This document shows, one piece after another, positions 1 through 64,000 of a DNA stretch of 64,000 nucleotides. The stretch's first letter is position 1; each line of letters begins with the position of its first letter. A model generated the notes under the pieces. It saw only the letters and a list, made by a program, of their open reading frames with translations. It was not told the origin of the DNA and did no database searches. The translations under genes were made by a program, and so were the position numbers. Origin of the DNA: Bosea sp. PAMC 26642 (GTDB lineage: Bacteria > Pseudomonadota > Alphaproteobacteria > Rhizobiales > Beijerinckiaceae); the NCBI RefSeq assembly GCF_001562255.1, contig NZ_CP014301.1:4433501-4497500 (forward strand), given 5' to 3'.

Positions 1-1
1 C

Positions 2-655
2 GTTTTATTGCAGCTGGTCGCCGGCATCGCGATCGCGCTGTTGTTCAACCACCGACTGCCGGGTCTGGGCATCGTCAGGACGCTGTTCCTGGCGCCCATG
101 ATGATCGCACCGGTATTCGCGGGAATGATCTGGCGGCTGTTTCTCTCGGACGATTTTGGGATTGTAAAATACGTGCTGCAGCTGCTCGGCTGGCTGGATC
201 CGCCGTTGTGGTTGGCCGACCCGTCTTTCGCCCTTCAAACCGTCATCGTGATCAGCGCCTGGCAGTGGATCCCCTTCGTCGTTCTCTTCGTGCTGGCGGG
301 TCTCCAGGTCATTCCGGTGGAACTCTACGAGGCAGCCAAGCTCGACGGCGCCGGTCCTCTCAAACGATTTCGCTACATCACATTGCCCCTGATCGCGCCG
401 ATCGTGACCACTGTCGCGATTTTCCGGATCATCGACGCGATCAAGGTGTTCGACCTGATCTACGCCACTACTGCGGGCGGCCCGGGAGACGCGACCGAGA
501 CGATCTCCTATCTCGTCTACCAGACCTCGATGACCTTCTTCGATCTGGGCTACGGCTCGGCCGTGGCCACGCTGATGTTGGTCGTGGTCGGAGCCCTCGC
601 GTTGCTGATGGTGATGTGGAACAGCCGGACCGGCCTTTCGGGGCGGCGCGCATGA
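2..655 (+). CDS. sugar ABC transporter permease, MalF/UgpA type (5'-truncated)
   Basis: Inner-membrane permease of a carbohydrate ABC importer. The reading frame runs off the left edge, so the N-terminus is missing; about 217 residues are visible against roughly 290-310 in the family. Several hydrophobic segments are visible. The cytoplasmic EAA loop that contacts the ATPase reads EAAKLDGAGPLKRFRYITLP. The stop codon overlaps the start of the second permease (ATGA), so the two are translationally coupled partners of a heterodimeric pore. The substrate cannot be read from the sequence; the downstream kinase suggests a sugar or sugar-like compound. The binding protein and ATPase genes must lie outside the window. 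Confidence 0.9.
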   Translation, partial: VLLQLVAGIAIALLFNHRLPGLGIVRTLFLAPMMIAPVFAGMIWRLFLSDDFGIVKYVLQLLGWLDPPLWLADPSFALQTVIVISAWQWIPFVVLFVLAGLQVIPVELYEAAKLDGAGPLKRFRYITLPLIAPIVTTVAIFRIIDAIKVFDLIYATTAGGPGDATETISYLVYQTSMTFFDLGYGSAVATLMLVVVGALALLMVMWNSRTGLSGRRA

Positions 656-1476
656 GGCGCTCGCTGGGAAACGCCCTCGTCTATGCAGCCAGTCTCTCGA
701 TCCTGCTGCTGTTCCTCGCCCCGATCTTGTGGGTGCTGGTGATCTCATTCAAGCTGCGCCGCGATATATTCACCTGGCCACCTTCGATCATCGATTTCGC
801 GCCGACGCTTGCCAATTACGCGAATGTTCTGAGTGGGTCGGGCAAGTTCGTCACCTTCATCGGCAACAGCGTCATCGTCGCCGTCGTCTCGACTGCGATC
901 GCACTGACGGTTGGGACGCTGGGTGCATACGGGCTCTCGGGACGGCGCAAGCCCAAATCCCCCGCCTGGTCGTATTGGATGCTCTCGTTCCGCATGATGC
1001 CGCCGGTGGCGCTCGTGATCCCGTTTTACGTCGTGTTCCAGCAGACGGGGTTGCTCGGGCATCTCGGTGCAATCGCGCTGACTCACAGCGTCTTCAGCGT
1101 CGCCATCGTGCTCTGGATGACGAAAAGCTTTTTCGACGAAGTCCCGCCCGAGATCGAGGAAGCCGCGATCATGGACGGTGCTACGGATTGGCAGGTCTTT
1201 CGCCTGATTGTGATGCCGATCGCAAAGGCGGCCTTGGCTGCGTCGGCGATCTTCGCATTCATCACCTCCTGGAACGAATTCCTGTTTGCGGTGATTCTCG
1301 CGAAGTCCAACACCTTTACCGTGCCGGTTGCGATCTCGACGTTCGTCGGCGAAGTCTACGTCAGCTGGGGCGAGCTGGCTGCGGCGACGATTCTAGCAAT
1401 CGTGCCAGCTCTGCTCGTCGCATTTCTCGGACAACGGTATCTGCTGATCGGCCTCGCTCCGGGAGCCGTCAAGTGA
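652..1476 (+). CDS. sugar ABC transporter permease, MalG type
   Basis: Second inner-membrane permease of the carbohydrate importer, 274 aa, the usual length for MalG-like proteins. There is a hydrophobic N-terminal helix (ILLLFLAPILWVLVISF) and further membrane segments. The EAA loop begins near residue 169 (EEAAIMDGATDWQVFRLIV). The ATG overlaps the stop of the preceding permease and its own stop overlaps the GTG of the following kinase. This chain of overlaps argues for one operon in which uptake and phosphorylation of the same substrate are coupled. Confidence 0.92.
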   Translation: MRRSLGNALVYAASLSILLLFLAPILWVLVISFKLRRDIFTWPPSIIDFAPTLANYANVLSGSGKFVTFIGNSVIVAVVSTAIALTVGTLGAYGLSGRRKPKSPAWSYWMLSFRMMPPVALVIPFYVVFQQTGLLGHLGAIALTHSVFSVAIVLWMTKSFFDEVPPEIEEAAIMDGATDWQVFRLIVMPIAKAALAASAIFAFITSWNEFLFAVILAKSNTFTVPVAISTFVGEVYVSWGELAAATILAIVPALLVAFLGQRYLLIGLAPGAVK

Positions 1477-2471
1477 CGCGCGATCTTCTCGTTTGCGCCG
1501 GCAGCCTGACGCTGGATAATGTAATTACGGCCGAAGGTGTCAGACTGCCGCAAAGCTATGGCGGCAATGTCATCTATTCTGCTCTTGCCGCTCAGATCTG
1601 GCACGACCGGGTCGGGCTCGTTTCCCGAGCCGGCTCGGACTTTCCAGCAGCTTGTTTCGATATGCTGGCAGAACGTGGAATGCTGCTCGATGGCATCAGG
1701 CACGTGCTGGAGCCGCACGGCATGAATGTGGCCTTTTGCTACGCCGCGGACGGCAGCCGGGTGCGCGCCTTTCCTCCAGACGTTGTGGAGAAAATTCCGT
1801 TGATCGAGCGCCAGCGGTTCATCGACTACGGCATCGCCGGCATGGCCCAACGGTTTGCGATCTGGACAGCCTTCGCCCCCGATGGAGCCGATATACCCGC
1901 GAAATGGCTGCCAGCAGCCTCTGCGATACATTGCGCAGCGATGCCCGTCGAACGCCACCAATCAATTGCCAAGCGGGTCCGCGCTACTAGCGACACATGG
2001 ATCCAAGTCGATTCCCCCTGGTATGATGAGCGCGATCTCAGTCGCGATGAGGCCAGCGCTCTGTTCGCACGTATCGACGCCGTTCTGCCAAGCGAAGACG
2101 ATGTTGCGAAAGCCGGCGGAGGCTGCAGCCAAGGTTCGGTGCTCGCGGAGATGCAGCATCGTGGCGCCCGCAGGATCGTCCTGAAGCGCGGCGCCCAAGG
2201 CAGTCGGATCATCCTGCAGGATCTTCAACCCTATGACATGCCCGCGCTGCCGGGCGCGAAGGTAGTCGACCTGACGGGTGCGGGCGATTCCTTCTGTGGC
2301 GGCTTCCTAGCAGGCATGCACCTGACCGGCGACGTTACCGAGGCCGTGCTTTACGGCACCGTCTCCGCCAGCTTCGCAATTGCCGCGCCGGGGATCTCCG
2401 GCCTGCTCGATGCCCGCAAAGACGAAGCCGACCGTCGGCTCGCAGCACTGCGGGCCCATCTTTCATCCTGA
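1473..2471 (+). CDS. PfkB-family carbohydrate kinase
   Basis: ATP-dependent kinase of the ribokinase/PfkB superfamily, 332 aa, cytoplasmic. It starts with GTG overlapping the permease stop (GTGA). The C-terminal signature DLTGAGDSFCGGF (about residues 266-278) supplies the anion hole and the catalytic aspartate of GAGD. The N-terminal glycine motif is GGNVIYSALAAQ. The kinase presumably phosphorylates the compound brought in by the coupled permeases; sugar, nucleoside-like or sugar-acid substrates are all possible. The family call is firm and the substrate is unknown. Confidence 0.85.
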   Translation: MTRDLLVCAGSLTLDNVITAEGVRLPQSYGGNVIYSALAAQIWHDRVGLVSRAGSDFPAACFDMLAERGMLLDGIRHVLEPHGMNVAFCYAADGSRVRAFPPDVVEKIPLIERQRFIDYGIAGMAQRFAIWTAFAPDGADIPAKWLPAASAIHCAAMPVERHQSIAKRVRATSDTWIQVDSPWYDERDLSRDEASALFARIDAVLPSEDDVAKAGGGCSQGSVLAEMQHRGARRIVLKRGAQGSRIILQDLQPYDMPALPGAKVVDLTGAGDSFCGGFLAGMHLTGDVTEAVLYGTVSASFAIAAPGISGLLDARKDEADRRLAALRAHLSS

Positions 2472-2498
2472 CCAACCTGCACGAAAGAAAGCAAAGCC

Positions 2499-3059
2499 AT
2501 GCGCGTGACCATTGGTGTGATCGGCAAGAACGAGCAGCACGAGAACGACATCGTCTCCACTCAGACAATGGCTGCGGCCGAGGAGGTCGGCCGACTCGTC
2601 GCCGAGCGGGGTGGGGTCATCGTCACAGGCGGGCGCTTTGGCGTCATGGAGGCAGCCTCGCGCGGCGCGAAGGCTGCAGATGGTCTCACTGTAGGCTTCC
2701 TGCCGGCGATGGATCCTAAGACCGCCAACGCGTATGTCGATCTGGTCTTTCCAACCGGGCTCGGCCGCGCTCGCAACCTGTTGACCGCTCGCTCATGCGA
2801 CGCACTAATCATGATTGGCGGTAGCTGCGGCACCCTGAACGAGTTGACCATCGCCTATGCCGAGGCTCGTCCCGTCGTCATCCTAAAGGGTTCTGGGGGC
2901 TGGGCCGACCGCATCATTCCCTGCCTGCAGGACGGGAAATATCTGGACGAGCGCCAAACCGTGGAAATCTCGATCGCAGAGACACCCTCTGCTGCGGTGG
3001 AGATGGCTTTCGCCTTGGCGACCGACGCCAGCCGCGAAGCCATTCCGGACCGGCCATGA
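2499..3059 (+). CDS. LOG-like nucleotide-binding protein (TIGR00725 type)
   Basis: A 186-aa Rossmann-fold protein of the LOG / DprA-like superfamily. Two glycine-rich motifs are visible: VTGGRFGVMEAASRGA near residues 43-58 and IGGSCGTLNE near 106-115. The second matches the PGGxGTxxE phosphate-binding loop of LOG proteins, with a substituted first residue. LOG enzymes release bases from nucleoside monophosphates; TIGR00725 relatives are uncharacterised. It lies 27 bp after the PfkB kinase, so a role in splitting an N-glycosidic phosphorylated intermediate is a reasonable but unproven inference. Confidence 0.75.
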   Translation: MRVTIGVIGKNEQHENDIVSTQTMAAAEEVGRLVAERGGVIVTGGRFGVMEAASRGAKAADGLTVGFLPAMDPKTANAYVDLVFPTGLGRARNLLTARSCDALIMIGGSCGTLNELTIAYAEARPVVILKGSGGWADRIIPCLQDGKYLDERQTVEISIAETPSAAVEMAFALATDASREAIPDRP

Positions 3060-3092
3060 GCAACATCTCTCAGCCTGTGCAGGTCTGACACA

Positions 3093-3830
3093 ATGCTGCG
3101 AATTGGCATGCTTACGCCGTCCTCCAATACCGTGCTGGAGCCGGTGACGAATGCGATGCTGGCAGGCGTTCCCGGCATTAGCGCCCATTTCAGTCGCTTT
3201 AAGGTGACGGAGATCGCATTAGATCCGAGCGCATTGGCTCAGTTCGACGATAGCGAGATCCTTCGCGCCGCCGAATTGCTCGCCCATGCCAAGGTCGATG
3301 TCATCGCTTGGAACGGCACCTCGGCAAGTTGGCTTGGAATCGAGCGTGATCGAGCGCTGGCCCAGCGCATCACGGCAGCAACTGGGATCAGGGCAAGCAC
3401 CTGCATTCTTGCCTTGGTCGACATCCTTGAACGTATTGGCGCCACCAGCCAGGCAGTGGTCTCACCATACACCGACGATGTCCAAGAGAAGATCATTGCG
3501 ACCTTCGCTGCGGCTGGCATTGCCTGCCCCGCGGAGCGGCATCTGCGCATCCGCGATAATTTCGCTTTCGGAACCATCTCCGAAGAGGTCATCGCGGGGC
3601 TGATCGCGGAGGTCGCCGCTGCCGCTCCGGACGTCGTCACCGTTTTATGCACCAACATGAATGGCGCCCGCGTCGCAACGGAGGCGGAGACGAAGGAGGG
3701 GCCGCTGATGCTAGATTCGGTCGCGGTAACCTTGTGGGGCTGTCTAATGGCGGCCGGCGTCTCGGTCGAGCTCTTGGCGCCATGGGGCCGGCTGTTTCGC
3801 GATCCGCGGCTGACCGCGAGGGCGTCCTGA
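3093..3830 (+). CDS. Asp/Glu racemase superfamily protein, arylmalonate decarboxylase / maleate isomerase-like
   Basis: A 245-aa cytoplasmic protein. The N-terminus MLRIGMLTPSSNTVLEP and the strand-turn VLCTNMNG are typical of the maleate cis-trans isomerase / arylmalonate decarboxylase (AMDase) branch. Two-cysteine members carry one catalytic Cys in each half. Here the first position is Gly75 (in NGTSAS) and only Cys186 is kept. As I recall, that is the one-cysteine layout of AMDase (Gly74/Cys188), so a decarboxylase or non-racemising lyase is more likely than a racemase. It is the fifth gene of the permease-kinase operon and ends 1 bp before the next start. Confidence 0.7.
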   Translation: MLRIGMLTPSSNTVLEPVTNAMLAGVPGISAHFSRFKVTEIALDPSALAQFDDSEILRAAELLAHAKVDVIAWNGTSASWLGIERDRALAQRITAATGIRASTCILALVDILERIGATSQAVVSPYTDDVQEKIIATFAAAGIACPAERHLRIRDNFAFGTISEEVIAGLIAEVAAAAPDVVTVLCTNMNGARVATEAETKEGPLMLDSVAVTLWGCLMAAGVSVELLAPWGRLFRDPRLTARAS

Positions 3831-3831
3831 C

Positions 3832-4578
3832 ATGAAAATCCTACTGCTCAATCCTAATACCAGTGCGAGCTTGACTGCGCTTTTGATGGATGCGGCAAAG
3901 CAGGTGGTCTCGCCCGACACCGAACTCGTTCCGGCCACCGCCTCACGTGGCGTCCCCTACATTTCGACACGCGCCGAGGCACAACTCGGCGGTGCCGTCG
4001 TCCTCGAGATGCTGGCTGAACGGGCCGGTGGCTATGATGCGGCGGTGATAGCCGCTTTCGGAGACCCAGGATTATTCGCAGCTCGTGAGCTGTTTGAGGT
4101 CCCTGTGGTCGGAATGGCCGAGGCGGCGATGCTGACGGCCTGCATGCTCGGCCGGCGCTTCGCCATCGTGACCTTCGCAACCGCACTTGGCCCTTGGTAT
4201 CAAGAATGCGTCGAAATACATGGGATGGCGCAGCGTTGTGTCGGCATTCGCATGCTCGATGGCGCATTCCGCACAATATCGGACGTGCAGGAGGAGAAAG
4301 AAGAGCTTTTGGTCTCGCTGGCCAACGAGACTGCTGTTCAGACAAATTGCGACGCGATTATCCTAGCAGGCGCACCGCTTTCTGGTCTTGCGGCCAAGGT
4401 GCGAGCGCGGATCTCAGTGCCGGTGATTGATCAGGTCCAGGCGGCAGTGAAGCAGGCCGAGACACTGGTCGCGCTGCGGCCACTCAAAGCCAGCACCGGC
4501 AGCTTTAGTCGGCCGGCACCGAAAGAGAATTTGGGCCTTCCCGGCCCGCTCGCCAAATGGATCGCACACGCAAATTGA
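3832..4578 (+). CDS. Asp/Glu/hydantoin racemase family protein lacking both catalytic cysteines
   Basis: A 248-aa protein beginning MKILLLNPNTSASLTALL, the phosphate- or carboxylate-binding start of the HyuE/Asp-Glu racemase family. In hydantoin and allantoin racemases two cysteines sit in CFGDPGL and LGCAGM. Here these read AFGDPGL (Ala75) and LAGAPL (Gly180), so both acid-base thiols are missing and canonical racemisation is not expected. The rest of the fold is intact, so a different lyase or binding function is likely. It follows the AMDase-like gene by 1 bp and is the last gene of the operon. Confidence 0.72.
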   Translation: MKILLLNPNTSASLTALLMDAAKQVVSPDTELVPATASRGVPYISTRAEAQLGGAVVLEMLAERAGGYDAAVIAAFGDPGLFAARELFEVPVVGMAEAAMLTACMLGRRFAIVTFATALGPWYQECVEIHGMAQRCVGIRMLDGAFRTISDVQEEKEELLVSLANETAVQTNCDAIILAGAPLSGLAAKVRARISVPVIDQVQAAVKQAETLVALRPLKASTGSFSRPAPKENLGLPGPLAKWIAHAN

Positions 4579-4614
4579 TCGGCCAGAGACGCCCAAGGCC
4601 GGTGGCGGGCCAGC

Positions 4615-5706
4615 TTACCGCGCAGTCAGCCGGCCGTTGTTTGGGCCTAGCCCAGCAGCTACGGCAGCGCCCCAAGCTCGTGTGAGCTCCCCCGCAGGAA
4701 GTTCTCGGGCCAACACAGCTGCCTGGCCAGACCAAAGCGGAGAAAAGTCGCTGGAACCGGCAGCCTCGGCTTTCAAGCGCAGCGGAGTTACTGCAGCAGC
4801 TGCCAGAGGAAAGTCCGGTGACAACTCCGAGATTGGTCCGACTTCACGAATTATGCGATTCATGAAAGCCCGCGCAGGGCGGCCGGTAAAAGCGTTCGTT
4901 AGCGCCGTCGCGTTATCTTTGGCATCTTTCAGCGCAATGCGGTGAACTGCGCTAGTTTTGGCCTCAGGGCAGAGAAGGTATGCTGTTCCAATCTGAGCGG
5001 CGGATGCCCCCAAAGCCAACGCCGCCATAATGCCGCGAGCATCTGCGATACCGCCGGCAGCAATAACAGGAACACGGACGGCGTCGACGACCTGCGGCAC
5101 CAAAGCAATCAAGCCGGTTTGGCACGCGATGTCGTCTTCCAGGAACATTCCGCGATGGCCCCCAGCTTCGAAACCTTGGGCGATAATTGCGTCGCAGCCT
5201 CGATGCTCCAGCCAGCGAGCCTCTTCGACAGATGTTGCGGAGGCAATGAGCTTGGCTCCCGATGCCTTGATTCGGTCGACGAGCACGGGGTCTGGCAGGC
5301 CAAAATGGAAGCTGACGACGCGAGGATTGCTTTCTAGCAATGTGTCACACATCTCGCGATCGAACGAGTTAAGCATCGTTATAGGTGCCGGGTGGGCGGG
5401 ATCGACGCACAGTTCGTGGTAATAGGCCTCAAGCCGTCGTCTCCACGCGGCCTCGCGAGCCAGGTCGATGCTTGGCGGGCGATGACAAAAGAAATTTACG
5501 TTGAAAGGCTGTGCAGTGGCGTTGCGGATTACGCCAAGCTCATCTCGCAATTGCGCTGCATCGAGTGTCGCGCAAGGAAGTGATCCCAACCCGCCAGCCT
5601 CAGAGACAGCAATTACCATAGCGGACCCGACTGAGCCAGCCATGGGCGCTTGTATGATCGGCAATTCGATGCCGAAAAGGTCTTGAATTCGGCTGTCGAG
5701 CTTCAC
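4615..5706 (-). CDS. nitronate monooxygenase family flavoprotein
   Basis: A 363-aa FMN-dependent TIM-barrel enzyme of the nitronate monooxygenase / 2-nitropropane dioxygenase family, which oxidises alkyl nitronates. The N-terminus holds the nucleotide-binding GGLGSLPCATLDA. The FMN/substrate loop AQGFEAGGHRG and the GGIADARGIMAALALGA phosphate-binding motif are both present. It converges on the racemase-like gene with a 36-bp gap, so it is a separate transcription unit read from the right. Class II relatives act on propionate-3-nitronate, but the natural substrate is not visible here. Confidence 0.85.
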   Translation of the reverse strand: MKLDSRIQDLFGIELPIIQAPMAGSVGSAMVIAVSEAGGLGSLPCATLDAAQLRDELGVIRNATAQPFNVNFFCHRPPSIDLAREAAWRRRLEAYYHELCVDPAHPAPITMLNSFDREMCDTLLESNPRVVSFHFGLPDPVLVDRIKASGAKLIASATSVEEARWLEHRGCDAIIAQGFEAGGHRGMFLEDDIACQTGLIALVPQVVDAVRVPVIAAGGIADARGIMAALALGASAAQIGTAYLLCPEAKTSAVHRIALKDAKDNATALTNAFTGRPARAFMNRIIREVGPISELSPDFPLAAAAVTPLRLKAEAAGSSDFSPLWSGQAAVLARELPAGELTRAWGAAVAAGLGPNNGRLTAR

Positions 5707-5789
5707 TAATCAGAGCTCCATTTAGGTTGAACACCGCACACAAGACGACGGCTTTTTCCGAGCGGTCAAGAAGGATCGCTCAGAGTGAC

Positions 5790-5898
5790 GTGGCGCGGTT
5801 GTGCCAACCCGACTTGTGATCGTGCTGGAGTCCCGAACTAGTCGCGGAAGCATTTGTGAATGTGAGGGTATTTAGCCAGCGCCGTCGGCAAACCTAGA
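5790..5898 (+). repeat. left arm A of a duplicated attachment-like region
   Basis: About 109 bp that align, with scattered mismatches, to 20043-20150. Shared blocks are GTGGCGCGGT-GTGCC, TTGTGATCG and TTGTNAATGT followed by TATTT. Both copies lead in the same orientation into a CTTCGGAGGG core; in this copy an IS element has landed in between. The rest of the gap between the nitronate monooxygenase start and the IS shows no gene. Confidence 0.55.
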
Positions 5899-5902
5899 CT
5901 AG

Positions 5903-6732
5903 GCTCAGGACCTATTAATTTGGTTTGAGATGTGATTCACGGTGTCTGGGAGGACGCCGTGATGGGTGATTTGTTTCTGCTGAGCGAGCGGCAGATGGCG
6001 CGGATATCGCCGTATTTTCCGTTGTCGCATGGGGTTCCGCGGGTCGATGACCGGCGCGTAGTGAGCGGAATCGTCTATGTGATCCGCAACGGCCTGCAGT
6101 GGAAGGACGCGCCCAAGGACTACGGTCCCCACAAGACACTCTACAACCGCTTCATCCGCTGGAGCCGGCTCGGTGTCTTCGACCGGATCTTCGCCGGGCT
6201 CGCCGGCGAAGGGCCCAAGCCGGAGCGGATCATGATCGACGCGACGCATCTGAAGGCGCACCGCACGGCGGCGAGCCTGCTCAAAAAGGGGCTGTTCCCC
6301 GTCGTATCGGGCGCACCAAGGGCGGGCTGAACTCCAAGCTCCACACCGTCTGCGACGATACCGGCCGCCCGATCATCATGCTGCTCTCGGAAGGCCAGAT
6401 GAGCGACCACAAGGGCGCGAGCCTCGTGCTCGCTGCCCTGCCGCCAGCCAAAACCCTCATCGCCGACCGCGGCTATGATAGCGCCGCGTTCCGCCAGGCG
6501 CTGGTCGCCAAAGGCATCGAACCCTGCATTCCGTCTAGCAGAAGCCGGAAAATCCCTTATCCCTACGACAAGACGCTCTACCGCCAGCGCCACAAGGTCG
6601 AGAACCTCTTCGCCAAGCTCAAAGAATGGCGACGCATCGCCACACGCTACGACCGATGTGCTCACACATTCTTCTCGGCCATCTGTATCGCCGCAGCCGT
6701 CATCTTCTGGCTGTGAGCAACGAGTCCTGAGC
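5903..6732 (+). mobile_element. IS5-family insertion sequence, IS427-like
   Basis: An element of about 830 bp with one transposase split over two frames. Terminal inverted repeats GCTCAGGAC (5903-5911) and GTCCTGAGC (6724-6732) are flanked on both sides by CTAG (5899-5902 and 6733-6736), the sort of target duplication used by this IS group. Because CTAG also continues the repeat, the exact tips could be a few bases further out. Size, repeats and transposase organisation all agree, so the copy looks complete. It sits in the attachment-like arm at the edge of the peptide-transporter segment. Confidence 0.85.
5962..6716 (+). CDS. IS5-family transposase (OrfA-OrfB, programmed -1 frameshift)
   Basis: DDE transposase encoded in two overlapping frames. 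The first frame (to 6330) begins MGDLFLLSERQMARISPYFP after GGGAGG and carries the DUF4096-like N-terminal domain and the first catalytic aspartate (MIDATHLKAH). The second frame, ending at 6716, carries TKGGLNSKLHTVCD, LIADRGYDS (second Asp) and YRQRHKVENLFAKLKEWRR (Glu region). The frames join at the A-rich run AAAAAGGGG near 6284, where a -1 slip gives the continuous family sequence. This is the normal design for IS427-type elements rather than damage. Confidence 0.85.
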
Positions 6733-6746
6733 CTAGCTTCGGAGGG
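6732..6746 (+). repeat. attachment-like core copy A
   Basis: CCTAGCTTCGGAGGG. The last ten bases, CTTCGGAGGG, equal the complement of the anticodon-loop region of tRNA-Arg(CCG). The same core recurs in the same orientation at 20146-20161 and 30160-30175. The first bases overlap the right-hand CTAG of the IS. Confidence 0.5.
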
Positions 6747-6801
6747 ACCTGGTCCTTCAGCCGCAAGCCTTTTTGCGGCAACGCTCATTGACGGCGTCGC
6801 G

Positions 6802-7722
6802 TCATTCGCGAAGCAACTCGGTAGCGACCAGCGAAGCGATCGCAGGCAGGAAGCTGTCGTCCTCGGCGATCGCCTCGCCTTGTGTGAAGACAGTGAGCAG
6901 GAATTCCTGACCGCTCGGCAGGATGGCGCGGAGTGTATCGTGCCGGCGAAACGCGGCGCGCTCATCACCGAGCCAACGCGTGCGGCCGGCCTTGGACCAG
7001 ATGTGCGTGCCCTCGGGCAACGCGTCGCCGAGATAGCCTAGCAACTGGTAGACGCCGCGAGCACGATAGGTGCTGTTTGGATCGCGCGCGAGGTGGTCGT
7101 GGACGATCGCGCGCCGAGCGGGCGTCAGCAGCGTGGTCTCGCTGAATATTTCGTGCATCAGGCGCGCCATCGAGATCGGCGTCAAACAGTTGTGACCAGC
7201 AGGCGAAAGGTCGAGCGCCACCTTTTCGCGGCCATACCGCAGATCGTCCATGAGCTTCTGGTTGAGATTGATGCCGTCGAGTTCCGGCCAATGCAGGGCT
7301 TCGAATATCCGATTGATCTCCTCGCGGCGCTCACGCCAATCGGTCATTGCTTGTTCGTCGAGCAACGTATCGCCGGTCGTGCCCGTTAGCAGGTCGATGA
7401 TGTAGTTGGTCGCCGAATTCGACGACCACAGGATCATGTCGCGCATCGCCCGGTCGAGTTCGTTGTGGGGAGACAGGCGGCCGTCCTCCAGTCGCATCTG
7501 GGCAGCGACGAGGTGGAACACCTTCACCAGCGAGCAGGGATAGCATCGCCAATCGGCTCGCAAGGCCGCGCCTTGAGGTTTGCCGCCATCCTCGCCTGGC
7601 TGTGTCAAAACATATGCGAACTGCTCGAAAGGGATGCCGCGCGCAGCATAGATCGGTGCCGCATGTCCCTCGATCAGCGCGCCAATCCGCTGCAGCTTGG
7701 AACTCTCGGTGAAGAAGCTCAT
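6802..7722 (-). CDS. class A beta-lactamase-like serine hydrolase
   Basis: A 306-aa protein of the penicillin-recognising serine hydrolase fold. The three catalytic boxes are visible: S64-L-V-K67 (SxxK) in CYPCSLVK, SSN at about 100-102 (SxN), and SKAG near 245 (the KTG position). No signal peptide is apparent, so it probably acts in the cytoplasm, unlike resistance beta-lactamases. It starts 39 bp after the DppC-like permease stop and is the last gene of the peptide-transporter operon. A peptidase or amidase acting on the imported compound is the simplest reading. Confidence 0.75.
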   Translation of the reverse strand: MSFFTESSKLQRIGALIEGHAAPIYAARGIPFEQFAYVLTQPGEDGGKPQGAALRADWRCYPCSLVKVFHLVAAQMRLEDGRLSPHNELDRAMRDMILWSSNSATNYIIDLLTGTTGDTLLDEQAMTDWRERREEINRIFEALHWPELDGINLNQKLMDDLRYGREKVALDLSPAGHNCLTPISMARLMHEIFSETTLLTPARRAIVHDHLARDPNSTYRARGVYQLLGYLGDALPEGTHIWSKAGRTRWLGDERAAFRRHDTLRAILPSGQEFLLTVFTQGEAIAEDDSFLPAIASLVATELLRE

Positions 7723-7761
7723 GATCGTCTCGCATTGCGTAGCGGAGAAATCGGAAGCGCC

Positions 7762-8574
7762 TCAGCCCCTTGGCCTGAGCGCCGTATCGAGACCCTCGCC
7801 GATCAAGGCGAAGGTTACACCGGTGAAGACGATGGCGAGGCCTGGGCAGGTCGCTATCCACCAAGCGTCGAAGAGGAACTGCCGGCCGTCGGAAATCATC
7901 AGCCCCCATTCGGGCGTCGGCGGCTGAATGCCGAGGCCAAGGAACGACAGCGAGGTCACGGCAAGGATCGTTAAAACAATGTCGGCCATAGCGAACACGA
8001 TCGCCGGCGTCACGGCGTTGGGCAGGATGTGCAGTGTCACGATACGTGTGTTGGTAGAACCGAAACTGCGCGCTGCCTGAACGAATTCAAGCTCGCGCAG
8101 CACTAGCACCTCGCCGCGCGTGATCCGAGCAAACGAGATCCAGTTCACCAGCAGGAAGGCGAGATACAGGTTGGACTCGCCGGGCCCAAGAACGCCGACG
8201 ATGGCGATCACCAGCACATGGAAAGGAAAGGCCCAGAAGATGTCGGTGATGCGCATAATCACCGTGTCGACACGCCCGCCGATAAAGCCCGACAGCGCGC
8301 CGATCGCGATGCCGAGGATGGCGGGGGCCATGACGCAGACTAGCGCGACCCGCAGGTCGACCAGGCCGCCGACCATCACGCGTGACGCGACGTCGCGGCC
8401 GAGGTCGTCGGTGCCGAACCAATGCGTTGCAGAGGGCGGCTGCAGGGTGTTGCCGTAATCCACGAAGAAGGGATCGTGCGGCGTCCAGACCTGTCCGAGG
8501 CCGACGAACAGGCAGAGCAGCAGGAGCATGGCAAGGCCGACGAGGAGCGTCGGGTCGAGGCGGCGCTTGCTCAT
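7762..8574 (-). CDS. peptide/nickel-type ABC transporter permease, DppC-like
   Basis: A 270-aa inner-membrane permease. The N-terminal DppC/OppC-type helix (LLVGLAMLLLLCLFVGLG) is followed by the family signature HWFGTDDLGRDVASRVM near residues 51-67, then further membrane helices and the ATPase-contact loop around VQAARSFGSTNTRIV. It lies 3 bp downstream of the DppB-like permease and pairs with it. No ATPase gene is in the operon, so the importer must borrow one or have it elsewhere. Confidence 0.92.
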   Translation of the reverse strand: MSKRRLDPTLLVGLAMLLLLCLFVGLGQVWTPHDPFFVDYGNTLQPPSATHWFGTDDLGRDVASRVMVGGLVDLRVALVCVMAPAILGIAIGALSGFIGGRVDTVIMRITDIFWAFPFHVLVIAIVGVLGPGESNLYLAFLLVNWISFARITRGEVLVLRELEFVQAARSFGSTNTRIVTLHILPNAVTPAIVFAMADIVLTILAVTSLSFLGLGIQPPTPEWGLMISDGRQFLFDAWWIATCPGLAIVFTGVTFALIGEGLDTALRPRG

Positions 8575-8577
8575 GCG

Positions 8578-9513
8578 TCATTCCAGCCGGATGCGCGGAT
8601 CGGCCAGCGCATAGGCGATGTCCGTCGCAAGATTGATCAGGACGACCAGCACGGCGAAGACGATCGTCAAACCCTGGATCAGCGGGTAGTCGCGGGCGAA
8701 GATTGACTCGACGAACAGCGAGCCGAGCCCTGGTAGGGCGAAGACGGTCTCGATCACAACCGTGCCGCCGATTACCCAGCTGGTATGGGCGCCGAGCACT
8801 GAGATCGAACTGATCAGCGCATTCGGCAGCACATGCACGCGCATCATGCGACCCGTCGCATTACCTTTGGCACGGGCGGTGGTGACGTAGTCGGAGCCAA
8901 GCACGTTGAGTATGCCGCTGCGCAGGCTGCGTATGGTCAGAGATGCCGTCGCTAGTGCAATGACGAAGGCTGGAAGTGTGAGGTGGTGCAGGCGCGAGAA
9001 GATGCCCGTGCCATAACCCGAGGTCGGGAACAACGGCACCCAGATCGCCAGGACGACGACCAGCACGAGACCCAGCCAGAAGGACGGGATCGCGAGGAGG
9101 ACCGTGAAAACGAGCTTGATCAGGACGTCCGCCGCCCGGTCGCGCTTGACGGCCGACAACAACGCCAGCGGGATCGTCAGCGCCACGGCGATGATCGTGG
9201 AGTAGGCCACGAGCGACAGCGTCGCCGGCAGGCGCTCCAGCACTAGGGTTGTGACGGACTGGCCGTAAACGACTGAGCGGCCGAGGCTGCCCGACAAGAT
9301 ATCTCCCAGAAAGAGCAGATATTGTCGCCAAAGCGGCAGGTCGAGCCCAAGCCGCTGCTTCATCAGCGCGATCTCGTCGGGCCCGCCACGCGCGCCGAGC
9401 AGCAGCGTCGCCGGGTCTCCCGGCAGTGCCCGCAGAAGAAAGAAGCAGGCCAGCGTAATGCCAAACAGCACCGGCACGAGCTGGACCAGCCGCTTAAGGA
9501 TGTAATTGAGCAT
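8578..9513 (-). CDS. peptide/nickel-type ABC transporter permease, DppB-like
   Basis: A 311-aa inner-membrane permease starting MLNYILKRLVQLVPVLFGIT, the conserved DppB/OppB opening. The family region RALPGDPATLLLGARGG follows the first helix, and the EAA-like loop reads YVTTARAKGNATGRMM. It is preceded by the substrate-binding protein gene and separated from it by a strong hairpin, and is followed closely by the DppC partner. Family assignment is firm; the transported peptide or other solute is unknown. Confidence 0.92.
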   Translation of the reverse strand: MLNYILKRLVQLVPVLFGITLACFFLLRALPGDPATLLLGARGGPDEIALMKQRLGLDLPLWRQYLLFLGDILSGSLGRSVVYGQSVTTLVLERLPATLSLVAYSTIIAVALTIPLALLSAVKRDRAADVLIKLVFTVLLAIPSFWLGLVLVVVLAIWVPLFPTSGYGTGIFSRLHHLTLPAFVIALATASLTIRSLRSGILNVLGSDYVTTARAKGNATGRMMRVHVLPNALISSISVLGAHTSWVIGGTVVIETVFALPGLGSLFVESIFARDYPLIQGLTIVFAVLVVLINLATDIAYALADPRIRLE

Positions 9514-9531
9514 GATGCGCGACTGAAGAGT

Positions 9532-9554
9532 GGGGCGGCCCCGGGGGCCGCCCC
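9532..9554 (-). terminator. intercistronic GC hairpin between binding protein and permease genes
   Basis: A perfect inverted repeat, GGGGCGGCCCC with complement GGGGCCGCCCC around one central base, just after the binding-protein stop and 18 bp before the DppB-like start. There is no T-run, so it is more likely an mRNA-stabilising or attenuating stem that raises binding protein over permease, as in other ABC operons, than a full terminator. Confidence 0.55.
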
Positions 9555-9559
9555 GAGCC

Positions 9560-11086
9560 TCACTTCAGCTTGACGTCCTCCAGCCGGAAATTGGAGGTCG
9601 GCAGCACCTCGAAACCTTCGACATTGCTGCGATAGGCATAGGACGTGCCCGGATAGAACAGGAAAATTGACGGCGAGCCCTCATGGGCAAGCTTGACCAT
9701 CTCCTTGAACATCGCGCCGCGCTCCGGCCCGTCATTGGTGGCGCGCTCCTTCTCGTAGAGCTCGTTGACGCGCTCGCTCTTCCATTCGGTGTGGTAGGCG
9801 TTGGCGCGCTCGGGATTGACGATCAGAAACCCGGCCATCTGGTCGGGGTCGATCGTGTCGCTCGACGCGTAGGAGACGGCCATCTCGTAGTCGCCGGCCT
9901 TGGTCGTGGACCAGTGTGTGCCGCCCTCGACGAGCCGGATTTCGGCGGTGACGCCGATCTGTGCAAGCGCGCTCTGCAAGGCCTGGCCGAGCTGGCGATG
10001 GAGCGGCCGGCCCGAATGCACCAACAGCGATGTCTTGAAGCCGTCGGCATAGCCCGCCTCCTTGAGCAGGGCCTTGGCCTTGGCGATGTCGTGGGCATAG
10101 GGCTTGAGATCAGGATCCGCATAGGCCATCGGTGGCATCGGTGAATTCGACACTTTACCCGCCCCGTATAGCAGTGCCTTGACGAGCCCTTCCTTATCGA
10201 TGGCGTAGTTGAGAGCCTGTCGAACGCGGACATCGTCGAAGGGCTTCTTCTTTGTGTTCATGAGGACGAAGTCGCTGCGCAGCACGTTGGCGACAGCGGT
10301 CTTGATTGTGCCAGCCCGGCTGAGGCCCTGCATCTGGTTCAGAGGGATTTCGAGCGCGGCATCGATCTCGCCGGCCTGCAGCTTGAGCACGCGGCTGTTG
10401 CCCTCGGGAATGACCATCAGCTCGGCCCCGTCGAGGTCGGGTTTGCCGGCCTGCCAGTAATTTGCGTTCTTCTTTAGCGACAGACCCTGCCCTTTGTTCC
10501 AAGCGGCGACCGTGAATGGCCCCGAGCCGATTGGCTTCTCGAAGAACGTGCCAGATGCTGCCTCGAACGCCTTCTGCGGCAGGATCGCCGACGAAAACAG
10601 GGCGAGGTTGTTGAGAAGGGGCGTGAAGACCTTCTTGAGCTTCAGAACCACTGTGCGATCGTCGGGCGTCTCGATCTGATCGATACCGGCGAAGAAGCGT
10701 TTCCAGTTGCTGGCGTCGCTGCCAGCCCGCTTCAGGGAGAAGGCAACGTCGCCGGCCGTGACCGGCGTGCCGTCCGAGAACTTCGCCTCACGCAGCTTGA
10801 AGCTGTATGTGAGACCGTCGGCGCTGACTTGCCAGCTTTCCGCCAGGCCAGGTTCGAGCTTGGTCGCGTCCTTGCTCGGGCGTAGCAGCGTGTCGAACAC
10901 GAGGAGCTGCGCGAAGATCGAGGCATTGTCGCTGGTCGCGATTGGGTCGAGTGAGACCAGATCCTGGGTCTGCGCGAGCTTCAGAATGCCCTTGGCGAAA
11001 GCGGGAGACGGCGCGACGGTCAGCGATGGAGCAAAAATCGCTAGGCTAAGCGCGGCGGCAGATACCATGGAGCGTAATGTGGTCAT
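9560..11086 (-). CDS. ABC transporter substrate-binding protein, SBP_bac_5 (DppA/OppA type)
   Basis: A 508-aa periplasmic binding protein. The chosen ATG follows AGGGGATC and begins a clear signal peptide ending in APSPAFAKG. The mature part shows the family path: LVSLDPIATSDNASI, LAESWQVSADGLTYSFKLRE, KFSDGTPVTAGDVAFSLKR and the hinge region RQALNYAIDKEGLVKALLYG. It heads the operon with two permeases and the serine hydrolase. It diverges from two LysR genes, which are the natural candidates for its regulators. Confidence 0.93.
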   Translation of the reverse strand: MTTLRSMVSAAALSLAIFAPSLTVAPSPAFAKGILKLAQTQDLVSLDPIATSDNASIFAQLLVFDTLLRPSKDATKLEPGLAESWQVSADGLTYSFKLREAKFSDGTPVTAGDVAFSLKRAGSDASNWKRFFAGIDQIETPDDRTVVLKLKKVFTPLLNNLALFSSAILPQKAFEAASGTFFEKPIGSGPFTVAAWNKGQGLSLKKNANYWQAGKPDLDGAELMVIPEGNSRVLKLQAGEIDAALEIPLNQMQGLSRAGTIKTAVANVLRSDFVLMNTKKKPFDDVRVRQALNYAIDKEGLVKALLYGAGKVSNSPMPPMAYADPDLKPYAHDIAKAKALLKEAGYADGFKTSLLVHSGRPLHRQLGQALQSALAQIGVTAEIRLVEGGTHWSTTKAGDYEMAVSYASSDTIDPDQMAGFLIVNPERANAYHTEWKSERVNELYEKERATNDGPERGAMFKEMVKLAHEGSPSIFLFYPGTSYAYRSNVEGFEVLPTSNFRLEDVKLK

Positions 11087-11200
11087 GCAGATCCCCTGAT
11101 CTTGGCCGCTGTCCCGCGGCATGTTGCACCCTCACACGGTCGGGCCTAGTCTCGCCAATGAAAGATTCGGCAAGATCATCAACCGAATGGAATAGGGGCG

Positions 11201-12076
11201 ATGAAGCTCAACGCCCTGCATGTGATCAACGCGTTCGTTAGGTTGGGTGGAACCGGTGAGGCGGCGCAGGGACTCGGCATCAGCCAGTCCGCAGTCATCA
11301 AGTCGCTGCATCAGACCGAGCAGGAACTTGATCTAAGCCTCGTCGCATCAGTCCAGGGTAGGTTAACGCCAACGCCAGAGGCAATCGAGCTGACGCGATT
11401 GGCGCGACCAGCCCTTGGCTCACTTCGCCGCGCGCTACACGAGGCGGACATGATCCACGTCGGCATGGCGGACCGGCTGCGCATCGCGACCGTGCCGGGG
11501 CTCGCGCATAGCATCCTCCCGCCTGCGATCGCCAGTGCACGGATTGCCCTGGCTGACAGTGCGGCCGTCGAGGTCGTCTTCGATCATGTTCGCGATCATC
11601 TCGTCGCCGACGACGTCGATCTCGCCATCTCCTACGGTCCCATGGCGATCGACGGGTTGCTTGACATCGAACTGCGCCGCAGCTCGCTCGTCTGCGTGCT
11701 TGGACAAGAGCATCCGCTCGCGAGCCGCGAGACACTTGCGCATGCCGATCTCGATAACCAGCGGTTGATCAGCTATGGACCGGATGGTGTCAGCCGCTCG
11801 GACAGCTTCCAGGCCGCTCTTGCCCAAAGCGGCCTTGCCGGCCGTGTCGCGATCACAGTTCGCCATACCGACACCGCCTGCCATCTTGCGCGCGAGGGCG
11901 TCGGGATTGCCGTTGTCGATGGCTTCGTAATCAGCAGCGGATTGACCGAAGATCTCTCCATCCGACCGCTTGCGGCCAGCCCGCTCGTGACCGCCTATGC
12001 GCATCACCGCGATGGCACGCCGCTCGACCGCTCCGCGCGGATCCTGCTGGACCGTCTGGCCGAAGCCGCAACATGA
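11201..12076 (+). CDS. LysR-family transcriptional regulator
   Basis: A 291-aa regulator with an N-terminal winged helix-turn-helix (GTGEAAQGLGISQSAVIKSL, about residues 17-36) and a LysR effector-binding domain from about residue 90. The start follows AATAGGGGCG. It is divergent from the peptide-transporter operon, the classical LysR arrangement, and overlaps a second LysR gene by ATGA. The two overlapping regulators may act together at the shared 114-bp intergenic region. Confidence 0.88.
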   Translation: MKLNALHVINAFVRLGGTGEAAQGLGISQSAVIKSLHQTEQELDLSLVASVQGRLTPTPEAIELTRLARPALGSLRRALHEADMIHVGMADRLRIATVPGLAHSILPPAIASARIALADSAAVEVVFDHVRDHLVADDVDLAISYGPMAIDGLLDIELRRSSLVCVLGQEHPLASRETLAHADLDNQRLISYGPDGVSRSDSFQAALAQSGLAGRVAITVRHTDTACHLAREGVGIAVVDGFVISSGLTEDLSIRPLAASPLVTAYAHHRDGTPLDRSARILLDRLAEAAT

Positions 12077-12948
12077 GCGGGCTGACGCCTTTCCATGCGC
12101 GTGTGCTGCGAGCGGTTGATCGCTGCGGGACCACCGTCGAAGCAGCTAGGCAACTTAACCTGACGCAATCGGCCGTTAGCAAGATCATTGCGCGCAGCGA
12201 GGTAGGCTTGGGTGTCGCTGTGTTCGAGCGCCGAGACGGCCGCCTTATGCTTCGTCCGCAGGCGCACGCCCTGATGCGTGCTCTCGGCGCTGTCGAGGAT
12301 GAATGGCACGATCTGCGCCAGGCTGTGGACGAACTCCGGTCTGGACGAGCCCTGCCACTGCGGATTGCCTCTACGCCCAGCATCGGCCAGGGCCTGATTG
12401 CGCAGGCGCTTCGACGACTCGTGACCGAGTATCCACAGGCGCGGATCGAACTGATCATGGGCGACGCACCGAAGGAGCTGTCACAGGGGAACGCCGATAT
12501 CGGCGTTATGTTCTCGCCGCGGGTCACCGACGACATCGCACTGACGCCTTTGACGCAGGCTATGATCATCGCTCTAGTTCGCGACGATGATCCTCTCGCG
12601 CTCGGCCGCTCCGTCAGCCTCAACGATCTCAAGAGCCGGCGACTAATCTGTTTCGACCGGGAAAAGTCGCCGTTGGGCTGGCTAATTGCCCGCGCACACG
12701 AAGACGCGGGGCTCAACTATGCGCCGTTCATGACCGTGCCCTACAGCATCTCGGCGGCCCATCTAATGGCGCAGCACGGCGATGTGACCTTGATCGACAG
12801 CCTTCTGATCGAAGCGCAACGTTTCGACGGTCTAACGCGACTTTTGGTGACGCCGAAAATCCCGATCACCATTTGTCTGATGACAGTGCGGAGCCGGCCC
12901 TTGTCACGGCTCGCATCGCGCTTCGTCGAAATTCTGCTGAGCAAGTAG
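12073..12948 (+). CDS. LysR-family transcriptional regulator (second of a tandem pair)
   Basis: A 291-aa LysR protein, the same length as the gene before it but clearly diverged. The helix-turn-helix reads TTVEAARQLNLTQSAVSKII, followed by VFERRDGRLMLRPQAHALM. The effector domain starts near residue 92 (LPLRIASTPSIGQGLIAQAL). Its ATG lies inside the stop of the first regulator, so translation is coupled. An old tandem duplication that diverged, giving two sensors for one operon, would explain the arrangement. Confidence 0.88.
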   Translation: MSGLTPFHARVLRAVDRCGTTVEAARQLNLTQSAVSKIIARSEVGLGVAVFERRDGRLMLRPQAHALMRALGAVEDEWHDLRQAVDELRSGRALPLRIASTPSIGQGLIAQALRRLVTEYPQARIELIMGDAPKELSQGNADIGVMFSPRVTDDIALTPLTQAMIIALVRDDDPLALGRSVSLNDLKSRRLICFDREKSPLGWLIARAHEDAGLNYAPFMTVPYSISAAHLMAQHGDVTLIDSLLIEAQRFDGLTRLLVTPKIPITICLMTVRSRPLSRLASRFVEILLSK

Positions 12949-12969
12949 CGAGCGTGGCCAGGCGCGCCG

Positions 12970-13272
12970 AGGATTTCGCGGCCAGTTCCTCGGGCACCAG
13001 TTTGACGCCGTGATACCGCCCGTAGATTTCGACCAGCTTGCCGTTCTTGAGATTGGCAGTGACCCACTCGTTCAGCTTTGCTGCGAGCTTGGGCTCGTTC
13101 TTGCGGAAGGCGATGCCGAGCGGAAACCCCTTCATCACGAATTTGGTGTCCAGATCGAGCGATGGGTTGTCCTTGCGCAACTGGTTCAGCAGCGGCAGCG
13201 AGGTGGCACAGATCTGGAGCTGTCCCGAGGTGATGCCGACGGTCGAGGTCGGATCGTCTTCGAAGCGCGTGA
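12970..13272 (-). pseudogene. 3' fragment of an amino acid ABC binding-protein gene (duplicate)
   Basis: These 303 bp repeat the 3' end of the intact binding-protein gene at 21044-21862, in the same orientation, with only three base differences that I could find. The copy has no start and has lost the stop codon: similarity ends exactly at the last sense codons (ELAAKS). It encodes roughly the last 100 residues, including IYGRYHGVKLVPEEL. A recent partial duplication is the simplest explanation. Confidence 0.85.
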
Positions 13273-13340
13273 CGACGCCGGCGGCACGTCTCGGGATGCT
13301 CGTTTTAGGTTCGTTATGGCGGCGTTTTCTGCAGAGATGT

Positions 13341-14855
13341 TCAACGCGCGATGCGCGCTGCGTTTCGCCGACGCAAGTAATGGCTGACGTGTCCGATTAC
13401 CGGCAGCACCAGCAGGGTCAGGCCGATCGCCATGAGTGTCGAGACCAGCGGGTTGGACCAAAAGATCCTCAACGAGCCTTGGCTGAAGATCATCGATTGG
13501 CGGAAGGCGTCCTCGGCCTTGTCACCGATGACCATGGCCAGCACCAGCGGCGCGATAGGATAATCGAGCTTCTTAAAAACATAGCCGACGAGGCCGAAGG
13601 CCAGCGCCAGCCAGATGTCGAACTCCTTGCTGGCAGCGGTGAAGGCGCCGATGAAGCAGATCACTACGATCACAGGCCCGATGATGGAGAACGGGATGCG
13701 TAGGATCGATGCGAACAAGGGAACCGTCGCCAGCACGACCACGACCGCGACGACATTGCCGAGATACATCGAGGCGATCAGGCCCCAGACGAAGTCGGGA
13801 CGGTCTGTGAACAGCGTGGGGCCGGGGTTCAGCCCCCAGATCATCAGGCCGCCCATCATCACGGCGGCCGTCGCTGACCCCGGAATGCCCAGCGCCAGCA
13901 TCGGCAGCATCGCGGCGGAGCCGGCGGCATGGTCCGCTGTCTCCGGCGCGATCACGCCCTCAGGCTCGCCCTTGCCGAACTTGTCCGGATTGCGAGACGA
14001 GCGCTTCGCCATGGCATAGCTCATGAAGGAGGCTGCCGTCGGCCCACCGGGCGTAATGCCCATCCAGATCCCGATCGCGCTGGAGCGCAGCAGGGCCACC
14101 CAATAGCGCGGCAGCTTGGCCGCCGTGAGCAGAACGTCGCGGATGCGGACCTTAGCGGCGACGCCCTCGAATTTGAGGCCCTCCTCCATCGTCAGAAGCA
14201 ATTCACCGATGCCGAACAGGCCGATAACCGCGATCAGGAACGAGACGCCGGCGAGCAGCACGTCGAACTCATAGGTTAGGCGGACATTGCCGGAGACCGA
14301 GTCCATGCCGATAGAGGCCAGGGTAAAGCCGACGCCCATGGAGACGACCGTCTTGAGTGGCGAGGTCCCGCCGAGCCCGATGAAGCTGGCGAAGGTCATG
14401 AAATAAACCGCGAAATATTCAGGCGAGGAGAATTTAAGTGCGAACTTCGCGACCCAGCCGGAGAGCAGCGTGATCAGGATGACGCCAGCAAGCGCCCCGA
14501 AGCCGGCAGAGAGGAAGGCGAAGGACAGTGCTTCCGTGGCTCGGCCCTGCTTGGCCATGGGGTGGCCATCGAATGTCGTCGCGACCGAAGAAGGCTCGCC
14601 GGGGATGTTGAACAGAATCGAGGTGGTCGAGCCGCCGAAGAGCGCGCCCCAGTAGAGAGACGTCAGCAGGATGATGGCCGAGACCGGGTCCATGCTGAAG
14701 GTTAGCGGCAGCAACAGCGAAACACCGTTGGGCGCGCCGAGGCCCGGCAGCACGCCGACGAGCACTCCCAGCAGCACGCCCGCCATCATCAATATTATAT
14801 GATGCGTAGTCAGGGCGACTGAAAAGCCGTGCATTAGATTGGCGATGTTATCCAT
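13341..14855 (-). CDS. tctA: tripartite tricarboxylate transporter permease TctA
   Basis: The large membrane subunit of a TTT-type secondary transporter, 504 aa and about twelve hydrophobic segments. Conserved TctA stretches are visible: GVLPGLGAPNGVSLLLPLTF, GGSTTSILFNIPGEPSSVAT, GITPGGPTAASFMSYAMA and LPMLALGIPGSATAAVM. It lies 32 bp after tctB and follows tctC, giving the order C-B-A on this strand. Next to pdxA and a SAF-domain oxidoreductase, the cargo is likely a carboxylated sugar derivative rather than citrate; that part is inference. Confidence 0.93.
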   Translation of the reverse strand: MDNIANLMHGFSVALTTHHIILMMAGVLLGVLVGVLPGLGAPNGVSLLLPLTFSMDPVSAIILLTSLYWGALFGGSTTSILFNIPGEPSSVATTFDGHPMAKQGRATEALSFAFLSAGFGALAGVILITLLSGWVAKFALKFSSPEYFAVYFMTFASFIGLGGTSPLKTVVSMGVGFTLASIGMDSVSGNVRLTYEFDVLLAGVSFLIAVIGLFGIGELLLTMEEGLKFEGVAAKVRIRDVLLTAAKLPRYWVALLRSSAIGIWMGITPGGPTAASFMSYAMAKRSSRNPDKFGKGEPEGVIAPETADHAAGSAAMLPMLALGIPGSATAAVMMGGLMIWGLNPGPTLFTDRPDFVWGLIASMYLGNVVAVVVVLATVPLFASILRIPFSIIGPVIVVICFIGAFTAASKEFDIWLALAFGLVGYVFKKLDYPIAPLVLAMVIGDKAEDAFRQSMIFSQGSLRIFWSNPLVSTLMAIGLTLLVLPVIGHVSHYLRRRNAARIAR

Positions 14856-14887
14856 GGCCTACGGCACCGTTTCGCGTTGCAGTCCGG

Positions 14888-15376
14888 TCACAGGCCAAGA
14901 AGAGGCTCGAGCGGCCCCTTGAGCAGGCTGATCTGAAAGAATTTCTCGAGCGCGAGATAGAAGAAGGCTGCCGTTCCAAGCGCTGTCGCCAGCGTGCCGA
15001 GCCAGCCGTAATGACCTTGAAAGCGCATCGTGAAAACAAGATAGAGGATCGTCGCGACATACATGCCAAGCGTGGCGCTGAGCACGACGAAGGCTGTGAG
15101 CGGCAGCAGGAAGGAAAGCACCCGCATGCCGCGCTCGCGGTCGAGGAAAGCCTCGGTAAGCCACTCGGCGTCGGCAAGGCGCCTTGCTGCAGTAAAAGCC
15201 AGCGTTCCGAGACTCGCTAGCGCGACCAGCCCTCCCGTGTAGAACGGAAAGGCGCCCGGCTGCGGGCCGGCCGAATCCCAGCCGATGCCGAATTCGAGCG
15301 CGCCCTTGACGATGACAAGTCCGAAGGCCAGCGTCGCCAGTGCAGTGACGATCTCGGCCCAGAAGCGGGTGATCAT
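14888..15376 (-). CDS. tctB: tripartite tricarboxylate transporter small membrane subunit TctB
   Basis: A 162-aa protein with four hydrophobic segments, the usual TctB size. The start MITRFWAEIVTALATLAFG follows GAGGAATTGGG. A mid-region hydrophilic stretch (LADAEWLTEAFLDRERG) separates two helix pairs. TctB proteins diverge fast, so the call depends on size, topology and position between tctC and tctA. A palindromic repeat sits between it and tctC. Confidence 0.85.
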   Translation of the reverse strand: MITRFWAEIVTALATLAFGLVIVKGALEFGIGWDSAGPQPGAFPFYTGGLVALASLGTLAFTAARRLADAEWLTEAFLDRERGMRVLSFLLPLTAFVVLSATLGMYVATILYLVFTMRFQGHYGWLGTLATALGTAAFFYLALEKFFQISLLKGPLEPLLGL

Positions 15377-15417
15377 CGACCCAATTCCTCGTTGTCGCAT
15401 TGCCGTTGAAACACAAC

Positions 15418-15533
15418 GTCATCCCGGACGCAGCGCAGCGGAAATCCGGGTTCCATCACGGAGCAATCCTTCCCAGGACCGGCGTCCGATGGATTTCGGT
15501 TCGGTTTCGCTTCGCAGCTTGTCTGGAATGACG
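15418..15533. repeat. REP-like palindromic repeat between tctC and tctB
   Basis: The outer ends are complementary: CGTCATCCCGGAC on the left and GTCTGGAATGACG on the right. Inside are further short inverted segments (GGAAATCC / GGATTTC). The design resembles 34574-34719, with GTCATTCCGG-type tips and a body able to fold as a cruciform. Its place inside an operon suggests an RNA-processing or stability role. Confidence 0.6.
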
Positions 15534-15548
15534 CAGCGCATGAAGGGT

Positions 15549-16544
15549 CTACTTCGCGACCCAGCCTTCGTTCTCAAAGACCTTCTTATTGGCGGCGTCG
15601 TCTTTGGCGACGAAATCGGCAAGTTCCTGGCCCTTCATGAACTTCGCCGTCTGCGCGGTGCGTGCGACGAACTCCTGCCATTCCGGCGTCTTCGAGACCT
15701 TCTCCAGCACATCGGCGTAGAAGGCGACCGCGTCAGTGGGCACCTCGGCCGGCAGCCAGACGGTGCGCGGCATCTGGAAGGTTTCGAGCGGCAGGCCGGC
15801 CTCCTTGCAGGTCGGGATGTCGCCCCAGCCCTTGCCCTCGAAGACCGGATCGCTCTTGGCGAGGCGCACCGGCGAAAAGACGCAGAGCGGCTTGACCTGC
15901 CCGGCCTTCCACTGGCCGATGTTTTCGTTGGGGTTGTTGACGTTGGAGTCGATATGACCCCCGGCGAGCTGCACGGCCGCCGCGCTACCGCCCTGGAACG
16001 GGATATAGATCCATTTCACGCCGGCCGCGTCCTGGATCATCGAAGTAAGCGTCTGGTCGGTGTCCTTCGACTGGCTGCCACCCATCTTGAAGCCCATTGG
16101 CTTAGCCTTCACAGCCTCGAGATAGCTCTTGGCATCCGTAAAGGGCGCATCGCCCTTGACCCACAGCAGGAACTCATCGAGCGCCAACCCAGCGACTGGG
16201 GTCAGGTCGGTATACTTGTAGCCGAGCTTGGCGACATAGGGCAGCAGATAGGCGTTGTTGGTGCCGAAGATGACGCGGTTGGGATCGCCCTTGGCGCCCT
16301 TGCCGTAGACATAGCCCTCCGCGCCCGAGCCGCCGCCCTTGTTCACGACGACGATCGGCTGGTCGATCAGCTTGTGCTTGCTGATGATCGACTGGATCAT
16401 GCGGGCAAAGTTGTCGGTGCCGCCACCGGCGCCGGAGGTGACGACGAATTCGACCGGCTTGGTCGGCTGCCAGGCCTGTGCGCTGCCGGCACCGCCGATG
16501 GCGAGAGCTCCAGCGAGCGCGGCTGTGATGCTGATGGTCTTCAT
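15549..16544 (-). CDS. tctC: tripartite tricarboxylate transporter binding protein TctC
   Basis: Periplasmic substrate-binding subunit of the Bug/TctC family, 331 aa. A clear signal peptide (ITAALAGALAIGGAGSAQAW) precedes the family start QPTKPVEFVVTSGAGGGTD. The ligand loop SGAGGGTDNFAR and the domain-2 segment GWGDIPTCKEAGLPLE are typical. It is the first transporter gene after pdxA on this strand and was probably transcribed with it. The carboxylate ligand is not determinable by eye. Confidence 0.92.
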   Translation of the reverse strand: MKTISITAALAGALAIGGAGSAQAWQPTKPVEFVVTSGAGGGTDNFARMIQSIISKHKLIDQPIVVVNKGGGSGAEGYVYGKGAKGDPNRVIFGTNNAYLLPYVAKLGYKYTDLTPVAGLALDEFLLWVKGDAPFTDAKSYLEAVKAKPMGFKMGGSQSKDTDQTLTSMIQDAAGVKWIYIPFQGGSAAAVQLAGGHIDSNVNNPNENIGQWKAGQVKPLCVFSPVRLAKSDPVFEGKGWGDIPTCKEAGLPLETFQMPRTVWLPAEVPTDAVAFYADVLEKVSKTPEWQEFVARTAQTAKFMKGQELADFVAKDDAANKKVFENEGWVAK

Positions 16545-16614
16545 GCTTTTTCTCCCTGGATGATCGATATTTCGCAGCCGCTCTTGATTGGCGATCTTTG
16601 AAAGAAACCCTGCG

Positions 16615-17649
16615 TCAGGCGGCGGCTTTTGCCTTCGCCTTGCCGTCCTGCGCCATCTTAATAGCTAGCGCGAGAGCGGCGCGTGTCGCACCGAGATTGG
16701 CGACTCCCTTGCCTGCGATCTCATAGGCCGTGCCGTGGGCAGGCGTGCAGATCGGGAACGGGAAGCCGCCGATTAGCGTCACGCCGCTGTCGAAGCCGAT
16801 CAGCTTCATGGCGATCTGGCCCTGATCATGATACATCGTCAGAACGGCATCGAAATCGCCGTTTCGGGCCCGCAGAAACACGGTATCAGACGGAAACGGC
16901 CCCTCGACCGTAAAGCCCTTCGCCTTGGCCTCCCTGACCGCCGGCTCGATGGTCTCGATCTCGTCGCGCCCGAAATTGCCGCCGTCGCCGGCATGGGGAT
17001 TGATGCCGGCAACCGCGATGCGCGGCGGGTTGAAGCCGGCGAGACGCAGATTGGCGTCGGCCAGCGTCAGCGCCCGCAGAATGCGCTCCTGTGTGATGTT
17101 GGCGGCCACCTCGGAGAGCGGGATATGCGAGGTCACCCGCGCATTCCAGAGCTTGTCGAGGATATTGAACTCGCTTGCCGCGCCCTCGAAGCCTATGGCG
17201 TCACGCACGAAGCGGATCTCGTCGTCATAGCCGGGATAGGCGAAGCGCATTGCCGCCTTGTTGAACGGCGTAAAGAAGACGGCATCGGCTTGGCCCGCAG
17301 CCGCGAACTGCAGGGCACGACGGAAATTCTCGGTTGCGGCCTTGCCGCCTGCGAATGTCGCCTTGCCGCGCTGCAGATCGGCCGGATCATGATTGCCGAG
17401 ATCGATGAAAACGGGCTGGTCGCCGAGCGGCAGCGCATCGCCATCGCGGACGACGCGAACCAGCGGATCAACTGCCCCGTCCTCAATGCCCAATTCCAGC
17501 AGGCGCGCGTCGCCGAAAACGACATAGCGGGCGGCCTGCCGCAGATCCGGTTCGGCAAGGATGCGCGCGGTTAATTCCGGGCTGATGCCCGAGGGATCGC
17601 CCATCGCGACGGCAATCACCGGCAATCCGCTTTGCGTCCTCTTGTCCAT
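16615..17649 (-). CDS. 4-hydroxythreonine-4-phosphate dehydrogenase family protein (PdxA/PdxA2)
   Basis: A 344-aa NAD-dependent, metal-requiring dehydrogenase. All three metal-binding histidine regions are present: HIPLSEVAANIT, GINPHAGDGGNFG and TPAHGTAYEIAGKG, as well as MGDPSGISPELTARIL at the N-terminus. The context is catabolic (TctABC, a SAF-domain oxidoreductase, GntR). I therefore favour the PdxA2 subgroup, which oxidises 4-phospho-D-erythronate or -threonate, over vitamin B6 synthesis. It diverges from the oxidoreductase gene across a palindromic site. Confidence 0.85.
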   Translation of the reverse strand: MDKRTQSGLPVIAVAMGDPSGISPELTARILAEPDLRQAARYVVFGDARLLELGIEDGAVDPLVRVVRDGDALPLGDQPVFIDLGNHDPADLQRGKATFAGGKAATENFRRALQFAAAGQADAVFFTPFNKAAMRFAYPGYDDEIRFVRDAIGFEGAASEFNILDKLWNARVTSHIPLSEVAANITQERILRALTLADANLRLAGFNPPRIAVAGINPHAGDGGNFGRDEIETIEPAVREAKAKGFTVEGPFPSDTVFLRARNGDFDAVLTMYHDQGQIAMKLIGFDSGVTLIGGFPFPICTPAHGTAYEIAGKGVANLGATRAALALAIKMAQDGKAKAKAAA

Positions 17650-17746
17650 AGCCCTGCTCGCTTTTTGCCCCGAGATTGCGTCCCGAGTTCTCGCCTCGAC
17701 GTCTCGCAAGACCTTTTGGTTAGCATAGGCCTTCGATCGTCACAAG

Positions 17747-17764
17747 TATGCTGTATGCAGCATA
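17747..17764. promoter_or_regulatory. palindromic operator, probable GntR site
   Basis: TATGCTG-tatg-CAGCATA is a perfect 7-bp inverted repeat with a 4-bp spacer, in the divergent region between pdxA and the oxidoreductase gene. FCD-type GntR proteins bind short palindromes of this kind, and one is encoded at 19297-19962. The site is therefore a good candidate for control of both transcription units. Confidence 0.6.
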
Positions 17765-17832
17765 ATCAGGGTGGTGTAGAGATGGGTCAAGGCGCAGAGT
17801 CGCCGGGTCACAACGCCGCTTCGGAGGACAGG

Positions 17833-19242
17833 ATGAACTTTCACGCGCATTACGCGAGCATCGCGCAGCCTGTTGAAACCTGCCTCGTTGGCAGTGGCGG
17901 CTTCGGCCGCAGCTATCTCGCCCAGGCCCGGAAAATCCCTTTGGTGAATGCGCGCATCGCCGTCGATATCACTGCGGAAGCAGCAGCGAATGCGTTCGCG
18001 TTAGCCGGATTCGGCAAGGCCGATATCTCTCTGTGTGAGACGCCCGCTCAGGCGCGGGCCGCCTGGGACAGCGGAAAATGCGTCGCTTCGGGGCGGCTCG
18101 AGACTGTCATCGCTTTGCCCTTCCAGCTTCTGGCTGAGGCGACAGGCAGCCCGGAAGCGGCGACCCGGCACAGCCTTATGGCGATCGAGGCCGGACGCCA
18201 TGTCGCGCTCGTCTCCAAGGAGGCCGACAGCGTCGTCGGTCCGGGCCTCGCCTGGCTTGCCCGTGAGAAGGGCGTTGTGCTCACGCCCGTTGACGGAGAC
18301 CAACCCAGCTTGCTGATCGCTCTCGCAAGTTGGGCCGAGGTGCTCGGCCTCGAAATCATCGCCGCGGGCAAATCCAGCGAATACGACTTCGTCTTCGACC
18401 CCGCGACGGGCTCCGTCGCCTGTAACGGCGTGACCAACACCTTGCCTGAGCTGCGACAGCATTGGCTTGGGGGCGAGCCATCCGCCGTCGTCGGCACTGC
18501 CGCCGAGCGCGCTCGCATTCTGGGCCATGTCTTTCCGCTGCGCGCCGTGCCCGATCTCTGCGAGATGACGCTGGTCGCCAATGCGCTCGACTTGTCGGCC
18601 GATGTCGCGACCTTTCACGCGCCACCAGCGCGCATTCCGGAGTTGGCCGACCTGTTCGCGGCTACGCATGAAGGCGGACTGATATCCGGCAGCCGACGGA
18701 TCGACGTGTTCCACCATCTGCGGCTCGCTGAGGAGGCGAGCTTCGCCGGGGGTGTTTTCATCGTCGTGGCCTGCGACAATGCGGAGACCTGGGAGATGCT
18801 GGCCGGCAAGGGTCACGTCGTCGGGCGATCGGCCAGGACCGCGATGCTCTATCTCCCGCGCCATCTGCTTGGCGTCGAAGTCGCGACCTCCATACTCGAT
18901 GCCGTCGGGCTCGGCCGCTCCGGCTATGGCGATGATTATCGGCCCAGGCAAGATCTCGTCGCCGTGGCTCAGCGCGACCTCGCCGCCGGCACGGTGCTGA
19001 CGATGGGCGGTCATCATCACAGCATCGTCGATGTCGGTGCTGAAGTCCGGCCAGCCTCAGCTCTCGCGCCCGACCGCGCCGCTCCCTTCTATCTTGTGGC
19101 CGACCGAACTCTCGTGCGGGCCGTGCGGGCTGGCGACGCCGTCAGCCTCGGCGATGTCGAGATCAACAGCGATTCCGGCCTGTTGGCGATGCGCCACCGG
19201 CAGGATGCGATTTTTGCCACCGAAATGGCGCGTGCGGTTTGA
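17833..19242 (+). CDS. NAD(P)-dependent oxidoreductase, homoserine dehydrogenase-like, with C-terminal SAF domain
   Basis: A 469-aa protein if started at the ATG after CGGAGGACAGG; an in-frame ATG 51 bp upstream is also possible. It has an N-terminal Rossmann fold (CLVGSGGFGRSYLAQ). A central part carries the signature TPVDGDQPS and the C-terminal part reads like a SAF domain (VAVAQRDLAAGTVLTMGG). The same architecture with the DGDQP motif is found in the exopolysaccharide gene at 62360, so the two are paralogues. It probably oxidises a product of the tct-pdxA pathway; the substrate is unknown. Confidence 0.75.
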   Translation: MNFHAHYASIAQPVETCLVGSGGFGRSYLAQARKIPLVNARIAVDITAEAAANAFALAGFGKADISLCETPAQARAAWDSGKCVASGRLETVIALPFQLLAEATGSPEAATRHSLMAIEAGRHVALVSKEADSVVGPGLAWLAREKGVVLTPVDGDQPSLLIALASWAEVLGLEIIAAGKSSEYDFVFDPATGSVACNGVTNTLPELRQHWLGGEPSAVVGTAAERARILGHVFPLRAVPDLCEMTLVANALDLSADVATFHAPPARIPELADLFAATHEGGLISGSRRIDVFHHLRLAEEASFAGGVFIVVACDNAETWEMLAGKGHVVGRSARTAMLYLPRHLLGVEVATSILDAVGLGRSGYGDDYRPRQDLVAVAQRDLAAGTVLTMGGHHHSIVDVGAEVRPASALAPDRAAPFYLVADRTLVRAVRAGDAVSLGDVEINSDSGLLAMRHRQDAIFATEMARAV

Positions 19243-19296
19243 CAGTGCCAGGTGTGCGTGTCGTAACCGGCGCATCGATAGGCGTATGGAACTTCG

Positions 19297-19962
19297 ATGA
19301 GCGAACCTGCGATCGATTATCCCCGGATCATGCGCCGCACCCTCCATGACGAGGTGCTGGAGCGCCTGCGCGACATGATTATCGAGGGGCGGCTTGCCCC
19401 CACGCAACGCATCAACGAGGGCGTGGTCGGTGCGCAGCTTGGCGTTTCGCGGACGCCGCTGCGCGAGGCGATTAAGACGCTCGCGAGCGAGGGGCTGGTC
19501 GAGATCCTGCCGGCCAAGGGCGCGATCGTGCGTCGCTTCTCGGCTCGCGATTTGGCCGACATCTTGGAAGTCCTCAAGGCGCTGGAACAGCTCGGCGGCC
19601 GAATCGCCTGCGCAGAGGCCAGCGACGCGACGATCGAGGCGATCCACACCCTCCACAAGGAGATGCTGACACTCTACGAGAGCCGCAACCGGCTGGAATA
19701 CTTCAAGCTCAACCAGGCCATCCACAGTGCCATCGTGGCGGCTTCCGACAACGCCGCGCTGATGGAGATGCACACTACCCTGCAATCGCGGATCAAGCGG
19801 CTCCGCTTTGTCGGGAACGAGGGGCCAGTGAAATGGGCCGGCGCCGTGGCCGAGCACGAAGAGATGATGGCGGCGCTACTGAAGCGCGATGGGGCTGAGC
19901 TGAGCCGTATCATCGGGCTCCACATGGATGCGACCTTGCTGCGGGTCCGCGAGGTTCTCTGA
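19297..19962 (+). CDS. GntR-family transcriptional regulator, FCD subfamily
   Basis: A 221-aa regulator with an N-terminal winged helix (INEGVVGAQLGVSRTPLREA) and an FCD ligand domain. The domain shows histidines expected to bind metal: LNQAIHSAI, AEHEEMM and IIGLHMD. It lies 54 bp after the SAF-domain oxidoreductase, in the same direction. It most likely represses the divergent pdxA-tct and oxidoreductase units through the palindrome between them, with a pathway acid as inducer. Confidence 0.9.
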   Translation: MSEPAIDYPRIMRRTLHDEVLERLRDMIIEGRLAPTQRINEGVVGAQLGVSRTPLREAIKTLASEGLVEILPAKGAIVRRFSARDLADILEVLKALEQLGGRIACAEASDATIEAIHTLHKEMLTLYESRNRLEYFKLNQAIHSAIVAASDNAALMEMHTTLQSRIKRLRFVGNEGPVKWAGAVAEHEEMMAALLKRDGAELSRIIGLHMDATLLRVREVL

Positions 19963-20042
19963 TCGGGTATGACTTAGCCGACACGTGATGATCGGCTGCG
20001 TCCGATTTTCTCGCCCTTTCGAGCCCGCGATCAAGGCTGAGC

Positions 20043-20150
20043 GTGGCGCGGTCGTGCCGACCGAGTTGTGATCGGACTTCACGTGCGAATTCGAAGCTCA
20101 AGTTCTTGTAAATGTAGGGCTATTTTAGAGGCGGCTGCGGCGATAACCCA
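20043..20150 (+). repeat. left arm B of a duplicated attachment-like region
   Basis: The counterpart of 5790-5898 with the same block order, ending in TATTTTAGAGGCGGC and running into the second CTTCGGAGGG core and a tRNA-Arg fragment. No gene is seen between the GntR stop and this arm. Confidence 0.55.
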
Positions 20151-20161
20151 GCTTCGGAGGG
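20146..20161 (+). repeat. attachment-like core copy B
   Basis: ACCCAGCTTCGGAGGG. In this copy the core continues on its right side into the 5' half of tRNA-Arg(CCG), which shows where the core sequence comes from. Confidence 0.5.
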
Positions 20162-20191
20162 CAACGCTCTATCCAGCTGAGCTACGGGCGC
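20152..20191 (-). tRNA. 5' half of tRNA-Arg(CCG), truncated
   Basis: Forty bases on the minus strand begin GCGCCCGTAGCTCAGCTGG. They contain the acceptor 5' strand, the D arm and the anticodon arm as far as loop CTCCGAA (anticodon CCG). The sequence then departs into GCTGGGTTATC instead of the expected stem GGCAA, so the gene cannot fold and is broken exactly after the anticodon loop. Confidence 0.8.
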
Positions 20192-20265
20192 TTGCGCAGA
20201 AGGTGGGATAGCCGATTGCCGGGCCATCGGCAACGAGGGATTTTCGAGGGAGCCATGCCCAATGC

Positions 20266-20302
20266 GGCACAGGTCGCACGTTCGAATCGTGTCGGGCGCG
20301 CC
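20266..20302 (+). tRNA. 3' half of a tRNA-Arg-like gene, inverted relative to the 5' half
   Basis: GGCACAGGTC followed by a T arm (GCACG TTCGAAT CGTGT) and CGGGCGC-G-CC, the complement of the GCGCCCG acceptor strand found on the other strand at 20185-20191. The terminal base is G rather than the A of CCA. The two halves point away from each other, about 75 bp apart. Confidence 0.7.
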
Positions 20303-20316
20303 GCGGTTGTGGCTCA

Positions 20317-20940
20317 TTACGCGACAGCACTCTCGTTCAGCTCCCGGATCACGGAAAAGATCCCGCCGATTCGCGGTTCTTCAAAGACCTGCTTGGTCGG
20401 CGCGAGGTCGATGAAGGGCCGCTCGTAGAGCAGGCCGGGGTCCATCGTGCCCTGATAGGTCAGGTGCTCGATGATCATGCCGATGAACTCTAATCTGCGC
20501 CGTGGTCGCGGTGCCGGGCGCCAGGAACTCGCTGAAGGCGGCACTGACGGCTTGCGGGTCGAGCCCGACCAGCGAGCGCACGAAGCGGCCGAAGCCCTGG
20601 CTTGTTTCCCTGGCGCGCGTGATGTCGACTGCATCGTCGATCCCGGCGTCGAGCAGCATCTTCTCCAGCTCCGCCAGGTCGGTCGGCGTCAGCGGGCGAC
20701 CATGGCGGACCTTTTGCAGCACGATGTGGTCCTCGTGCTTCCTGAGGACGTGGCGCGCCTTGGCCTTGAAGCGCGCGAAGTCGGCCTCGCCGACCTGGGG
20801 CAGCTCAAGCTCGAACCCTCGCCGATCTCATCAGTGAAGTCCGAATAGACGATCGCCTTCTTGCCCTTCTCGACATGCTGGACGAGATCGCGCAGGCGCA
20901 GCCGGACCAGCTCCAGGAGAATGACTTCCAAGCGCCACCA
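20317..20940 (-). pseudogene. C-terminal remnant of type I restriction subunit HsdR
   Basis: Decayed end of a type I restriction-modification motor subunit. Recognisable pieces lie in three frames in the right order. They are RLRLRDLVQHVEKGKKAIVY with SDFTDEIGEG, then ARHVLRKHEDHIVLQKVRHG with GRPLTPTDLAELEKMLLDAG, then EFIGMIIEHLTYQGTMD with PRIGGIFSVIRELN up to the stop. At least two frameshifts and a missing N-terminal four-fifths make it non-functional. It abuts the tRNA fragment, a typical place for lost defence islands. Confidence 0.8.
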
Positions 20941-20998
20941 AGCTGAACGCGACTGCCTTGCGTAGGCAACGCTTTGTTGTGTCGGCAAGAACATGTCT

Positions 20999-21021
20999 GC
21001 CCCGAGCTTTGGGCTCGGGGC
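20999..21021 (-). terminator. hairpin after the amino acid binding-protein gene
   Basis: A perfect nine-base stem, GCCCCGAGC with GCTCGGGGC and a five-base loop, 22 bp beyond the stop of the gene on this strand. No strong T-run follows, so termination efficiency is uncertain. Confidence 0.55.
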
Positions 21022-21043
21022 GATCAGCATGTTTTGATTATTG

Positions 21044-21862
21044 TTAGGATTTCGCGGCCAGTTCCTCGGGCACCAGTTTGACGCCGTGATACCGCCCGTA
21101 GATTTCGACCAGCTTGCCGTTCTTGAGATTGGCGGTGACCCACTCGTTCAGCTTTGCTGCGAGCTTGGGCTCGTTCTTGCGGAAGGCGATACCGAGCGGA
21201 AACCCCTTCATCACGAATTTGGTGTCCAGATCGAGCGATGGGTTGTCCTTGCGCAACTGGTTCAGCAGCGGCAGCGAGGTGGCATAGATCTGGAGCTGTC
21301 CCGAGGTGATGCCGACGGTCGAGGTCGGATCGTCTTCGAAGCGCGTGATCTTGACGTCCTTGACGCTGGCGGTGCCGCGCGTCAGCTCCTGATCGTTGAC
21401 CGTGCCGCGCGTGACGGCGATCGCGCCCTTGCCGCCGAGATCGGCATAGGCGGCGATGTTCATCGCCTTGGGCGCCGCGACGACGCATTGCAGCTCGGCA
21501 TAGGCGGTCGAGAAATCGATGACCTTCTTGCGCTCTTCCGTGATCGAGAGCGCGGAAATCACGACATCGGCCTTGTTCGTCAGCAGGAACTGCACGCGGT
21601 TGGGGGTCGAGACCTGGACGATCTCGAGCTCGACGCCCAGATCCTTGGCGAGCAGATGGGCTGTCTCGACATCGGAGCCTGTCGGCTTGAAGTCCTTGTC
21701 CATCATGCCGTGCGGTGGGTTGCCGAGGTCGATCGCGACCATCAGCTTCTTGCGCTGCATGATCGTGTCGAGCCCATCGGCAAAAGCGGGGCCGACGGCA
21801 AGGCCGGCGAGCGACAGGCCGACGAGGCCCGAAAACAGAAAATTAGCTGTGCGGCGGTTCAT
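21044..21862 (-). CDS. polar amino acid ABC transporter substrate-binding protein (SBP_bac_3)
   Basis: A 272-aa periplasmic binding protein. The signal peptide (FLFSGLVGLSLAGLAVGPAFA) precedes the mature domain DGLDTIMQRKKLMVAIDLG. Family-3 features are GNPPHGMMDKDFKPTGSDVE, NRVQFLLTNKADVVISALSI and TEERKKVIDFSTAY, the ligand pocket of amino acid binders. Its 3' end is duplicated at 12970-13272. The ATPase and two permeases lie upstream on the same strand and form the rest of the importer. Confidence 0.93.
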   Translation of the reverse strand: MNRRTANFLFSGLVGLSLAGLAVGPAFADGLDTIMQRKKLMVAIDLGNPPHGMMDKDFKPTGSDVETAHLLAKDLGVELEIVQVSTPNRVQFLLTNKADVVISALSITEERKKVIDFSTAYAELQCVVAAPKAMNIAAYADLGGKGAIAVTRGTVNDQELTRGTASVKDVKITRFEDDPTSTVGITSGQLQIYATSLPLLNQLRKDNPSLDLDTKFVMKGFPLGIAFRKNEPKLAAKLNEWVTANLKNGKLVEIYGRYHGVKLVPEELAAKS

Positions 21863-21940
21863 GGTCGTGCGTTTCCTCGGTTTGTTGTTGTGGATCGTTG
21901 GACACAGCCGTCGTTGCGCGGCCTTGGTCGGCTGGAGGTG

Positions 21941-22669
21941 CTAAAGGCCCCCTCCGACGAAATTCCTCAGTTCCGGCGTGGTCGGCGCGCGCAGGATTTC
22001 GCGCGAGCCGCTTTCGTGGATCTGGCCCTGATGCATGAAGATGATCCGGTCGGCGATGCGCGCAGCGAAGGCCATTTCATGGGTCACCAGCAGCATCGTC
22101 ATGCCCTTTCGAGCCAGATCCTCGATGACCTTCAGCACCTCGCCGGTCAGTTCAGGATCGAGCGCAGAGGTGACCTCGTCGAAGAGCATCACCTGCGGGC
22201 GCATGGCGAGCGAACGGGCAATGGCGACGCGCTGCTGCTGGCCGCCCGAGAGCTGCTCGGGGTAGGCGTCGATCTTCTCGACCAGACCGACCTGTTCAAG
22301 CACTTCCATGGCCAGCGTGCGGGCGCTCGCCTTGTCGGCCTTCTTTACCCAGCGCGGCGCCAGCGTGATGTTCTGCTCGACCGTCAGATGCGGGAAGAGA
22401 TTGTAACTCTGGAAGACGATACCGACATCCTGGCGCAGCTTGCGCAGGTCGATGCGCGGGTCGCTGACGCGGTGGCCGCAGACGGTGATCTCGCCCTGGC
22501 TGATCGTCTCCAGATGGTCGATGCAGCGCAACGCCGTCGACTTGCCCGAGCCGCTGCGCCCGATCAGGGCCACGACCTCGCCCTTGGCGATGTCGAAGGT
22601 GACGCCCTTCAGCACCGGAACGCTGCCGAAGCTCTTGTGGACGTCGCGAAAGCTAACGATGGGCGACAT
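21941..22669 (-). CDS. polar amino acid ABC transporter ATP-binding protein
   Basis: A 242-aa ATPase with a full set of motifs: Walker [14 protein letters not shown]-loop [14 protein letters not shown] signature [16 protein letters not shown] and Walker [15 protein letters not shown], followed by the H-loop [11 protein letters not shown]. It belongs to the GlnQ/HisP group. Its start overlaps the end of the permease gene by 17 bp, showing tight coupling. Together with the two permeases and the binding protein it makes a complete importer. Confidence 0.95.
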
Positions 22670-23315
22670 TGAGTTTTCTCTCGAGCCGCCGGCTCAGCCA
22701 GGACAAGGGATAGCAAAGCGCGAAATAGAGTGCCGCGATCACCAGATAGGTCCGGAAGGGCTGGAAGGTGGCGTTGTTGATGAGCTTGCCGATATAGGTC
22801 ATCTCGGCCATGCCGATGACCGAAGCGATCGACGTGTTCTTGACGATCTGCACCATGAAGCCGACGGTCGGCGGGGTGGCGATGCGCAGAGCCTGCGGCA
22901 GGATGACCAGCAGCATGCGCTCCCAGCGGGCCAGCGCCAGACAGTCCGCCGCCTCCCATTGCGTGCGCGGCACCGATTCAAGACAGCCGCGCCAGATTTC
23001 GCCGAGATAAGCTGCCGAGAACAGCGTCATCGCGATGCAGGCCGCGGCGAGCGGCGGCATTTCCAGCCCCAGGATCGGCAGCCCGAAATAGAGCACGAAC
23101 ATGAGCACAAGCAGGGGCGTGCCCTGGATCAGATTGACATAGATCAGTGCGACCCAGCGAATGATCGCATTGTCCGAGATGCGCGCCAGCGCGACGCCGA
23201 AACCGACGATGCCTCCGGCCAGGAAGCCGACGAGCGACAGGAAGACCGTCCAGCTCAGGCCGTCGAGCAGCGCGTTCCAGTGCGCAGGAGAAAGGCCAAG
23301 CAGCGCGGCCATCAC
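22653..23315 (-). CDS. amino acid ABC transporter permease (HisM/GlnP type)
   Basis: A 220-aa inner-membrane permease. The family loop [20 protein letters not shown] followed by [18 protein letters not shown] is the EAA region of polar amino acid permeases. [20 protein letters not shown] is the conserved TM2-3 stretch. It overlaps the second permease by 4 bp and the ATPase by 17 bp. The two permeases differ enough to act as a heterodimer. Confidence 0.93.
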
Positions 23316-23995
23316 AGCGGTGTTCCCAGCCGCCGGCGCCGCGCGAAAGCGAACTGGCCCACGGCCCAGAACAGGCCGCGCATCAGGAACGACAGACCAA
23401 GATAGAGGCCTGCGATGACGAGGAAGACCTCGAACGGGCGGAAGGTGTCCGACTGGACGCGGCTGGCGGCAGCCGTCAGCTCCTCGGCCGAGATCTGGGA
23501 GGCAATGCTGGTGCCCAGCATCAAGAGGACATACTGGCTCGCCAGCGCCGGATAGACCTTCTCGATCGCGGTCGGCAGCACGATCGCGGCGAGGACCTGC
23601 CAGCGCGACAGCGCCAGGCAGTCGCCGGCCTCAATCTGGCCGCGATGGATCGACTCGATGCCTGCGCGGATGATTTCGCTGGAATAGGCGCCGATATTGA
23701 TCGTCAGCCCGATCACGGCCGAGGTCGTGGCCGACAGCTTCAACCCGAGCGAGGACAGGCCGAAGAAGACGACGAAGAGCTGCACGAGCAGCGGCGTATT
23801 GCGGATGATCTCGACATAGAGGCCGACAAGCCCGCGCAGGATGCGCGAGCGGCTGGTGCTGGCCACCGCGCAGGCGGTGCCGAGAAGGAAGCCCGACACT
23901 GTCGCCATCAGCGCAAGCTGGACGGTGAGCAGCATGCCCTCCACCAGCATCGGCCAATAGTCGCGCAGGAACGAGAAGTCGAAAACGTAGTTCAT
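23312..23995 (-). CDS. amino acid ABC transporter permease (HisQ/GlnP type)
   Basis: A 227-aa inner-membrane permease and partner of the next gene. The family motifs are LYVEIIRNTPLLVQLFVVFF and EIIRAGIESIHRGQIEAGDC followed by LALSRWQVL. Translation of the partner begins within its stop codon. It is the first gene of the transporter on this strand, 50 bp after the SDR gene, so the SDR, aldolase and kinase genes upstream may belong to the same transcript. Confidence 0.93.
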   Translation of the reverse strand: MNYVFDFSFLRDYWPMLVEGMLLTVQLALMATVSGFLLGTACAVASTSRSRILRGLVGLYVEIIRNTPLLVQLFVVFFGLSSLGLKLSATTSAVIGLTINIGAYSSEIIRAGIESIHRGQIEAGDCLALSRWQVLAAIVLPTAIEKVYPALASQYVLLMLGTSIASQISAEELTAAASRVQSDTFRPFEVFLVIAGLYLGLSFLMRGLFWAVGQFAFARRRRLGTPL

Positions 23996-24045
23996 GGTCC
24001 GGGGCTTTGCCCTCTGTCCTTGGGTTTCCTCAGGCGCATTGCGGT

Positions 24046-24810
24046 CTAGGCCATGAACTGTCCGCCATTCACTTCCAGCACTTGGCCCGTGACGTAGCCG
24101 CTGAGCGCGTCCGAGGCGAAGAAGAGATAGGCCCCGACGCAGTCTTCCGGCGTGCCGATCACCGCCATCGGAATGGTCTTGCGCATGCCCTCGAGGAGCT
24201 CCGGGGTCGAATAGCGTTCGTGGAACGGGGTCGAGATGACGCCGGGAGAGACGCCGTTGACGCGGATATGCGCGCCGGCGAGTTCCTTGGCGAGGTTGCG
24301 GGTCGCATTCAGGACGAAGGCCTTGGCGCTGGCGTAGAGCAGCGCCCCGGGGCCACCGCCGTTGCGGGCCGCAACCGAGCTCGTGTTGATGATGCTGCCC
24401 TTGCCGGCCTTGCGCATATGCCGCGCTGCCGCCTGCGAAGCGAAGACGACCGAGCGGACATTGAGATCGAGCACACGATCGTAAAGTTCGTCGTCGAGCT
24501 CGTCGAGCGGCGCACGCTTCACCAGCGCACCGGCATTGTTGACGAGCACGTCGAGTCCGCCCAGCCCGGCAGCTGCCTCCTCGACGACTCGGATCGCCTC
24601 CTTTGAGCTGGAGACGTCGCCGCCGATGAGGATGGCAGTGCCGCCGGCCGACTTGATCTCGGCTATGAGAGCCTCGGCAGGATCCTTGCTCTGGTTGTAG
24701 TGCACCGCCACATGCGCGCCGCGTTCGGCATAGGCTTTCGCGACGGCCGCGCCGATGCCGGTGCTCGATCCCGTCACCAGAATGCGCTTGCCCTTGAGGT
24801 CGTTGATCAT
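24046..24810 (-). CDS. SDR-family oxidoreductase
   Basis: A 254-aa short-chain dehydrogenase. The cofactor motif TGSSTGIGAAVA (about residues 12-23), the structural NNAG (in VLVNNAGALVKRAP), the catalytic serine in SSVAARNGG and the YASAK tyrosine-lysine pair are all present. The start at MINDLKGK follows AAGGAAA. It lies 25 bp after the aldolase gene, so it probably reduces or oxidises a carbonyl made in the same sugar pathway. Specificity between sugar, alcohol and aldehyde substrates is not readable. Confidence 0.88.
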   Translation of the reverse strand: MINDLKGKRILVTGSSTGIGAAVAKAYAERGAHVAVHYNQSKDPAEALIAEIKSAGGTAILIGGDVSSSKEAIRVVEEAAAGLGGLDVLVNNAGALVKRAPLDELDDELYDRVLDLNVRSVVFASQAAARHMRKAGKGSIINTSSVAARNGGGPGALLYASAKAFVLNATRNLAKELAGAHIRVNGVSPGVISTPFHERYSTPELLEGMRKTIPMAVIGTPEDCVGAYLFFASDALSGYVTGQVLEVNGGQFMA

Positions 24811-24835
24811 CGTATTTTCCTTGTGTGGTGCGCGT

Positions 24836-25891
24836 TCACGCGAAAGCGGGATAACGGCTCGGGAAAGTCTGCCCGGCATCGTCGAGCGTGGCCCCCTTCG
24901 CGAAGGCGGGGCTCTGCATCCAGGGACGCGCCATGGCGTCGGTCATCTTGTTGATCTCGGCGAGATAGCCCGCGCCCTCAGTCGCGAGCGCATGTTCCAT
25001 CGCCGCGAGGTCGGGATAATGCTGCAGGAAAGCCTGCCACCAGATCGCGCGGCCCGCGAGGAAGCCATTGGCGCCCGCCTTGAACGCATAGTGCAACACG
25101 CGGCGGAATTCCTCCATGCCCGCGCCCGCTGAAAGCATGACCCAGGGCTTGTCGATCAGCTTGCCCATGTCGTCGAACCAGCGCTGCGCTTCGGCAACAT
25201 CGGTGCCGCCACTGGTCGGGTCGGGGAGGTTGCTGGCCGCCAGCGGGCTTTCGAGCTTGTAGATGTCGACTCCATAGTCCGGCGAAGCGAAATCGCGGAC
25301 GCTCTGCAACACGAGTTCAGGACGCTTGTCCTTGTGCTCGATGTAGTCGGTGGTGTGGTCGGCGGCTCCGGCGAAGGGGAAGACCAGCAACTCGAGCAGG
25401 AAGGCGAGATCATAGGCCTTGCAGGCCGCGCCAACCTCACGGACGAGATTGTGCTGATGCTCGCGCACATCCGCCGCGCAGTCGGGCCGGTACCAGAGCA
25501 GCAGCTTCACGCCGTCGGCGCCGGCCCGTTTGATCTTGTCGACGCCCCAATCCTTCATCACGAAGGTCTTGCGGCCGCCGGGACTTTCCTCGAAGGCGAA
25601 GTTTTCGAGCGTCAGCAGCAGGCCGGGCGCCGAAGGCAGGGCATCGAAGGCCAGGCTGTAGCCATAGTCGGGGTCGATCAGCACGGCGGTGCTCGTCGGC
25701 GCGAGCGCCTTGACGAGGGCGCGCTTGACGCCGCCGACACGCTCATAGCTGGCGGAGCCGGCGCCGAGTTTCTGGTCGATCGCCTTGATGATCGGCGGGC
25801 GCTGATCGGCCGCCATCATCTTGAAGCGACCCTGCGCATCGGAGAGGCGGCGAAGCGAGCGATATTTGCCCGCCGACAGGGAACTGGTCAT
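24836..25891 (-). CDS. class I aldolase, tagatose-1,6-bisphosphate / sulfofructose-1-phosphate aldolase (LacD-like) family
   Basis: A 351-aa TIM-barrel aldolase. The start MTSSLSAGKYRSLRRLSDAQ and the segments FKMMAADQRPPIIKAI, GADGVKLLLWYRPD and AGANGFLAGRAIWWQAF fit the LacD family. Lys212 in DIYKLESP stands where a Schiff-base lysine is expected. The preceding sugar kinase gene overlaps it by ATGA, so kinase product and aldolase substrate are probably the same compound. Tagatose-type and sulfosugar pathways both use this pair; the sequence alone does not choose between them. Confidence 0.78.
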   Translation of the reverse strand: MTSSLSAGKYRSLRRLSDAQGRFKMMAADQRPPIIKAIDQKLGAGSASYERVGGVKRALVKALAPTSTAVLIDPDYGYSLAFDALPSAPGLLLTLENFAFEESPGGRKTFVMKDWGVDKIKRAGADGVKLLLWYRPDCAADVREHQHNLVREVGAACKAYDLAFLLELLVFPFAGAADHTTDYIEHKDKRPELVLQSVRDFASPDYGVDIYKLESPLAASNLPDPTSGGTDVAEAQRWFDDMGKLIDKPWVMLSAGAGMEEFRRVLHYAFKAGANGFLAGRAIWWQAFLQHYPDLAAMEHALATEGAGYLAEINKMTDAMARPWMQSPAFAKGATLDDAGQTFPSRYPAFA

Positions 25892-26826
25892 GCGAAATCC
25901 TTGGTGGGAGTGATGGATGAGGTTTGCGTGGCGACGAAGCTCGCGACTTCGGCTGCGGTCGGAATGCTCGCTCCCCCGCCCCATCGCGTGCATTTCACAG
26001 CGGCTACGAGATTGGCGAAGCGCATGGCCTCGCGGGCCGGGAGCGCACGGGCGATCGCAAGTGCAAAGGCGCCGTGAAAGACATCCCCCGCCGCCAATGT
26101 GTCGATGGCACGGATCGGCAGGCCAGGTTCATGCTGGAAGCCGTTGGCGTCGATCCAGCAGGCACCGCCTTCGCCGAGCGTGACGCCGACCAGCACATGG
26201 CCGCCGGCACTATAAAGACCGCGTAGCGCGGCCTCCGTGTCAGCACCGCCGCCCGTCATTTGGGCGAGAGCGGGCTCGGAAAACACGACGTGAGAGGCCA
26301 GCGGCACAAGGCCGGCGAGTGCTGCGGGATCGGATGTCAGGTCGGCATCGAGGATCGTCGGCTTGCCCAGCGCGTTGGCGCGCTCGATCACGGCAAGTGC
26401 CGCCATCGGCCAGCGCACATCGGCGAGGACGGCGTCATAGCCTTTGATGTCGTCGAAGGGCAGCCAGGAGGCGTCCGTATCGAGATTGGGATCGGCGAAG
26501 ACGAGCAGCATGCGCTCGCCGTCCTGCGTCACGCCCACCGCCGAAATGCCGGAGCGCGCATCGTCGACGCGCCGGATCCGGGAGACGTCGACATCGCTGC
26601 GGATCAGATCCGCGACGATGCGCTCGCCCTGCATGTCGTTGCCGATACGGGCCCAGAGCGCTGCGGTTCCGCCTTGCCTGGCTATGGTGATCGCCGCATT
26701 CGCGGCCGGGCCGCCGGCGGCCGAGGCAAAGTCGGAGGCGAAGATCTTGGTCGGCCTGGTCGGGAAGGCCGGCAGCGCGAAGATCTCGTCATAGACGGCA
26801 ATGCCGACGCAGAGCACCGAGGTCAT
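25888..26826 (-). CDS. PfkB-family sugar kinase
   Basis: A 312-aa ribokinase-like kinase. The N-terminal binding motif is SAAGGPAANAAITIARQGG. The C-terminal catalytic signature is DTLAAGDVFHGAFALAI, with the catalytic Asp in AAGD. The ATG was chosen at MTSVLCVG, upstream of which no start is better supported. Its stop overlaps the aldolase start. It opens an operon kinase-aldolase-SDR-(amino acid ABC) and diverges from the IclR gene. Phosphorylation of a ketose or sulfoketose before aldol cleavage is the likely role. Confidence 0.85.
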   Translation of the reverse strand: MTSVLCVGIAVYDEIFALPAFPTRPTKIFASDFASAAGGPAANAAITIARQGGTAALWARIGNDMQGERIVADLIRSDVDVSRIRRVDDARSGISAVGVTQDGERMLLVFADPNLDTDASWLPFDDIKGYDAVLADVRWPMAALAVIERANALGKPTILDADLTSDPAALAGLVPLASHVVFSEPALAQMTGGGADTEAALRGLYSAGGHVLVGVTLGEGGACWIDANGFQHEPGLPIRAIDTLAAGDVFHGAFALAIARALPAREAMRFANLVAAVKCTRWGGGASIPTAAEVASFVATQTSSITPTKDFA

Positions 26827-26928
26827 CGCATGCCTCCGCCGTGCCAGGTCCGCGCAGTCGGGCACGGACGGGCCGCAGGGCCAATCCAGCTGATGGTCAT
26901 CAAGAAGGCGTTTCCAAATCGGATTATT

Positions 26929-26971
26929 ATTCCGTATTCCGGAATTTGATCCAAATTAGCTGTTCCGGAAT
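26929..26971. promoter_or_regulatory. paired TTCCGGAA palindromes, probable IclR operators
   Basis: ATTCCGGAAT at 26936-26945 and TTCCGGAA at 26963-26970 sit with centres 26 bp apart in an unusually AT-rich stretch between the divergent kinase and iclR genes. A related half, ATTCCG, precedes the first. Two palindromes of this spacing suit an IclR dimer pair that represses both directions. Confidence 0.6.
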
Positions 26972-27055
26972 GCGGATGTCAATTCTGATTCTCATTTCGG
27001 GGGCCAGCGATTATGGTGCCGTCCGACGCGTCCGGTGCATGGCGAGGGAGACCGA

Positions 27056-27895
27056 ATGAAAGCCCAAGCGGCCATTAGCGACGAGGACGCTGGCGCCTCC
27101 TCGGAGAGCGCCGACACACGCGGCTCGCTGAAATCGATGCACAAGGCCATGGCGGTGCTGGACTGCTTCTCGCGCTACGATCGCTCGCTCAGCCTCAGCG
27201 AAATTTCCGAACGCTGTCGAATGCCCAAGACGACCGTGCATCGGCTGGTGACGAGCCTGCGCGAGGTCAAGCTGCTGGAGCAGGATAAGGGTCGCGACCG
27301 CTACCGGATGGGCATTCGCCTGTTCGAGCTCGGCAGTATCGTGCTCGCCAATCTCGACCTGCACCGCGAGGCTCGCTCACTCGTCGACCGGCTCGGCGAC
27401 ATCAGCGGGGAATCCGCGCATCTGTGCATTTTCGACGGCACCAACATGGTCATCGTCGAGCATCGCGAGCCGGGCGGGAACAGTGTGAACTGGACCACGA
27501 CGCTGTCGATCTCGCCGTCCTACTGCACCGGAGTGGGCAAGGCAGCGCTGGCGTTCCAGGAGACCACGACGATCGAAAAAGTCATCAGGCAGGGGCTTCT
27601 GCCCTATACGCCCAACACGCTGACCGACCCCGATGCGCTGCGGAAGGACCTCGCCGACACGCGCCAGCGCGGCTACTCGATCGACGAAGGCGAGCACCAG
27701 CCGACGGTGCGCTGTGTCGCTGCGCCGATTCGCAATGCGTCGGGCCACGTCTTCGCGGCGGTCAGCGTGACGGGGCCGATGGATCGCGTCACACGTCAAC
27801 GCGTGCCGGCGCTAGCCGAACTCGTGACTGCGACGGCGGTCCAGCTGTCGCGTCAGCTCGGCTACGAACCCACGGCAGTCGGGAGGTCTCGGTGA
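27056..27895 (+). CDS. IclR-family transcriptional regulator
   Basis: A 279-aa regulator. The ATG after GAGGGAGA gives a short disordered leader. A winged helix follows (SLSEISERCRMPKTTVHRLV), then the IclR effector domain (GESAHLCIFDGTNMVIVEHR, CTGVGKAALAF and GYSIDEGEHQPTVRCVAAPI). It is divergent from the kinase-aldolase operon and coupled by GTGA to a DHDPS-family gene. It is therefore placed to control both arms through the TTCCGGAA palindromes. Confidence 0.92.
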   Translation: MKAQAAISDEDAGASSESADTRGSLKSMHKAMAVLDCFSRYDRSLSLSEISERCRMPKTTVHRLVTSLREVKLLEQDKGRDRYRMGIRLFELGSIVLANLDLHREARSLVDRLGDISGESAHLCIFDGTNMVIVEHREPGGNSVNWTTTLSISPSYCTGVGKAALAFQETTTIEKVIRQGLLPYTPNTLTDPDALRKDLADTRQRGYSIDEGEHQPTVRCVAAPIRNASGHVFAAVSVTGPMDRVTRQRVPALAELVTATAVQLSRQLGYEPTAVGRSR

Positions 27896-28776
27896 CGCCT
27901 TTCGATGTGCGGGGCATCGTCGTCCCGTTGACGACGCCTTTCGACGCCGCCGGCGAGATCGACCGCCCGGCTTTCGTCCGACAGGTCGAATGGATGCTCG
28001 ATGAGGGCGTCGACGGGCTGGTCGTCGGCGGCAGCACCGGAGAAGGCTTCGCCCTGGACGAGCGCGAAGTCCTGGACCTGTCCGCACTGGCTCTCGACAT
28101 CACCGCTGGCCGCGTGCCGGTCATGACGAGCATCATGGCCGACAGCAGTCGTGCCGCGACGCAGCGCGCCCGCCTGTTGTCCGAACTGCCGCTTGCCGGA
28201 CTTCAGGTCGCGCCGCCCCACTACATCTTCGCGCCCGACGACGACGGCATGGTTTCCTTCTACGCTGATGTCGCCGCCGCGACCCACCTGCCGATCGTCG
28301 TCTACAACGTGATCGCCTGGGCTCAAATTCGGCCTGACCTGGCGGCACGGATCATGACCTCCGTCCCCAGCGTTCGCGCCGTCAAGCAGAGCGACAAGGA
28401 TCTCGGCGGGTTCGCGGACCTCGTGCGCCTGGTGGGCGCGGAGCGCGTGTTCGGTGCGATCGATGGCTCATTGATGAGCTGCTACGACCTTCAGGTCGCG
28501 GGCTCGATTGCCGCGATTGCGAGCGCAGCGCCCGGCGCGAACGTCAAATTGTGGCGCAGCGTCAAAGAGGGAGACCGCTCCCGCGCGCTTGCGATCAATG
28601 CGGCGCTTTGCGAACTCTGGAGTCATCTGTCTGCCAAAAACCTGCCCGCTCGCGTGAAGGTCGCTCAGTCGGTTCAGGGTATCCCGTCCGGTCACCCGCG
28701 AGCTCCCATGGCCGGTGTCTTGAGATCGGAGAAGGAAGCGATCCGAACTGCGGTGCGCACCCTCGAAGCGCTATGA
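27892..28776 (+). CDS. dihydrodipicolinate synthase / N-acetylneuraminate lyase family protein
   Basis: A 294-aa class I aldolase of the DapA/NanA family. It starts with GTG inside the IclR stop, after GGGAGG. Visible motifs are VPLTTPFDAAGEIDR, the GGSTGEG carboxylate-binding loop, the PIVVYNV tyrosine and the Schiff-base lysine in VRAVKQSDKD. Control by an IclR protein next to a sugar kinase and aldolase argues for catabolic cleavage or dehydration of a 2-keto-3-deoxy acid rather than lysine synthesis. The exact substrate is unknown. Confidence 0.87.
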   Translation: MTPFDVRGIVVPLTTPFDAAGEIDRPAFVRQVEWMLDEGVDGLVVGGSTGEGFALDEREVLDLSALALDITAGRVPVMTSIMADSSRAATQRARLLSELPLAGLQVAPPHYIFAPDDDGMVSFYADVAAATHLPIVVYNVIAWAQIRPDLAARIMTSVPSVRAVKQSDKDLGGFADLVRLVGAERVFGAIDGSLMSCYDLQVAGSIAAIASAAPGANVKLWRSVKEGDRSRALAINAALCELWSHLSAKNLPARVKVAQSVQGIPSGHPRAPMAGVLRSEKEAIRTAVRTLEAL

Positions 28777-28843
28777 CGAGCAGGAGCTGTTCGGGTGAGC
28801 GTCGACGCGATCGAAATGTCGCGCCGACGCCGTTCGTCGCCTG

Positions 28844-29248
28844 TTATGCGGCTTGCAGAGCCGCGACCAGATCCGGGCCACTTGTCCCGATAAGATCCTT
28901 GGACAGGTCCGCCACAAGCGCGACTTCAAGCTGTTTGTGATAATGCAGACGCATCTCGCCCAGTGTCCGAGGCGAGGCCACGATCACCAGCTTCTCGATT
29001 TTGTGCCCGAGCACCTGCTGATTGAGCCATTCGGTCGCCGCGGCGGCGTGGGCATCTTCATCGATCTGATGTCCTGTTGGATTCGCGGAACTGGAGTCTC
29101 GTCCCGCTCCGCCTCCCTTGTTGCTCTCGTCCAGATTGGGCGTCGGTATCGAAGAGAGAACCGGGCTCGCTTCGTCCCCGCTGTTCCGATGAAGCTCGAA
29201 ATGCTTCCCGTCGATCAGCGCGACAACGGCACCATGTGGTAGCTGCAT
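28844..29248 (-). CDS. host attachment family protein
   Basis: A 134-aa soluble protein of the family named for Agrobacterium attachment to plant cells. It begins MQLPHGAVVALIDGKHFELH. The conserved C-terminal part is KIEKLVIVASPRTLGEMRLH, with LSKDLIGT close to the end. The middle is a polar, probably disordered linker. It is a lone gene between the catabolic region and the mobile patch. Members are widespread in Alphaproteobacteria and their biochemical role is unsettled. Confidence 0.8.
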   Translation of the reverse strand: MQLPHGAVVALIDGKHFELHRNSGDEASPVLSSIPTPNLDESNKGGGAGRDSSSANPTGHQIDEDAHAAAATEWLNQQVLGHKIEKLVIVASPRTLGEMRLHYHKQLEVALVADLSKDLIGTSGPDLVAALQAA

Positions 29249-30159
29249 CAGTGTCTCCTAAAATCAGGTGATCCGACCAGACGTGAAGCGCAGCAAAAGC
29301 TGAGATGCTAACGCGGGAGCGAGTCCGGGACCCGGCAGCGCTCCACCTGGTCATGATGAACCAGAGGGAGAGCGTATCGTTCCACCACGCCGCCCGCCCC
29401 GGTCGCGCCGCCTGCGCCCGAGGACCCGGCGGAGACGGTCGCCGAGGCGCTCGGCCGGCTGAACTGGAGCCTCAAGCAGATCGTGCTGGTGCTGATCTTC
29501 CTCGGCTCGGGGGAGAGCGCGCCAGAACCCCCGCCCGCGCTGCTGCGCGTCGGTTGATCATGAGGGGCGAGCGGAGCGCCGCGAGGCGCGGGGTTATAGG
29601 GCCGCTTCGTTGAACCAGAAGCGGCGCGGAGGGATTGAGCCACCCTCCGCACGCCCCGTGGCGCTCCGCTCGTCGGCGATTTGACGACTCCGGGCCGCGC
29701 TTATCGGGATTTCGGGGTTTCGATCTGAAAGCTCGGGCGCCAGTTCGCCTGAGGCTTGTCGCGACCTTTGCCGGCAGTTCGTCGTCCCGTCATCCTTATA
29801 GCGAGCTCCTCGCACAGGGGCCGTAGTACCCCCAGGGCGGTGCCCCGAAGCCTCCCGGAAGTGGATCGTGACTCCACCCGCAGGCGCCGCCCCCACCCCC
29901 ACCAACGGCACACCTCCGGATGGCTGCCCCTCGGGGATGAGGTGGTGGGATTATGGATGCAGTGTGGATGCCGGGGATTAATGTCATCCGTCCGCTCGAA
30001 GAGGAAGCGCGGGGCCCCCTCTCTTACAAGGGGGAGGGGATGAACGTTGTCCGCATGAGGCGCTGAGGGCTTACGGCGCGCTGTGGAGAGCTCAGCGTCT
30101 CGCTGGTTCAGTTGCCGCGTCTAACCCTGCTATGGCGAATTGCGTTTGCCGCCTACGCA
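29249..30159. other. gene-poor segment of about 0.9 kb
   Basis: No complete gene is convincing here. A short open stretch (29372-29556) rich in Pro and Ala ends LNWSLKQIVLVLIFLGSG plus a tail. It looks like the decayed end of some gene, but I do not recognise it and it lacks a start. Further right are GC hairpins such as CCCCCTC / GAGGGGG near 30021-30045. Since the segment precedes the reverse transcriptase, an associated structured RNA could lie in it, but I see no proof. Confidence 0.4.
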
Positions 30160-30175
30160 ACCTAGCTTCGGAGGG
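30160..30175 (+). repeat. attachment-like core copy C
   Basis: ACCTAGCTTCGGAGGG, identical over 15 bases to copy A and differing by one base from copy B. It marks an abrupt change: to its right the composition turns AT-rich and the reverse transcriptase gene begins within 30 bp. Confidence 0.5.
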
Positions 30176-30204
30176 CGCACAGTTTTTATTTTGGGGGCAC
30201 AACG

Positions 30205-31746
30205 TTGACGTTGACCGTTCAGTCACTCGAATGGGCGATTCAATTCGTCGCAGATCATTCTGACGGCGATCTTTTCCCTCGAATCGCAGAAATGTCCGCT
30301 CTTTTAGCAAATAAGAGAGAACTTGCTAACGAGATCGCAAATAAACCGCTCGCGCAACTTGCAACCGGCGCGCATCGGAGATTTATTGTCCCAAAAGACG
30401 AAATCTCCTATCGGCAAGCAACCCAACTTGATCTTCAGGATACGATAATACTATCTGCATTGATATTCCAATATGGAAATAATATTGAAGCGAGGCGGCT
30501 TCGCGAAGGAATTGTATTTAGTTATAGATTTTTACCAACGTCGGATTTCGGATTATATAGATCAGGATCTGCTTGGAATGATTTCTGGACGCAATCGCAA
30601 AGGCGTTCATTCGATAATAGATTTATTCTATATTGCGATATATCGGATTTCTATAATCAAATATATCATCACGCCGTAGAAAATCAACTTATAGCCTCGG
30701 GCCTGCCCAATCAAGCTATTAAGTGGGTGATTAATCTACTAGAATCAACCACAGCAGGCGTATCAAGGGGGGTGCCGATCGGGCCGCACGCTGCTCATTT
30801 GATAGCGGAAGCCTCACTGATTCCGGTAGATAACAGCATGCTTACGTCGGGGTTGGAATTTATAAGATACGCTGATGATATAATAATCTTCTGTAAAGAT
30901 AGTAAGTCGGCTCAAAGGGCTATAGGAACTGTGGCGCAAATACTAGATAAACAGCAAAGACTTACATTGCAAAGACACAAGACAAAAATATATGAGTACG
31001 AAAAATTTATTGAATTTTCAAATGAAATGATTGAAGACAGGCCTATAAATTCAGACGAAGATGGGTTATTGAAAATAATATCAAAATATTCACGTGGTAA
31101 TCCATATGCAATAATAACGTTTAATTCGATCAGCGAGAGTGACTGGGCGTCAATATCTGAGGAAACGCTTACAAATATAATATATGAATACCTAAATCAA
31201 GATGAAGTAGATTATATAAGGCTCCGCTGGTTTTATAGGCGAATTTCTCAAATCGGCCATCCAGGGGCTATATCTGCCACCCTCGATAACATTGATAGAC
31301 TGACACCATGCTTTGCAGGAATCTGCTCATATCTTGGATCAGTGCAATCCATTGAGCAATCTCAATGGAAAGATATTGGTTCAAAGCTAATAGAATTGCT
31401 TAAAAAGGATGAAATTATTGAAAACGAATATTTTAAAATGTCTATATTAAATTTGTTCTCAAAAAATAGATATATAAATCATTTCAATAAAATAGCCAAA
31501 ATGTACAACTCGTCTAGTTCATTCGCCAAAAGGGAAATAGTTTTGGCAGCAAAACAAAACGAAGCAATCGACTGGCTCAGGGAAATGAAAGAAGATTTTG
31601 AGGGAATGGATAAGTGGCTGAAGATGTCATTCTTATTCTGTATGCATGATTTTCCTCGAGATGAGCGGAGGGTCTTTATAAGCAGATTTTCTTATGACAG
31701 GCCAGTCGATCAGATAATTGCAAAATGGGCAAAGAACGGCGCTTAG
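30205..31746 (+). CDS. reverse transcriptase with helical C-terminal extension (unassigned / Abi-DRT-like)
   Basis: A 513-aa RNA-directed DNA polymerase. Palm motif A is LYCDISDFYNQI (Asp145), motif B is SRGVPIGPHAAH (188-197) and the catalytic FIRYADDIIIF holds Asp224-Asp225. Motif D-like RHKTKIYEY follows. No maturase X, endonuclease or primase domain is visible. Residues about 290-513 are hydrophilic and predicted helical by eye, as in abortive-infection and DRT-type enzymes. The start is TTG (or TTG two codons on) after GGGGG. The gene is visibly AT-rich with many ATA and AGA codons, unlike every neighbour, so it was acquired horizontally. The exact RT class is not assigned. Confidence 0.85.
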   Translation: MTLTVQSLEWAIQFVADHSDGDLFPRIAEMSALLANKRELANEIANKPLAQLATGAHRRFIVPKDEISYRQATQLDLQDTIILSALIFQYGNNIEARRLREGIVFSYRFLPTSDFGLYRSGSAWNDFWTQSQRRSFDNRFILYCDISDFYNQIYHHAVENQLIASGLPNQAIKWVINLLESTTAGVSRGVPIGPHAAHLIAEASLIPVDNSMLTSGLEFIRYADDIIIFCKDSKSAQRAIGTVAQILDKQQRLTLQRHKTKIYEYEKFIEFSNEMIEDRPINSDEDGLLKIISKYSRGNPYAIITFNSISESDWASISEETLTNIIYEYLNQDEVDYIRLRWFYRRISQIGHPGAISATLDNIDRLTPCFAGICSYLGSVQSIEQSQWKDIGSKLIELLKKDEIIENEYFKMSILNLFSKNRYINHFNKIAKMYNSSSSFAKREIVLAAKQNEAIDWLREMKEDFEGMDKWLKMSFLFCMHDFPRDERRVFISRFSYDRPVDQIIAKWAKNGA

Positions 31747-31785
31747 ATCGGTATCGGATGGTCGCGCTTAACCTTCTCCCTGCCG

Positions 31786-34470
<2,685 letters not shown>

Positions 34471-34573
34471 GGCGCCAATATGGGGCGGAAGCGGCCCGCG
34501 CGCGAGGGGGCAGGGCGCATGGCGGGGCGGATTGGTGACAGGAGCTGTCAGGAGAGGCGGCTTCAGCCCCCTT

Positions 34574-34719
34574 GTCATTCCGGGGCGACCCGAAGGGCCG
34601 AGCCCGGAACCCATATCCACCGAAGTCGCCGGAAAAGGGCGCCGTCGTCGTCGCGCCTATCTGCCTCGACCCGTAATTATCGGTTCCGGGCTCGGGCCTT
34701 CGGCCTGCCCCGGAATGAC
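34574..34719. repeat. REP-like palindromic repeat upstream of uvrB
   Basis: Tips GTCATTCCGGGGC and GCCCCGGAATGAC are exact inverse complements. Just inside, CGAAGGGCCGAGCCCGGAAC pairs with GTTCCGGGCTCGGGCCTTCG with a single mismatch or slip. The whole can form a long cruciform. It shares tip sequence with 15418-15533 and lies in the intergenic region between uvrB and the restriction-modification gene. Confidence 0.65.
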
Positions 34720-34762
34720 GAGCGGTACGTCGATCGATCTGATTCGAATCGATACAACCCAA

Positions 34763-34833
34763 GATTGCATCATCGGGCATCTTGTTTAGATAGAGTTGCA
34801 ATTCTTCAGATACACAATCTGGAGTTGCATCAT
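34763..34833 (+). promoter_or_regulatory. three phased direct repeats over the start of the R-M gene
   Basis: GATTGCATCAT (34763), GAGTTGCAATT (34793) and GAGTTGCATCAT (34822) are spaced 30 and 29 bp, close to three helical turns. The last ends at the first base of the TTG start. The layout suggests an operator bound by a repeating dimer that can block transcription or translation. No separate controller gene is seen. Confidence 0.45.
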
Positions 34834-37800
34834 TGCCGGATCAACAATCGCAGGCCGATGCCGCCCGCATCGAGCGCTTCATCGCGCGCTGGCGTGTTTC
34901 CGAGGGAGCGGAGCGCGCCGCCTATGCACCGTTCCTGAACGAGTTCTGCGACCTGCTCGGCGTCGAGAAGCCGCAGCCGCCGATGAGCGACGCCGAGGCG
35001 GTGACCTATCGCTTCGAGTACCCCGTCAAATTCCGCGAGGCCGATGGTGGCGGCTCGACCGGGCGGATCGACCTCTACAAGAAATCCGCCTTCGTGCTGG
35101 AGGCCAAGCAGAGCCGGCTGAAGGGGCAGGCCAAGGAGTTGCTGCCGGCGCAGGGCGCCCTGCCGGGGCTGGACCTGCCGACGCCCGGCCCGCGCGGGCG
35201 CCGCGGCGCCGACCGCGCCTGGGACGTGCTGATGCTGAATGCGCGCCGCCAGGCGCAGGACTATGCCCGCGCGCTGCCGGCAAGCCATGGCTGGCCGCCC
35301 TTCCTGATCCTCTGCGATGTCGGGCACTGCTTCGAGTTCTATGCCGACTTCACCGGGCAGGGGAAGAACTACGTCCAGTTTCCCGACCGTCAGGGTTTTC
35401 GCGTTTTCCTCGACGATCTGCGCGAGCCCGCCATCCGCGAGCGCATCGCCGCGATCTGGGAGGATCCCCAGGCTCTCGACCCCCGTCGCCACGCCGCCCG
35501 CGTGACGCGGGCGATCGCGCAGCGGCTGGCCGCGGTCTCGAAATCGCTCGAACGGGCGAACGATCCCGAGGATGTCGCGCTGTTCCTGATGCGCTGCCTG
35601 TTCACGATGTTCGCCGAGGATGTCGGGCTGATCCGCAAGGACGGCTTCAAGGCGCTGCTGCGCGACTGTCTCGGGAACCCCACCTCCTTCGTGCCGTTGG
35701 TCGGCGAGCTGTGGCAGGCGATGGACAAGGGCGCCTTCTCGGTGTCGCTGCGCGAACAGGTCAAGCACTTCAACGGCAAGCTCTTCGAGCACGCCAAGGT
35801 GTTCGCGCTTGGCCGTGAGGAGATCGGCGAATTGCTCGCCGCCGCGGAGCACGACTGGACGGAAGTCGAGCCGGCGATCTTCGGGACGCTGCTGGAGCAG
35901 GCGCTCGACCCCAGGGAGCGCGCAAAACTCGGCGCGCATTACACGCCGCGCGCCTATGTCGAGCGGCTGGTGGTCGAGACCGTGATCGCGCCCTTGCGCG
36001 AGGATTGGCGCGCCGTTCTGGGCGCGGCCCAGCGGGCGCGCGACGCCGGCGACCGCAAGGCCGCGCTGGCGCTGATCGAGGGATTTCACACGAGCCTGTG
36101 CGCCACGCGCGTGCTCGACCCGGCCTGCGGCACCGGAAATTTCCTGCACGTCGCGCAGGAGCTAATGAAAAAGCTCGAAGGCGAGGTGCTGGAGGCGGCG
36201 GGCGAACTCGGCAGCGCCGAGAAGCTCGGCGGCTTCGGCGACCGCCATGTCGGGCCGCACCAGTTCCTCGGCATGGAGCTCAACCGGCGCGCGGTGGCGA
36301 TCGCCGATCTCGTGCTCTGGATCGGCCATCTGCAATGGCACTTCCGCACGCGCGGCTTCGCGCCCCGCGAGCCCATCCTCGAAAAGCTCGACCATATCCA
36401 CCGCCGCGACGCCGTCCTCGCCTGGGATGGCTGGCCGCTGCCGGCGGTCGTCGCTGGAAGCGAGAGCCTGCCAAGTCCGCGCCGGCCGGAGTGGCCCGAA
36501 GCCGAGTTCATCGTCGGCAACCCGCCCTTCATCGGCGGCAAGGATCTGCGGGCGCGGCTTGGCGACGCCTATGTCGAGGCACTCTGGGCGGCACATCCGC
36601 AGATGAACCAGAGCGCCGATTTCGTGATGTACTGGTGGGACCGCGCCGCCGAACTGCTGACGCGCAAGGGCACGGCGCTCAGGCGCTTCGGCCTCGTCAC
36701 CACCAATTCGATCACGCAGCTCTTCCAGCGCCGTGTCGTGGCGCGCCACCTTGCGGGCCGTAAGCCGGTTTCGCTGCTGATGGCGATCCCGGACCATCCC
36801 TGGACCAAGGCTGGGCGGGACACGGCGGCGGTGCGCATCGCGATGACCGTGGTCGAGGCCGGCGCACATGAGGGCCGGCTGCGCGAGGTGGTTTCCGAGA
36901 GCGCCCTCGACACAGACCAGCCGCTGATCGGGATGAGCGAGACGGCCGGACATATCAATGCCGACCTGACGATTGGCGTCGATGTCACGCAGGCGCTCGG
37001 CCTCATGGCCAATGACGGTCTCTGCTCACCGGGCGTCAAGCTTCACGGCGCCGGCTTCATCGTGACGCCAGCCGAGGCGGAGGCGCTGGGGCTCGGCCGG
37101 CGGCCGGGGCTGGAAGCCCATATCCGGCCCTACCGCAATGGCCGCGACCTGATGGCGCGATCGCGCGGCAAGATGGTGATCGATCTGTTCGGCCTGGGCG
37201 TTGACGAGGTGCGCGAGCGCTTCCCGGAGGTCTATCAGCACGTCAAGCGCACGGTGAAGGAGGCGGTCGACAAGGACGGCAGGTCGATCGGACGCGACGC
37301 CAACAACCGCGAAAGCTACCGCAACGAATGGTGGATTTTCGGCGAACCGCGCCGCGAGCTTCGTCCGGCGCTTATCCATCTCCAGCGCTACATCGCCACC
37401 GTCGAGACCGCAAAGCACCGCGTCTTTCAGTTTCTCGACGCCTCGATCCTGCCGGACAACAAGCTCATTGCCGTCGGGCTGTCGGACGCCTTCCATCTCG
37501 GAGTGCTGTCGTCGCGAATCCATGATGTCTGGTATCTCGGGAGCGCCGGCAAACTGGGTGTCTACGAGCGCGACGCGGTCTATGTGAAATCGCGCTGCTT
37601 CGACCCGTTTCCCTTTCCGGAAACGGACGAACAGCGGAAGGAGGCGATCCGTCGTCCCGCGGAGGCACTCGACGCGCTTCGCAAGCAGGTGCTCGACGAG
37701 CATCCCGAACTGACGCTGACGAGACTCTACAATGTCCGCGAGGCCATCCTTGCGGGGCAGGCGCTGACTGCCGAAGAAGAGATGATCCGCGACAAGGGGC

Positions 37801-38288
37801 TTGTCCTGATCCTGAACGAGCATCACGACGCGATCGATTCAGCCGTCGCCACCGCTTATGGCTGGCCGGCCGATCTCTCCGGTGAAGACATCCTCACGCG
37901 GCTCGTGGCCCTGAACGCGCAGCGGTCGCGCGAGGAGGCGCGTGGACAGGTGCGCTGGCTGCGGCCGGACTATCAGCGCCCGCGATTTGCCAGGGATGGC
38001 AGCGGCGGCGAACAACTCGCGGCAGACGAGGTTCTGTCGCCGGCCTTGGTCGCGCTCGCCAAGGCGAACTTCCCGACCGAGCCGGTCGAGCGCGTCGCCG
38101 CCGTCCTGGCTGCGCTCGCGACGGCCTCCGGCGCACTAGACGCCACCGAGATCGCATTGCGCTTCAGGCAGGGCCGCAAGGTCGAACGCGCCATCCGCGA
38201 CATCCTCGTCTCGCTCGCCCGCGTCGGCGAGATCGCCACCGGCGACGGCGGCCGCAGCTTCGCGAGGCGCCTCACGGCGGCGGGCTAG
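34833..38288 (+). CDS. single-chain restriction-modification enzyme, MmeI-like (type IIL)
   Basis: An 1151-aa bifunctional enzyme. An N-terminal PD-(D/E)xK nuclease is marked by Asp80-x9-Glu90-Ala-Lys92 in GRIDLYKKSAFVLEAKQS, the spacing of MmeI. A helical connector follows. The gamma-class adenine methyltransferase has motif I DPACGTGNFL at about 429 and motif IV NPPF at about 563. From about residue 720 a target-recognition domain and a helical C-terminus follow. Start is TTG. Such enzymes methylate one strand for protection and cut about 20 bases away. The neighbours are uvrB and a small DUF2945 gene. The recognition sequence cannot be read. Confidence 0.85.
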   Translation: MPDQQSQADAARIERFIARWRVSEGAERAAYAPFLNEFCDLLGVEKPQPPMSDAEAVTYRFEYPVKFREADGGGSTGRIDLYKKSAFVLEAKQSRLKGQAKELLPAQGALPGLDLPTPGPRGRRGADRAWDVLMLNARRQAQDYARALPASHGWPPFLILCDVGHCFEFYADFTGQGKNYVQFPDRQGFRVFLDDLREPAIRERIAAIWEDPQALDPRRHAARVTRAIAQRLAAVSKSLERANDPEDVALFLMRCLFTMFAEDVGLIRKDGFKALLRDCLGNPTSFVPLVGELWQAMDKGAFSVSLREQVKHFNGKLFEHAKVFALGREEIGELLAAAEHDWTEVEPAIFGTLLEQALDPRERAKLGAHYTPRAYVERLVVETVIAPLREDWRAVLGAAQRARDAGDRKAALALIEGFHTSLCATRVLDPACGTGNFLHVAQELMKKLEGEVLEAAGELGSAEKLGGFGDRHVGPHQFLGMELNRRAVAIADLVLWIGHLQWHFRTRGFAPREPILEKLDHIHRRDAVLAWDGWPLPAVVAGSESLPSPRRPEWPEAEFIVGNPPFIGGKDLRARLGDAYVEALWAAHPQMNQSADFVMYWWDRAAELLTRKGTALRRFGLVTTNSITQLFQRRVVARHLAGRKPVSLLMAIPDHPWTKAGRDTAAVRIAMTVVEAGAHEGRLREVVSESALDTDQPLIGMSETAGHINADLTIGVDVTQALGLMANDGLCSPGVKLHGAGFIVTPAEAEALGLGRRPGLEAHIRPYRNGRDLMARSRGKMVIDLFGLGVDEVRERFPEVYQHVKRTVKEAVDKDGRSIGRDANNRESYRNEWWIFGEPRRELRPALIHLQRYIATVETAKHRVFQFLDASILPDNKLIAVGLSDAFHLGVLSSRIHDVWYLGSAGKLGVYERDAVYVKSRCFDPFPFPETDEQRKEAIRRPAEALDALRKQVLDEHPELTLTRLYNVREAILAGQALTAEEEMIRDKGLVLILNEHHDAIDSAVATAYGWPADLSGEDILTRLVALNAQRSREEARGQVRWLRPDYQRPRFARDGSGGEQLAADEVLSPALVALAKANFPTEPVERVAAVLAALATASGALDATEIALRFRQGRKVERAIRDILVSLARVGEIATGDGGRSFARRLTAAG

Positions 38289-38317
38289 TGGGAGCCGCCG
38301 ATGGCCCCTACCTACCC

Positions 38318-38539
38318 CTACCCCTCCACCTCGACCTCACTATGCGATTTCAGCGCGTAGCCGCCCCGCGCCTGCGTCACCAGATAGGCGGGGTTCTCAG
38401 GCATCGCGTTGCGGCGGACCTCCGTGCCCTTGATCGTGCGGCTCACCGGCGTGGTGAAGACCTGCTCTACTCGGCCACGAGCGACATGGGCGCCCCAGCG
38501 CCAGGTGACATCCGTTCCGGGTTCCAGCGCCTTGGTCAT
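38318..38539 (-). CDS. DUF2945 (hypervirulence-associated TUDOR-like) small protein
   Basis: A 73-aa soluble protein with the family pattern KALEPGTDVTWRWGAH and GRVEQVFTTPVSRTIKGTEV, near the C-terminus NPAYLVTQARGGYALKSHSE. The fold is a small SH3/Tudor-like barrel; no function has been established. It converges on the R-M gene with 29 bp between the stops, and no operon partner is visible. Confidence 0.8.
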   Translation of the reverse strand: MTKALEPGTDVTWRWGAHVARGRVEQVFTTPVSRTIKGTEVRRNAMPENPAYLVTQARGGYALKSHSEVEVEG

Positions 38540-38714
38540 GATGCAGCTCCGTTGCGATCGATCGTGATGAAACGCTGAAGCGACGGCTATGGATCACCCC
38601 AGCTCTCCGGCCACGCCGGCGACAATCGCAGGGTCGTGACGACGGGCCCCCCGGATCGGCATGGCGCGAGGGCTGCCGCCATGCTGTGATTGATGGCCGA
38701 ACGGGGAGGCCATC

Positions 38715-39167
38715 ATGATGATCCGGCGTTTGCTGTATCCTGGGTTCGTGGCGCTCATGCTCGCCGCCACGCCCGCCTTCGCCGTCGGGCCGGACTGGAC
38801 CTATCTCGATACCGATCCCGAATACCGCCAGGCCAGGCGCTGGATCGAGGAGAAGAACTACGCACCCGCGATCGAGACCCTGATGAAGCTGCTGGTCACC
38901 AAGCCCGACTCGCCGGAACTGCTGAACTGGATCGCCTATTCGCACCGCAAGTTGAAGAACTATCCGGTCTCGAAGCAGTTCTACGACGCCGCGCTGCGGC
39001 GCGACCCGACATTTCTGCCGGCGCTCGAATATCAGGGCGAGTGGTTCATCGAGACCGGCGACATGGTTTCGGCCAAGGCTAATCTCGCCCGGCTGGCGAC
39101 ACTCTGTGGCCGCTGCCATGAATGGCAGGATCTTGCCGAGGCGATCGGCAGGGCGGAAGCGAAGTAA
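38715..39167 (+). CDS. exported tetratricopeptide-repeat protein
   Basis: A 150-aa protein with a signal peptide (LLYPGFVALMLAATPAFAVG), so probably periplasmic. The mature part holds about three TPR-like helical pairs (YRQARRWIEEKNYAPAIETL, LLNWIAYSHRKLKNYPVSKQ, PTFLPALEYQGEWFIETGDM). Two cysteines near the C-terminus (LCGRCHEW) form a CxxC that could bind metal or form a disulfide. It is a single gene ending 14 bp before the flavoprotein stop on the other strand. The partner is unknown. Confidence 0.78.
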   Translation: MMIRRLLYPGFVALMLAATPAFAVGPDWTYLDTDPEYRQARRWIEEKNYAPAIETLMKLLVTKPDSPELLNWIAYSHRKLKNYPVSKQFYDAALRRDPTFLPALEYQGEWFIETGDMVSAKANLARLATLCGRCHEWQDLAEAIGRAEAK

Positions 39168-39180
39168 TCCGCGCCGGGCG

Positions 39181-40395
39181 TCAGGCGGCCAGCCAAGCCT
39201 CCATCCCGCTCGCCGCCGCCACGCCGGTCGCGAAGCAGCCCTGCAGCAGATAGCCGCCGGTCGGCGCTTCCCAGTCGAGCATCTCGCCGGCGACGAAGAT
39301 TCCGGGCAGGGATTTCAGCATGAAGCCCGCGTCGATCTCGGTTGCGGCGATGCCGCCGGCGGTCGAGATCGCGCGGTCGATCGGGGCAAGCCCGGTCAAG
39401 GTGAGTGGCGCGGCCTTGATAAGGGCGGCCAGCGCCGCCGGCTCCTGCGGCAGGGCCGGACCCGCGCTTTCGCGCAGGATCGCGATGGCGGCCGGCGAAA
39501 GCCCCGCCGCCTTGCGCAGATGGTTGCTCAGCGTCTCGCCCTTGCGGCGTTGTCCGAGGCGCTCGGCGAGCCGGCCGGTCTCGATGTCGGGGCGCAGGTC
39601 GAGCGTGATCGCAGCCCGGCCGTCTCGCAGGACCGCCTCGCGCAAGCTGCCCGACAGGGCATAGACGGCCCCGCCCTCGATGCCATTGCCGTCGATCATC
39701 GCCTCTCCGGTCGCCTGACGGTCGCCGCAGCGGATCACGATGCGCTTCAGCGGTGCGCCCGAAAAGCGCTCGCGCATCGTCGCCGACCAGCCGATCGTGA
39801 AACCGCCATTGGCCGGCAGCAGCGGCACGACCGCGACCCCGCGCGCGGCGAGCATCGGCACCCAGCCGCCATCGGAACCCAGACGCGGCCAACTCGCGCC
39901 GCCCAACGCCAGCAGCGTTGCATCGGGGCGGATTTCGCTGGTCTCGCCCGCGCCATCCCGGAAGGTGAGGGCGCCGTCGGCGCTCCAGCCTGTCCAGAAC
40001 TTCCCCGTCTCCAGTTTCACGCCGAGGCCGTCGAGCCGGCGCAGCCAGGCCCGCAGCAAGGGCGAGGCCTTCATCGCACGCGGAAAGACCCGGCCGCTCG
40101 TGCCGACGAAGCTGTCGGCGCCGAGCGCGTCGGCCCAGTCGCGCAGCGCCTTCGGCGGGAAGGCCCGCAGGGCCGGCTCCAACCAGGGCTGCGCGGCGCG
40201 ATAGCGCGTCAGGAACATGTCGAGCGGTTCGGAATGCGTCAGGTTCAGCCCGCCCCGCCCCGCCAGCAGGAATTTCCGCGCCGGCGAGGGCATGCGGTCG
40301 TAGAGCGTCACGGCGTGGCCTGCCTGCGCCAGCCGCTCGGCCGCGATCAACCCCGACGGTCCCGCGCCGACGATCGCGATGGTTCTGTTTTGCAT
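39181..40395 (-). CDS. NAD(P)/FAD-dependent oxidoreductase, HI0933-like (TIGR03862 type)
   Basis: A 404-aa flavoprotein. The FAD dinucleotide-binding motif IVGAGPSGLIAAERLAQAG is at the N-terminus with LYDRMPSPARKFLLAGRGGL just after. The C-terminal motif GGIAATEIDAGFMLKSLPGI leads to GEMLDWEAPTGGYLLQGCFA, typical of the HI0933/BaiN group. The substrate is unknown. It is the first of a run of minus-strand genes, but 49 bp separate it from the VOC gene, so co-transcription is possible rather than shown. Confidence 0.88.
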   Translation of the reverse strand: MQNRTIAIVGAGPSGLIAAERLAQAGHAVTLYDRMPSPARKFLLAGRGGLNLTHSEPLDMFLTRYRAAQPWLEPALRAFPPKALRDWADALGADSFVGTSGRVFPRAMKASPLLRAWLRRLDGLGVKLETGKFWTGWSADGALTFRDGAGETSEIRPDATLLALGGASWPRLGSDGGWVPMLAARGVAVVPLLPANGGFTIGWSATMRERFSGAPLKRIVIRCGDRQATGEAMIDGNGIEGGAVYALSGSLREAVLRDGRAAITLDLRPDIETGRLAERLGQRRKGETLSNHLRKAAGLSPAAIAILRESAGPALPQEPAALAALIKAAPLTLTGLAPIDRAISTAGGIAATEIDAGFMLKSLPGIFVAGEMLDWEAPTGGYLLQGCFATGVAAASGMEAWLAA

Positions 40396-40444
40396 CGGCA
40401 GGGCTTGCAGCGGGCAAGATCGCGGGTCAAGCGCGACATCGATC

Positions 40445-40876
40445 CTACCCGCAATTCGCCAGTTCGGCCGGTTGCTCGGCGTTGACCATCCAGTTCGTGC
40501 CGAAACGGTCCTTTGCCATGCCGAAACGCGGCGACCAGAAGGTCTCGGCGATCGGCATCGTCACCGTCCCGCCTTCGGCCAGGGCTGCGAAGACGCGCTC
40601 CGCCTCCTCGGGCGTCGCGACGGTGACATTGACCGAGACCGAGCGCATCGGCCCGTCGCTGCGCTCGGGCGGGGCGTCCGACGCCATCAGCATCTGGCCG
40701 TCGATCTCCAGACAGGCATGCATGATCTTGTCGTGCCATTGCGGTGGAACATGCGCCTCGGCGGGCGTGCCCCGGTGGTCCATCATGGCGGTGATCTTGC
40801 CGCCCAGGACTTCGTTGTAGCGGGTGAAGGCTTCTCGGCAGTTGCCGTCGAACATCAGATAGGTCGAGAGTTTCAT
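40445..40876 (-). CDS. VOC family protein, PhnB-like
   Basis: A 143-aa protein of the vicinal oxygen chelate / PhnB (glyoxalase-like) family. It begins MKLSTYLMFDGNCREAFTRY and ends with the family stretch WSPRFGMAKDRFGTNWMVN. Most PhnB-like proteins lack proven activity. It is the third gene of an operon with a DUF1579 and an SRPBCC protein, a common trio in soil Alphaproteobacteria, usually under an ArsR regulator that is absent here. Confidence 0.85.
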   Translation of the reverse strand: MKLSTYLMFDGNCREAFTRYNEVLGGKITAMMDHRGTPAEAHVPPQWHDKIMHACLEIDGQMLMASDAPPERSDGPMRSVSVNVTVATPEEAERVFAALAEGGTVTMPIAETFWSPRFGMAKDRFGTNWMVNAEQPAELANCG

Positions 40877-40903
40877 GGCATCCTCCTCGTCGTTGAGTGG
40901 CTC

Positions 40904-41386
40904 TCAGGCCTTGCGGCGGTAATGGGCGGTCATGAAATCAATCCAGGTCCCGTCCGGGCCCGGCATGCTCGATGTCAGGATGCGGTGGTCGGCGCTGACC
41001 CGCGTGACGACGTCGCGATACTTCGCCATCGTGCCGTCGCCCGCCATGCTCGGTCCCTCGGTGTCCAGCGTCAGCACATTGCCGCTCTCGTCGAGCGTGC
41101 CCTCGTAGATCCACAGATGCGTCATCATCGAGCCGGCAAAGGTTCCGACGAACCGGCCTCTGGCAGGATCGAAGCCGAGCGTGATCTGCGTGAAGCCCTG
41201 ATTGCCGTCGGGCATCTCGCCCGTGCCCTCGCCGATCGTCCACAACCCGCCGAGCGAATGGACGCTTTCGGTGCCCTGCGATTTATGGCGCGGCTTGTCG
41301 GGCCCCATCGAGCAGTCCATCTCCGAGATCCATTCGCCGACGAATTGCTGGAGCCAGGCGTGTTCCTTCTGTGGTTCGGCATGCAT
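40904..41386 (-). CDS. DUF1579 domain-containing protein
   Basis: A 160-aa protein. The DUF1579 pattern is visible in LQQFVGEWISEMDCSMGP, GLWTIGEGTGEM and ITLGFDPARGRFVGTFAGS. This is a lipocalin-like barrel with no known reaction. It lies between the VOC and SRPBCC genes on the same strand with short gaps, so all three are likely expressed together. Confidence 0.82.
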   Translation of the reverse strand: MHAEPQKEHAWLQQFVGEWISEMDCSMGPDKPRHKSQGTESVHSLGGLWTIGEGTGEMPDGNQGFTQITLGFDPARGRFVGTFAGSMMTHLWIYEGTLDESGNVLTLDTEGPSMAGDGTMAKYRDVVTRVSADHRILTSSMPGPDGTWIDFMTAHYRRKA

Positions 41387-41456
41387 CGGGCATCCTCCTT
41401 GGGTTCGGGTTCTGAGAGACGCGGCTCTGCGGCCGCGCGATTCTTCGGCCTTGCGC

Positions 41457-41996
41457 TCAGCGCTCGGCCTGAGCCTTCAGAGCGGCGAGCCCATTCTCGA
41501 AATCGCCGCCGACCATCTTGTCCATGTTCATGACGACATGAACAATCTTGAAGAAAAACGGCGTCGGTCCCGTCATCGTCCAGGTCACCGTGGTCGCGGT
41601 GCCTTGCGGCACCAGCGCGAAGACGACGTCGTTATGGGCCTCGAAGGGCTTGAGGAAATCGAGCTTGAGCCCGATCCGGCTGGGCACCGTCGCCTCGACG
41701 ATCTCCATGCCGCCCTCGCCGACATTCTTGTCGCCCGCCCAGGCATAGCGGGCACCGACGCCGCTCTGCGCCCCGCTGAAGCTGCGCGTCAGATTGGGAT
41801 CCTTCTTCTCCCAGGGCGACCATGCGCCCCACTGCCTGAAGTCGGCGATCAGCGGAAAGATCCGCTCGGCCGGCGCGTTGATGGTGGTCGCACGCTGCAC
41901 GCTGAAGCTGTCGGGTCGCATCGCCGCCAGGATCAGGACCACGACGATGCCGGTGGCCAGCAAGCCCGCGATCGACAGAAGGATCGTCTTCAGCAT
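41457..41996 (-). CDS. SRPBCC (START-like) family protein with N-terminal membrane helix
   Basis: A 179-aa protein. A single N-terminal membrane helix (LLSIAGLLATGIVVVLILAA) anchors a polyketide-cyclase/START barrel. The barrel begins ATTINAPAERIFPLIADFRQ and contains WSPWEKKDPNLTRSF; both are standard for the family. It is the first gene of the three-gene operon, started after GCGAGGATAGG. Binding of a hydrophobic ligand is the family role; the ligand is unknown. Confidence 0.85.
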   Translation of the reverse strand: MLKTILLSIAGLLATGIVVVLILAAMRPDSFSVQRATTINAPAERIFPLIADFRQWGAWSPWEKKDPNLTRSFSGAQSGVGARYAWAGDKNVGEGGMEIVEATVPSRIGLKLDFLKPFEAHNDVVFALVPQGTATTVTWTMTGPTPFFFKIVHVVMNMDKMVGGDFENGLAALKAQAER

Positions 41997-42272
41997 GGGC
42001 CTATCCTCGCAGGGACCGAATTTGGACGGAGCCAGTAGATGATACTCGGATACTTAACTAGATGGTTCAGTAATGCCGCCGGCCGGACCTGTCAACCGCT
42101 CCCGACCGATCCTCGGTGACCCTCCACCCATAGGCCCCATCCTGACCAGCCATCGCCGGCTCCTCAGGATAAGGGTTAGACAGTCGAATGCGATCACCTC
42201 GGCATACCGGCTGTTGTCAGGAGCGTCGTTGCGCGGCTAGAAGCTCGACCGAACGAGAGGACGTATTCGCCC

Positions 42273-43727
42273 ATGACGTTCGAGACCGCCGCCACGCCAG
42301 ACGCCGCCGTCGACCGGCTCGAACGGCTCTATGGAGAGGCGAAGGCGGCCCTGCGCGGAGACCTGCAGCGCTTCTTCGAGACCGGCCAACCGCCCAGCGC
42401 CGACGAGCGCTCGCGCTACCGTTATCCGCAGCTGCGCGTAACCTACGCGCCCTCGGCCCTGCCGGCAGCGACGCGGCGAGGCTATGCGAAATTCGCGGCG
42501 CCCGGCGTTTACTCGACCACTGTGACGCAGCCGGCCGAATTCCGGGCCTATCTGCTCGACCAGCTCCAGCCGCTGGTCGCCGATTACGGCGCGACGATCG
42601 AGACCGGGATCAGCCCGCAGGAAATCCCCTATCCCTATGCGCTCGACGGCGGTGACGAGCTTGGGCGCGGCAAGGCGACGGCCGCCGAACTTGCCCGGTA
42701 TTTCCCGACGCCGCTGCTCTCGCTGGTCGGCGACGAGATCGCCGACGGCACCTTCGACATTGTGGAGGGCGAGCCACGGCCGCTTGCGCTGTTCGACGCG
42801 GTGCGCGTCGATTACTCGCTGCGCCGGCTGGTGCACTACACCGGCACCGACTGGCGCGCCGTGCAGCCCTGGGTGCTGCTGACCAATTACCACCGCTATG
42901 TCGATCAGTTCGTCAGGCTCGGCCTTGCCGAGATCGAGGCCGGCACGGCTCTGGCGCTGGTGACGCCGGGCGGAGTCCGGATCGAGCGCGACGGCATCGA
43001 CGTCAGCGCCGCCGAGCGCGTGATGGCGGCGCCCTGGCACCGCTTCCAGATGCCGGCCTATCATTTGATCCGGGCTGAGGGCGATGGCGTGACGCTGGTC
43101 AATATCGGCGTCGGCCCGTCCAACGCCAAGAACATCACCGACCATCTCGCGGTGCTCAGGCCCAATTGCTGGCTGATGGTCGGCCATTGCGGCGGCCTGC
43201 GCCAGACCCAGATCATCGGCGACTACGTGCTGGCCCATGCCTATCTGCGGCAGGACGGCATTCTCGACGAACTCGTGCCGCCCGATATCCCGATCCCGGC
43301 GCTGGCCGAAGTGCAGGTCGCCTTGCAGGAGGCTGCGGCCGAGGTCACCGGCGAGCAGGGCGACCAGCTCAAGAACCGGCTGCGCACAGGTACCGTCGTG
43401 ACGCAGGACGACCGCAACTGGGAGCTGCGCTGGACCAAGGAACGCAAGCGCATCAACCTGTCGCGCGCCATCGCGGTCGACATGGAATCGGGCACGATCG
43501 CCGCCCAGGGCTACAGGCTCCGGGTACCCTATGGCACGCTGCTCTGCGTTTCCGACAAGCCGCTCCATGGCGAGATCAAGCTGCCGGGCGCCGCCAACGC
43601 TTTCTATGAGCGGGCGGTGAGCGAACACCTTCGGATCGGGCTTGCGGCGTTGGAAAAGCTCAAGGATGCCGGGTCGACGATCCATTCGCGCAAGCTGCGC
43701 AGCTTCGACGAGCCGCCGTTCCGGTAG
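42273..43727 (+). CDS. amn: AMP nucleosidase
   Basis: A 484-aa enzyme that hydrolyses AMP to adenine and ribose 5-phosphate. The N-terminal AMP-nucleosidase domain (SRYRYPQLRVTYAPS) is followed by a nucleoside-phosphorylase-like core. The core has VNIGVGPSNAKNITDHLAVL and LMVGHCGGLRQTQIIGDYVL, the phosphate/ribose site. A C-terminal stretch (AVDMESGTIAAQGYRLRVPY) has the catalytic Met-Glu-Ser pocket. Length matches the family. It converges on the histidine kinase gene with a 9-bp gap. Confidence 0.94.
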   Translation: MTFETAATPDAAVDRLERLYGEAKAALRGDLQRFFETGQPPSADERSRYRYPQLRVTYAPSALPAATRRGYAKFAAPGVYSTTVTQPAEFRAYLLDQLQPLVADYGATIETGISPQEIPYPYALDGGDELGRGKATAAELARYFPTPLLSLVGDEIADGTFDIVEGEPRPLALFDAVRVDYSLRRLVHYTGTDWRAVQPWVLLTNYHRYVDQFVRLGLAEIEAGTALALVTPGGVRIERDGIDVSAAERVMAAPWHRFQMPAYHLIRAEGDGVTLVNIGVGPSNAKNITDHLAVLRPNCWLMVGHCGGLRQTQIIGDYVLAHAYLRQDGILDELVPPDIPIPALAEVQVALQEAAAEVTGEQGDQLKNRLRTGTVVTQDDRNWELRWTKERKRINLSRAIAVDMESGTIAAQGYRLRVPYGTLLCVSDKPLHGEIKLPGAANAFYERAVSEHLRIGLAALEKLKDAGSTIHSRKLRSFDEPPFR

Positions 43728-43736
43728 GCAGGCAGC

Positions 43737-45389
43737 TCAGGCGGCATGGCTGACGCGCCAGACGCCGAGCATTGCGCCCTGCGGCGCCGTCGTTTGCGTC
43801 GCCTCGATCTGCGCCACGAGCCCCGCGAACAGCTTCGGCGGCGCGGTATGGGCGATGTCGCGATCGGCGTTCAGCGCGATCTCGATCGTCGAGGCGTCGA
43901 TGTCGCCGACATGGATGGAGATGCTGACTCCCGGCGTGTCGCGCAGGGCGCGCGATACCACGTCGACGATCAGGAAGCCGAGCGGGATGATCCGATCGAC
44001 GGTGAGCAGGGCCCGGGTTTCGATGCGACTGGTGATCCACTGGTCGCGCCGGCGCATCAGGTTCGACATCATCGTCACGACGTCGTCGAGGAAGAGGTCG
44101 ATCCGCACCGGCTGCATTTCGCCATCGGCGAGCGTGAAGCGATACGCGGCCGAGAGCACATGCACGCGACATTCCGCATCCGACAGCGCCAGCCGCGCTT
44201 CGCCCCGATAGTCGCGCTTGGTCAGGCCGATATAGCTTTGCACCACCTGCAAGCTGTTCTTCACCCGGTGGTGCAGTTCGCGCACCAGAAAGCGGTTATC
44301 GTCGAGCGCGGTCTGCAGCCGCCGCTGCCGGACCTCCTGGTCTTCGACCATGTGATTGAAGGCATCGGCGACGCTGCGGATATCCGACGGCATGTCGTCT
44401 GCGACGGCCGCGCGGACAGGCTTCTGCCCCGCTCGCGCCCGCGCCGCCGTTTCGATTTCGCGCAACCAGCGGATGCAATGGTTGTCGATGGCACGCATAT
44501 ATACGACGCAGAGCAGAACCAGCGTCAGCAGAGGTGCGATCAGCAGGGCCAGGAACTGGGTGCGCGCCGCCAGCGCGGGCGCATCGTCGAAGCTTGCGAT
44601 GACGTAGAAATCCGGTTCCGCCACCATCCGCGCGGCATAGGCCCGCTTCCTGCCATCACGGCTTTGCGCCTCCCAGCGGGCCCGCTCCTGCGGAGCACGC
44701 TCGATCGCCGGAAGCCAGTTCGCATCCCGATCGGCAAGGCCGCGCGCCGTGACGATATCGCCGCCATGCGTCACAAGCGCGACCAGCAGGCTGTCGCTGT
44801 CTTCGCCAAGGTCGAAGACCTGATCGAGCAGCAATGGATCGACCAGCAGCAAGGCTTCCTGGACATCCTGTTCGGTGTTTTCGTTGCGGGCATAGACGGC
44901 AAGGTAGCGCTTGTCAGACACGGTGAGCGTGTCGTAGCGAGTTTTGGACAACTCGGCTCCGCCCCAGGGAACAATCGGCGGTCGTGTCCTCAACATCGCC
45001 GCCCCCGCCGCCAGATCGGCGGTTGAAACACTACTGTCGAGGGAGACGTCGCACGTCCGTCCATCGCGCAGCACCATATGCAACGCACGGTAACCCTGAA
45101 CTCTGGTCAGCATGGTTCTAGCGATGCGTTCACACCCATCCAGGCTGGCGCGATCCACCGAGATCGTCGCGGTCGATGCCAGCAACGAGCGCAGCGCACC
45201 GCGATACCAAACGCGGGTGCGGATGGCGAAATCATCCGCCGCCCGCGCCTGCGACGCTTCGATTGCCGCGATGACGGTGCGATAAGTGGTGATCGCCGCG
45301 ATCGCCGTGACGCAGGCGATCGGAAGTGCGATCGCCACCAGCAGCGCCAGCAGGCGGCCGCGGACGGTTTTGAAGGCCGTCAGCCGCAT
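43737..45389 (-). CDS. membrane histidine kinase of the general stress response, degenerate ATPase domain (PhyK/PhyP-like)
   Basis: A 550-aa HWE/HisKA_2 sensor coupled by ATGA to ecfG. There are two membrane helices (near residues 13-33 and 277-300) around a periplasmic sensor, then a HAMP-like linker. The phosphoacceptor box ELHHRVKNSLQVVQSY has its histidines at 373-374. The following ATPase domain is abnormal: the N-box reads LIVDVVSRALRD where an Asn is required, and no DxGxG or GLG box is seen. I infer that it cannot autophosphorylate normally and acts mainly as a phosphatase or docking partner for PhyR, as proposed for PhyP. Confidence 0.82.
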   Translation of the reverse strand: MRLTAFKTVRGRLLALLVAIALPIACVTAIAAITTYRTVIAAIEASQARAADDFAIRTRVWYRGALRSLLASTATISVDRASLDGCERIARTMLTRVQGYRALHMVLRDGRTCDVSLDSSVSTADLAAGAAMLRTRPPIVPWGGAELSKTRYDTLTVSDKRYLAVYARNENTEQDVQEALLLVDPLLLDQVFDLGEDSDSLLVALVTHGGDIVTARGLADRDANWLPAIERAPQERARWEAQSRDGRKRAYAARMVAEPDFYVIASFDDAPALAARTQFLALLIAPLLTLVLLCVVYMRAIDNHCIRWLREIETAARARAGQKPVRAAVADDMPSDIRSVADAFNHMVEDQEVRQRRLQTALDDNRFLVRELHHRVKNSLQVVQSYIGLTKRDYRGEARLALSDAECRVHVLSAAYRFTLADGEMQPVRIDLFLDDVVTMMSNLMRRRDQWITSRIETRALLTVDRIIPLGFLIVDVVSRALRDTPGVSISIHVGDIDASTIEIALNADRDIAHTAPPKLFAGLVAQIEATQTTAPQGAMLGVWRVSHAA

Positions 45390-45949
45390 CAGAAACCGAC
45401 GATTTCGGAGCCGACCCTCTGTACGGCTGCGGCACTTTTGCGATCGGGCCCGAGATCATCGATCCCTCCGATTGAAAGCAACTCGGCGAGCTTGGTTCGG
45501 GCACGATTGACGCGGCTCTTGATCGTGCCGATAGCGACACCGCAGATCTCGGCCGTCTCTTCATAGGAGAGCCCCGTCGCCCCGACCATGATCAGAACCT
45601 CGCGCTGCTCCTCGGGCAGTTTTGCCAGCGCCTTGCGAAAATCGGCGAGATCGAGATGGCTTTCCTGGTTGCCATGCACGGCCATGCGCTCGGCATAGGT
45701 GCCCTCACTGTCCTGCACCTCGCGTCCGCGCTTGCGGTAAAGCGAATAGTAGGTGTTGCGCAGGATGGTGAAGAGCCAGGCGCGCAGGCTCGTGCCCGGC
45801 TCGAATTTTTCCGAGTTGCCCCATGCCTTGAGCAGCGTATCCTGGACCAGATCGTCGGCGAGTTGCATCGATCCCGAGAGCGAGGCCGCAAAGGCGCGCA
45901 GGTTCGGGATTTCCTTGATCAGGCCGTCCTTGAAATCAGTGCCGCTCAT
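45389..45949 (-). CDS. ecfG: general stress response sigma factor EcfG
   Basis: A 186-aa ECF sigma factor, group ECF15. Region 2 covers FAASLSGSMQLADDLVQDTL and LKAWGNSEKFEPGTSLRAWL. Region 4 covers LPEEQREVLIMVGATGLSYE and AEICGVAIGTIKSRVNRART. The start is set at MSGTDFKDG because the frame upstream belongs to the overlapping nepR gene. It overlaps nepR by 14 bp and the kinase by one codon. In the absence of stress it is held by NepR; it recognises GGAAC-N16/17-CGTT promoters, several of which lie around this locus. Confidence 0.95.
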   Translation of the reverse strand: MSGTDFKDGLIKEIPNLRAFAASLSGSMQLADDLVQDTLLKAWGNSEKFEPGTSLRAWLFTILRNTYYSLYRKRGREVQDSEGTYAERMAVHGNQESHLDLADFRKALAKLPEEQREVLIMVGATGLSYEETAEICGVAIGTIKSRVNRARTKLAELLSIGGIDDLGPDRKSAAAVQRVGSEIVGF

Positions 45950-46163
45950 CGGACAAATCTCCGGCGGAGGCGCTATGTTCCTTGGCTTCGAGCTGGGCGA
46001 GCAGAACCAGAAATTTGTCCGGGATCGGCGCATTGATCAGATCGTCGTAATGCGCCTTCAGCGAGCGCCCGATCGATTCCTGCACGCGCGGATCGAGCAC
46101 CATCTCGGGTTCGTATTCACCTGCCCCGCCTTGATTTGTCATTGTCGTTTCAGTGCCATTCAT
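45936..46163 (-). CDS. nepR: anti-sigma factor NepR
   Basis: A 75-aa protein starting MNGTETTMTNQGG. The two-helix core LDPRVQESIGRSLKAHYDDL followed by INAPIPDKFLVLLAQLE is the signature of NepR, which clamps EcfG and is pulled away by phosphorylated PhyR. Flanks are polar and disordered, as usual. It is first in the nepR-ecfG-kinase operon behind a perfect EcfG-type promoter, so the locus is autoregulated. Confidence 0.93.
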   Translation of the reverse strand: MNGTETTMTNQGGAGEYEPEMVLDPRVQESIGRSLKAHYDDLINAPIPDKFLVLLAQLEAKEHSASAGDLSDERH

Positions 46164-46296
46164 GTCAGCCCCACATACCGGGCGGGCTCGCTCTTCCAGC
46201 ATGTCCCACCACGATCCTAAATCTCGTCCACAAGCCTTGGCATTTCGTTGATGGCTTTTGCGCCGATGAGGCAAGCTTACACTCATGCGACATGAG

Positions 46297-46321
46297 AACG
46301 GGGGTTACCCCGAAAGGTTCC
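46297..46321 (-). promoter_or_regulatory. EcfG-type promoter of nepR-ecfG
   Basis: On the minus strand GGAAC (46317-46321), 16 bases, CGTT (46297-46300). It stands about 130 bp upstream of nepR in the divergent phyR region. Confidence 0.85.
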
Positions 46322-46399
46322 GGCGCATCCCAAAAATAAATCGCTTGTCAGAAACAGCGCGTCGGTGCTCATTTCCCGCACGTTTAAGAGGACACATTC

Positions 46400-47194
46400 A
46401 TGTCGATTGCGAAAGAAATTGCCCCTCATTTGCCCTATCTGCGCCGGTTTGCACGGGCACTGAGCGGCACGCAGGCGAGCGGCGACGCCTATGTCGTGAC
46501 GATGCTCGAGGCGCTCGTTCTCGATCCGACTGCCTTTCCACGCGATGTCAATCCACGCATCGGGCTCTATCGCATCTTCCTGAAGCTGTGGTCGTCGGTC
46601 GGTCTCAACGTCAACTCCGGACCGGTCGAACTGGATCGGTCCTCGGCGGAACGCAATCTCGAGGCCCTGACCCCGCGTCCGCGTCAGGCCTTCCTGCTGC
46701 GCACGGTCGAAGGCTTCTCGCTGGAGGAGGTCGCCTCGATCATGGATGTATCGGCGCCAGACGCCGCCCATCTCGTACAGACCGCCGGCCAGGAGATCGC
46801 TGAACAGGTCGCGACCGACGTGTTGATCATCGAGGACGAGCCCATCATCGCGCTCGACATCGAGACGATGGTCGAGGAGTTGGGCCACACCGTCACCGGT
46901 GTCGCTCGCACCCATCGCGAGGCTATCGCACTCGTCGCCAAGAAGCGTCCGGGTCTTGTTTTGGCCGATATCCAGCTCGCGGATGGCAGTTCCGGCCTCG
47001 ATGCCGTCAACGAGATCCTGAGCGCCATCGACGTGCCCGTGATCTTCATCACCGCCTATCCCGAGCGCCTGCTGACCGGCGATCGGCCAGAGCCTGCATT
47101 CCTCATCACCAAGCCGTTCCAGCCCGAGGCGGTCAAGGCCGCTATCAGCCAGGCGCTGTTCTTTGACAGGCGGGCCGGCCGCAAGGCGGCATAA
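46400..47194 (+). CDS. phyR: general stress response regulator PhyR
   Basis: A 264-aa anti-anti-sigma factor. The N-terminal half mimics EcfG (LPYLRRFARALSGTQASGDA, LTPRPRQAFLLRTVEGFSLE) but does not bind DNA. The C-terminal receiver has acidic residues IIEDEPIIALD, the phosphoacceptor Asp190 in LADIQL, and the KPF lysine. Phosphorylation opens the molecule so that the sigma-like part captures NepR. It is divergent from nepR-ecfG, the standard arrangement. An intrinsic terminator follows its stop. Confidence 0.96.
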   Translation: MSIAKEIAPHLPYLRRFARALSGTQASGDAYVVTMLEALVLDPTAFPRDVNPRIGLYRIFLKLWSSVGLNVNSGPVELDRSSAERNLEALTPRPRQAFLLRTVEGFSLEEVASIMDVSAPDAAHLVQTAGQEIAEQVATDVLIIEDEPIIALDIETMVEELGHTVTGVARTHREAIALVAKKRPGLVLADIQLADGSSGLDAVNEILSAIDVPVIFITAYPERLLTGDRPEPAFLITKPFQPEAVKAAISQALFFDRRAGRKAA

Positions 47195-47229
47195 CGCAAA
47201 CACAGCTTCGATCGTTCAGCTTTGCTGAA

Positions 47230-47255
47230 AGCCCGGGTTTGCCCCGGGCTTTTTG
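47230..47255 (+). terminator. intrinsic terminator after phyR
   Basis: AGCCCGGG-tttgc-CCCGGGCT followed by TTTT, 36 bp after the phyR stop. A strong stem with a T-run on the plus strand only. Confidence 0.85.
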
Positions 47256-47272
47256 CTGTTCGGCGACAACCC

Positions 47273-47347
47273 TCACCAGCCGAGGAAGTAGATCACCAGC
47301 AGGACGGGAAAGGGCACGATCATGATCAGTGGCGCGATCCAGCGCAT
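47273..47347 (-). CDS. 24-residue single-helix membrane peptide
   Basis: A small gene reading MRWIAPLIMIVPFPVLLVIY plus FLGW and a stop. It is almost entirely hydrophobic and forms one membrane helix. Its start follows GAGGAG, which lies at the end of the DUF1328 gene 3 bp upstream, so the pair is very likely co-translated. An EcfG-like promoter precedes DUF1328, so the peptide is probably stress-induced. No family is known to me. The good ribosome site and tight spacing support it being real. Confidence 0.6.
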   Translation of the reverse strand: MRWIAPLIMIVPFPVLLVIYFLGW

Positions 47348-47350
47348 GGG

Positions 47351-47569
47351 TTACTCCTCACGCTCTGCCCGGGGAGCCGTCGACCCATACGCAAGCCGAT
47401 CTCTGGCCCGTCTACGCAGCTTCGCCAGCAGCCACGTGATCGCGGCGGCCGCCACGGCGGCGACGAAGATCAGTTTCGCGATCGAGACGGCCAGCCCCGG
47501 CACCCCGCCGAAGGCCAATGTTGCCGATACGAGCGCGACGATCAGGAAAGCCGTGGCCCAGGCGGTCAT
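47351..47569 (-). CDS. DUF1328 small membrane protein
   Basis: A 72-aa protein with two hydrophobic segments: AWATAFLIVALVSATLAFGG, then VSIAKLIFVAAVAAAAITWL. This is the DUF1328 (YtjA-like) pattern with its FGG turn. A basic cytoplasmic tail follows (AKLRRRARDRLAYG). These proteins are common stress-regulated membrane components of unknown function. The upstream near-consensus EcfG promoter, 40 bp before the start, fits. Confidence 0.82.
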   Translation of the reverse strand: MTAWATAFLIVALVSATLAFGGVPGLAVSIAKLIFVAAVAAAAITWLLAKLRRRARDRLAYGSTAPRAEREE

Positions 47570-47609
47570 AGCTTGGCTCGATTCGGGTTTGTAGATGTCG
47601 TCTCAATTG

Positions 47610-47634
47610 AACCGCCTCAACCCTGCGATGTTCC
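47610..47634 (-). promoter_or_regulatory. near-consensus EcfG promoter of the DUF1328 gene
   Basis: On the minus strand GGAAC (47630-47634), 16 bases, GGTT (47610-47613). One mismatch from CGTT in the -10 element. Confidence 0.65.
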
Positions 47635-47668
47635 TGCAACCGTGACGACTCATTGCGAGCATGAGTCC

Positions 47669-47693
47669 GGAACAACTCTGCCCTGCCTGCGTT
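47669..47693 (+). promoter_or_regulatory. EcfG-type promoter of the small membrane protein / extensin operon
   Basis: GGAAC (47669-47673), 16 bases, CGTT (47690-47693), about 68 bp before the first start. A perfect match. Confidence 0.82.
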
Positions 47694-47760
47694 GCGCGAC
47701 AAGGTTAACAAATCGTATTCCGCGTACAGCTTTTCACGCGGAGCAAGCGGGAGACGGCCG

Positions 47761-47925
47761 ATGGCGATGATGTTTCTTGCTGCCCTGATGGCGGCTGCGG
47801 CGATTGCGTCGGCCTTGTTCGGGGGCCTGGTGAGCGCCGGTCCACTCGTTGCAGACATGATGGCTGTGGCGCTTGCCATCGCGACGGGCGTCGCCGTCGC
47901 TGGCGCGTCAGCTCTCGACAGTTGA
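47761..47925 (+). CDS. 54-residue membrane protein
   Basis: Begins MAMMFLAALMAAAAIASALF and has a second hydrophobic stretch (MMAVALAIATGVAVAGA), so two short membrane helices. A ribosome site (AGCGGGAGACG) precedes the ATG. Its stop overlaps the TTG start of the extensin-family gene, coupling the two. A perfect EcfG promoter lies upstream. I know no family; low-complexity alanine content limits any homology call. Confidence 0.6.
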   Translation: MAMMFLAALMAAAAIASALFGGLVSAGPLVADMMAVALAIATGVAVAGASALDS

Positions 47926-48788
47926 CATGCGAGCCTCTGGCTAGATTGGCTCTTTTCCGCTTGGTCGCTGTCCTTATTGTCTGGCTGATGGTCCTGGGTG
48001 CAGGCTTGCTGAGTCCTGCTCCGCAGGCCCTTGCTCAAGCTGCCGGTCGCAGCAGTGCCGGAACCTTGCCGCCACCCCGCCCTCCCGATATCGGGCCGAA
48101 GGTCGATCCCGCGCCGCCGGCACCACCGAAGGCGTCGCCCCCGGCCGCCAACAGCCAGCCTCCGGCCGTCGAGGCGAAGCAACCCGCGGGCGATCCGGCG
48201 CAACCTGGCGAATCGGCCTGCCTGCGCACCTTGCGTGCCGTTCATGGCGACCGCGTCAAGGTTTCGACCGCGAGGATGCCGGCCGACCCGGGATGTGCCG
48301 TCGTCGATCCTGTCGTCGTTACGGCGCTGGCATTGCGCAAGGAGGCGGGCGCGGGCGAGGTCGCGTTCGAGCCGCCGGTCACGATCGGCTGCGCCATGGC
48401 GCTACGCGTCTCCGAGTGGCTGGATACCAGCGTCCAGCCGCTGGCCCAAGGCCATTTCGAACGTGATATAGCCGCGTTGCGCGTCGGCGGCGGGCACGAG
48501 TGCCGTCGCAGGAACCGGGGCACGGCCGGGCCGCTGAGCGAGCATTCGACGGGACAGGCCCTGGATATCTTTGCCTTCCAGCTCGGCAAGACCAAGCAGG
48601 AAACCGTCACCGTCGTGGTCGAGAAGCCGGGAGGGCTTGTGCAGGACCGTTTCCTGACCGCAATCCGGCAATCGGCCTGCGGAGCCTTCAACACCAGCTT
48701 GGGGCCGGGTGCCGATGCCGCCCATGCCAACCACCTGCATGTCGACATTCAGGAGCGCCGTTCGCGTGCGACACGCTTCTGTCAGTAG
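47922..48788 (+). CDS. extensin-family (LAS-type peptidase-like) exported protein
   Basis: A 288-aa protein started at TTG within the stop of the preceding gene. A hydrophobic N-terminal signal or anchor (LVAVLIVWLMVLGAGLLS) is followed by a Pro/Ala-rich spacer of about 55 residues. The C-terminal extensin domain contains EHSTGQALDIFAF and HANHLHVDI. These histidine/aspartate boxes match metal ligands of D-Ala-D-Ala metallopeptidases. A role in peptidoglycan maintenance under stress is inferred from the domain and promoter. The family name refers only to resemblance with plant extensins. Confidence 0.8.
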   Translation: MTCEPLARLALFRLVAVLIVWLMVLGAGLLSPAPQALAQAAGRSSAGTLPPPRPPDIGPKVDPAPPAPPKASPPAANSQPPAVEAKQPAGDPAQPGESACLRTLRAVHGDRVKVSTARMPADPGCAVVDPVVVTALALRKEAGAGEVAFEPPVTIGCAMALRVSEWLDTSVQPLAQGHFERDIAALRVGGGHECRRRNRGTAGPLSEHSTGQALDIFAFQLGKTKQETVTVVVEKPGGLVQDRFLTAIRQSACGAFNTSLGPGADAAHANHLHVDIQERRSRATRFCQ

Positions 48789-48804
48789 CGTCGCGCGCCT
48801 TCGA

Positions 48805-49044
48805 TCAGGATGCGAGGCGCATCAGCAGGGGAAATGAGTCCGTTCCGGCCGAGAGCCAGCGTGAAGCGATGGAGCCGCAGCTTCTACGGGCGGACATCAG
48901 CGAAAGCGCGGTTTCGAGGTCGCAGCCGCCAGCGATCAACTGTTCCAGCTCCCAGAAGGGCGGCATCGACAGGGTTTCCCTCCGCTCACGCGCATCATGT
49001 GCCGGCTGTTCGCCGCATACATCGATGATCATCGTCTCACCCAT
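48805..49044 (-). CDS. unknown protein of 79 aa under EcfG control
   Basis: No family recognised. The polypeptide begins MGETMIIDVCGEQPAHDARE, or at the internal Met5, which has GGTGAGA before it. It is soluble and mixed in composition with a leucine-rich middle (PPFWELEQLIAGGCDLETAL). It converges on the extensin gene with 16 bp between stops. A perfect EcfG promoter on the minus strand lies 16 bp upstream of the first ATG, which would leave a very short leader. The second ATG therefore gives the more comfortable start. Confidence 0.55.
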   Translation of the reverse strand: MGETMIIDVCGEQPAHDARERRETLSMPPFWELEQLIAGGCDLETALSLMSARRSCGSIASRWLSAGTDSFPLLMRLAS

Positions 49045-49059
49045 TGGTGGCCGCGTTGA

Positions 49060-49084
49060 AACGCAATCTCCCGAACTTAGTTCC
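49060..49084 (-). promoter_or_regulatory. EcfG-type promoter of the 79-aa gene
   Basis: On the minus strand GGAAC (49080-49084), 16 bases, CGTT (49060-49063). It stands back to back with the promoter of DUF992. Confidence 0.8.
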
Positions 49085-49094
49085 GTGTTAAACA

Positions 49095-49119
49095 GGAACT
49101 GCGGAGCCTTTGCGGCGTT
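49095..49119 (+). promoter_or_regulatory. EcfG-type promoter of the DUF992 gene
   Basis: GGAAC (49095-49099), 16 bases, CGTT (49116-49119), 31 bp before the start codon. A perfect match. Confidence 0.82.
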
Positions 49120-49149
49120 TCCGAGGTTGATGTCATCAGGAGTATCACC

Positions 49150-49650
49150 ATGACCACCAGGCTTGCGGGCAGTCTCGCCGCTGCGACTCTCATCGCCGCG
49201 TCCTTCGGTTTTGCCTCGGCAGCGTCTGCTCAGACTGGCGCGCCTGCCGGGCGATTGAGCTGCAATGTCGGTGCGGGTATCGGGCTCGTGGTCACCTCGC
49301 AGCGGCCCATGGACTGCCGCTTCTCCCCGCGTCGCGGCCCTGCGCAGCGCTATGTCGGAGTCGTCCGTAATTTCGGCCTCGACCTCGGTACGATCCGCAG
49401 CAGCACCATGAGCTGGACCGTTTATGGCCCCTATGCGCGCGCGCCGCTCGGTATTCTCAACGGGCGGTATGGCGGAGCGACTGCGGGAGCATCGGCCGGC
49501 GTCGGCGGGTCTGGAAACCTGCTCATGGGCGGCAATAATAATGAAGTGACGCTCCAGCCGCTTTCGCTGCAGAGTTCGCGTGGCATCAATGTCGCGATTG
49601 GCGTGACCGGCTTCGAATTATCCCTGGCGCGCCCGCGCGGGCGGCGCTGA
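49150..49650 (+). CDS. DUF992 exported protein
   Basis: A 166-aa protein with a signal peptide (LIAASFGFASAASAQ), so periplasmic. The mature part shows the DUF992 hallmarks GRLSCNVGAGIGLVVTSQR and MDCRFSPRRGPAQRYVGVVR, with two cysteines that probably pair, then SSTMSWTVYGPY. The family is confined to Alphaproteobacteria and has no assigned function. The perfect EcfG promoter directly upstream makes it a stress-response member here. Confidence 0.85.
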   Translation: MTTRLAGSLAAATLIAASFGFASAASAQTGAPAGRLSCNVGAGIGLVVTSQRPMDCRFSPRRGPAQRYVGVVRNFGLDLGTIRSSTMSWTVYGPYARAPLGILNGRYGGATAGASAGVGGSGNLLMGGNNNEVTLQPLSLQSSRGINVAIGVTGFELSLARPRGRR

Positions 49651-49762
49651 ATTCGCAAAGGATGGCGAGGCGTAGGGCGCAGTTCCGCTACGCTTCGCTA
49701 ACCATGTCAGGGCGAATTCGGTCGAATTGGCCGACATCCCTGCATTGAACTGTGCCCCTCAA

Positions 49763-49787
49763 GGAACATCGTTACAATTATAACGTT
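49763..49787 (+). promoter_or_regulatory. EcfG-type promoter of the single-domain response regulator
   Basis: GGAAC (49763-49767), 16 bases, CGTT (49784-49787), 46 bp upstream of the ATG. A perfect match in an AT-rich spacer. The rest of the gap after DUF992 shows nothing. Confidence 0.82.
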
Positions 49788-49833
49788 TGCCATGGGTCAC
49801 TAGAAGTTCAACTTGGAAAGGGAGGCTGGATTC

Positions 49834-50193
49834 ATGTCTGATATCCGCATCCTGATCGTGGAAGATGATCCCTTCATCGCCATGGATATCGAGTACGCGG
49901 TCATGGAAAAGCTTGGTGGTCGCGCCGAACTCATCATCGTCGAATCGGTTGCAGAAGCGCGCAAGGCCGCCCAACTGAAGGTTTCCTGCGCGTTGCTCGA
50001 TATCGACGTTGTCGGTGGCAAGACCTTCGATATCGCCGCCAGCCTGCTGCACAAGGGTACGCCCTTTGCCTTCGTCTCCGGCTCGACGCCCGATGAGGTT
50101 CCGACCCCGTTGCGCGACGTACGTTTCGTGCGCAAGCCGTTTTCGACGAACGAGATCGTCAGCTTCGTGGCGAATGCCTTGGAAAATGCCTGA
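49834..50193 (+). CDS. single-domain response regulator
   Basis: A 119-aa CheY-like receiver without output domain. The acidic pair is in ILIVEDDPFIAMD, the phosphoacceptor is Asp56 in CALLDIDVVGG, and the lysine is in FVRKPF. The ATG follows GGAGG. Its EcfG promoter makes it a stress-induced phosphate acceptor, like the SdrG-type regulators that feed back on the general stress response. It converges on an HWE histidine kinase, a plausible partner. Confidence 0.88.
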   Translation: MSDIRILIVEDDPFIAMDIEYAVMEKLGGRAELIIVESVAEARKAAQLKVSCALLDIDVVGGKTFDIAASLLHKGTPFAFVSGSTPDEVPTPLRDVRFVRKPFSTNEIVSFVANALENA

Positions 50194-50214
50194 CAGTTGT
50201 CAGGTGAGGTCGGA

Positions 50215-51582
50215 TCAGGTCCGCTTGGGAAAAGTCAGGACCATTTTGCAACCCGGGCGTTCCGCGCCCGGGTTTTTCATGTCGGATGTCATCGTCGCCC
50301 GCATACTGCGCATCAGGCTCGCGATGACCGTTTGGCCGAGGCCCCTGGCCTCCGTACCCTTGGCGACGCCGACACCATCATCCTCGACGATGAGCGCCAG
50401 CACCGCTTGACCCTCATGGGTCTCTTCGGTGAAGCGCACGCTGATCGTGCCGGCCATGCCGTCGGGAAAGGCGTGTTTGATCGCGTTGGTAACCAGTTCG
50501 TTGACGATAACGACATAGGAAACCGCGTCACGCCCCGGCAGTCTGATCGAATCCATGACGAGATCGATCGTGATCGGCCGTCCCTCCGCAGCCTTACCGA
50601 TCTCGGCCAGCAGATCCTCCATATAGGGCCGGGCATCGATCTCGTCTGTCTCGATGTCGAGGCGCAGCCGGCGCTGCCCAGCCGCGATCGCCTGGATCCG
50701 TGACTGGGCCTGCCCGAGGGCGTTGCGGACGGTCGGTTCGCGGGTCTGTCGGCTCTGGACGTTTAGGAGTGCCGAAACCATGGCCAGGTTGTTGCCGACC
50801 CGGTGGTTGACGTCGCGCAGCAGAGCCTCGATCCGGAGGCGTTCATTCTCGAGCTGGGTGGTGCGTTCGCTGACCATGCGCTCCAATTGAGCGTTATTGA
50901 CTGCCAACTGCGCGGTCCGGCGTTGCCGTGTTCGCAACTGCAGCCAGGCTGTAAAGGCCAGGCCTGCCAGAGCGATGACAATCCCTATGCTTGCCAGGAG
51001 GCGCCGCTGCTCTTCCCGGCGGTTCAGCGCTACCAGCCGCACGTTCTCCGTCAGCTGAATCTGCTGCACGGTCGTGCGTAACGCCTCCATTGCCGATACG
51101 CCGAGACCTTCTCGAACGCGAGCCATCGCTTCGGCGAGCTGACCCGCACGAGCCAGCGCGACCGTGGCATCCAGCTCGGCGAATTTCAGGCGAATCTCGG
51201 TTCGGGCCTTGCTGATTCGATCCCTTTGCTGAGGATCGTCTTCGACAAGCTTGTCGAGGGCATCGAGCTCCGGCAGCGCCGCAGCGCGCCCGCTGGTGAA
51301 GGGAGCGAGGTAAGTGGTGTCGCCGGTCAGAAGATAGCCGCGCTGGCCTGTTTCGGCGTCACGGGCGTGGCCGAGAAAGCGTTCCGCCCCCTCACGCACC
51401 GCGATCGAATGCGAGACGCGATCGGCCGTGACCTTCGCCTGGGAATTGATCCAGGCCGCCAGAATGATCGCCACTCCGACGACGCTGATGGCGACGATAG
51501 TTGTGGTCGCGGATCTGACACGGGAACCGAGAGCCGGAATGGTGGGCAGCGCAAAGCGGCGGGGTCTCACCTGGGACGACAT
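50215..51582 (-). CDS. HWE/HisKA_2 histidine kinase with CHASE3 sensor
   Basis: 455 aa from the ATG at MSSQVRPRRF. A TTG ten codons upstream is possible; neither has a clear ribosome site. Two membrane helices (AISVVGVAIILAAWI and LASIGIVIALAGLAFTAWLQ) bracket a CHASE3-type sensor (ETGQRGYLLTGDTTYL). The phosphoacceptor box is VNHRVGNNLAMVSALL. The ATPase domain is intact, with VNELVTNAIKHAFP, EDDGVG and GLG, in contrast to the kinase beside ecfG. It is thus a good candidate for an active input kinase of the local stress network. Confidence 0.88.
   Translation of the reverse strand: MSSQVRPRRFALPTIPALGSRVRSATTTIVAISVVGVAIILAAWINSQAKVTADRVSHSIAVREGAERFLGHARDAETGQRGYLLTGDTTYLAPFTSGRAAALPELDALDKLVEDDPQQRDRISKARTEIRLKFAELDATVALARAGQLAEAMARVREGLGVSAMEALRTTVQQIQLTENVRLVALNRREEQRRLLASIGIVIALAGLAFTAWLQLRTRQRRTAQLAVNNAQLERMVSERTTQLENERLRIEALLRDVNHRVGNNLAMVSALLNVQSRQTREPTVRNALGQAQSRIQAIAAGQRRLRLDIETDEIDARPYMEDLLAEIGKAAEGRPITIDLVMDSIRLPGRDAVSYVVIVNELVTNAIKHAFPDGMAGTISVRFTEETHEGQAVLALIVEDDGVGVAKGTEARGLGQTVIASLMRSMRATMTSDMKNPGAERPGCKMVLTFPKRT
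50249..50277 (+). terminator. intrinsic terminator of the response regulator, embedded in the kinase gene
   Basis: AACCCGGGCG-ttc-CGCCCGGG with TTTTTC following, on the plus strand 56 bp after the regulator stop. The stem lies within the last 20 codons of the convergent kinase gene and encodes part of its C-terminus (NPGAERPGC). Confidence 0.8.
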
Positions 51583-51654
51583 GAATACCGTGATACAGGA
51601 CGAAATCGACAAACCCTATGTCAAAAGACAAGCAGCGCAAGGCCGGGGCCTGCG

Positions 51655-52083
51655 TCACGCATCGCCTTCGTCTTCACCGCCACCACCGCTGAAGAACTGC
51701 CTGCCGAGCACGGCGCCCAGCACGATCACTCCTCCAACCAGGACCGTCCGCCAACTCATCTTCGAACCAAGCAGCTTCGCCGCGACGGGCGCCGCCATCA
51801 GCGCCGTCGTCGCCATCGGTCGTGAAGGACGTTTGCGATTCTTGACGGAGATGGCGATGCCGAAACTGATCAGCCCAGCAACCAGCAGCCCGCCGGCAAT
51901 CCAAAGGCTGGCGGCGACAGCACCGTAGCGAAACAGCAGCACGCTGTGCAGCGCATTCAGGGCATACCCACCGGCACAAAGCACCAGCAATCCGGCAAAG
52001 CCGTAAAGTCCGTAGACGATCAGATTGCGCCTGACAGCGCCGGACACCTCCGACGCGATATAGGCTCCCAGCCCCCCGAACAT
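51655..52083 (-). CDS. holin-superfamily-like (PF07332-type) membrane protein
   Basis: A 142-aa protein with two strong membrane helices (NLIVYGLYGFAGLLVLCAGG, AASLWIAGGLLVAGLISFGI). A third segment precedes a glycine/acid tail (VLVGGVIVLGAVLGRQFF, then GGGGEDEGDA). The pattern fits the phage-holin-family/DUF1469 proteins that occur beside DUF883-like genes. It lies 3 bp after the DUF883-like gene and shares its EcfG promoter. Function is unproven; phage lysis is unlikely in this setting. Confidence 0.7.
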   Translation of the reverse strand: MFGGLGAYIASEVSGAVRRNLIVYGLYGFAGLLVLCAGGYALNALHSVLLFRYGAVAASLWIAGGLLVAGLISFGIAISVKNRKRPSRPMATTALMAAPVAAKLLGSKMSWRTVLVGGVIVLGAVLGRQFFSGGGGEDEGDA

Positions 52084-52086
52084 GAC

Positions 52087-52446
52087 CTATCGCGCCGACA
52101 GGAAGCCGACGAACAAGCCGACCGCGGCCGCAAGGCCAAGGGCCCGGAGCGGCCTGTCCTGAATCTCCTGAACGATCAGGCGTTGCAGGTCGGTCGCCTG
52201 TTCCTTTGCGACATCGACCATCTTGTCGGTATCGACCCCGACCGAACGCAGCGTGCTGGTCACGGTTGCGGCAAGCTCCTCGGCACTGCGCGTCAGGCTG
52301 GCTTCGATCTCTCCGGTTTCACGCTTGATGCGCCGTCCGGCCGTCTTGGCCTCGGCTGCGACGTCCGCCGCGCCATCGACGACGTCGTCCTTGATGCTCT
52401 TGGCGGCCGCGGTGGCCTCGCGTTTTGCGGATGTGGTGGTGGCCAT
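52087..52446 (-). CDS. DUF883/ElaB-like membrane-anchored helical protein
   Basis: A 119-aa protein: a long amphipathic, alanine- and charge-rich helix (KREATAAAKSIKDDVVDGAA, TGEIEASLTRSAEELAATV) and one C-terminal helix (RALGLAAAVGLFVGFLSAR). This is the layout of YqjD/ElaB proteins that sit in the inner membrane and bind ribosomes in stationary phase. It is preceded by a perfect EcfG promoter and followed by the holin-like gene, echoing the yqjD-yqjE arrangement of enterobacteria. Confidence 0.75.
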   Translation of the reverse strand: MATTTSAKREATAAAKSIKDDVVDGAADVAAEAKTAGRRIKRETGEIEASLTRSAEELAATVTSTLRSVGVDTDKMVDVAKEQATDLQRLIVQEIQDRPLRALGLAAAVGLFVGFLSAR

Positions 52447-52523
52447 GGCGGATGGTCCCCTGTTTCTCGGTGAATTGATGTCGGAAGATCAATGTGCGCC
52501 GGTAACGACGCATTTCCTCGGCA

Positions 52524-52548
52524 AACGCGCGCGGGCCGGTTGTGTTCC
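52524..52548 (-). promoter_or_regulatory. EcfG-type promoter of the DUF883-like operon
   Basis: On the minus strand GGAAC (52544-52548), 16 bases, CGTT (52524-52527), 78 bp before the start. The rest of the gap to the GH5 gene (up to 52793) holds no convincing gene. Confidence 0.8.
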
Positions 52549-52793
52549 CTTTTCGCCCGTCTCAGGCTGCCTTGAGCTGGGTCTGCTCGACCGTCTCGTG
52601 AGTCTTGCGATAGCGCGAGAATTCCTTCCGCGCCACCATGGCGATGAGCAGGATCGGAGTCGAGAGCACCCCCCTGATCGGCCCCCCAGAGCCGACAAAG
52701 GCGAGGAATGGCGAGACCGTCAGGCGGCGCCTAACGAAGATCGGGGTCAGGCGCGGCACGCCCCGAAGCCCGGCTCTGTGAGTGATGCCGGCG

Positions 52794-53984
52794 CTATTTG
52801 GCGCTGGTGCGAAGTCCGAGGCTCCCGATGAGTTCATCATCGAATTGCCGGTTCGGTGCCCCGGCCTTGAGGACGCCGAAATCGCCAAGATAATCCCAAA
52901 CCGCCCAGCCCCAGCCGTTCCTATCGAACTCCTCGCGCATGAATTTGTGCCAGCGCAGCCGGGCCTCGCGCGGGGCGAATTTGCGATAGACCCCAAACTC
53001 GCCGACCCAGATCGGCACGCCGCCATTGGCGTTCTGCCACGCCTTCAGCTGGCCGATCCGCTCCCTGAGCCACCCCTCGGTATACATCCCTCGACGGATC
53101 TGGTCGGTCAGAATTCCACGCGCCTCGCCTTGAGCTGCGGCATCCGTCGCGCTCTGCGCGGAACCGGGGGCGATCGGCCAGTCGAGGGCCTGGACCTGGG
53201 CGAAGGCGGTCCAGCCCCAGGCGGCCCCCTGATGCGTGAACAGATTAGGGTCGTAGATATGGACCGTGTAGATCAGGTTGGGCAGGTCGATCCGCTTGAA
53301 GTCCTTGTAGTCGTCCATCGAACTCCAGCTGCCCGGATTGACGATGATCGCATGCTCCGGCGCTGCCGCGCGGATCGCCCGCGCGGCCTCTTCCTGCAGC
53401 GCGGCCCATTTCGCACCCTTCATCGGGAAGGGCTCGTTCATCACCTCGAAAGCGAGGCGGTCCGGCTTGATGACCGACAGCTCTCTGGCCAGCAGCGCCC
53501 AGCCCTTTGCCAGCGCGCCGCTCGCGGGATTGCCGTCGATCCGTCCCTTCTCTTCATCGGTCGGATGGATGTCGAGCACGACCGCGAGCTGCCGATCGTT
53601 GAGGAGATTGATCTTGTCGATCAGGATCGATCTGAACTTCGCGCCGTCTTCGGTTTCGGCAAAGGCTCGACCCATGACGACCGGAAGTCTGACATGGGTG
53701 AAACCGGCAGACGCCAGCGCATCGACCTGAGCCGGAGTGATATACTTCTCCGCTGCATCATAGGAGAATTCGGAGAAGGTCTGAGCGAACCAATGCGCCA
53801 GATTGATTCCGCGCGACAGACGATCCTTGAAGCCTGTCGCCTGCGCCCCGGCATGGTTCGCGAATGTCAGGCTTGCGAGAATGACAAGAAGCGCAACAGC
53901 AATGCTGGCCAAATTAGGCGCCAGATCGCGAAATGCTTTCGACCTCCAGCGGCGCCCGGTTCGGAAAGCTGTCGTATCACTCAT
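52794..53984 (-). CDS. glycoside hydrolase family 5 (endoglucanase-like) protein
   Basis: A 396-aa enzyme with an N-terminal signal or anchor (LASIAVALLVILASLTFANH) and a GH5 barrel. The family start RGINLAHWF, the acid/base Glu in FEVMNEPFP, a histidine in YTVHIYDP and the nucleophile Glu in WVGEFGVY are all visible. It probably acts in the periplasm or outside. Placed at the edge of the exopolysaccharide cluster, it may trim or release the polymer, as glycanases in such clusters often do. Confidence 0.87.
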   Translation of the reverse strand: MSDTTAFRTGRRWRSKAFRDLAPNLASIAVALLVILASLTFANHAGAQATGFKDRLSRGINLAHWFAQTFSEFSYDAAEKYITPAQVDALASAGFTHVRLPVVMGRAFAETEDGAKFRSILIDKINLLNDRQLAVVLDIHPTDEEKGRIDGNPASGALAKGWALLARELSVIKPDRLAFEVMNEPFPMKGAKWAALQEEAARAIRAAAPEHAIIVNPGSWSSMDDYKDFKRIDLPNLIYTVHIYDPNLFTHQGAAWGWTAFAQVQALDWPIAPGSAQSATDAAAQGEARGILTDQIRRGMYTEGWLRERIGQLKAWQNANGGVPIWVGEFGVYRKFAPREARLRWHKFMREEFDRNGWGWAVWDYLGDFGVLKAGAPNRQFDDELIGSLGLRTSAK

Positions 53985-54520
53985 TGAACACCTTGGTTTG
54001 CGTGGGGTCGGTCACGTGCGGTTGCAATGCTCAGCCTCGCACAGATTCACGCCCTGCGCTCGGTTTTTGCGGCGAACTCCGCCAGCCGGCCGGATTGGTT
54101 CATCCCGGTTCGCCCGCGAAAATCGAGGCTCCTGCCGCATCTAACGTTCGTCATCGGCGGCCGGAACCGCAACGGTGCGGCAGCGCCAAACGCCGCGTTC
54201 GCCGACGCTGTTGTGGTCACGGCTCGCATGAAAACTGGTCGCGCTCTGATGACAACTGGGCGATTCAAGCTGCGATATATGCGATTGGCAAGCTCGTTGC
54301 ACGGCGGATTTCCGCTACGCCAACTTCGTTTCTGAGCTATCTCTCGCTCATCAGATTCGTCATGCCCGATCACCACCAGACAGGGTTGCCTATCATCCTC
54401 GGAGCGGGCACTCGACAGTGATCTCGAAGAGCCCACCGACCGTTAAGAGTCCGCGGTTCATATTCAGGTCATCCAAGTGGTGGTTGAAACGCCGCGACTA
54501 CCCGCTCTCCGACTGGAAAA
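53985..54520. other. intergenic region between GH5 and flippase genes
   Basis: No gene with convincing codon pattern or ribosome site. The final 100 bases carry an open stretch in another frame (from GTG 54418, containing SSKWWLKRRDYPLSDW). It could be the original N-terminus of the flippase if a single-base shift had occurred near 54530. I see no recognisable promoter. Confidence 0.35.
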
Positions 54521-54523
54521 TTG

Positions 54524-55942
54524 ATGCGATCAGGTTTTGGCATGCTGGGGGCCAACGTCGTCGAGGTCCTCTTGCCCTTGATGCGGAATGTGGCCCTGGC
54601 GCGGATTCTGCCGCAGGAGCAGTTCGGGTTCGCCGTGACGTTGCAGGTGACGCTGGCGATCGGCGACATGATGACGGATCTTGGTTTGCCGCAGACGGCG
54701 TATCGAGGCGGGACGGGCAAGCGCTACAAATCGTTCCTGCAAACGGTTCACGCGATCAACATGATAAAGGCGCTGTTGGTCGCGGTTATCATGCCGCTTG
54801 CTGTATACACCCAATTTTCTATGCTATCATTCGAGCATAACTATCAGACGTATTTGCTCGTAATTTTGATAATATTTATTAGAAGCTTCGAAAATCTTAG
54901 CGTCAAGCGCCTGTTGCGGTTGTATAAATACGGGGTCGAGGCGACGATCATCATCAGCACCCAGATCGTTTTGACCGCTTCGACGATCGCGTTGGCGTTC
55001 TATCTCAGGGATTACAGCTGCGTGCTGTGGGGCTCGCTGGTTTCCGTGATCTGGACAACGCTGCTATCGCAGGTCATGGCACCAGCCCGATGGCGACTCG
55101 GCTTCGACAGGGCTGCGAGCGCCGAGGTTCTCCGCTTCGGCCTGCCGCTCGTTCCCAACGGCATTGCATCGTCGATGAGCGTTCTCGACCGCCTCGTCGT
55201 CGGCGCCACGCTGGGAGCCGTGGCGGTCGCGCATTACAGCGTGATCATGAGCATCATCCAGCTGCCTCGCACGGTGCTCTGGCGCATTTCGACGACGAGC
55301 ATCGCCGCCCATTTCACCAATCTCAACGTCCGGGGATCAGGGCTCGTCGAGGCGTATCGGGTCTGGGCCGTGCTGATTTCGCTGGTGGCCTATGCCTATG
55401 CGATCGCGATCGTCGCGGCCGGCCCCACCGCGATCGCCATCATCTTCGGTGCCGCCTATGAACCCAGCCGCGTCCTGATCTGCATCGCGGCGATCAACGT
55501 CACCGTGAAGATCATGATGCTGATCCCGATTCCCTCGGCCTATTCGACCGGCCGCACGAAACTGGTCTCGCTGGGTTCCGTCGTCGCGACGCTCGCGCTT
55601 ATTCCGGCCTCGCTGACATTGATGACGATGCCGGGCACGGTGGAATTGTTCCTCGGCATCCTGACCCTGGTCGAGGCGATCGGCGCCGGCACCTTCCTGT
55701 TCTACTGCGCCCGCCGCTTCCATGTCGGTGGCAGGTTCACCGTGCTGGTCCTGTTCACGCCTTTGGCAGCACTAAGCGCGATCCTGATCTCGACCCATTG
55801 GATCGGCGCGCTCGATCTTTTGCCCTGGATGCTCGCCGTCATCTCGATGGGGGCGGTCTTCGGAGCGCTTCAGGTGCTGATCCTTTGTCGTTTCGCCCCA
55901 TCCGCGCTGCGGGTCGATCAGTTCCTTCGCAAGCTGATGTGA
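54524..55942 (+). CDS. polysaccharide flippase, Wzx/MATE-like
   Basis: A 472-aa membrane protein with about twelve to fourteen hydrophobic segments, of the polysaccharide-biosynthesis/MVF superfamily. The N-terminal family stretch is LGANVVEVLLPLMRNVALAR with ILPQEQFGFAVTLQV. It moves undecaprenyl-linked repeat units across the inner membrane. The start is uncertain (TTG or ATG, weak ribosome site). A short AT-rich pocket around 54810-54930 departs from the otherwise GC-rich gene. It leads the export part of the exopolysaccharide cluster. Confidence 0.85.
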   Translation: MRSGFGMLGANVVEVLLPLMRNVALARILPQEQFGFAVTLQVTLAIGDMMTDLGLPQTAYRGGTGKRYKSFLQTVHAINMIKALLVAVIMPLAVYTQFSMLSFEHNYQTYLLVILIIFIRSFENLSVKRLLRLYKYGVEATIIISTQIVLTASTIALAFYLRDYSCVLWGSLVSVIWTTLLSQVMAPARWRLGFDRAASAEVLRFGLPLVPNGIASSMSVLDRLVVGATLGAVAVAHYSVIMSIIQLPRTVLWRISTTSIAAHFTNLNVRGSGLVEAYRVWAVLISLVAYAYAIAIVAAGPTAIAIIFGAAYEPSRVLICIAAINVTVKIMMLIPIPSAYSTGRTKLVSLGSVVATLALIPASLTLMTMPGTVELFLGILTLVEAIGAGTFLFYCARRFHVGGRFTVLVLFTPLAALSAILISTHWIGALDLLPWMLAVISMGAVFGALQVLILCRFAPSALRVDQFLRKLM

Positions 55943-56231
55943 GTTCGCCTTGAAGGGCGGCGCACACCGGCGCGGCGTGCTCGCATGTTAGGGTCGTTCT
56001 GGCGGAATGATCGAGGGAGGCTGCATCCAGATCGGTCATGGTCGGGCAGATGGAGTATCCGGCCAAGCTCACTCTCGGCCAAAGCCAGGCGACGGCTCGG
56101 ATATGAGAATTCCCTGCGAGTGCATCCCGGATCAAGTTGTTGGTTCATCGAACTGTATACTGTCCGTATCGGCGACGCTGTCACGGACCCGTGATGAGCG
56201 AATGGGTTAACTTAACCAAAATTGAGGTTTC

Positions 56232-57656
56232 ATGGCCCGCCGCTTGCTTCGTTTCGCTTTTTTTTCTAGTTTCGGCACGGGCTTAGTGTACGGCAAAGGC
56301 GGGCTGCCGGAACCAGATTTGAGCGCAATGGCGCTTCAGGGAGACGTTATCTTGCTGCCGAAGATTTTTCTGTCCGCCGTTTCGTTGGTTCTCGCAATGT
56401 CGCCGCAAGCGATGGCTCAGGCGCCTTTGCCGGCTCAGAAGCCGGCCGCGTCGCTGCTGGCCGCCACGCCTGTGCAATACAACCTGAACGTGGGCGATGT
56501 TCTTGAACTGTCGGTCCGGGGTTTCCCCGAACTGCGCCAGAAGGCCATCGTCGAGATGGACGGTGAGGTCGCTCTGCCGCTGGCGGGGCGCGTGCGCGTC
56601 ATCGGAATGCCGATCGCCGATGCGAAGGCGATCATCCGGGATCTGGTGATCAGCCGCCCGCTCCAGCAGCGCTTTCCCGACGGCCGCGAGGGTTACGTCG
56701 CGCTGGCTGCCGACGACGTGAACGTCACCATCGCCGAATTCCGCCCCGTCTATGTCTCGGGCGATGTCGGCAGGCCCGGCGAACTGATCTACAGGCCCGG
56801 GATGAGCGTCCGTCAGGCGGTCGCCCTTGCCGGTGGTTTCGACATCATGCGCTACCGTCTCGTGAACCCCTTCACGGAATCGGCTGACTTCAAGGGGCTC
56901 TACGAATCGCTTTGGGCCGAGGCCACCCGCGTTCGGGCGCGTCTGGCCCGTCTCGATGCGGAGATCGAGGGCAAGGCCCAGATCGGCGCGATCGATACCA
57001 AGGATATCCCGCTGCAGCGCGACTACATTGACGGGATCGTCAGGGCCGAGACGGAGACGCTGCGTCGCCGGCAGGACGACTACCAGAAAGAGCAGAAGCA
57101 CATCCTGGCGCTGGTGAAGCAGTACAAGGACAAGGTCAGGACCCTGACGCAGTTGACCTCCGCTGAGGAGGAGGGCTCTCAGGCCGACACCAAGGAATAC
57201 GAGCAGATGCTCGAATTCAACAAGCGCGGCACCGTTCCGTTGTCGCGTCTTATGGAAATCCGCCGCATTCAGCTGACCTCCTCGACCCGCCTTTTGCAGA
57301 CGAAGGTGCAACTCGACCAGGCCGTTCGCGATCTCTCCGATGCGGAGCGAAATCTGGACCGTTTCGACAATAATTATCGCCTCGCGCTCGTCAACGAGAG
57401 GCAGGATCAGGTCGTGGGCTACGGCAGCCTGCAGGCGCGGATCGCAGCCAACGCCGACAAGCTGGAGCACACCAGCCTGCTCAAATCCCGCTTGGTGAGG
57501 GGCCCCGGGGCCAAGGTCAAGATCACGATCTTCCGCTCGCTGATCGACCAGAAGCAGGAGATCGCGGGCAACGAGGATTCGGCCCTGCTTCCGGGTGACA
57601 CTGTCGAAATCTCGCTACAGAACGAATACGACGTGGAAGCTGGCCGTTCCAAATGA
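56232..57656 (+). CDS. polysaccharide export protein, ExoF/Wza-like with SLBB domain
   Basis: 474 aa from the ATG after TTGAGG; a Met 32 codons later directly heads the signal peptide (IFLSAVSLVLAMSPQAMAQA) and is an alternative. The polysaccharide-export domain is VQYNLNVGDVLELSVRGFPE, followed by an SLBB-like part (FRPVYVSGDVGRPGELIYRP). A long charged coiled coil (about residues 270-390) and a C-terminal domain complete the ExoF plan. It forms the periplasmic conduit in exopolysaccharide secretion. The 289 bp before it hold no evident gene. Confidence 0.85.
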   Translation: MARRLLRFAFFSSFGTGLVYGKGGLPEPDLSAMALQGDVILLPKIFLSAVSLVLAMSPQAMAQAPLPAQKPAASLLAATPVQYNLNVGDVLELSVRGFPELRQKAIVEMDGEVALPLAGRVRVIGMPIADAKAIIRDLVISRPLQQRFPDGREGYVALAADDVNVTIAEFRPVYVSGDVGRPGELIYRPGMSVRQAVALAGGFDIMRYRLVNPFTESADFKGLYESLWAEATRVRARLARLDAEIEGKAQIGAIDTKDIPLQRDYIDGIVRAETETLRRRQDDYQKEQKHILALVKQYKDKVRTLTQLTSAEEEGSQADTKEYEQMLEFNKRGTVPLSRLMEIRRIQLTSSTRLLQTKVQLDQAVRDLSDAERNLDRFDNNYRLALVNERQDQVVGYGSLQARIAANADKLEHTSLLKSRLVRGPGAKVKITIFRSLIDQKQEIAGNEDSALLPGDTVEISLQNEYDVEAGRSK

Positions 57657-57684
57657 TGGCCGCGAATCGGATAGTTTGAGGATC

Positions 57685-58542
57685 ATGCGCGTCGTCCTGT
57701 TCACCACGACCGACATGCAGTCGGGACGCAGCGCCGACTTCTGGACGATGGTTCGGTCGGTCGAGCGGAATATGGCCCCCGGACTGGACGTCAAGCATTA
57801 CGTCCTGCTGCAGCGGAGCACCGAAGTCGAATGCGGCGAGATATCCGCGAAATTCACCTATGACGCATCCGTGATCTGGCGGGCCGACCGGGTCTCTCTC
57901 TCGGCCGCGCGTAACGAGATGCTGGAACTCGCCCTGAAGGATGGCGCTTTTTCCGCTGACGGCGTGGTCGCGTTTCCCGACGACGATTGCTGGTATCCGC
58001 AGCACCTGCTCGCCGGCATGTCCGGCCTTTTCGCATCCGACGGCGACATCGGGCTCGCGATCTGCAGGATATCACTGTCGCCGGTCGAGGCGCCGGCGCC
58101 GCTGCCCTTCGAGGGTGCGAATTTCCGGACTATCATCCGGCGTTCGACGTCGAATTCGATCTTCGTCAGGTCGGCGGTCGCCGCGGAGGTGAAGAGCTTC
58201 GATCCCGTGCTGGGCCTGGGCACCCCGAACCAGGGCGGCGAAGATACGGATTTCGCGCTGCGATCGGCTCTGTCGGCCAAACGGAGCGCCTTCATCGATC
58301 TGGAACTCGTCGGGCATAAGCAGTCGGACCTTGAAAGCGTCGCGAAATACTACCGCGGCGGGCTCTACGTTCTGGCGCGCTTCGCGCGGCAGCATGGCCG
58401 ACTGATGTATGAAATGGTGCGGAAGGTCATGATCGGCGTCGTGCTGGTCGTCCAGGGCCGATTGAGTCTGGCCAAATTCACCGAGGCATTCGCCTATTCG
58501 GCCAGGACATTGCTCTTCAATCCCTGGAAGAAGACGCGATAG
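57685..58542 (+). CDS. glycosyltransferase, GT-A / family 2-like
   Basis: A 285-aa cytoplasmic or membrane-associated transferase. It has an N-terminal nucleotide-binding strand (MRVVLFTTTDMQSGR), LSAARNEMLELAL, and the metal-binding FPDDDCWYP near residues 97-105. GGEDTDFALRSAL contains the acidic catalytic ED motif. A C-terminal amphipathic region could attach it to the membrane. It starts 28 bp after the export gene and adds a sugar to the repeat unit; donor and acceptor unknown. Confidence 0.78.
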   Translation: MRVVLFTTTDMQSGRSADFWTMVRSVERNMAPGLDVKHYVLLQRSTEVECGEISAKFTYDASVIWRADRVSLSAARNEMLELALKDGAFSADGVVAFPDDDCWYPQHLLAGMSGLFASDGDIGLAICRISLSPVEAPAPLPFEGANFRTIIRRSTSNSIFVRSAVAAEVKSFDPVLGLGTPNQGGEDTDFALRSALSAKRSAFIDLELVGHKQSDLESVAKYYRGGLYVLARFARQHGRLMYEMVRKVMIGVVLVVQGRLSLAKFTEAFAYSARTLLFNPWKKTR

Positions 58543-58590
58543 CCCTGCGTGGCGCAGAGCCCGGAACTCGCCAAAGCTTCCGGATACGGC

Positions 58591-59391
58591 TCAGTGGCGG
58601 CTGCGCCAGTCGTCGATAACAGCTCCGACGAAATATCGTGAATCGATGAAGTAGCGCCTGAAGAGCCGCTTGGGCTGTAGCGTGAACCGCCAGAACCACT
58701 CCAGGCCGAGATTGCGGAACACGAGAGGCGCGCGGCGTGCCGTTCCCGCATAGAAATCCAGGCCGGCTCCGAAGCCGAAGGCATAGGCGTCGCCGAGCTG
58801 GTCCACTCTTTCCGCCAGCCAGACCTCCGATTTGGGCGAGCCGACGCCGAAAAAGATATGTGTGGGCTGGAACTCCCGGATCCGCTGCGCCAGTCGCTCC
58901 GACTGGGCTTCGCTCTTCTCGAAGCCGAATTCAGGTATGTCGAAAGCGACGCGGTCCCGCTCGAAGCCCTGTGACAGCAATTTCCTCACAATTCCCGCCT
59001 CAGTCTGGTGGCTGGAGACGACGAAGAAAAGCCGGCACTCCCGCCTCGGCAGGAGGTTCAGGATCTGGATGAACAGGTCCGATCCGGTGACGCGTTCGAT
59101 CGGATGGGCGCCGATCATCTTGGCATAGAGGAACACGGGCGTTCCATCCACGGTGACCATCCACGCCTTGGCATAAGCGTCTCGAAACCGCGCGCTGCGT
59201 CTCAGATTGACGACATGGTCGAGATTGATCGTACAGACGAGGCGCAGTCCCGCATTGGTCGGCACAGGCTCTGCCGTCAATTGCCGAGCGATCTGGACGA
59301 TCGATTGCTCGGAGATCGGAACGCCAAAAACCTTGTCCAACACCGTCTTGCCTGTCGTTCTGCGAGGCGCTTGTCGCGCCACGAACATCAC
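58591..59391 (-). CDS. WecG/TagA/CpsF-family glycosyltransferase
   Basis: A 266-aa transferase. Family motifs are TINLDHVVNLRRSARFRDAY, VTVDGTPVFLYAKMIG (catalytic Asp) and FFGVGSPKSEVWLAER. The last usually has Gln before Glu; here it is Ser. The C-terminus (LGLEWFWRFTLQPKRLFRRY) is the basic membrane-binding tail of the family. These enzymes transfer ManNAc-type or glucosyl units onto lipid-linked acceptors. It is the only gene of the cluster on this strand, so it has its own promoter in the large gap to its right. Confidence 0.9.
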   Translation of the reverse strand: MMFVARQAPRRTTGKTVLDKVFGVPISEQSIVQIARQLTAEPVPTNAGLRLVCTINLDHVVNLRRSARFRDAYAKAWMVTVDGTPVFLYAKMIGAHPIERVTGSDLFIQILNLLPRRECRLFFVVSSHQTEAGIVRKLLSQGFERDRVAFDIPEFGFEKSEAQSERLAQRIREFQPTHIFFGVGSPKSEVWLAERVDQLGDAYAFGFGAGLDFYAGTARRAPLVFRNLGLEWFWRFTLQPKRLFRRYFIDSRYFVGAVIDDWRSRH

Positions 59392-59958
59392 CCTGCCGCG
59401 AGCCCCGCGAGTCGCGAGATATCGAATTTGGTCCTTTCCTCCAGATGTATCCGGGGCAAGTTAAAAATGAATAGCGGCATATGGCCATCGCGACAGTTTG
59501 ATGGAGTTCATGATTAACGAGCTACGAGGGTGAGATGACTTTTCTGTGGAATCATTGCGTCTTCGCTGAAAGCCGTTTCGATCTCCGCTTCGCTGTTTTT
59601 CGCGACGACGGAGTGCCTTCAGGCGCAGTTCTCCGTAGGGTGGACACGCCGGGTTGCCGGCTTGACGCTGAGCCCCGGAGCATGACAACCAATTTGCTGC
59701 TCTCCTCAGGCTTGCGCGTGCCGCTGCAATCGCGAACCATCGGCGTGCGCAGGCGGACGCTACGGCACCCTTCGTGACGAGGGCCGTTGCTTTCTATAAT
59801 GCGACAGTCGTGGCCTGTTTTGATGCGGTGCGACGACTATGTCTGCGTCGCGATGAAATAGGGTGTGAGGCGTTAAGGTAACCGTCCGAACGCAGTGGCT
59901 TTCGTAGCCGATGTCACATATTGAGGGCATCGGATCTGGACCAATAGGGGGCTATCTC
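59392..59958. other. divergent intergenic region of about 0.57 kb
   Basis: It separates the WecG-like gene from the sugar-nucleotide genes. One open stretch (59535-59777, starting MTFLWNHCVFAESRFD after GAGGGTGAG) has no recognisable domain and atypical Arg/Ser content; I do not call it a gene. The region presumably carries both promoters, which I cannot delimit. Confidence 0.35.
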
Positions 59959-60735
59959 ATGAAGGCCGTTATTCTGGCTGGTGGACTTGGAACAAGACTT
60001 GCTGAAGAAACGTCCGTCAGACCAAAGCCAATGGTCGAAGTCGGCGGCCGCCCAATTCTGTGGCATATCTTGAAGATGTACAGTCATCATGGGATCAATG
60101 ATTTCATCATATGCCTTGGATACAAGGGCGATTATATTCGCGACTATTTCCTCAGATACCAGATGGCCTTGTCTGATTTCACTATCGATTTGGCGACGGG
60201 CAACACCACGGTCATCAAATCGAAGGCCGAGCCCTGGCGTGTGACGCTGATCGACACCGGACCGACCACGATGGTCGGCGGCCGCATCAAGCGGATCCTG
60301 CCCTTTGTCGGTGACGATCAGGCGTTCTGCCTGACCTATGGCGACGGTGTCGGCAATGTCGACCTGAAGGCCGTCATCGAAACCCATGAAAAAGGCGGCC
60401 GCCTGGCGACCGTCACCGCCGTCCAGCCTCCCGGCCGCTTCGGCGCGATGCGCATCGAGGGCAACAAGGTCGCCGCATTTCGTGAAAAGCCCGATGGCGA
60501 CGGCAACTGGGTCAATGGCGGCTTCTTCGTTCTCAACCCCAAGGTCGGTTCGTATATCGAAGGCGATACGACGGTCTGGGAGCAGGAGCCGCTGGAGAAG
60601 CTCGCCGATGACGGGCAACTCAGCGTCTATCACCATCCCGGCTACTGGCAGCCGATGGACACGTTGAGCGACAAGAACAAGCTCGAAGCACTCTGGGCCA
60701 GCGGCAAGGCGCCCTGGAAGATGTGGGACAACTGA
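59959..60735 (+). CDS. rfbF: glucose-1-phosphate cytidylyltransferase
   Basis: A 258-aa nucleotidyltransferase making CDP-glucose from CTP and glucose 1-phosphate. The N-terminal signature is KAVILAGGLGTRLAEET with RPKPMVEVGGRPILWHILK. The metal-binding aspartate lies in LTYGDGVGNVD. The RfbF-specific segments GYKGDYIRDYFLRYQ and NGGFFVLNPKV are both present. The ATG follows ATAGGGGG. It is 1 bp from the SDR gene. The usual partner, CDP-glucose 4,6-dehydratase, is not in the window unless the SDR fills that role. Confidence 0.92.
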   Translation: MKAVILAGGLGTRLAEETSVRPKPMVEVGGRPILWHILKMYSHHGINDFIICLGYKGDYIRDYFLRYQMALSDFTIDLATGNTTVIKSKAEPWRVTLIDTGPTTMVGGRIKRILPFVGDDQAFCLTYGDGVGNVDLKAVIETHEKGGRLATVTAVQPPGRFGAMRIEGNKVAAFREKPDGDGNWVNGGFFVLNPKVGSYIEGDTTVWEQEPLEKLADDGQLSVYHHPGYWQPMDTLSDKNKLEALWASGKAPWKMWDN

Positions 60736-60736
60736 C

Positions 60737-61843
60737 ATGAAGATCCTGATTACCGGCAATATGGGCTATGTCGGCCCCGTCGTGTGCGGCCATCTGCGCA
60801 GCGTGTTTCCGCAGGCCCACCTGACCGGCTATGACAGCGCCTGGTTCGCCCAGTGCCTTACGACCTACAATCCGATGCCCGAGCGAGCTCTGGATCAGCA
60901 GGATTTCGGCGATGTCCGGGACATCACCGAGGACTATCTCACCGGCTTCGACGCGGTGGTCCATCTCGCCGCCGTCTCGAACGATCCGATGGGTGGCAAA
61001 TTCGAGCAGGTCACCGACGACATCAACCATCAGGCGAGCGTGAATCTCGGACGGATGGCAGCGAGTGCCGGCGTCAAGAGCTTCGTCTTCGCCTCGAGCT
61101 GCAGCGTCTACGGCTTTGCCGAGGACGGTCGGGCCCGCTCCGAGACCGACCCGGTCAATCCGCTCACCGCCTATGCGCGCTCCAAGATCGACACCGAGAA
61201 GGGCCTGCTCTCGCTCTCCAACTCCGGCATGGCAATCAGCTGCCTGCGCTTCGCCACCGCCTGTGGCATGTCGCCGAGGCTTCGGCTGGATCTGGTGATC
61301 AACGATTTCGTCGCCTGCGCCCTGTCCTCGGGCGAGATCACCGTGCTCAGCGACGGGACGCCCTGGCGCCCGCTGATCCATGTCCGCGACATGGCGCGTG
61401 CCATTGAATGGGCGCTGATCCGCGATACGGCCGAAAGCGGCAACTATCTCTGCATCAATGTCGGCTCCGAGGATTGGAACTATCAGGTTCATCAGCTGGC
61501 GAACGCTGTGAAGGACGCCGTGCCCGGCACCAAGGTCTCGATCAACACCTCGGCCCCGCCGGACAAGCGCTCCTACAAGGTCGATTTCGAGCAGTTCCGC
61601 CGTCTGGCGCCCGACCACCAGCCGCTCCAGACGCTGGAAAGCTCGATCGCGGGCCTTCGCGACGGTTTGAATCAGCTCGGTTTCGACAACAAGAATTTCC
61701 GTCAGTCCTACATGATCCGTCTCAAGATGCTCGAATGCATGCTCGACGAGAAGATGTTGACCGACGATCTGAGATGGCAAAAGGAAGGTTTCGATGCAGT
61801 TTCTGCCAACACCGCTTTCGGGCGCCTTCACGATCGAGCTTGA
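60737..61843 (+). CDS. extended-SDR NDP-sugar epimerase/dehydratase
   Basis: A 368-aa enzyme of the extended short-chain dehydrogenase family. The NAD motif is ITGNMGYVGPVV. The catalytic serine is in ASSCSVYGFAED and the Tyr-Lys pair is in AYARSKIDTEK. SDGTPWRPLIHVRDMARAI is the sugar-nucleotide domain stretch. It follows rfbF by 1 bp and overlaps the epimerase gene by 50 bp. It probably acts on the CDP-sugar made by RfbF; epimerase or dehydratase activity cannot be separated by eye. Confidence 0.85.
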   Translation: MKILITGNMGYVGPVVCGHLRSVFPQAHLTGYDSAWFAQCLTTYNPMPERALDQQDFGDVRDITEDYLTGFDAVVHLAAVSNDPMGGKFEQVTDDINHQASVNLGRMAASAGVKSFVFASSCSVYGFAEDGRARSETDPVNPLTAYARSKIDTEKGLLSLSNSGMAISCLRFATACGMSPRLRLDLVINDFVACALSSGEITVLSDGTPWRPLIHVRDMARAIEWALIRDTAESGNYLCINVGSEDWNYQVHQLANAVKDAVPGTKVSINTSAPPDKRSYKVDFEQFRRLAPDHQPLQTLESSIAGLRDGLNQLGFDNKNFRQSYMIRLKMLECMLDEKMLTDDLRWQKEGFDAVSANTAFGRLHDRA

Positions 61844-62363
61844 GAAGCGCGGCGACGATCGGGGCTTCTTCGCACGCTATTTCTGCGAGGACGAATTCGC
61901 CCAGGCCGGCCTCGAGACACGCTTCAAGCAGATCAACACCTCGCTGAGCGCCCGTGCCGGGACGCTGCGCGGCATGCATTACCAGCTTCCGCCCTCGGCG
62001 GAGGTCAAGGTCGTGCGCTGCATTCGCGGCAGCCTCTGGGATGTCATCGTCGATCTGCGCCCGCAATCGCCCAGCTTCGGCAAATGGTTCGGTGCCGAGC
62101 TCAACGCCGAGAACCGCACCATGATGTATGTCCCGCGCGGTTTCGCGCATGGCTTCATCACGCTAAGCGACGATGCCGAGGCGCTCTACCTCGTCAGCGA
62201 CACCTACGACCCGAAGTCGGAGCGCGGTATGCGCTATGACGATCCCTGGCACGGCATCGTCTGGCCGCGCGAGCCGGTCGAGGTGTCGGACAAGGACCGT
62301 AACTGGCCCCTGTTCGACAAGGACTTCCACGGCATCGACCTGATCGGAAAGGCTTTCGCATGA
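61794..62363 (+). CDS. dTDP-4-dehydrorhamnose 3,5-epimerase family protein (RmlC-like)
   Basis: A 189-aa cupin epimerase. The RmlC signature is YFCEDEFAQAGLETRFKQIN, followed by the catalytic histidine in GTLRGMHYQLPP and by YVPRGFAHGFITLSD. It acts on a 4-keto nucleotide sugar; given rfbF upstream, a CDP-4-keto sugar is as likely as dTDP. Its start lies 50 bp inside the preceding gene, in another frame, and its stop overlaps the next start. Confidence 0.88.
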   Translation: MQFLPTPLSGAFTIELEKRGDDRGFFARYFCEDEFAQAGLETRFKQINTSLSARAGTLRGMHYQLPPSAEVKVVRCIRGSLWDVIVDLRPQSPSFGKWFGAELNAENRTMMYVPRGFAHGFITLSDDAEALYLVSDTYDPKSERGMRYDDPWHGIVWPREPVEVSDKDRNWPLFDKDFHGIDLIGKAFA

Positions 62364-63649
62364 TTATCGTCGATACCAAGCTGGCCGAGCGCGCCAAGGC
62401 CGGCCGGCCGGTCAATGTCGCGATGTTCGGCGCCGGCTTCATGGCGCAAGGCATCGCCAACCAGATTGTCAATTCCGTGCCGGGATTGCGGCTCGTCGCC
62501 ATCTGCAACCGCAATGTCGAGCGGGCCCGCTTCGCCTATGAGAACGCCGGCGTTGCCGGGATCAAGCAGATCGCCAGCGGCACCGAACTCGATGCCTGCA
62601 TCGCGGAGGGTACCTACGCGATCACCGACGATCCGGCGGTGCTCACCGACTCGAAGATCGTCGAATGCGTCATCGATGCGACAGGAGCAATCGAATACGG
62701 CGCGGTCGTCACCCTGGCGGCCATCGCGGCCGGCAAGCACATCGTCTCGATGAACGCCGAACTCGACGGCACCGTCGGCTCGATCCTGCGCCGGAAGGCC
62801 GAGGCCGCCGGCATCATCCTGACCGGCAGCGACGGCGACCAGCCCGGCGTCGAGATGAATCTCTTTCGCTTCGTCAAGTCGATCGGCCTGACGCCGCTCG
62901 TCTGCGGCAACGTAAAGGGCCTGCAGGACCCCTACCGGAACCCGACGACCCAGAAGGGTTTTGCCGAAAAATGGGGGCAGAACCCCTACATGGTCACAAG
63001 CTTCGCCGACGGCACGAAGATCAATTTCGAGCAGGCGATCGTGGCCAACGCCACCGGCATGACTATTGCCAAGCGCGGCATGGTCGGTCTTGACCATCTC
63101 GGCCATGTCGACGAACTGACGAAGATGTACGATGTCGAGCAGTTGCGCAGTCTCGGCGGCGTCGTCGACTATGTCGTCGGCTCCAAGCCGGGTCCGGGCG
63201 TCTATGTGCTCGCCACCCATGACGATCCCAAGCAGCGCCACTACCTCAACCTCTACAAGCTTGGCGAGGGGCCGCTCTACTCGTTCTATACGCCTTACCA
63301 TCTCTGCCATTTCGAGGTGCCGCTTTCGGTCGCCCGCGTCGTGCTCTGCGGCGATGCGGTTCTCCAGCCGATTTCCGAGCCCCTGGTCGACGTCGTCGCG
63401 ACGGCGAAGATCGACCTCGTCGCTGGCGGCGAGATCGATGGCATCGGCGGCTACCAGACCTATGGTCAGTGCGAGACCTACAAGATCTCGTCGGCGGAAA
63501 AGTTGCTGCCGATGGGCATCGCCGAGGGCTGCAAGCTGGTGCGCGACGTCAAGAAGGATCAGGTCCTGACCTATGCCGATGTCGAGCTGCCGCCAGGTCG
63601 CGTGATCGATGCGCTGCGCAGCAAGCAGAACCAGGCTTTCCCGGTTTGA
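62360..63649 (+). CDS. NAD(P)-dependent oxidoreductase with SAF-like C-terminus, sugar-nucleotide cluster paralogue
   Basis: A 429-aa protein. The Rossmann start is VAMFGAGFMAQGIANQI. The homoserine-dehydrogenase-like middle has the signature GSDGDQPGVEMNLF. The C-terminal SAF-like part contains GCKLVRDVKKDQVLTYADVE. It shares the DGDQP motif and architecture with the catabolic gene at 17833. The ATG overlaps the epimerase stop, so it completes the four-gene sugar-nucleotide operon and probably reduces or oxidises the keto-sugar intermediate. Confidence 0.78.
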   Translation: MIIVDTKLAERAKAGRPVNVAMFGAGFMAQGIANQIVNSVPGLRLVAICNRNVERARFAYENAGVAGIKQIASGTELDACIAEGTYAITDDPAVLTDSKIVECVIDATGAIEYGAVVTLAAIAAGKHIVSMNAELDGTVGSILRRKAEAAGIILTGSDGDQPGVEMNLFRFVKSIGLTPLVCGNVKGLQDPYRNPTTQKGFAEKWGQNPYMVTSFADGTKINFEQAIVANATGMTIAKRGMVGLDHLGHVDELTKMYDVEQLRSLGGVVDYVVGSKPGPGVYVLATHDDPKQRHYLNLYKLGEGPLYSFYTPYHLCHFEVPLSVARVVLCGDAVLQPISEPLVDVVATAKIDLVAGGEIDGIGGYQTYGQCETYKISSAEKLLPMGIAEGCKLVRDVKKDQVLTYADVELPPGRVIDALRSKQNQAFPV

Positions 63650-63687
63650 GCGGGCGCTGAATTCGCCTCTGCCTCGGCCGAAGTGAA

Positions 63688-63730
63688 AATAAGGCCCCGG
63701 ATCGTATCTAGATCCGGGGCCTTATTTTTT
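63688..63730. terminator. bidirectional intrinsic terminator
   Basis: AAGGCCCCGGATC with GATCCGGGGCCTT, a seven-base loop and a T-run on the plus strand; on the minus strand TTTTC follows. It separates two convergent genes and suits both. Confidence 0.9.
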
Positions 63731-63783
63731 TTAGCTGGAGAACAGGACGCTTGGCGACGAGTTGGCGAGCCTGGTCTCGATCG

Positions 63784-64000
63784 TCACAGCAGCTTGCTGT
63801 CGACCAGTTCCAGGATTCCTGGGTTTTCCGTCTCGTCGAATTTCCGAGCGAAATAACAACCGCTCTCACGCAGCATCTCGATGTCGTCGCCGCCGAACGT
63901 TTTCGGGCGGCCATGCTCGCTGTTCATGAAGTCGAAATAGCGCAGTTCGGTTGGGGAAATGTTCAAGCGCTTGTCATTGACCAGAACGCTCTGGATGAAC
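63784..64000 (-). CDS. C-terminal end of a core-2/I-branching-like glycosyltransferase (partial)
   Basis: Only the last 72 residues are in the window; the frame continues past the right edge. The visible part contains VNDKRLNISPTELRYFDF and ends with RESGCYFARKFDETENP followed by a short tail. The FARKFDE stretch is characteristic of the beta-1,6-N-acetylglucosaminyltransferase family found in bacterial exopolysaccharide loci. It converges on the sugar-nucleotide operon. The call depends on this short tail. Confidence 0.65.
   Translation of the reverse strand, partial: FIQSVLVNDKRLNISPTELRYFDFMNSEHGRPKTFGGDDIEMLRESGCYFARKFDETENPGILELVDSKLL

Follow-up and report, generated by a model that had tools for sequence, protein, structure and literature searches.

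An AT-rich reverse transcriptase (RT) gene lies beside uvrB on the chromosome of Bosea sp. PAMC 26642 and raises the question of which kind of RT it encodes, how it came to this site and how its product works. The window analyzed here is the whole stretch of 64,000 nucleotides that contains the gene, and its features are collected in table 1. The RT gene is a single open frame with GGGGG ahead of its TTG codon, and the choice of start agrees with the homologues, most of which open with MTL or MSL in the alignment. The catalytic motifs are intact; across the aligned proteins they take the forms DI[AS]D, SRG[VI]P[IV]GP, and [YF][AS]DD, with D145, D224, and D225 invariant in 31/31. RVT_1 is the sole Pfam domain over the cut-off, and no maturase or endonuclease domain reaches it. 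The gene has a GC content of 0.388 and a third-position GC of 0.36, compared with a mean of 0.72 when 47 long ORFs that do not overlap one another, the RT among them, are taken from the window, and a lowest value of 0.56 among the other 46. The initial annotation had described a 513-aa RT with complete motifs (DISDFY, GVPIGP, YADD), no group II intron maturase or endonuclease, a helical C-terminal half, and an AT content and codon use unlike the other genes of the window, and these points hold, the helical half in a predicted model. Its feature began at 30160 and includes a 15-mer motif; the gene proper runs from 30205. The expectation that the enzyme is neither an intron RT nor the RT of a diversity-generating retroelement (DGR) is likewise borne out: the window contains no Rfam family at the gathering score, and 29200–31900 holds only direct repeats of 16–18 nt and no DGR template/variable repeat pair. 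No msr/msd retron RNA was matched in Rfam, which covers known families only, and ARAGORN found no tRNA in the window.

Table 1. Features of the RT locus and of related loci (window positions unless a locus is named).
Feature	Position	Strand	Basis
Dispersed intergenic repeat of ~420 bp, left neighbor of the cargo, not RT-specific	29530–29950	+	
15-mer CCTAGCTTCGGAGGG, the "core" of the initial annotation; unremarkable repeat	30161–30175	+	
GGGGG, probable RT ribosome-binding site	30193–30197	+	Sequence, inference
Drt8-family RT gene, 513 aa, TTG start	30205–31746	+	ORF, PADLOC profile, homologue alignment
RT palm and fingers, residues 1–275, with CDISDFY, VSRGVPIGP, YADD	30205–31029	+	Pfam, model, sequence
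All-helical C-terminal domain, residues 283–511, alpha-repeat-like, resembling that of class 1 DRT/Abi enzymes	31051–31737	+	Predicted model
uvrB; 3' end is the conserved hotspot edge	31786–34620	−	ORF, genus comparison
Small RNNLFHGGK protein	L033:9431–9904 and L036:9620–10090	−	Relatives in L038–L045

The PADLOC Drt8 profile, PDLC03783, matches residues 3–511 of the window RT with 526.2 bits, far above the runner-up RT_UG21 (145.2 bits) and the Drt4 and Drt6 profiles (80 and 68 bits); this comparison with competing RT profiles covers the window RT and not the 14 other Drt8-model proteins introduced below. No NCBIfam model reaches its cut-off. Because the Drt8 match spans the full length, the window RT belongs to PADLOC Drt8 and is not a new RT class, as had been considered initially; as far as the searches go, it adds a new member to a known family. 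DRT8 is the type that we take to be UG7, and a drt8b component is presumably present elsewhere.

About 5.8 billion proteins were searched, with scoring of the 7999 candidates that had most words in common with the query; 813 homologues among these (including the query) were listed at E ≤ 1e-3. Among the best 120 of the 813 listed, the 119 non-query homologues are 56–63% identical to the window RT, cover 93–100% of it, and belong to Sinorhizobium, Bradyrhizobium, Halomonas, cyanobacteria, Pontiella, one Methanococcus, and others. Matches to the Drt8 model at E ≤ 1e-60 occur in 6/385 genomes of the class, 8/347 of the order, and 4/398 of the phylum (own genome included) and in 1/101 relatives, which is the own genome only; these draws overlap and together hold 14 distinct Drt8-model loci besides the own one. 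Window RT queries (tblastn, E ≤ 1e-20) align to 11 of these 14 loci at 22–28% identity. A tree of 31 proteins joins the window RT with proteins of Escherichia coli and Rhizobium leguminosarum in a clade (support 100/100, stem 2.81) that excludes the remaining Drt8-model loci, several of which are long branches of unsure placement. The tree took 16 of the 31 A1 proteins, and L037 (a second R. leguminosarum copy with an interrupted frame) and L030 (cut by a contig end) are left out of both the tree and the tyrosine comparison below. Overall, the window RT shares with DRT8 the full-length profile match, the RT and helical C-terminal parts, and 26 positions that do not vary within the clade and are kept in 12 or more of 13 distant members, but it differs from most other loci of the family in its low identity to them and from some in its gene content, as described below.

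A contig scan with a single-sequence query gave three weak loci, and no new locus of the window clade was found in genus G361 (0/146 matches) or family G523 (1/297, a 25% match). Carriage of the RT by phages or viruses was rejected: phages gave only weak partial matches, and viral contigs contained no relative of the window RT. A match was present in 4/5426 E. coli genomes, and WP_032256885.1 is an E. coli member of the clade. In the three of these genomes that were read (L033–L035), an integrase gene at tRNA-Sec precedes the clade RT, and the nearby genes include a WYL-domain gene, a helicase, a primase, and a retron St85 effector.

The predicted model of the window RT (pLDDT 87) consists of the RT part and an all-helical C-terminal half, and thus contains the helical alpha-repeat (HEAT-like) C-terminal domain that is a feature of class 1 UG/Abi enzymes. 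The model aligns end to end with the single-gene enzymes DRT6 (448 residues) and DRT4 (UG15; 434 residues), although the identity in the structural alignment is 15–16%, and with AbiK, AbiA, and Abi-P2 (391–458 residues), which also join an RT-like domain to a helical one; the rmsd in these alignments is 4.6–5.3 Å. DRT2, DRT9, intron, DGR, and retron enzymes align over the RT part alone. The comparison set comprises the listed chains, DRT1 and DRT5 being among the families absent from it. In those parts of the literature that were available, class 1 systems are template-independent and some of them protein-primed, and class 2 systems use cis RNAs.

The priming tyrosines given in the available part of PMC9508834 are Y44 of AbiK and Y61 of Abi-P2. 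No tyrosine is present within residues 1–68 of the window protein or of the clade consensus, nor did the alignment reveal an N-terminal priming tyrosine of the AbiK/Abi-P2 type in either, so that priming in the clade would be unlike that of AbiK. The first conserved tyrosine of the clade, Y69, is Phe or Val in 13/13 distant members, and Y107, Y118, Y150, Y295, Y301, Y329, and Y376 are invariant in 33 clade proteins. Since DRT3b primes from Y666 (PMC13174585, accessible in part), the missing N-terminal tyrosine does not disqualify the clade from class 1. Judged by sequence conservation, a C-terminal hydroxyl is a possible priming residue in the clade, with Y295, Y301, Y329, and Y376 as candidates.

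The chromosomal site was compared across the genus. A probe from the uvrB 3' end matches 40/41 genus genomes, the own genome included and one match extending over 101 bp only. In 29 congener loci, similarity to the window starts at 31776–31816 (23 loci) or 31900–32039 (6 loci); these starts coincide with the uvrB 3' end, and directly to the left nothing is similar to the window. The cargo at this position was examined in 27 of the 39 congeners with a uvrB match (L080–L106), five of the 27 examined stretches ending 1.8–4.4 kb left of uvrB; the 12 congeners outside the cargo count comprise three with short or partial flanks and nine others, including the one with the 101-bp match. AT-rich cargo (an ORF of at least 80 aa with GC <0.57 no more than 5 kb from the uvrB end) is present in 20/27 congeners, and 15/27 have an ORF with GC <0.50 within 2.5 kb of that end. 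Among the 22 loci of at least 6.8 kb, the share with 500-bp bins of GC <0.55 falls from 0.59 adjoining uvrB to 0 beyond 3 kb. A scan of 25 congener loci revealed neither tRNA nor tmRNA genes. On the opposite side of uvrB the window carries an MmeI-like restriction-modification gene (34833–38288, + strand), which is not AT-rich.

The cargo proteins are mutually unrelated (BLASTP, 1e-5) with the exception of two weakly similar pairs. The types observed are DarT with DarG, AbiU, HEC-01A/B, PDC-S28, PDC-S33 (RelA/SpoT), PDC-S31, FRG/PDC-S15, GmrSD/NsnA-like, HD/dGTPase-like, Schlafen AlbA, RES, and unknowns, based on scans of 26/28 cargo ORFs against PADLOC and 20/28 against Pfam. A PADLOC model is matched in 11/20 cargo loci at E ≤ 1e-10 and in 13/20 at E ≤ 1e-3, the matches of L087, L097, and L098 being weak or domain-level, and in none of the remaining 7/20. 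Ten control ORFs (GC3 >0.70, >3 kb from uvrB, in ten cargo loci) gave one match (1/10, an AAA ATPase) versus the 11/20 cargo loci, a control that cannot separate "defence" from "foreign" because its composition differs from that of the cargo. The cargo without a PADLOC match at E ≤ 1e-3 (L096:683–2917 and that of L095, L106, L086, L088, L105, and L083) represents candidate undescribed defence genes.

Overall, the uvrB slot holds variable, defence-rich cargo next to a conserved core-gene edge, the features that define a core defence hotspot, and it is a new example of this known kind as far as the searches go; a literature search gave no paper that joins uvrB with a defense island or hotspot. 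The slot resembles cDHS1/2 of Pseudomonas aeruginosa in its variable low-GC defence cargo, its conserved core genes, and the lack of a single obvious mobile element, but in the available part of the source cDHS1/2 lie at a tRNA and ssrA (PMC10250203), whereas the edge of the uvrB slot is the uvrB 3' end. It further differs from what that text describes in its small cargo, in the different genes found at nearly every locus, and in the dispersed repeat that stands on the side opposite to uvrB in 11/27 congener loci. For the P. aeruginosa hotspots, the same partial source proposes transduction and recombination via conserved flanks (PMC10250203).

All 11 loci with the repeat to the left of the cargo contain AT-rich cargo. 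The own genome has seven copies of the repeat (the one in the window and six at 85–92% identity), and 16/18 genomes tested contain matches, some of them partial. The repeat may help cargo exchange by homologous recombination. The segment at 29.6–30.2 kb does contain few genes, as the initial annotation had noted, because much of it is the repeat, which also accounts for its conserved part.

The same annotation had placed the insertion of the RT at an attachment-like core shared with two other sites. The copies of this 15-mer (CCTAGCTTCGGAGGG) exist, and the motif ends 29 nt ahead of the RT start codon; it is exact at 30161–30175 and 6732–6746 and has one mismatch at 20147–20161, and these are the only sites with no more than one mismatch in the whole 5.5-Mb genome. 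However, the window contains 20 pairs of direct 15-mer repeats with a spacing above 500 bp (null mean 10.4, range 6–15; 20 runs of a third-order Markov model) and the BLAST E-value of each of the two partners is 0.13, so that one such pair is unremarkable and provides no evidence of an attachment site. The attachment core was rejected as unremarkable, and no pair of cores bounds the RT; the site is marked by the conserved uvrB end. The near-copy of the 15-mer overlaps a half tRNA-Arg(CCG) gene at 20147–20184, whose intact counterpart is located 31 kb left of the window (G000:C1:4402127–4402203); the two may mark what is left of an island end. A T-arm-like 3' piece was seen by eye near 20270–20302.

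The explanation that we favor, and consider reasonably probable, is that the gene is a hotspot-borne, single-gene, class 1-like DRT8 whose product probably makes protein-primed, untemplated DNA on infection. The gene encodes a DRT8-family enzyme, which would act in defence as a single gene. It would have arrived as AT-rich cargo in the hotspot that adjoins the 3' end of uvrB, next to the dispersed repeat, with cargo exchange probably proceeding by homologous recombination through the conserved flanks. The helical C-terminal domain would most likely drive the assembly of an RT oligomer. Triggered by phage infection, the RT would build single-stranded DNA with no nucleic-acid template, using one of its own hydroxyl residues as primer, and this DNA, or its adduct with protein, would either block the phage or halt the cell. 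The Drt8 match and the defence-rich slot support the original proposal of a recently acquired, single-gene anti-phage RT, the anti-phage role being very probable and the single-gene state apparent, and the expected association of homologues with defence is seen in the two relatives read, which lie near other defence genes.

Alternatively, the enzyme could be class 2-like and take as its template a non-coding RNA whose gene lies close by, on either side of the RT or overlapping other genes, as DRT2, DRT3, DRT9, and DRT10 do according to the available parts of PMC13213688 and PMC12632851. The 453 bp upstream of the E. coli clade RT gene, which carry no annotated gene, would leave space for such an RNA. 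We regard this as unlikely: the C-terminal half of the model aligns with the class 1 enzymes and not with the listed DRT2 and DRT9 chains, the R. leguminosarum RT gene is flanked by gaps of only 54 bp on its upstream side and 74 bp on its downstream side, and the downstream gaps are 63 bp in E. coli and 39 nt in the window, where the gap ends at the stop codon of the convergent uvrB. A template RNA just 3' of the gene, one of two positions proposed initially, does not fit the latter gap. For the other position, at 29.6–30.2 kb, the only conserved upstream DNA is the repeat at 29530–29950, and since this repeat also occurs beside uvrB in congeners without a Drt8 match (6/11 genomes are listed as such, the other five not being individually listed), a template RNA in this segment is unsupported and the candidate was rejected. 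The repeat has a strong hairpin (arms at 29568–29593 and 29647–29672), but covariation is negligible: in the alignment of the seven copies, covariation contributes −0.4 of the −163.8 kcal/mol for one strand, for the other strand its term is unfavorable (+3.8), and the hairpin gives two sub-threshold Rfam matches to animal microRNA families and none at the gathering score. Furthermore, the 1.5-kb flanks of 18 family RT loci (the same R. leguminosarum locus counted twice) share no DNA similarity at E ≤ 0.05 except in two pairs, L019/L027 downstream, where the main match falls within their partner gene, and L027/L028, with a marginal 52-bp match. No conserved non-coding RNA was detected in the flanks of the three clade loci, a test whose power is uncalibrated, because the DRT2 positive control gave one partial match in 259 genomes, and which an RNA overlapping other genes could escape.

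The RT could also be only the sensor or DNA-writing half of DRT8 and act with a separate effector of the nuclease, Cap17, or HEPN-like type whose gene lies at another place, which we consider rather unlikely. An RTasPDDEXK gene overlaps or directly follows the RT in 5/14 other, distant Drt8-model loci (L019, L020, L027, and L030 by PADLOC profile, L028 by tblastn), and the available part of PMC10952713 lists a Cap17 effector with DRT8. However, no such gene lies between the window RT and its neighbors, and tblastn found no PD-(D/E)XK gene in the fetched clade stretches (window, L033, L036); being non-universal in the family, this gene is not a defining DRT8 feature. Convergent to the RT and within 75 bp of it, the E. 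coli and R. leguminosarum loci encode a small protein that carries an RNNLFH motif and that we take to be HEPN-like; the two proteins are 32% identical, and neither is matched by an NCBIfam or PADLOC model or, over the cut-off, by Pfam. Relatives of this protein in eight plasmid neighborhoods stand beside Qat, an abortive-infection protein, a helicase-ATPase pair, and others, and none of these neighborhoods contains an annotated RT; in R. leguminosarum the HEPN-like gene abuts GajB on the same strand. With a family this promiscuous, the gene was rejected as an obligatory RT partner and is treated as a frequent island passenger. A domesticated RT with a role in repair or regulation would account for the adjacent, convergent repair gene uvrB 39 bp away, but this is very improbable given that uvrB is nearly universal in the genus and the Drt8 match is confined to the own genome among 101 relatives, that congeners fill the slot with unrelated and often defence-like genes, and that the composition of the RT is foreign.

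Beyond the favored explanation of a hotspot-borne, single-gene DRT8, we tentatively put forward a bolder reading, in which the clade would form a branch of DRT8 that works as a single gene, is distinct in function, and makes its product by protein priming from a residue other than the one that AbiK uses. The clade would move between unrelated bacteria and archaea, and the uvrB slot would be an integrase-free exchange site with undescribed defence genes in its unmatched cargo (7/20 loci). DRT8 belongs to the small number of DRT types for which the available parts of 2026 reviews call the mechanism unresolved (PMC13213688, PMC13314766), and no DRT8 mechanism paper was among the literature matches listed. 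As the window clade is compact and apparently single-gene, it offers a clean test case for DRT8, for which the structure alignment predicts class 1-like, template-free synthesis and leaves a handful of candidate residues for priming. Further defence genes of the genus, including those in cargo without a model, can be sought at a simple genomic address, the uvrB slot.
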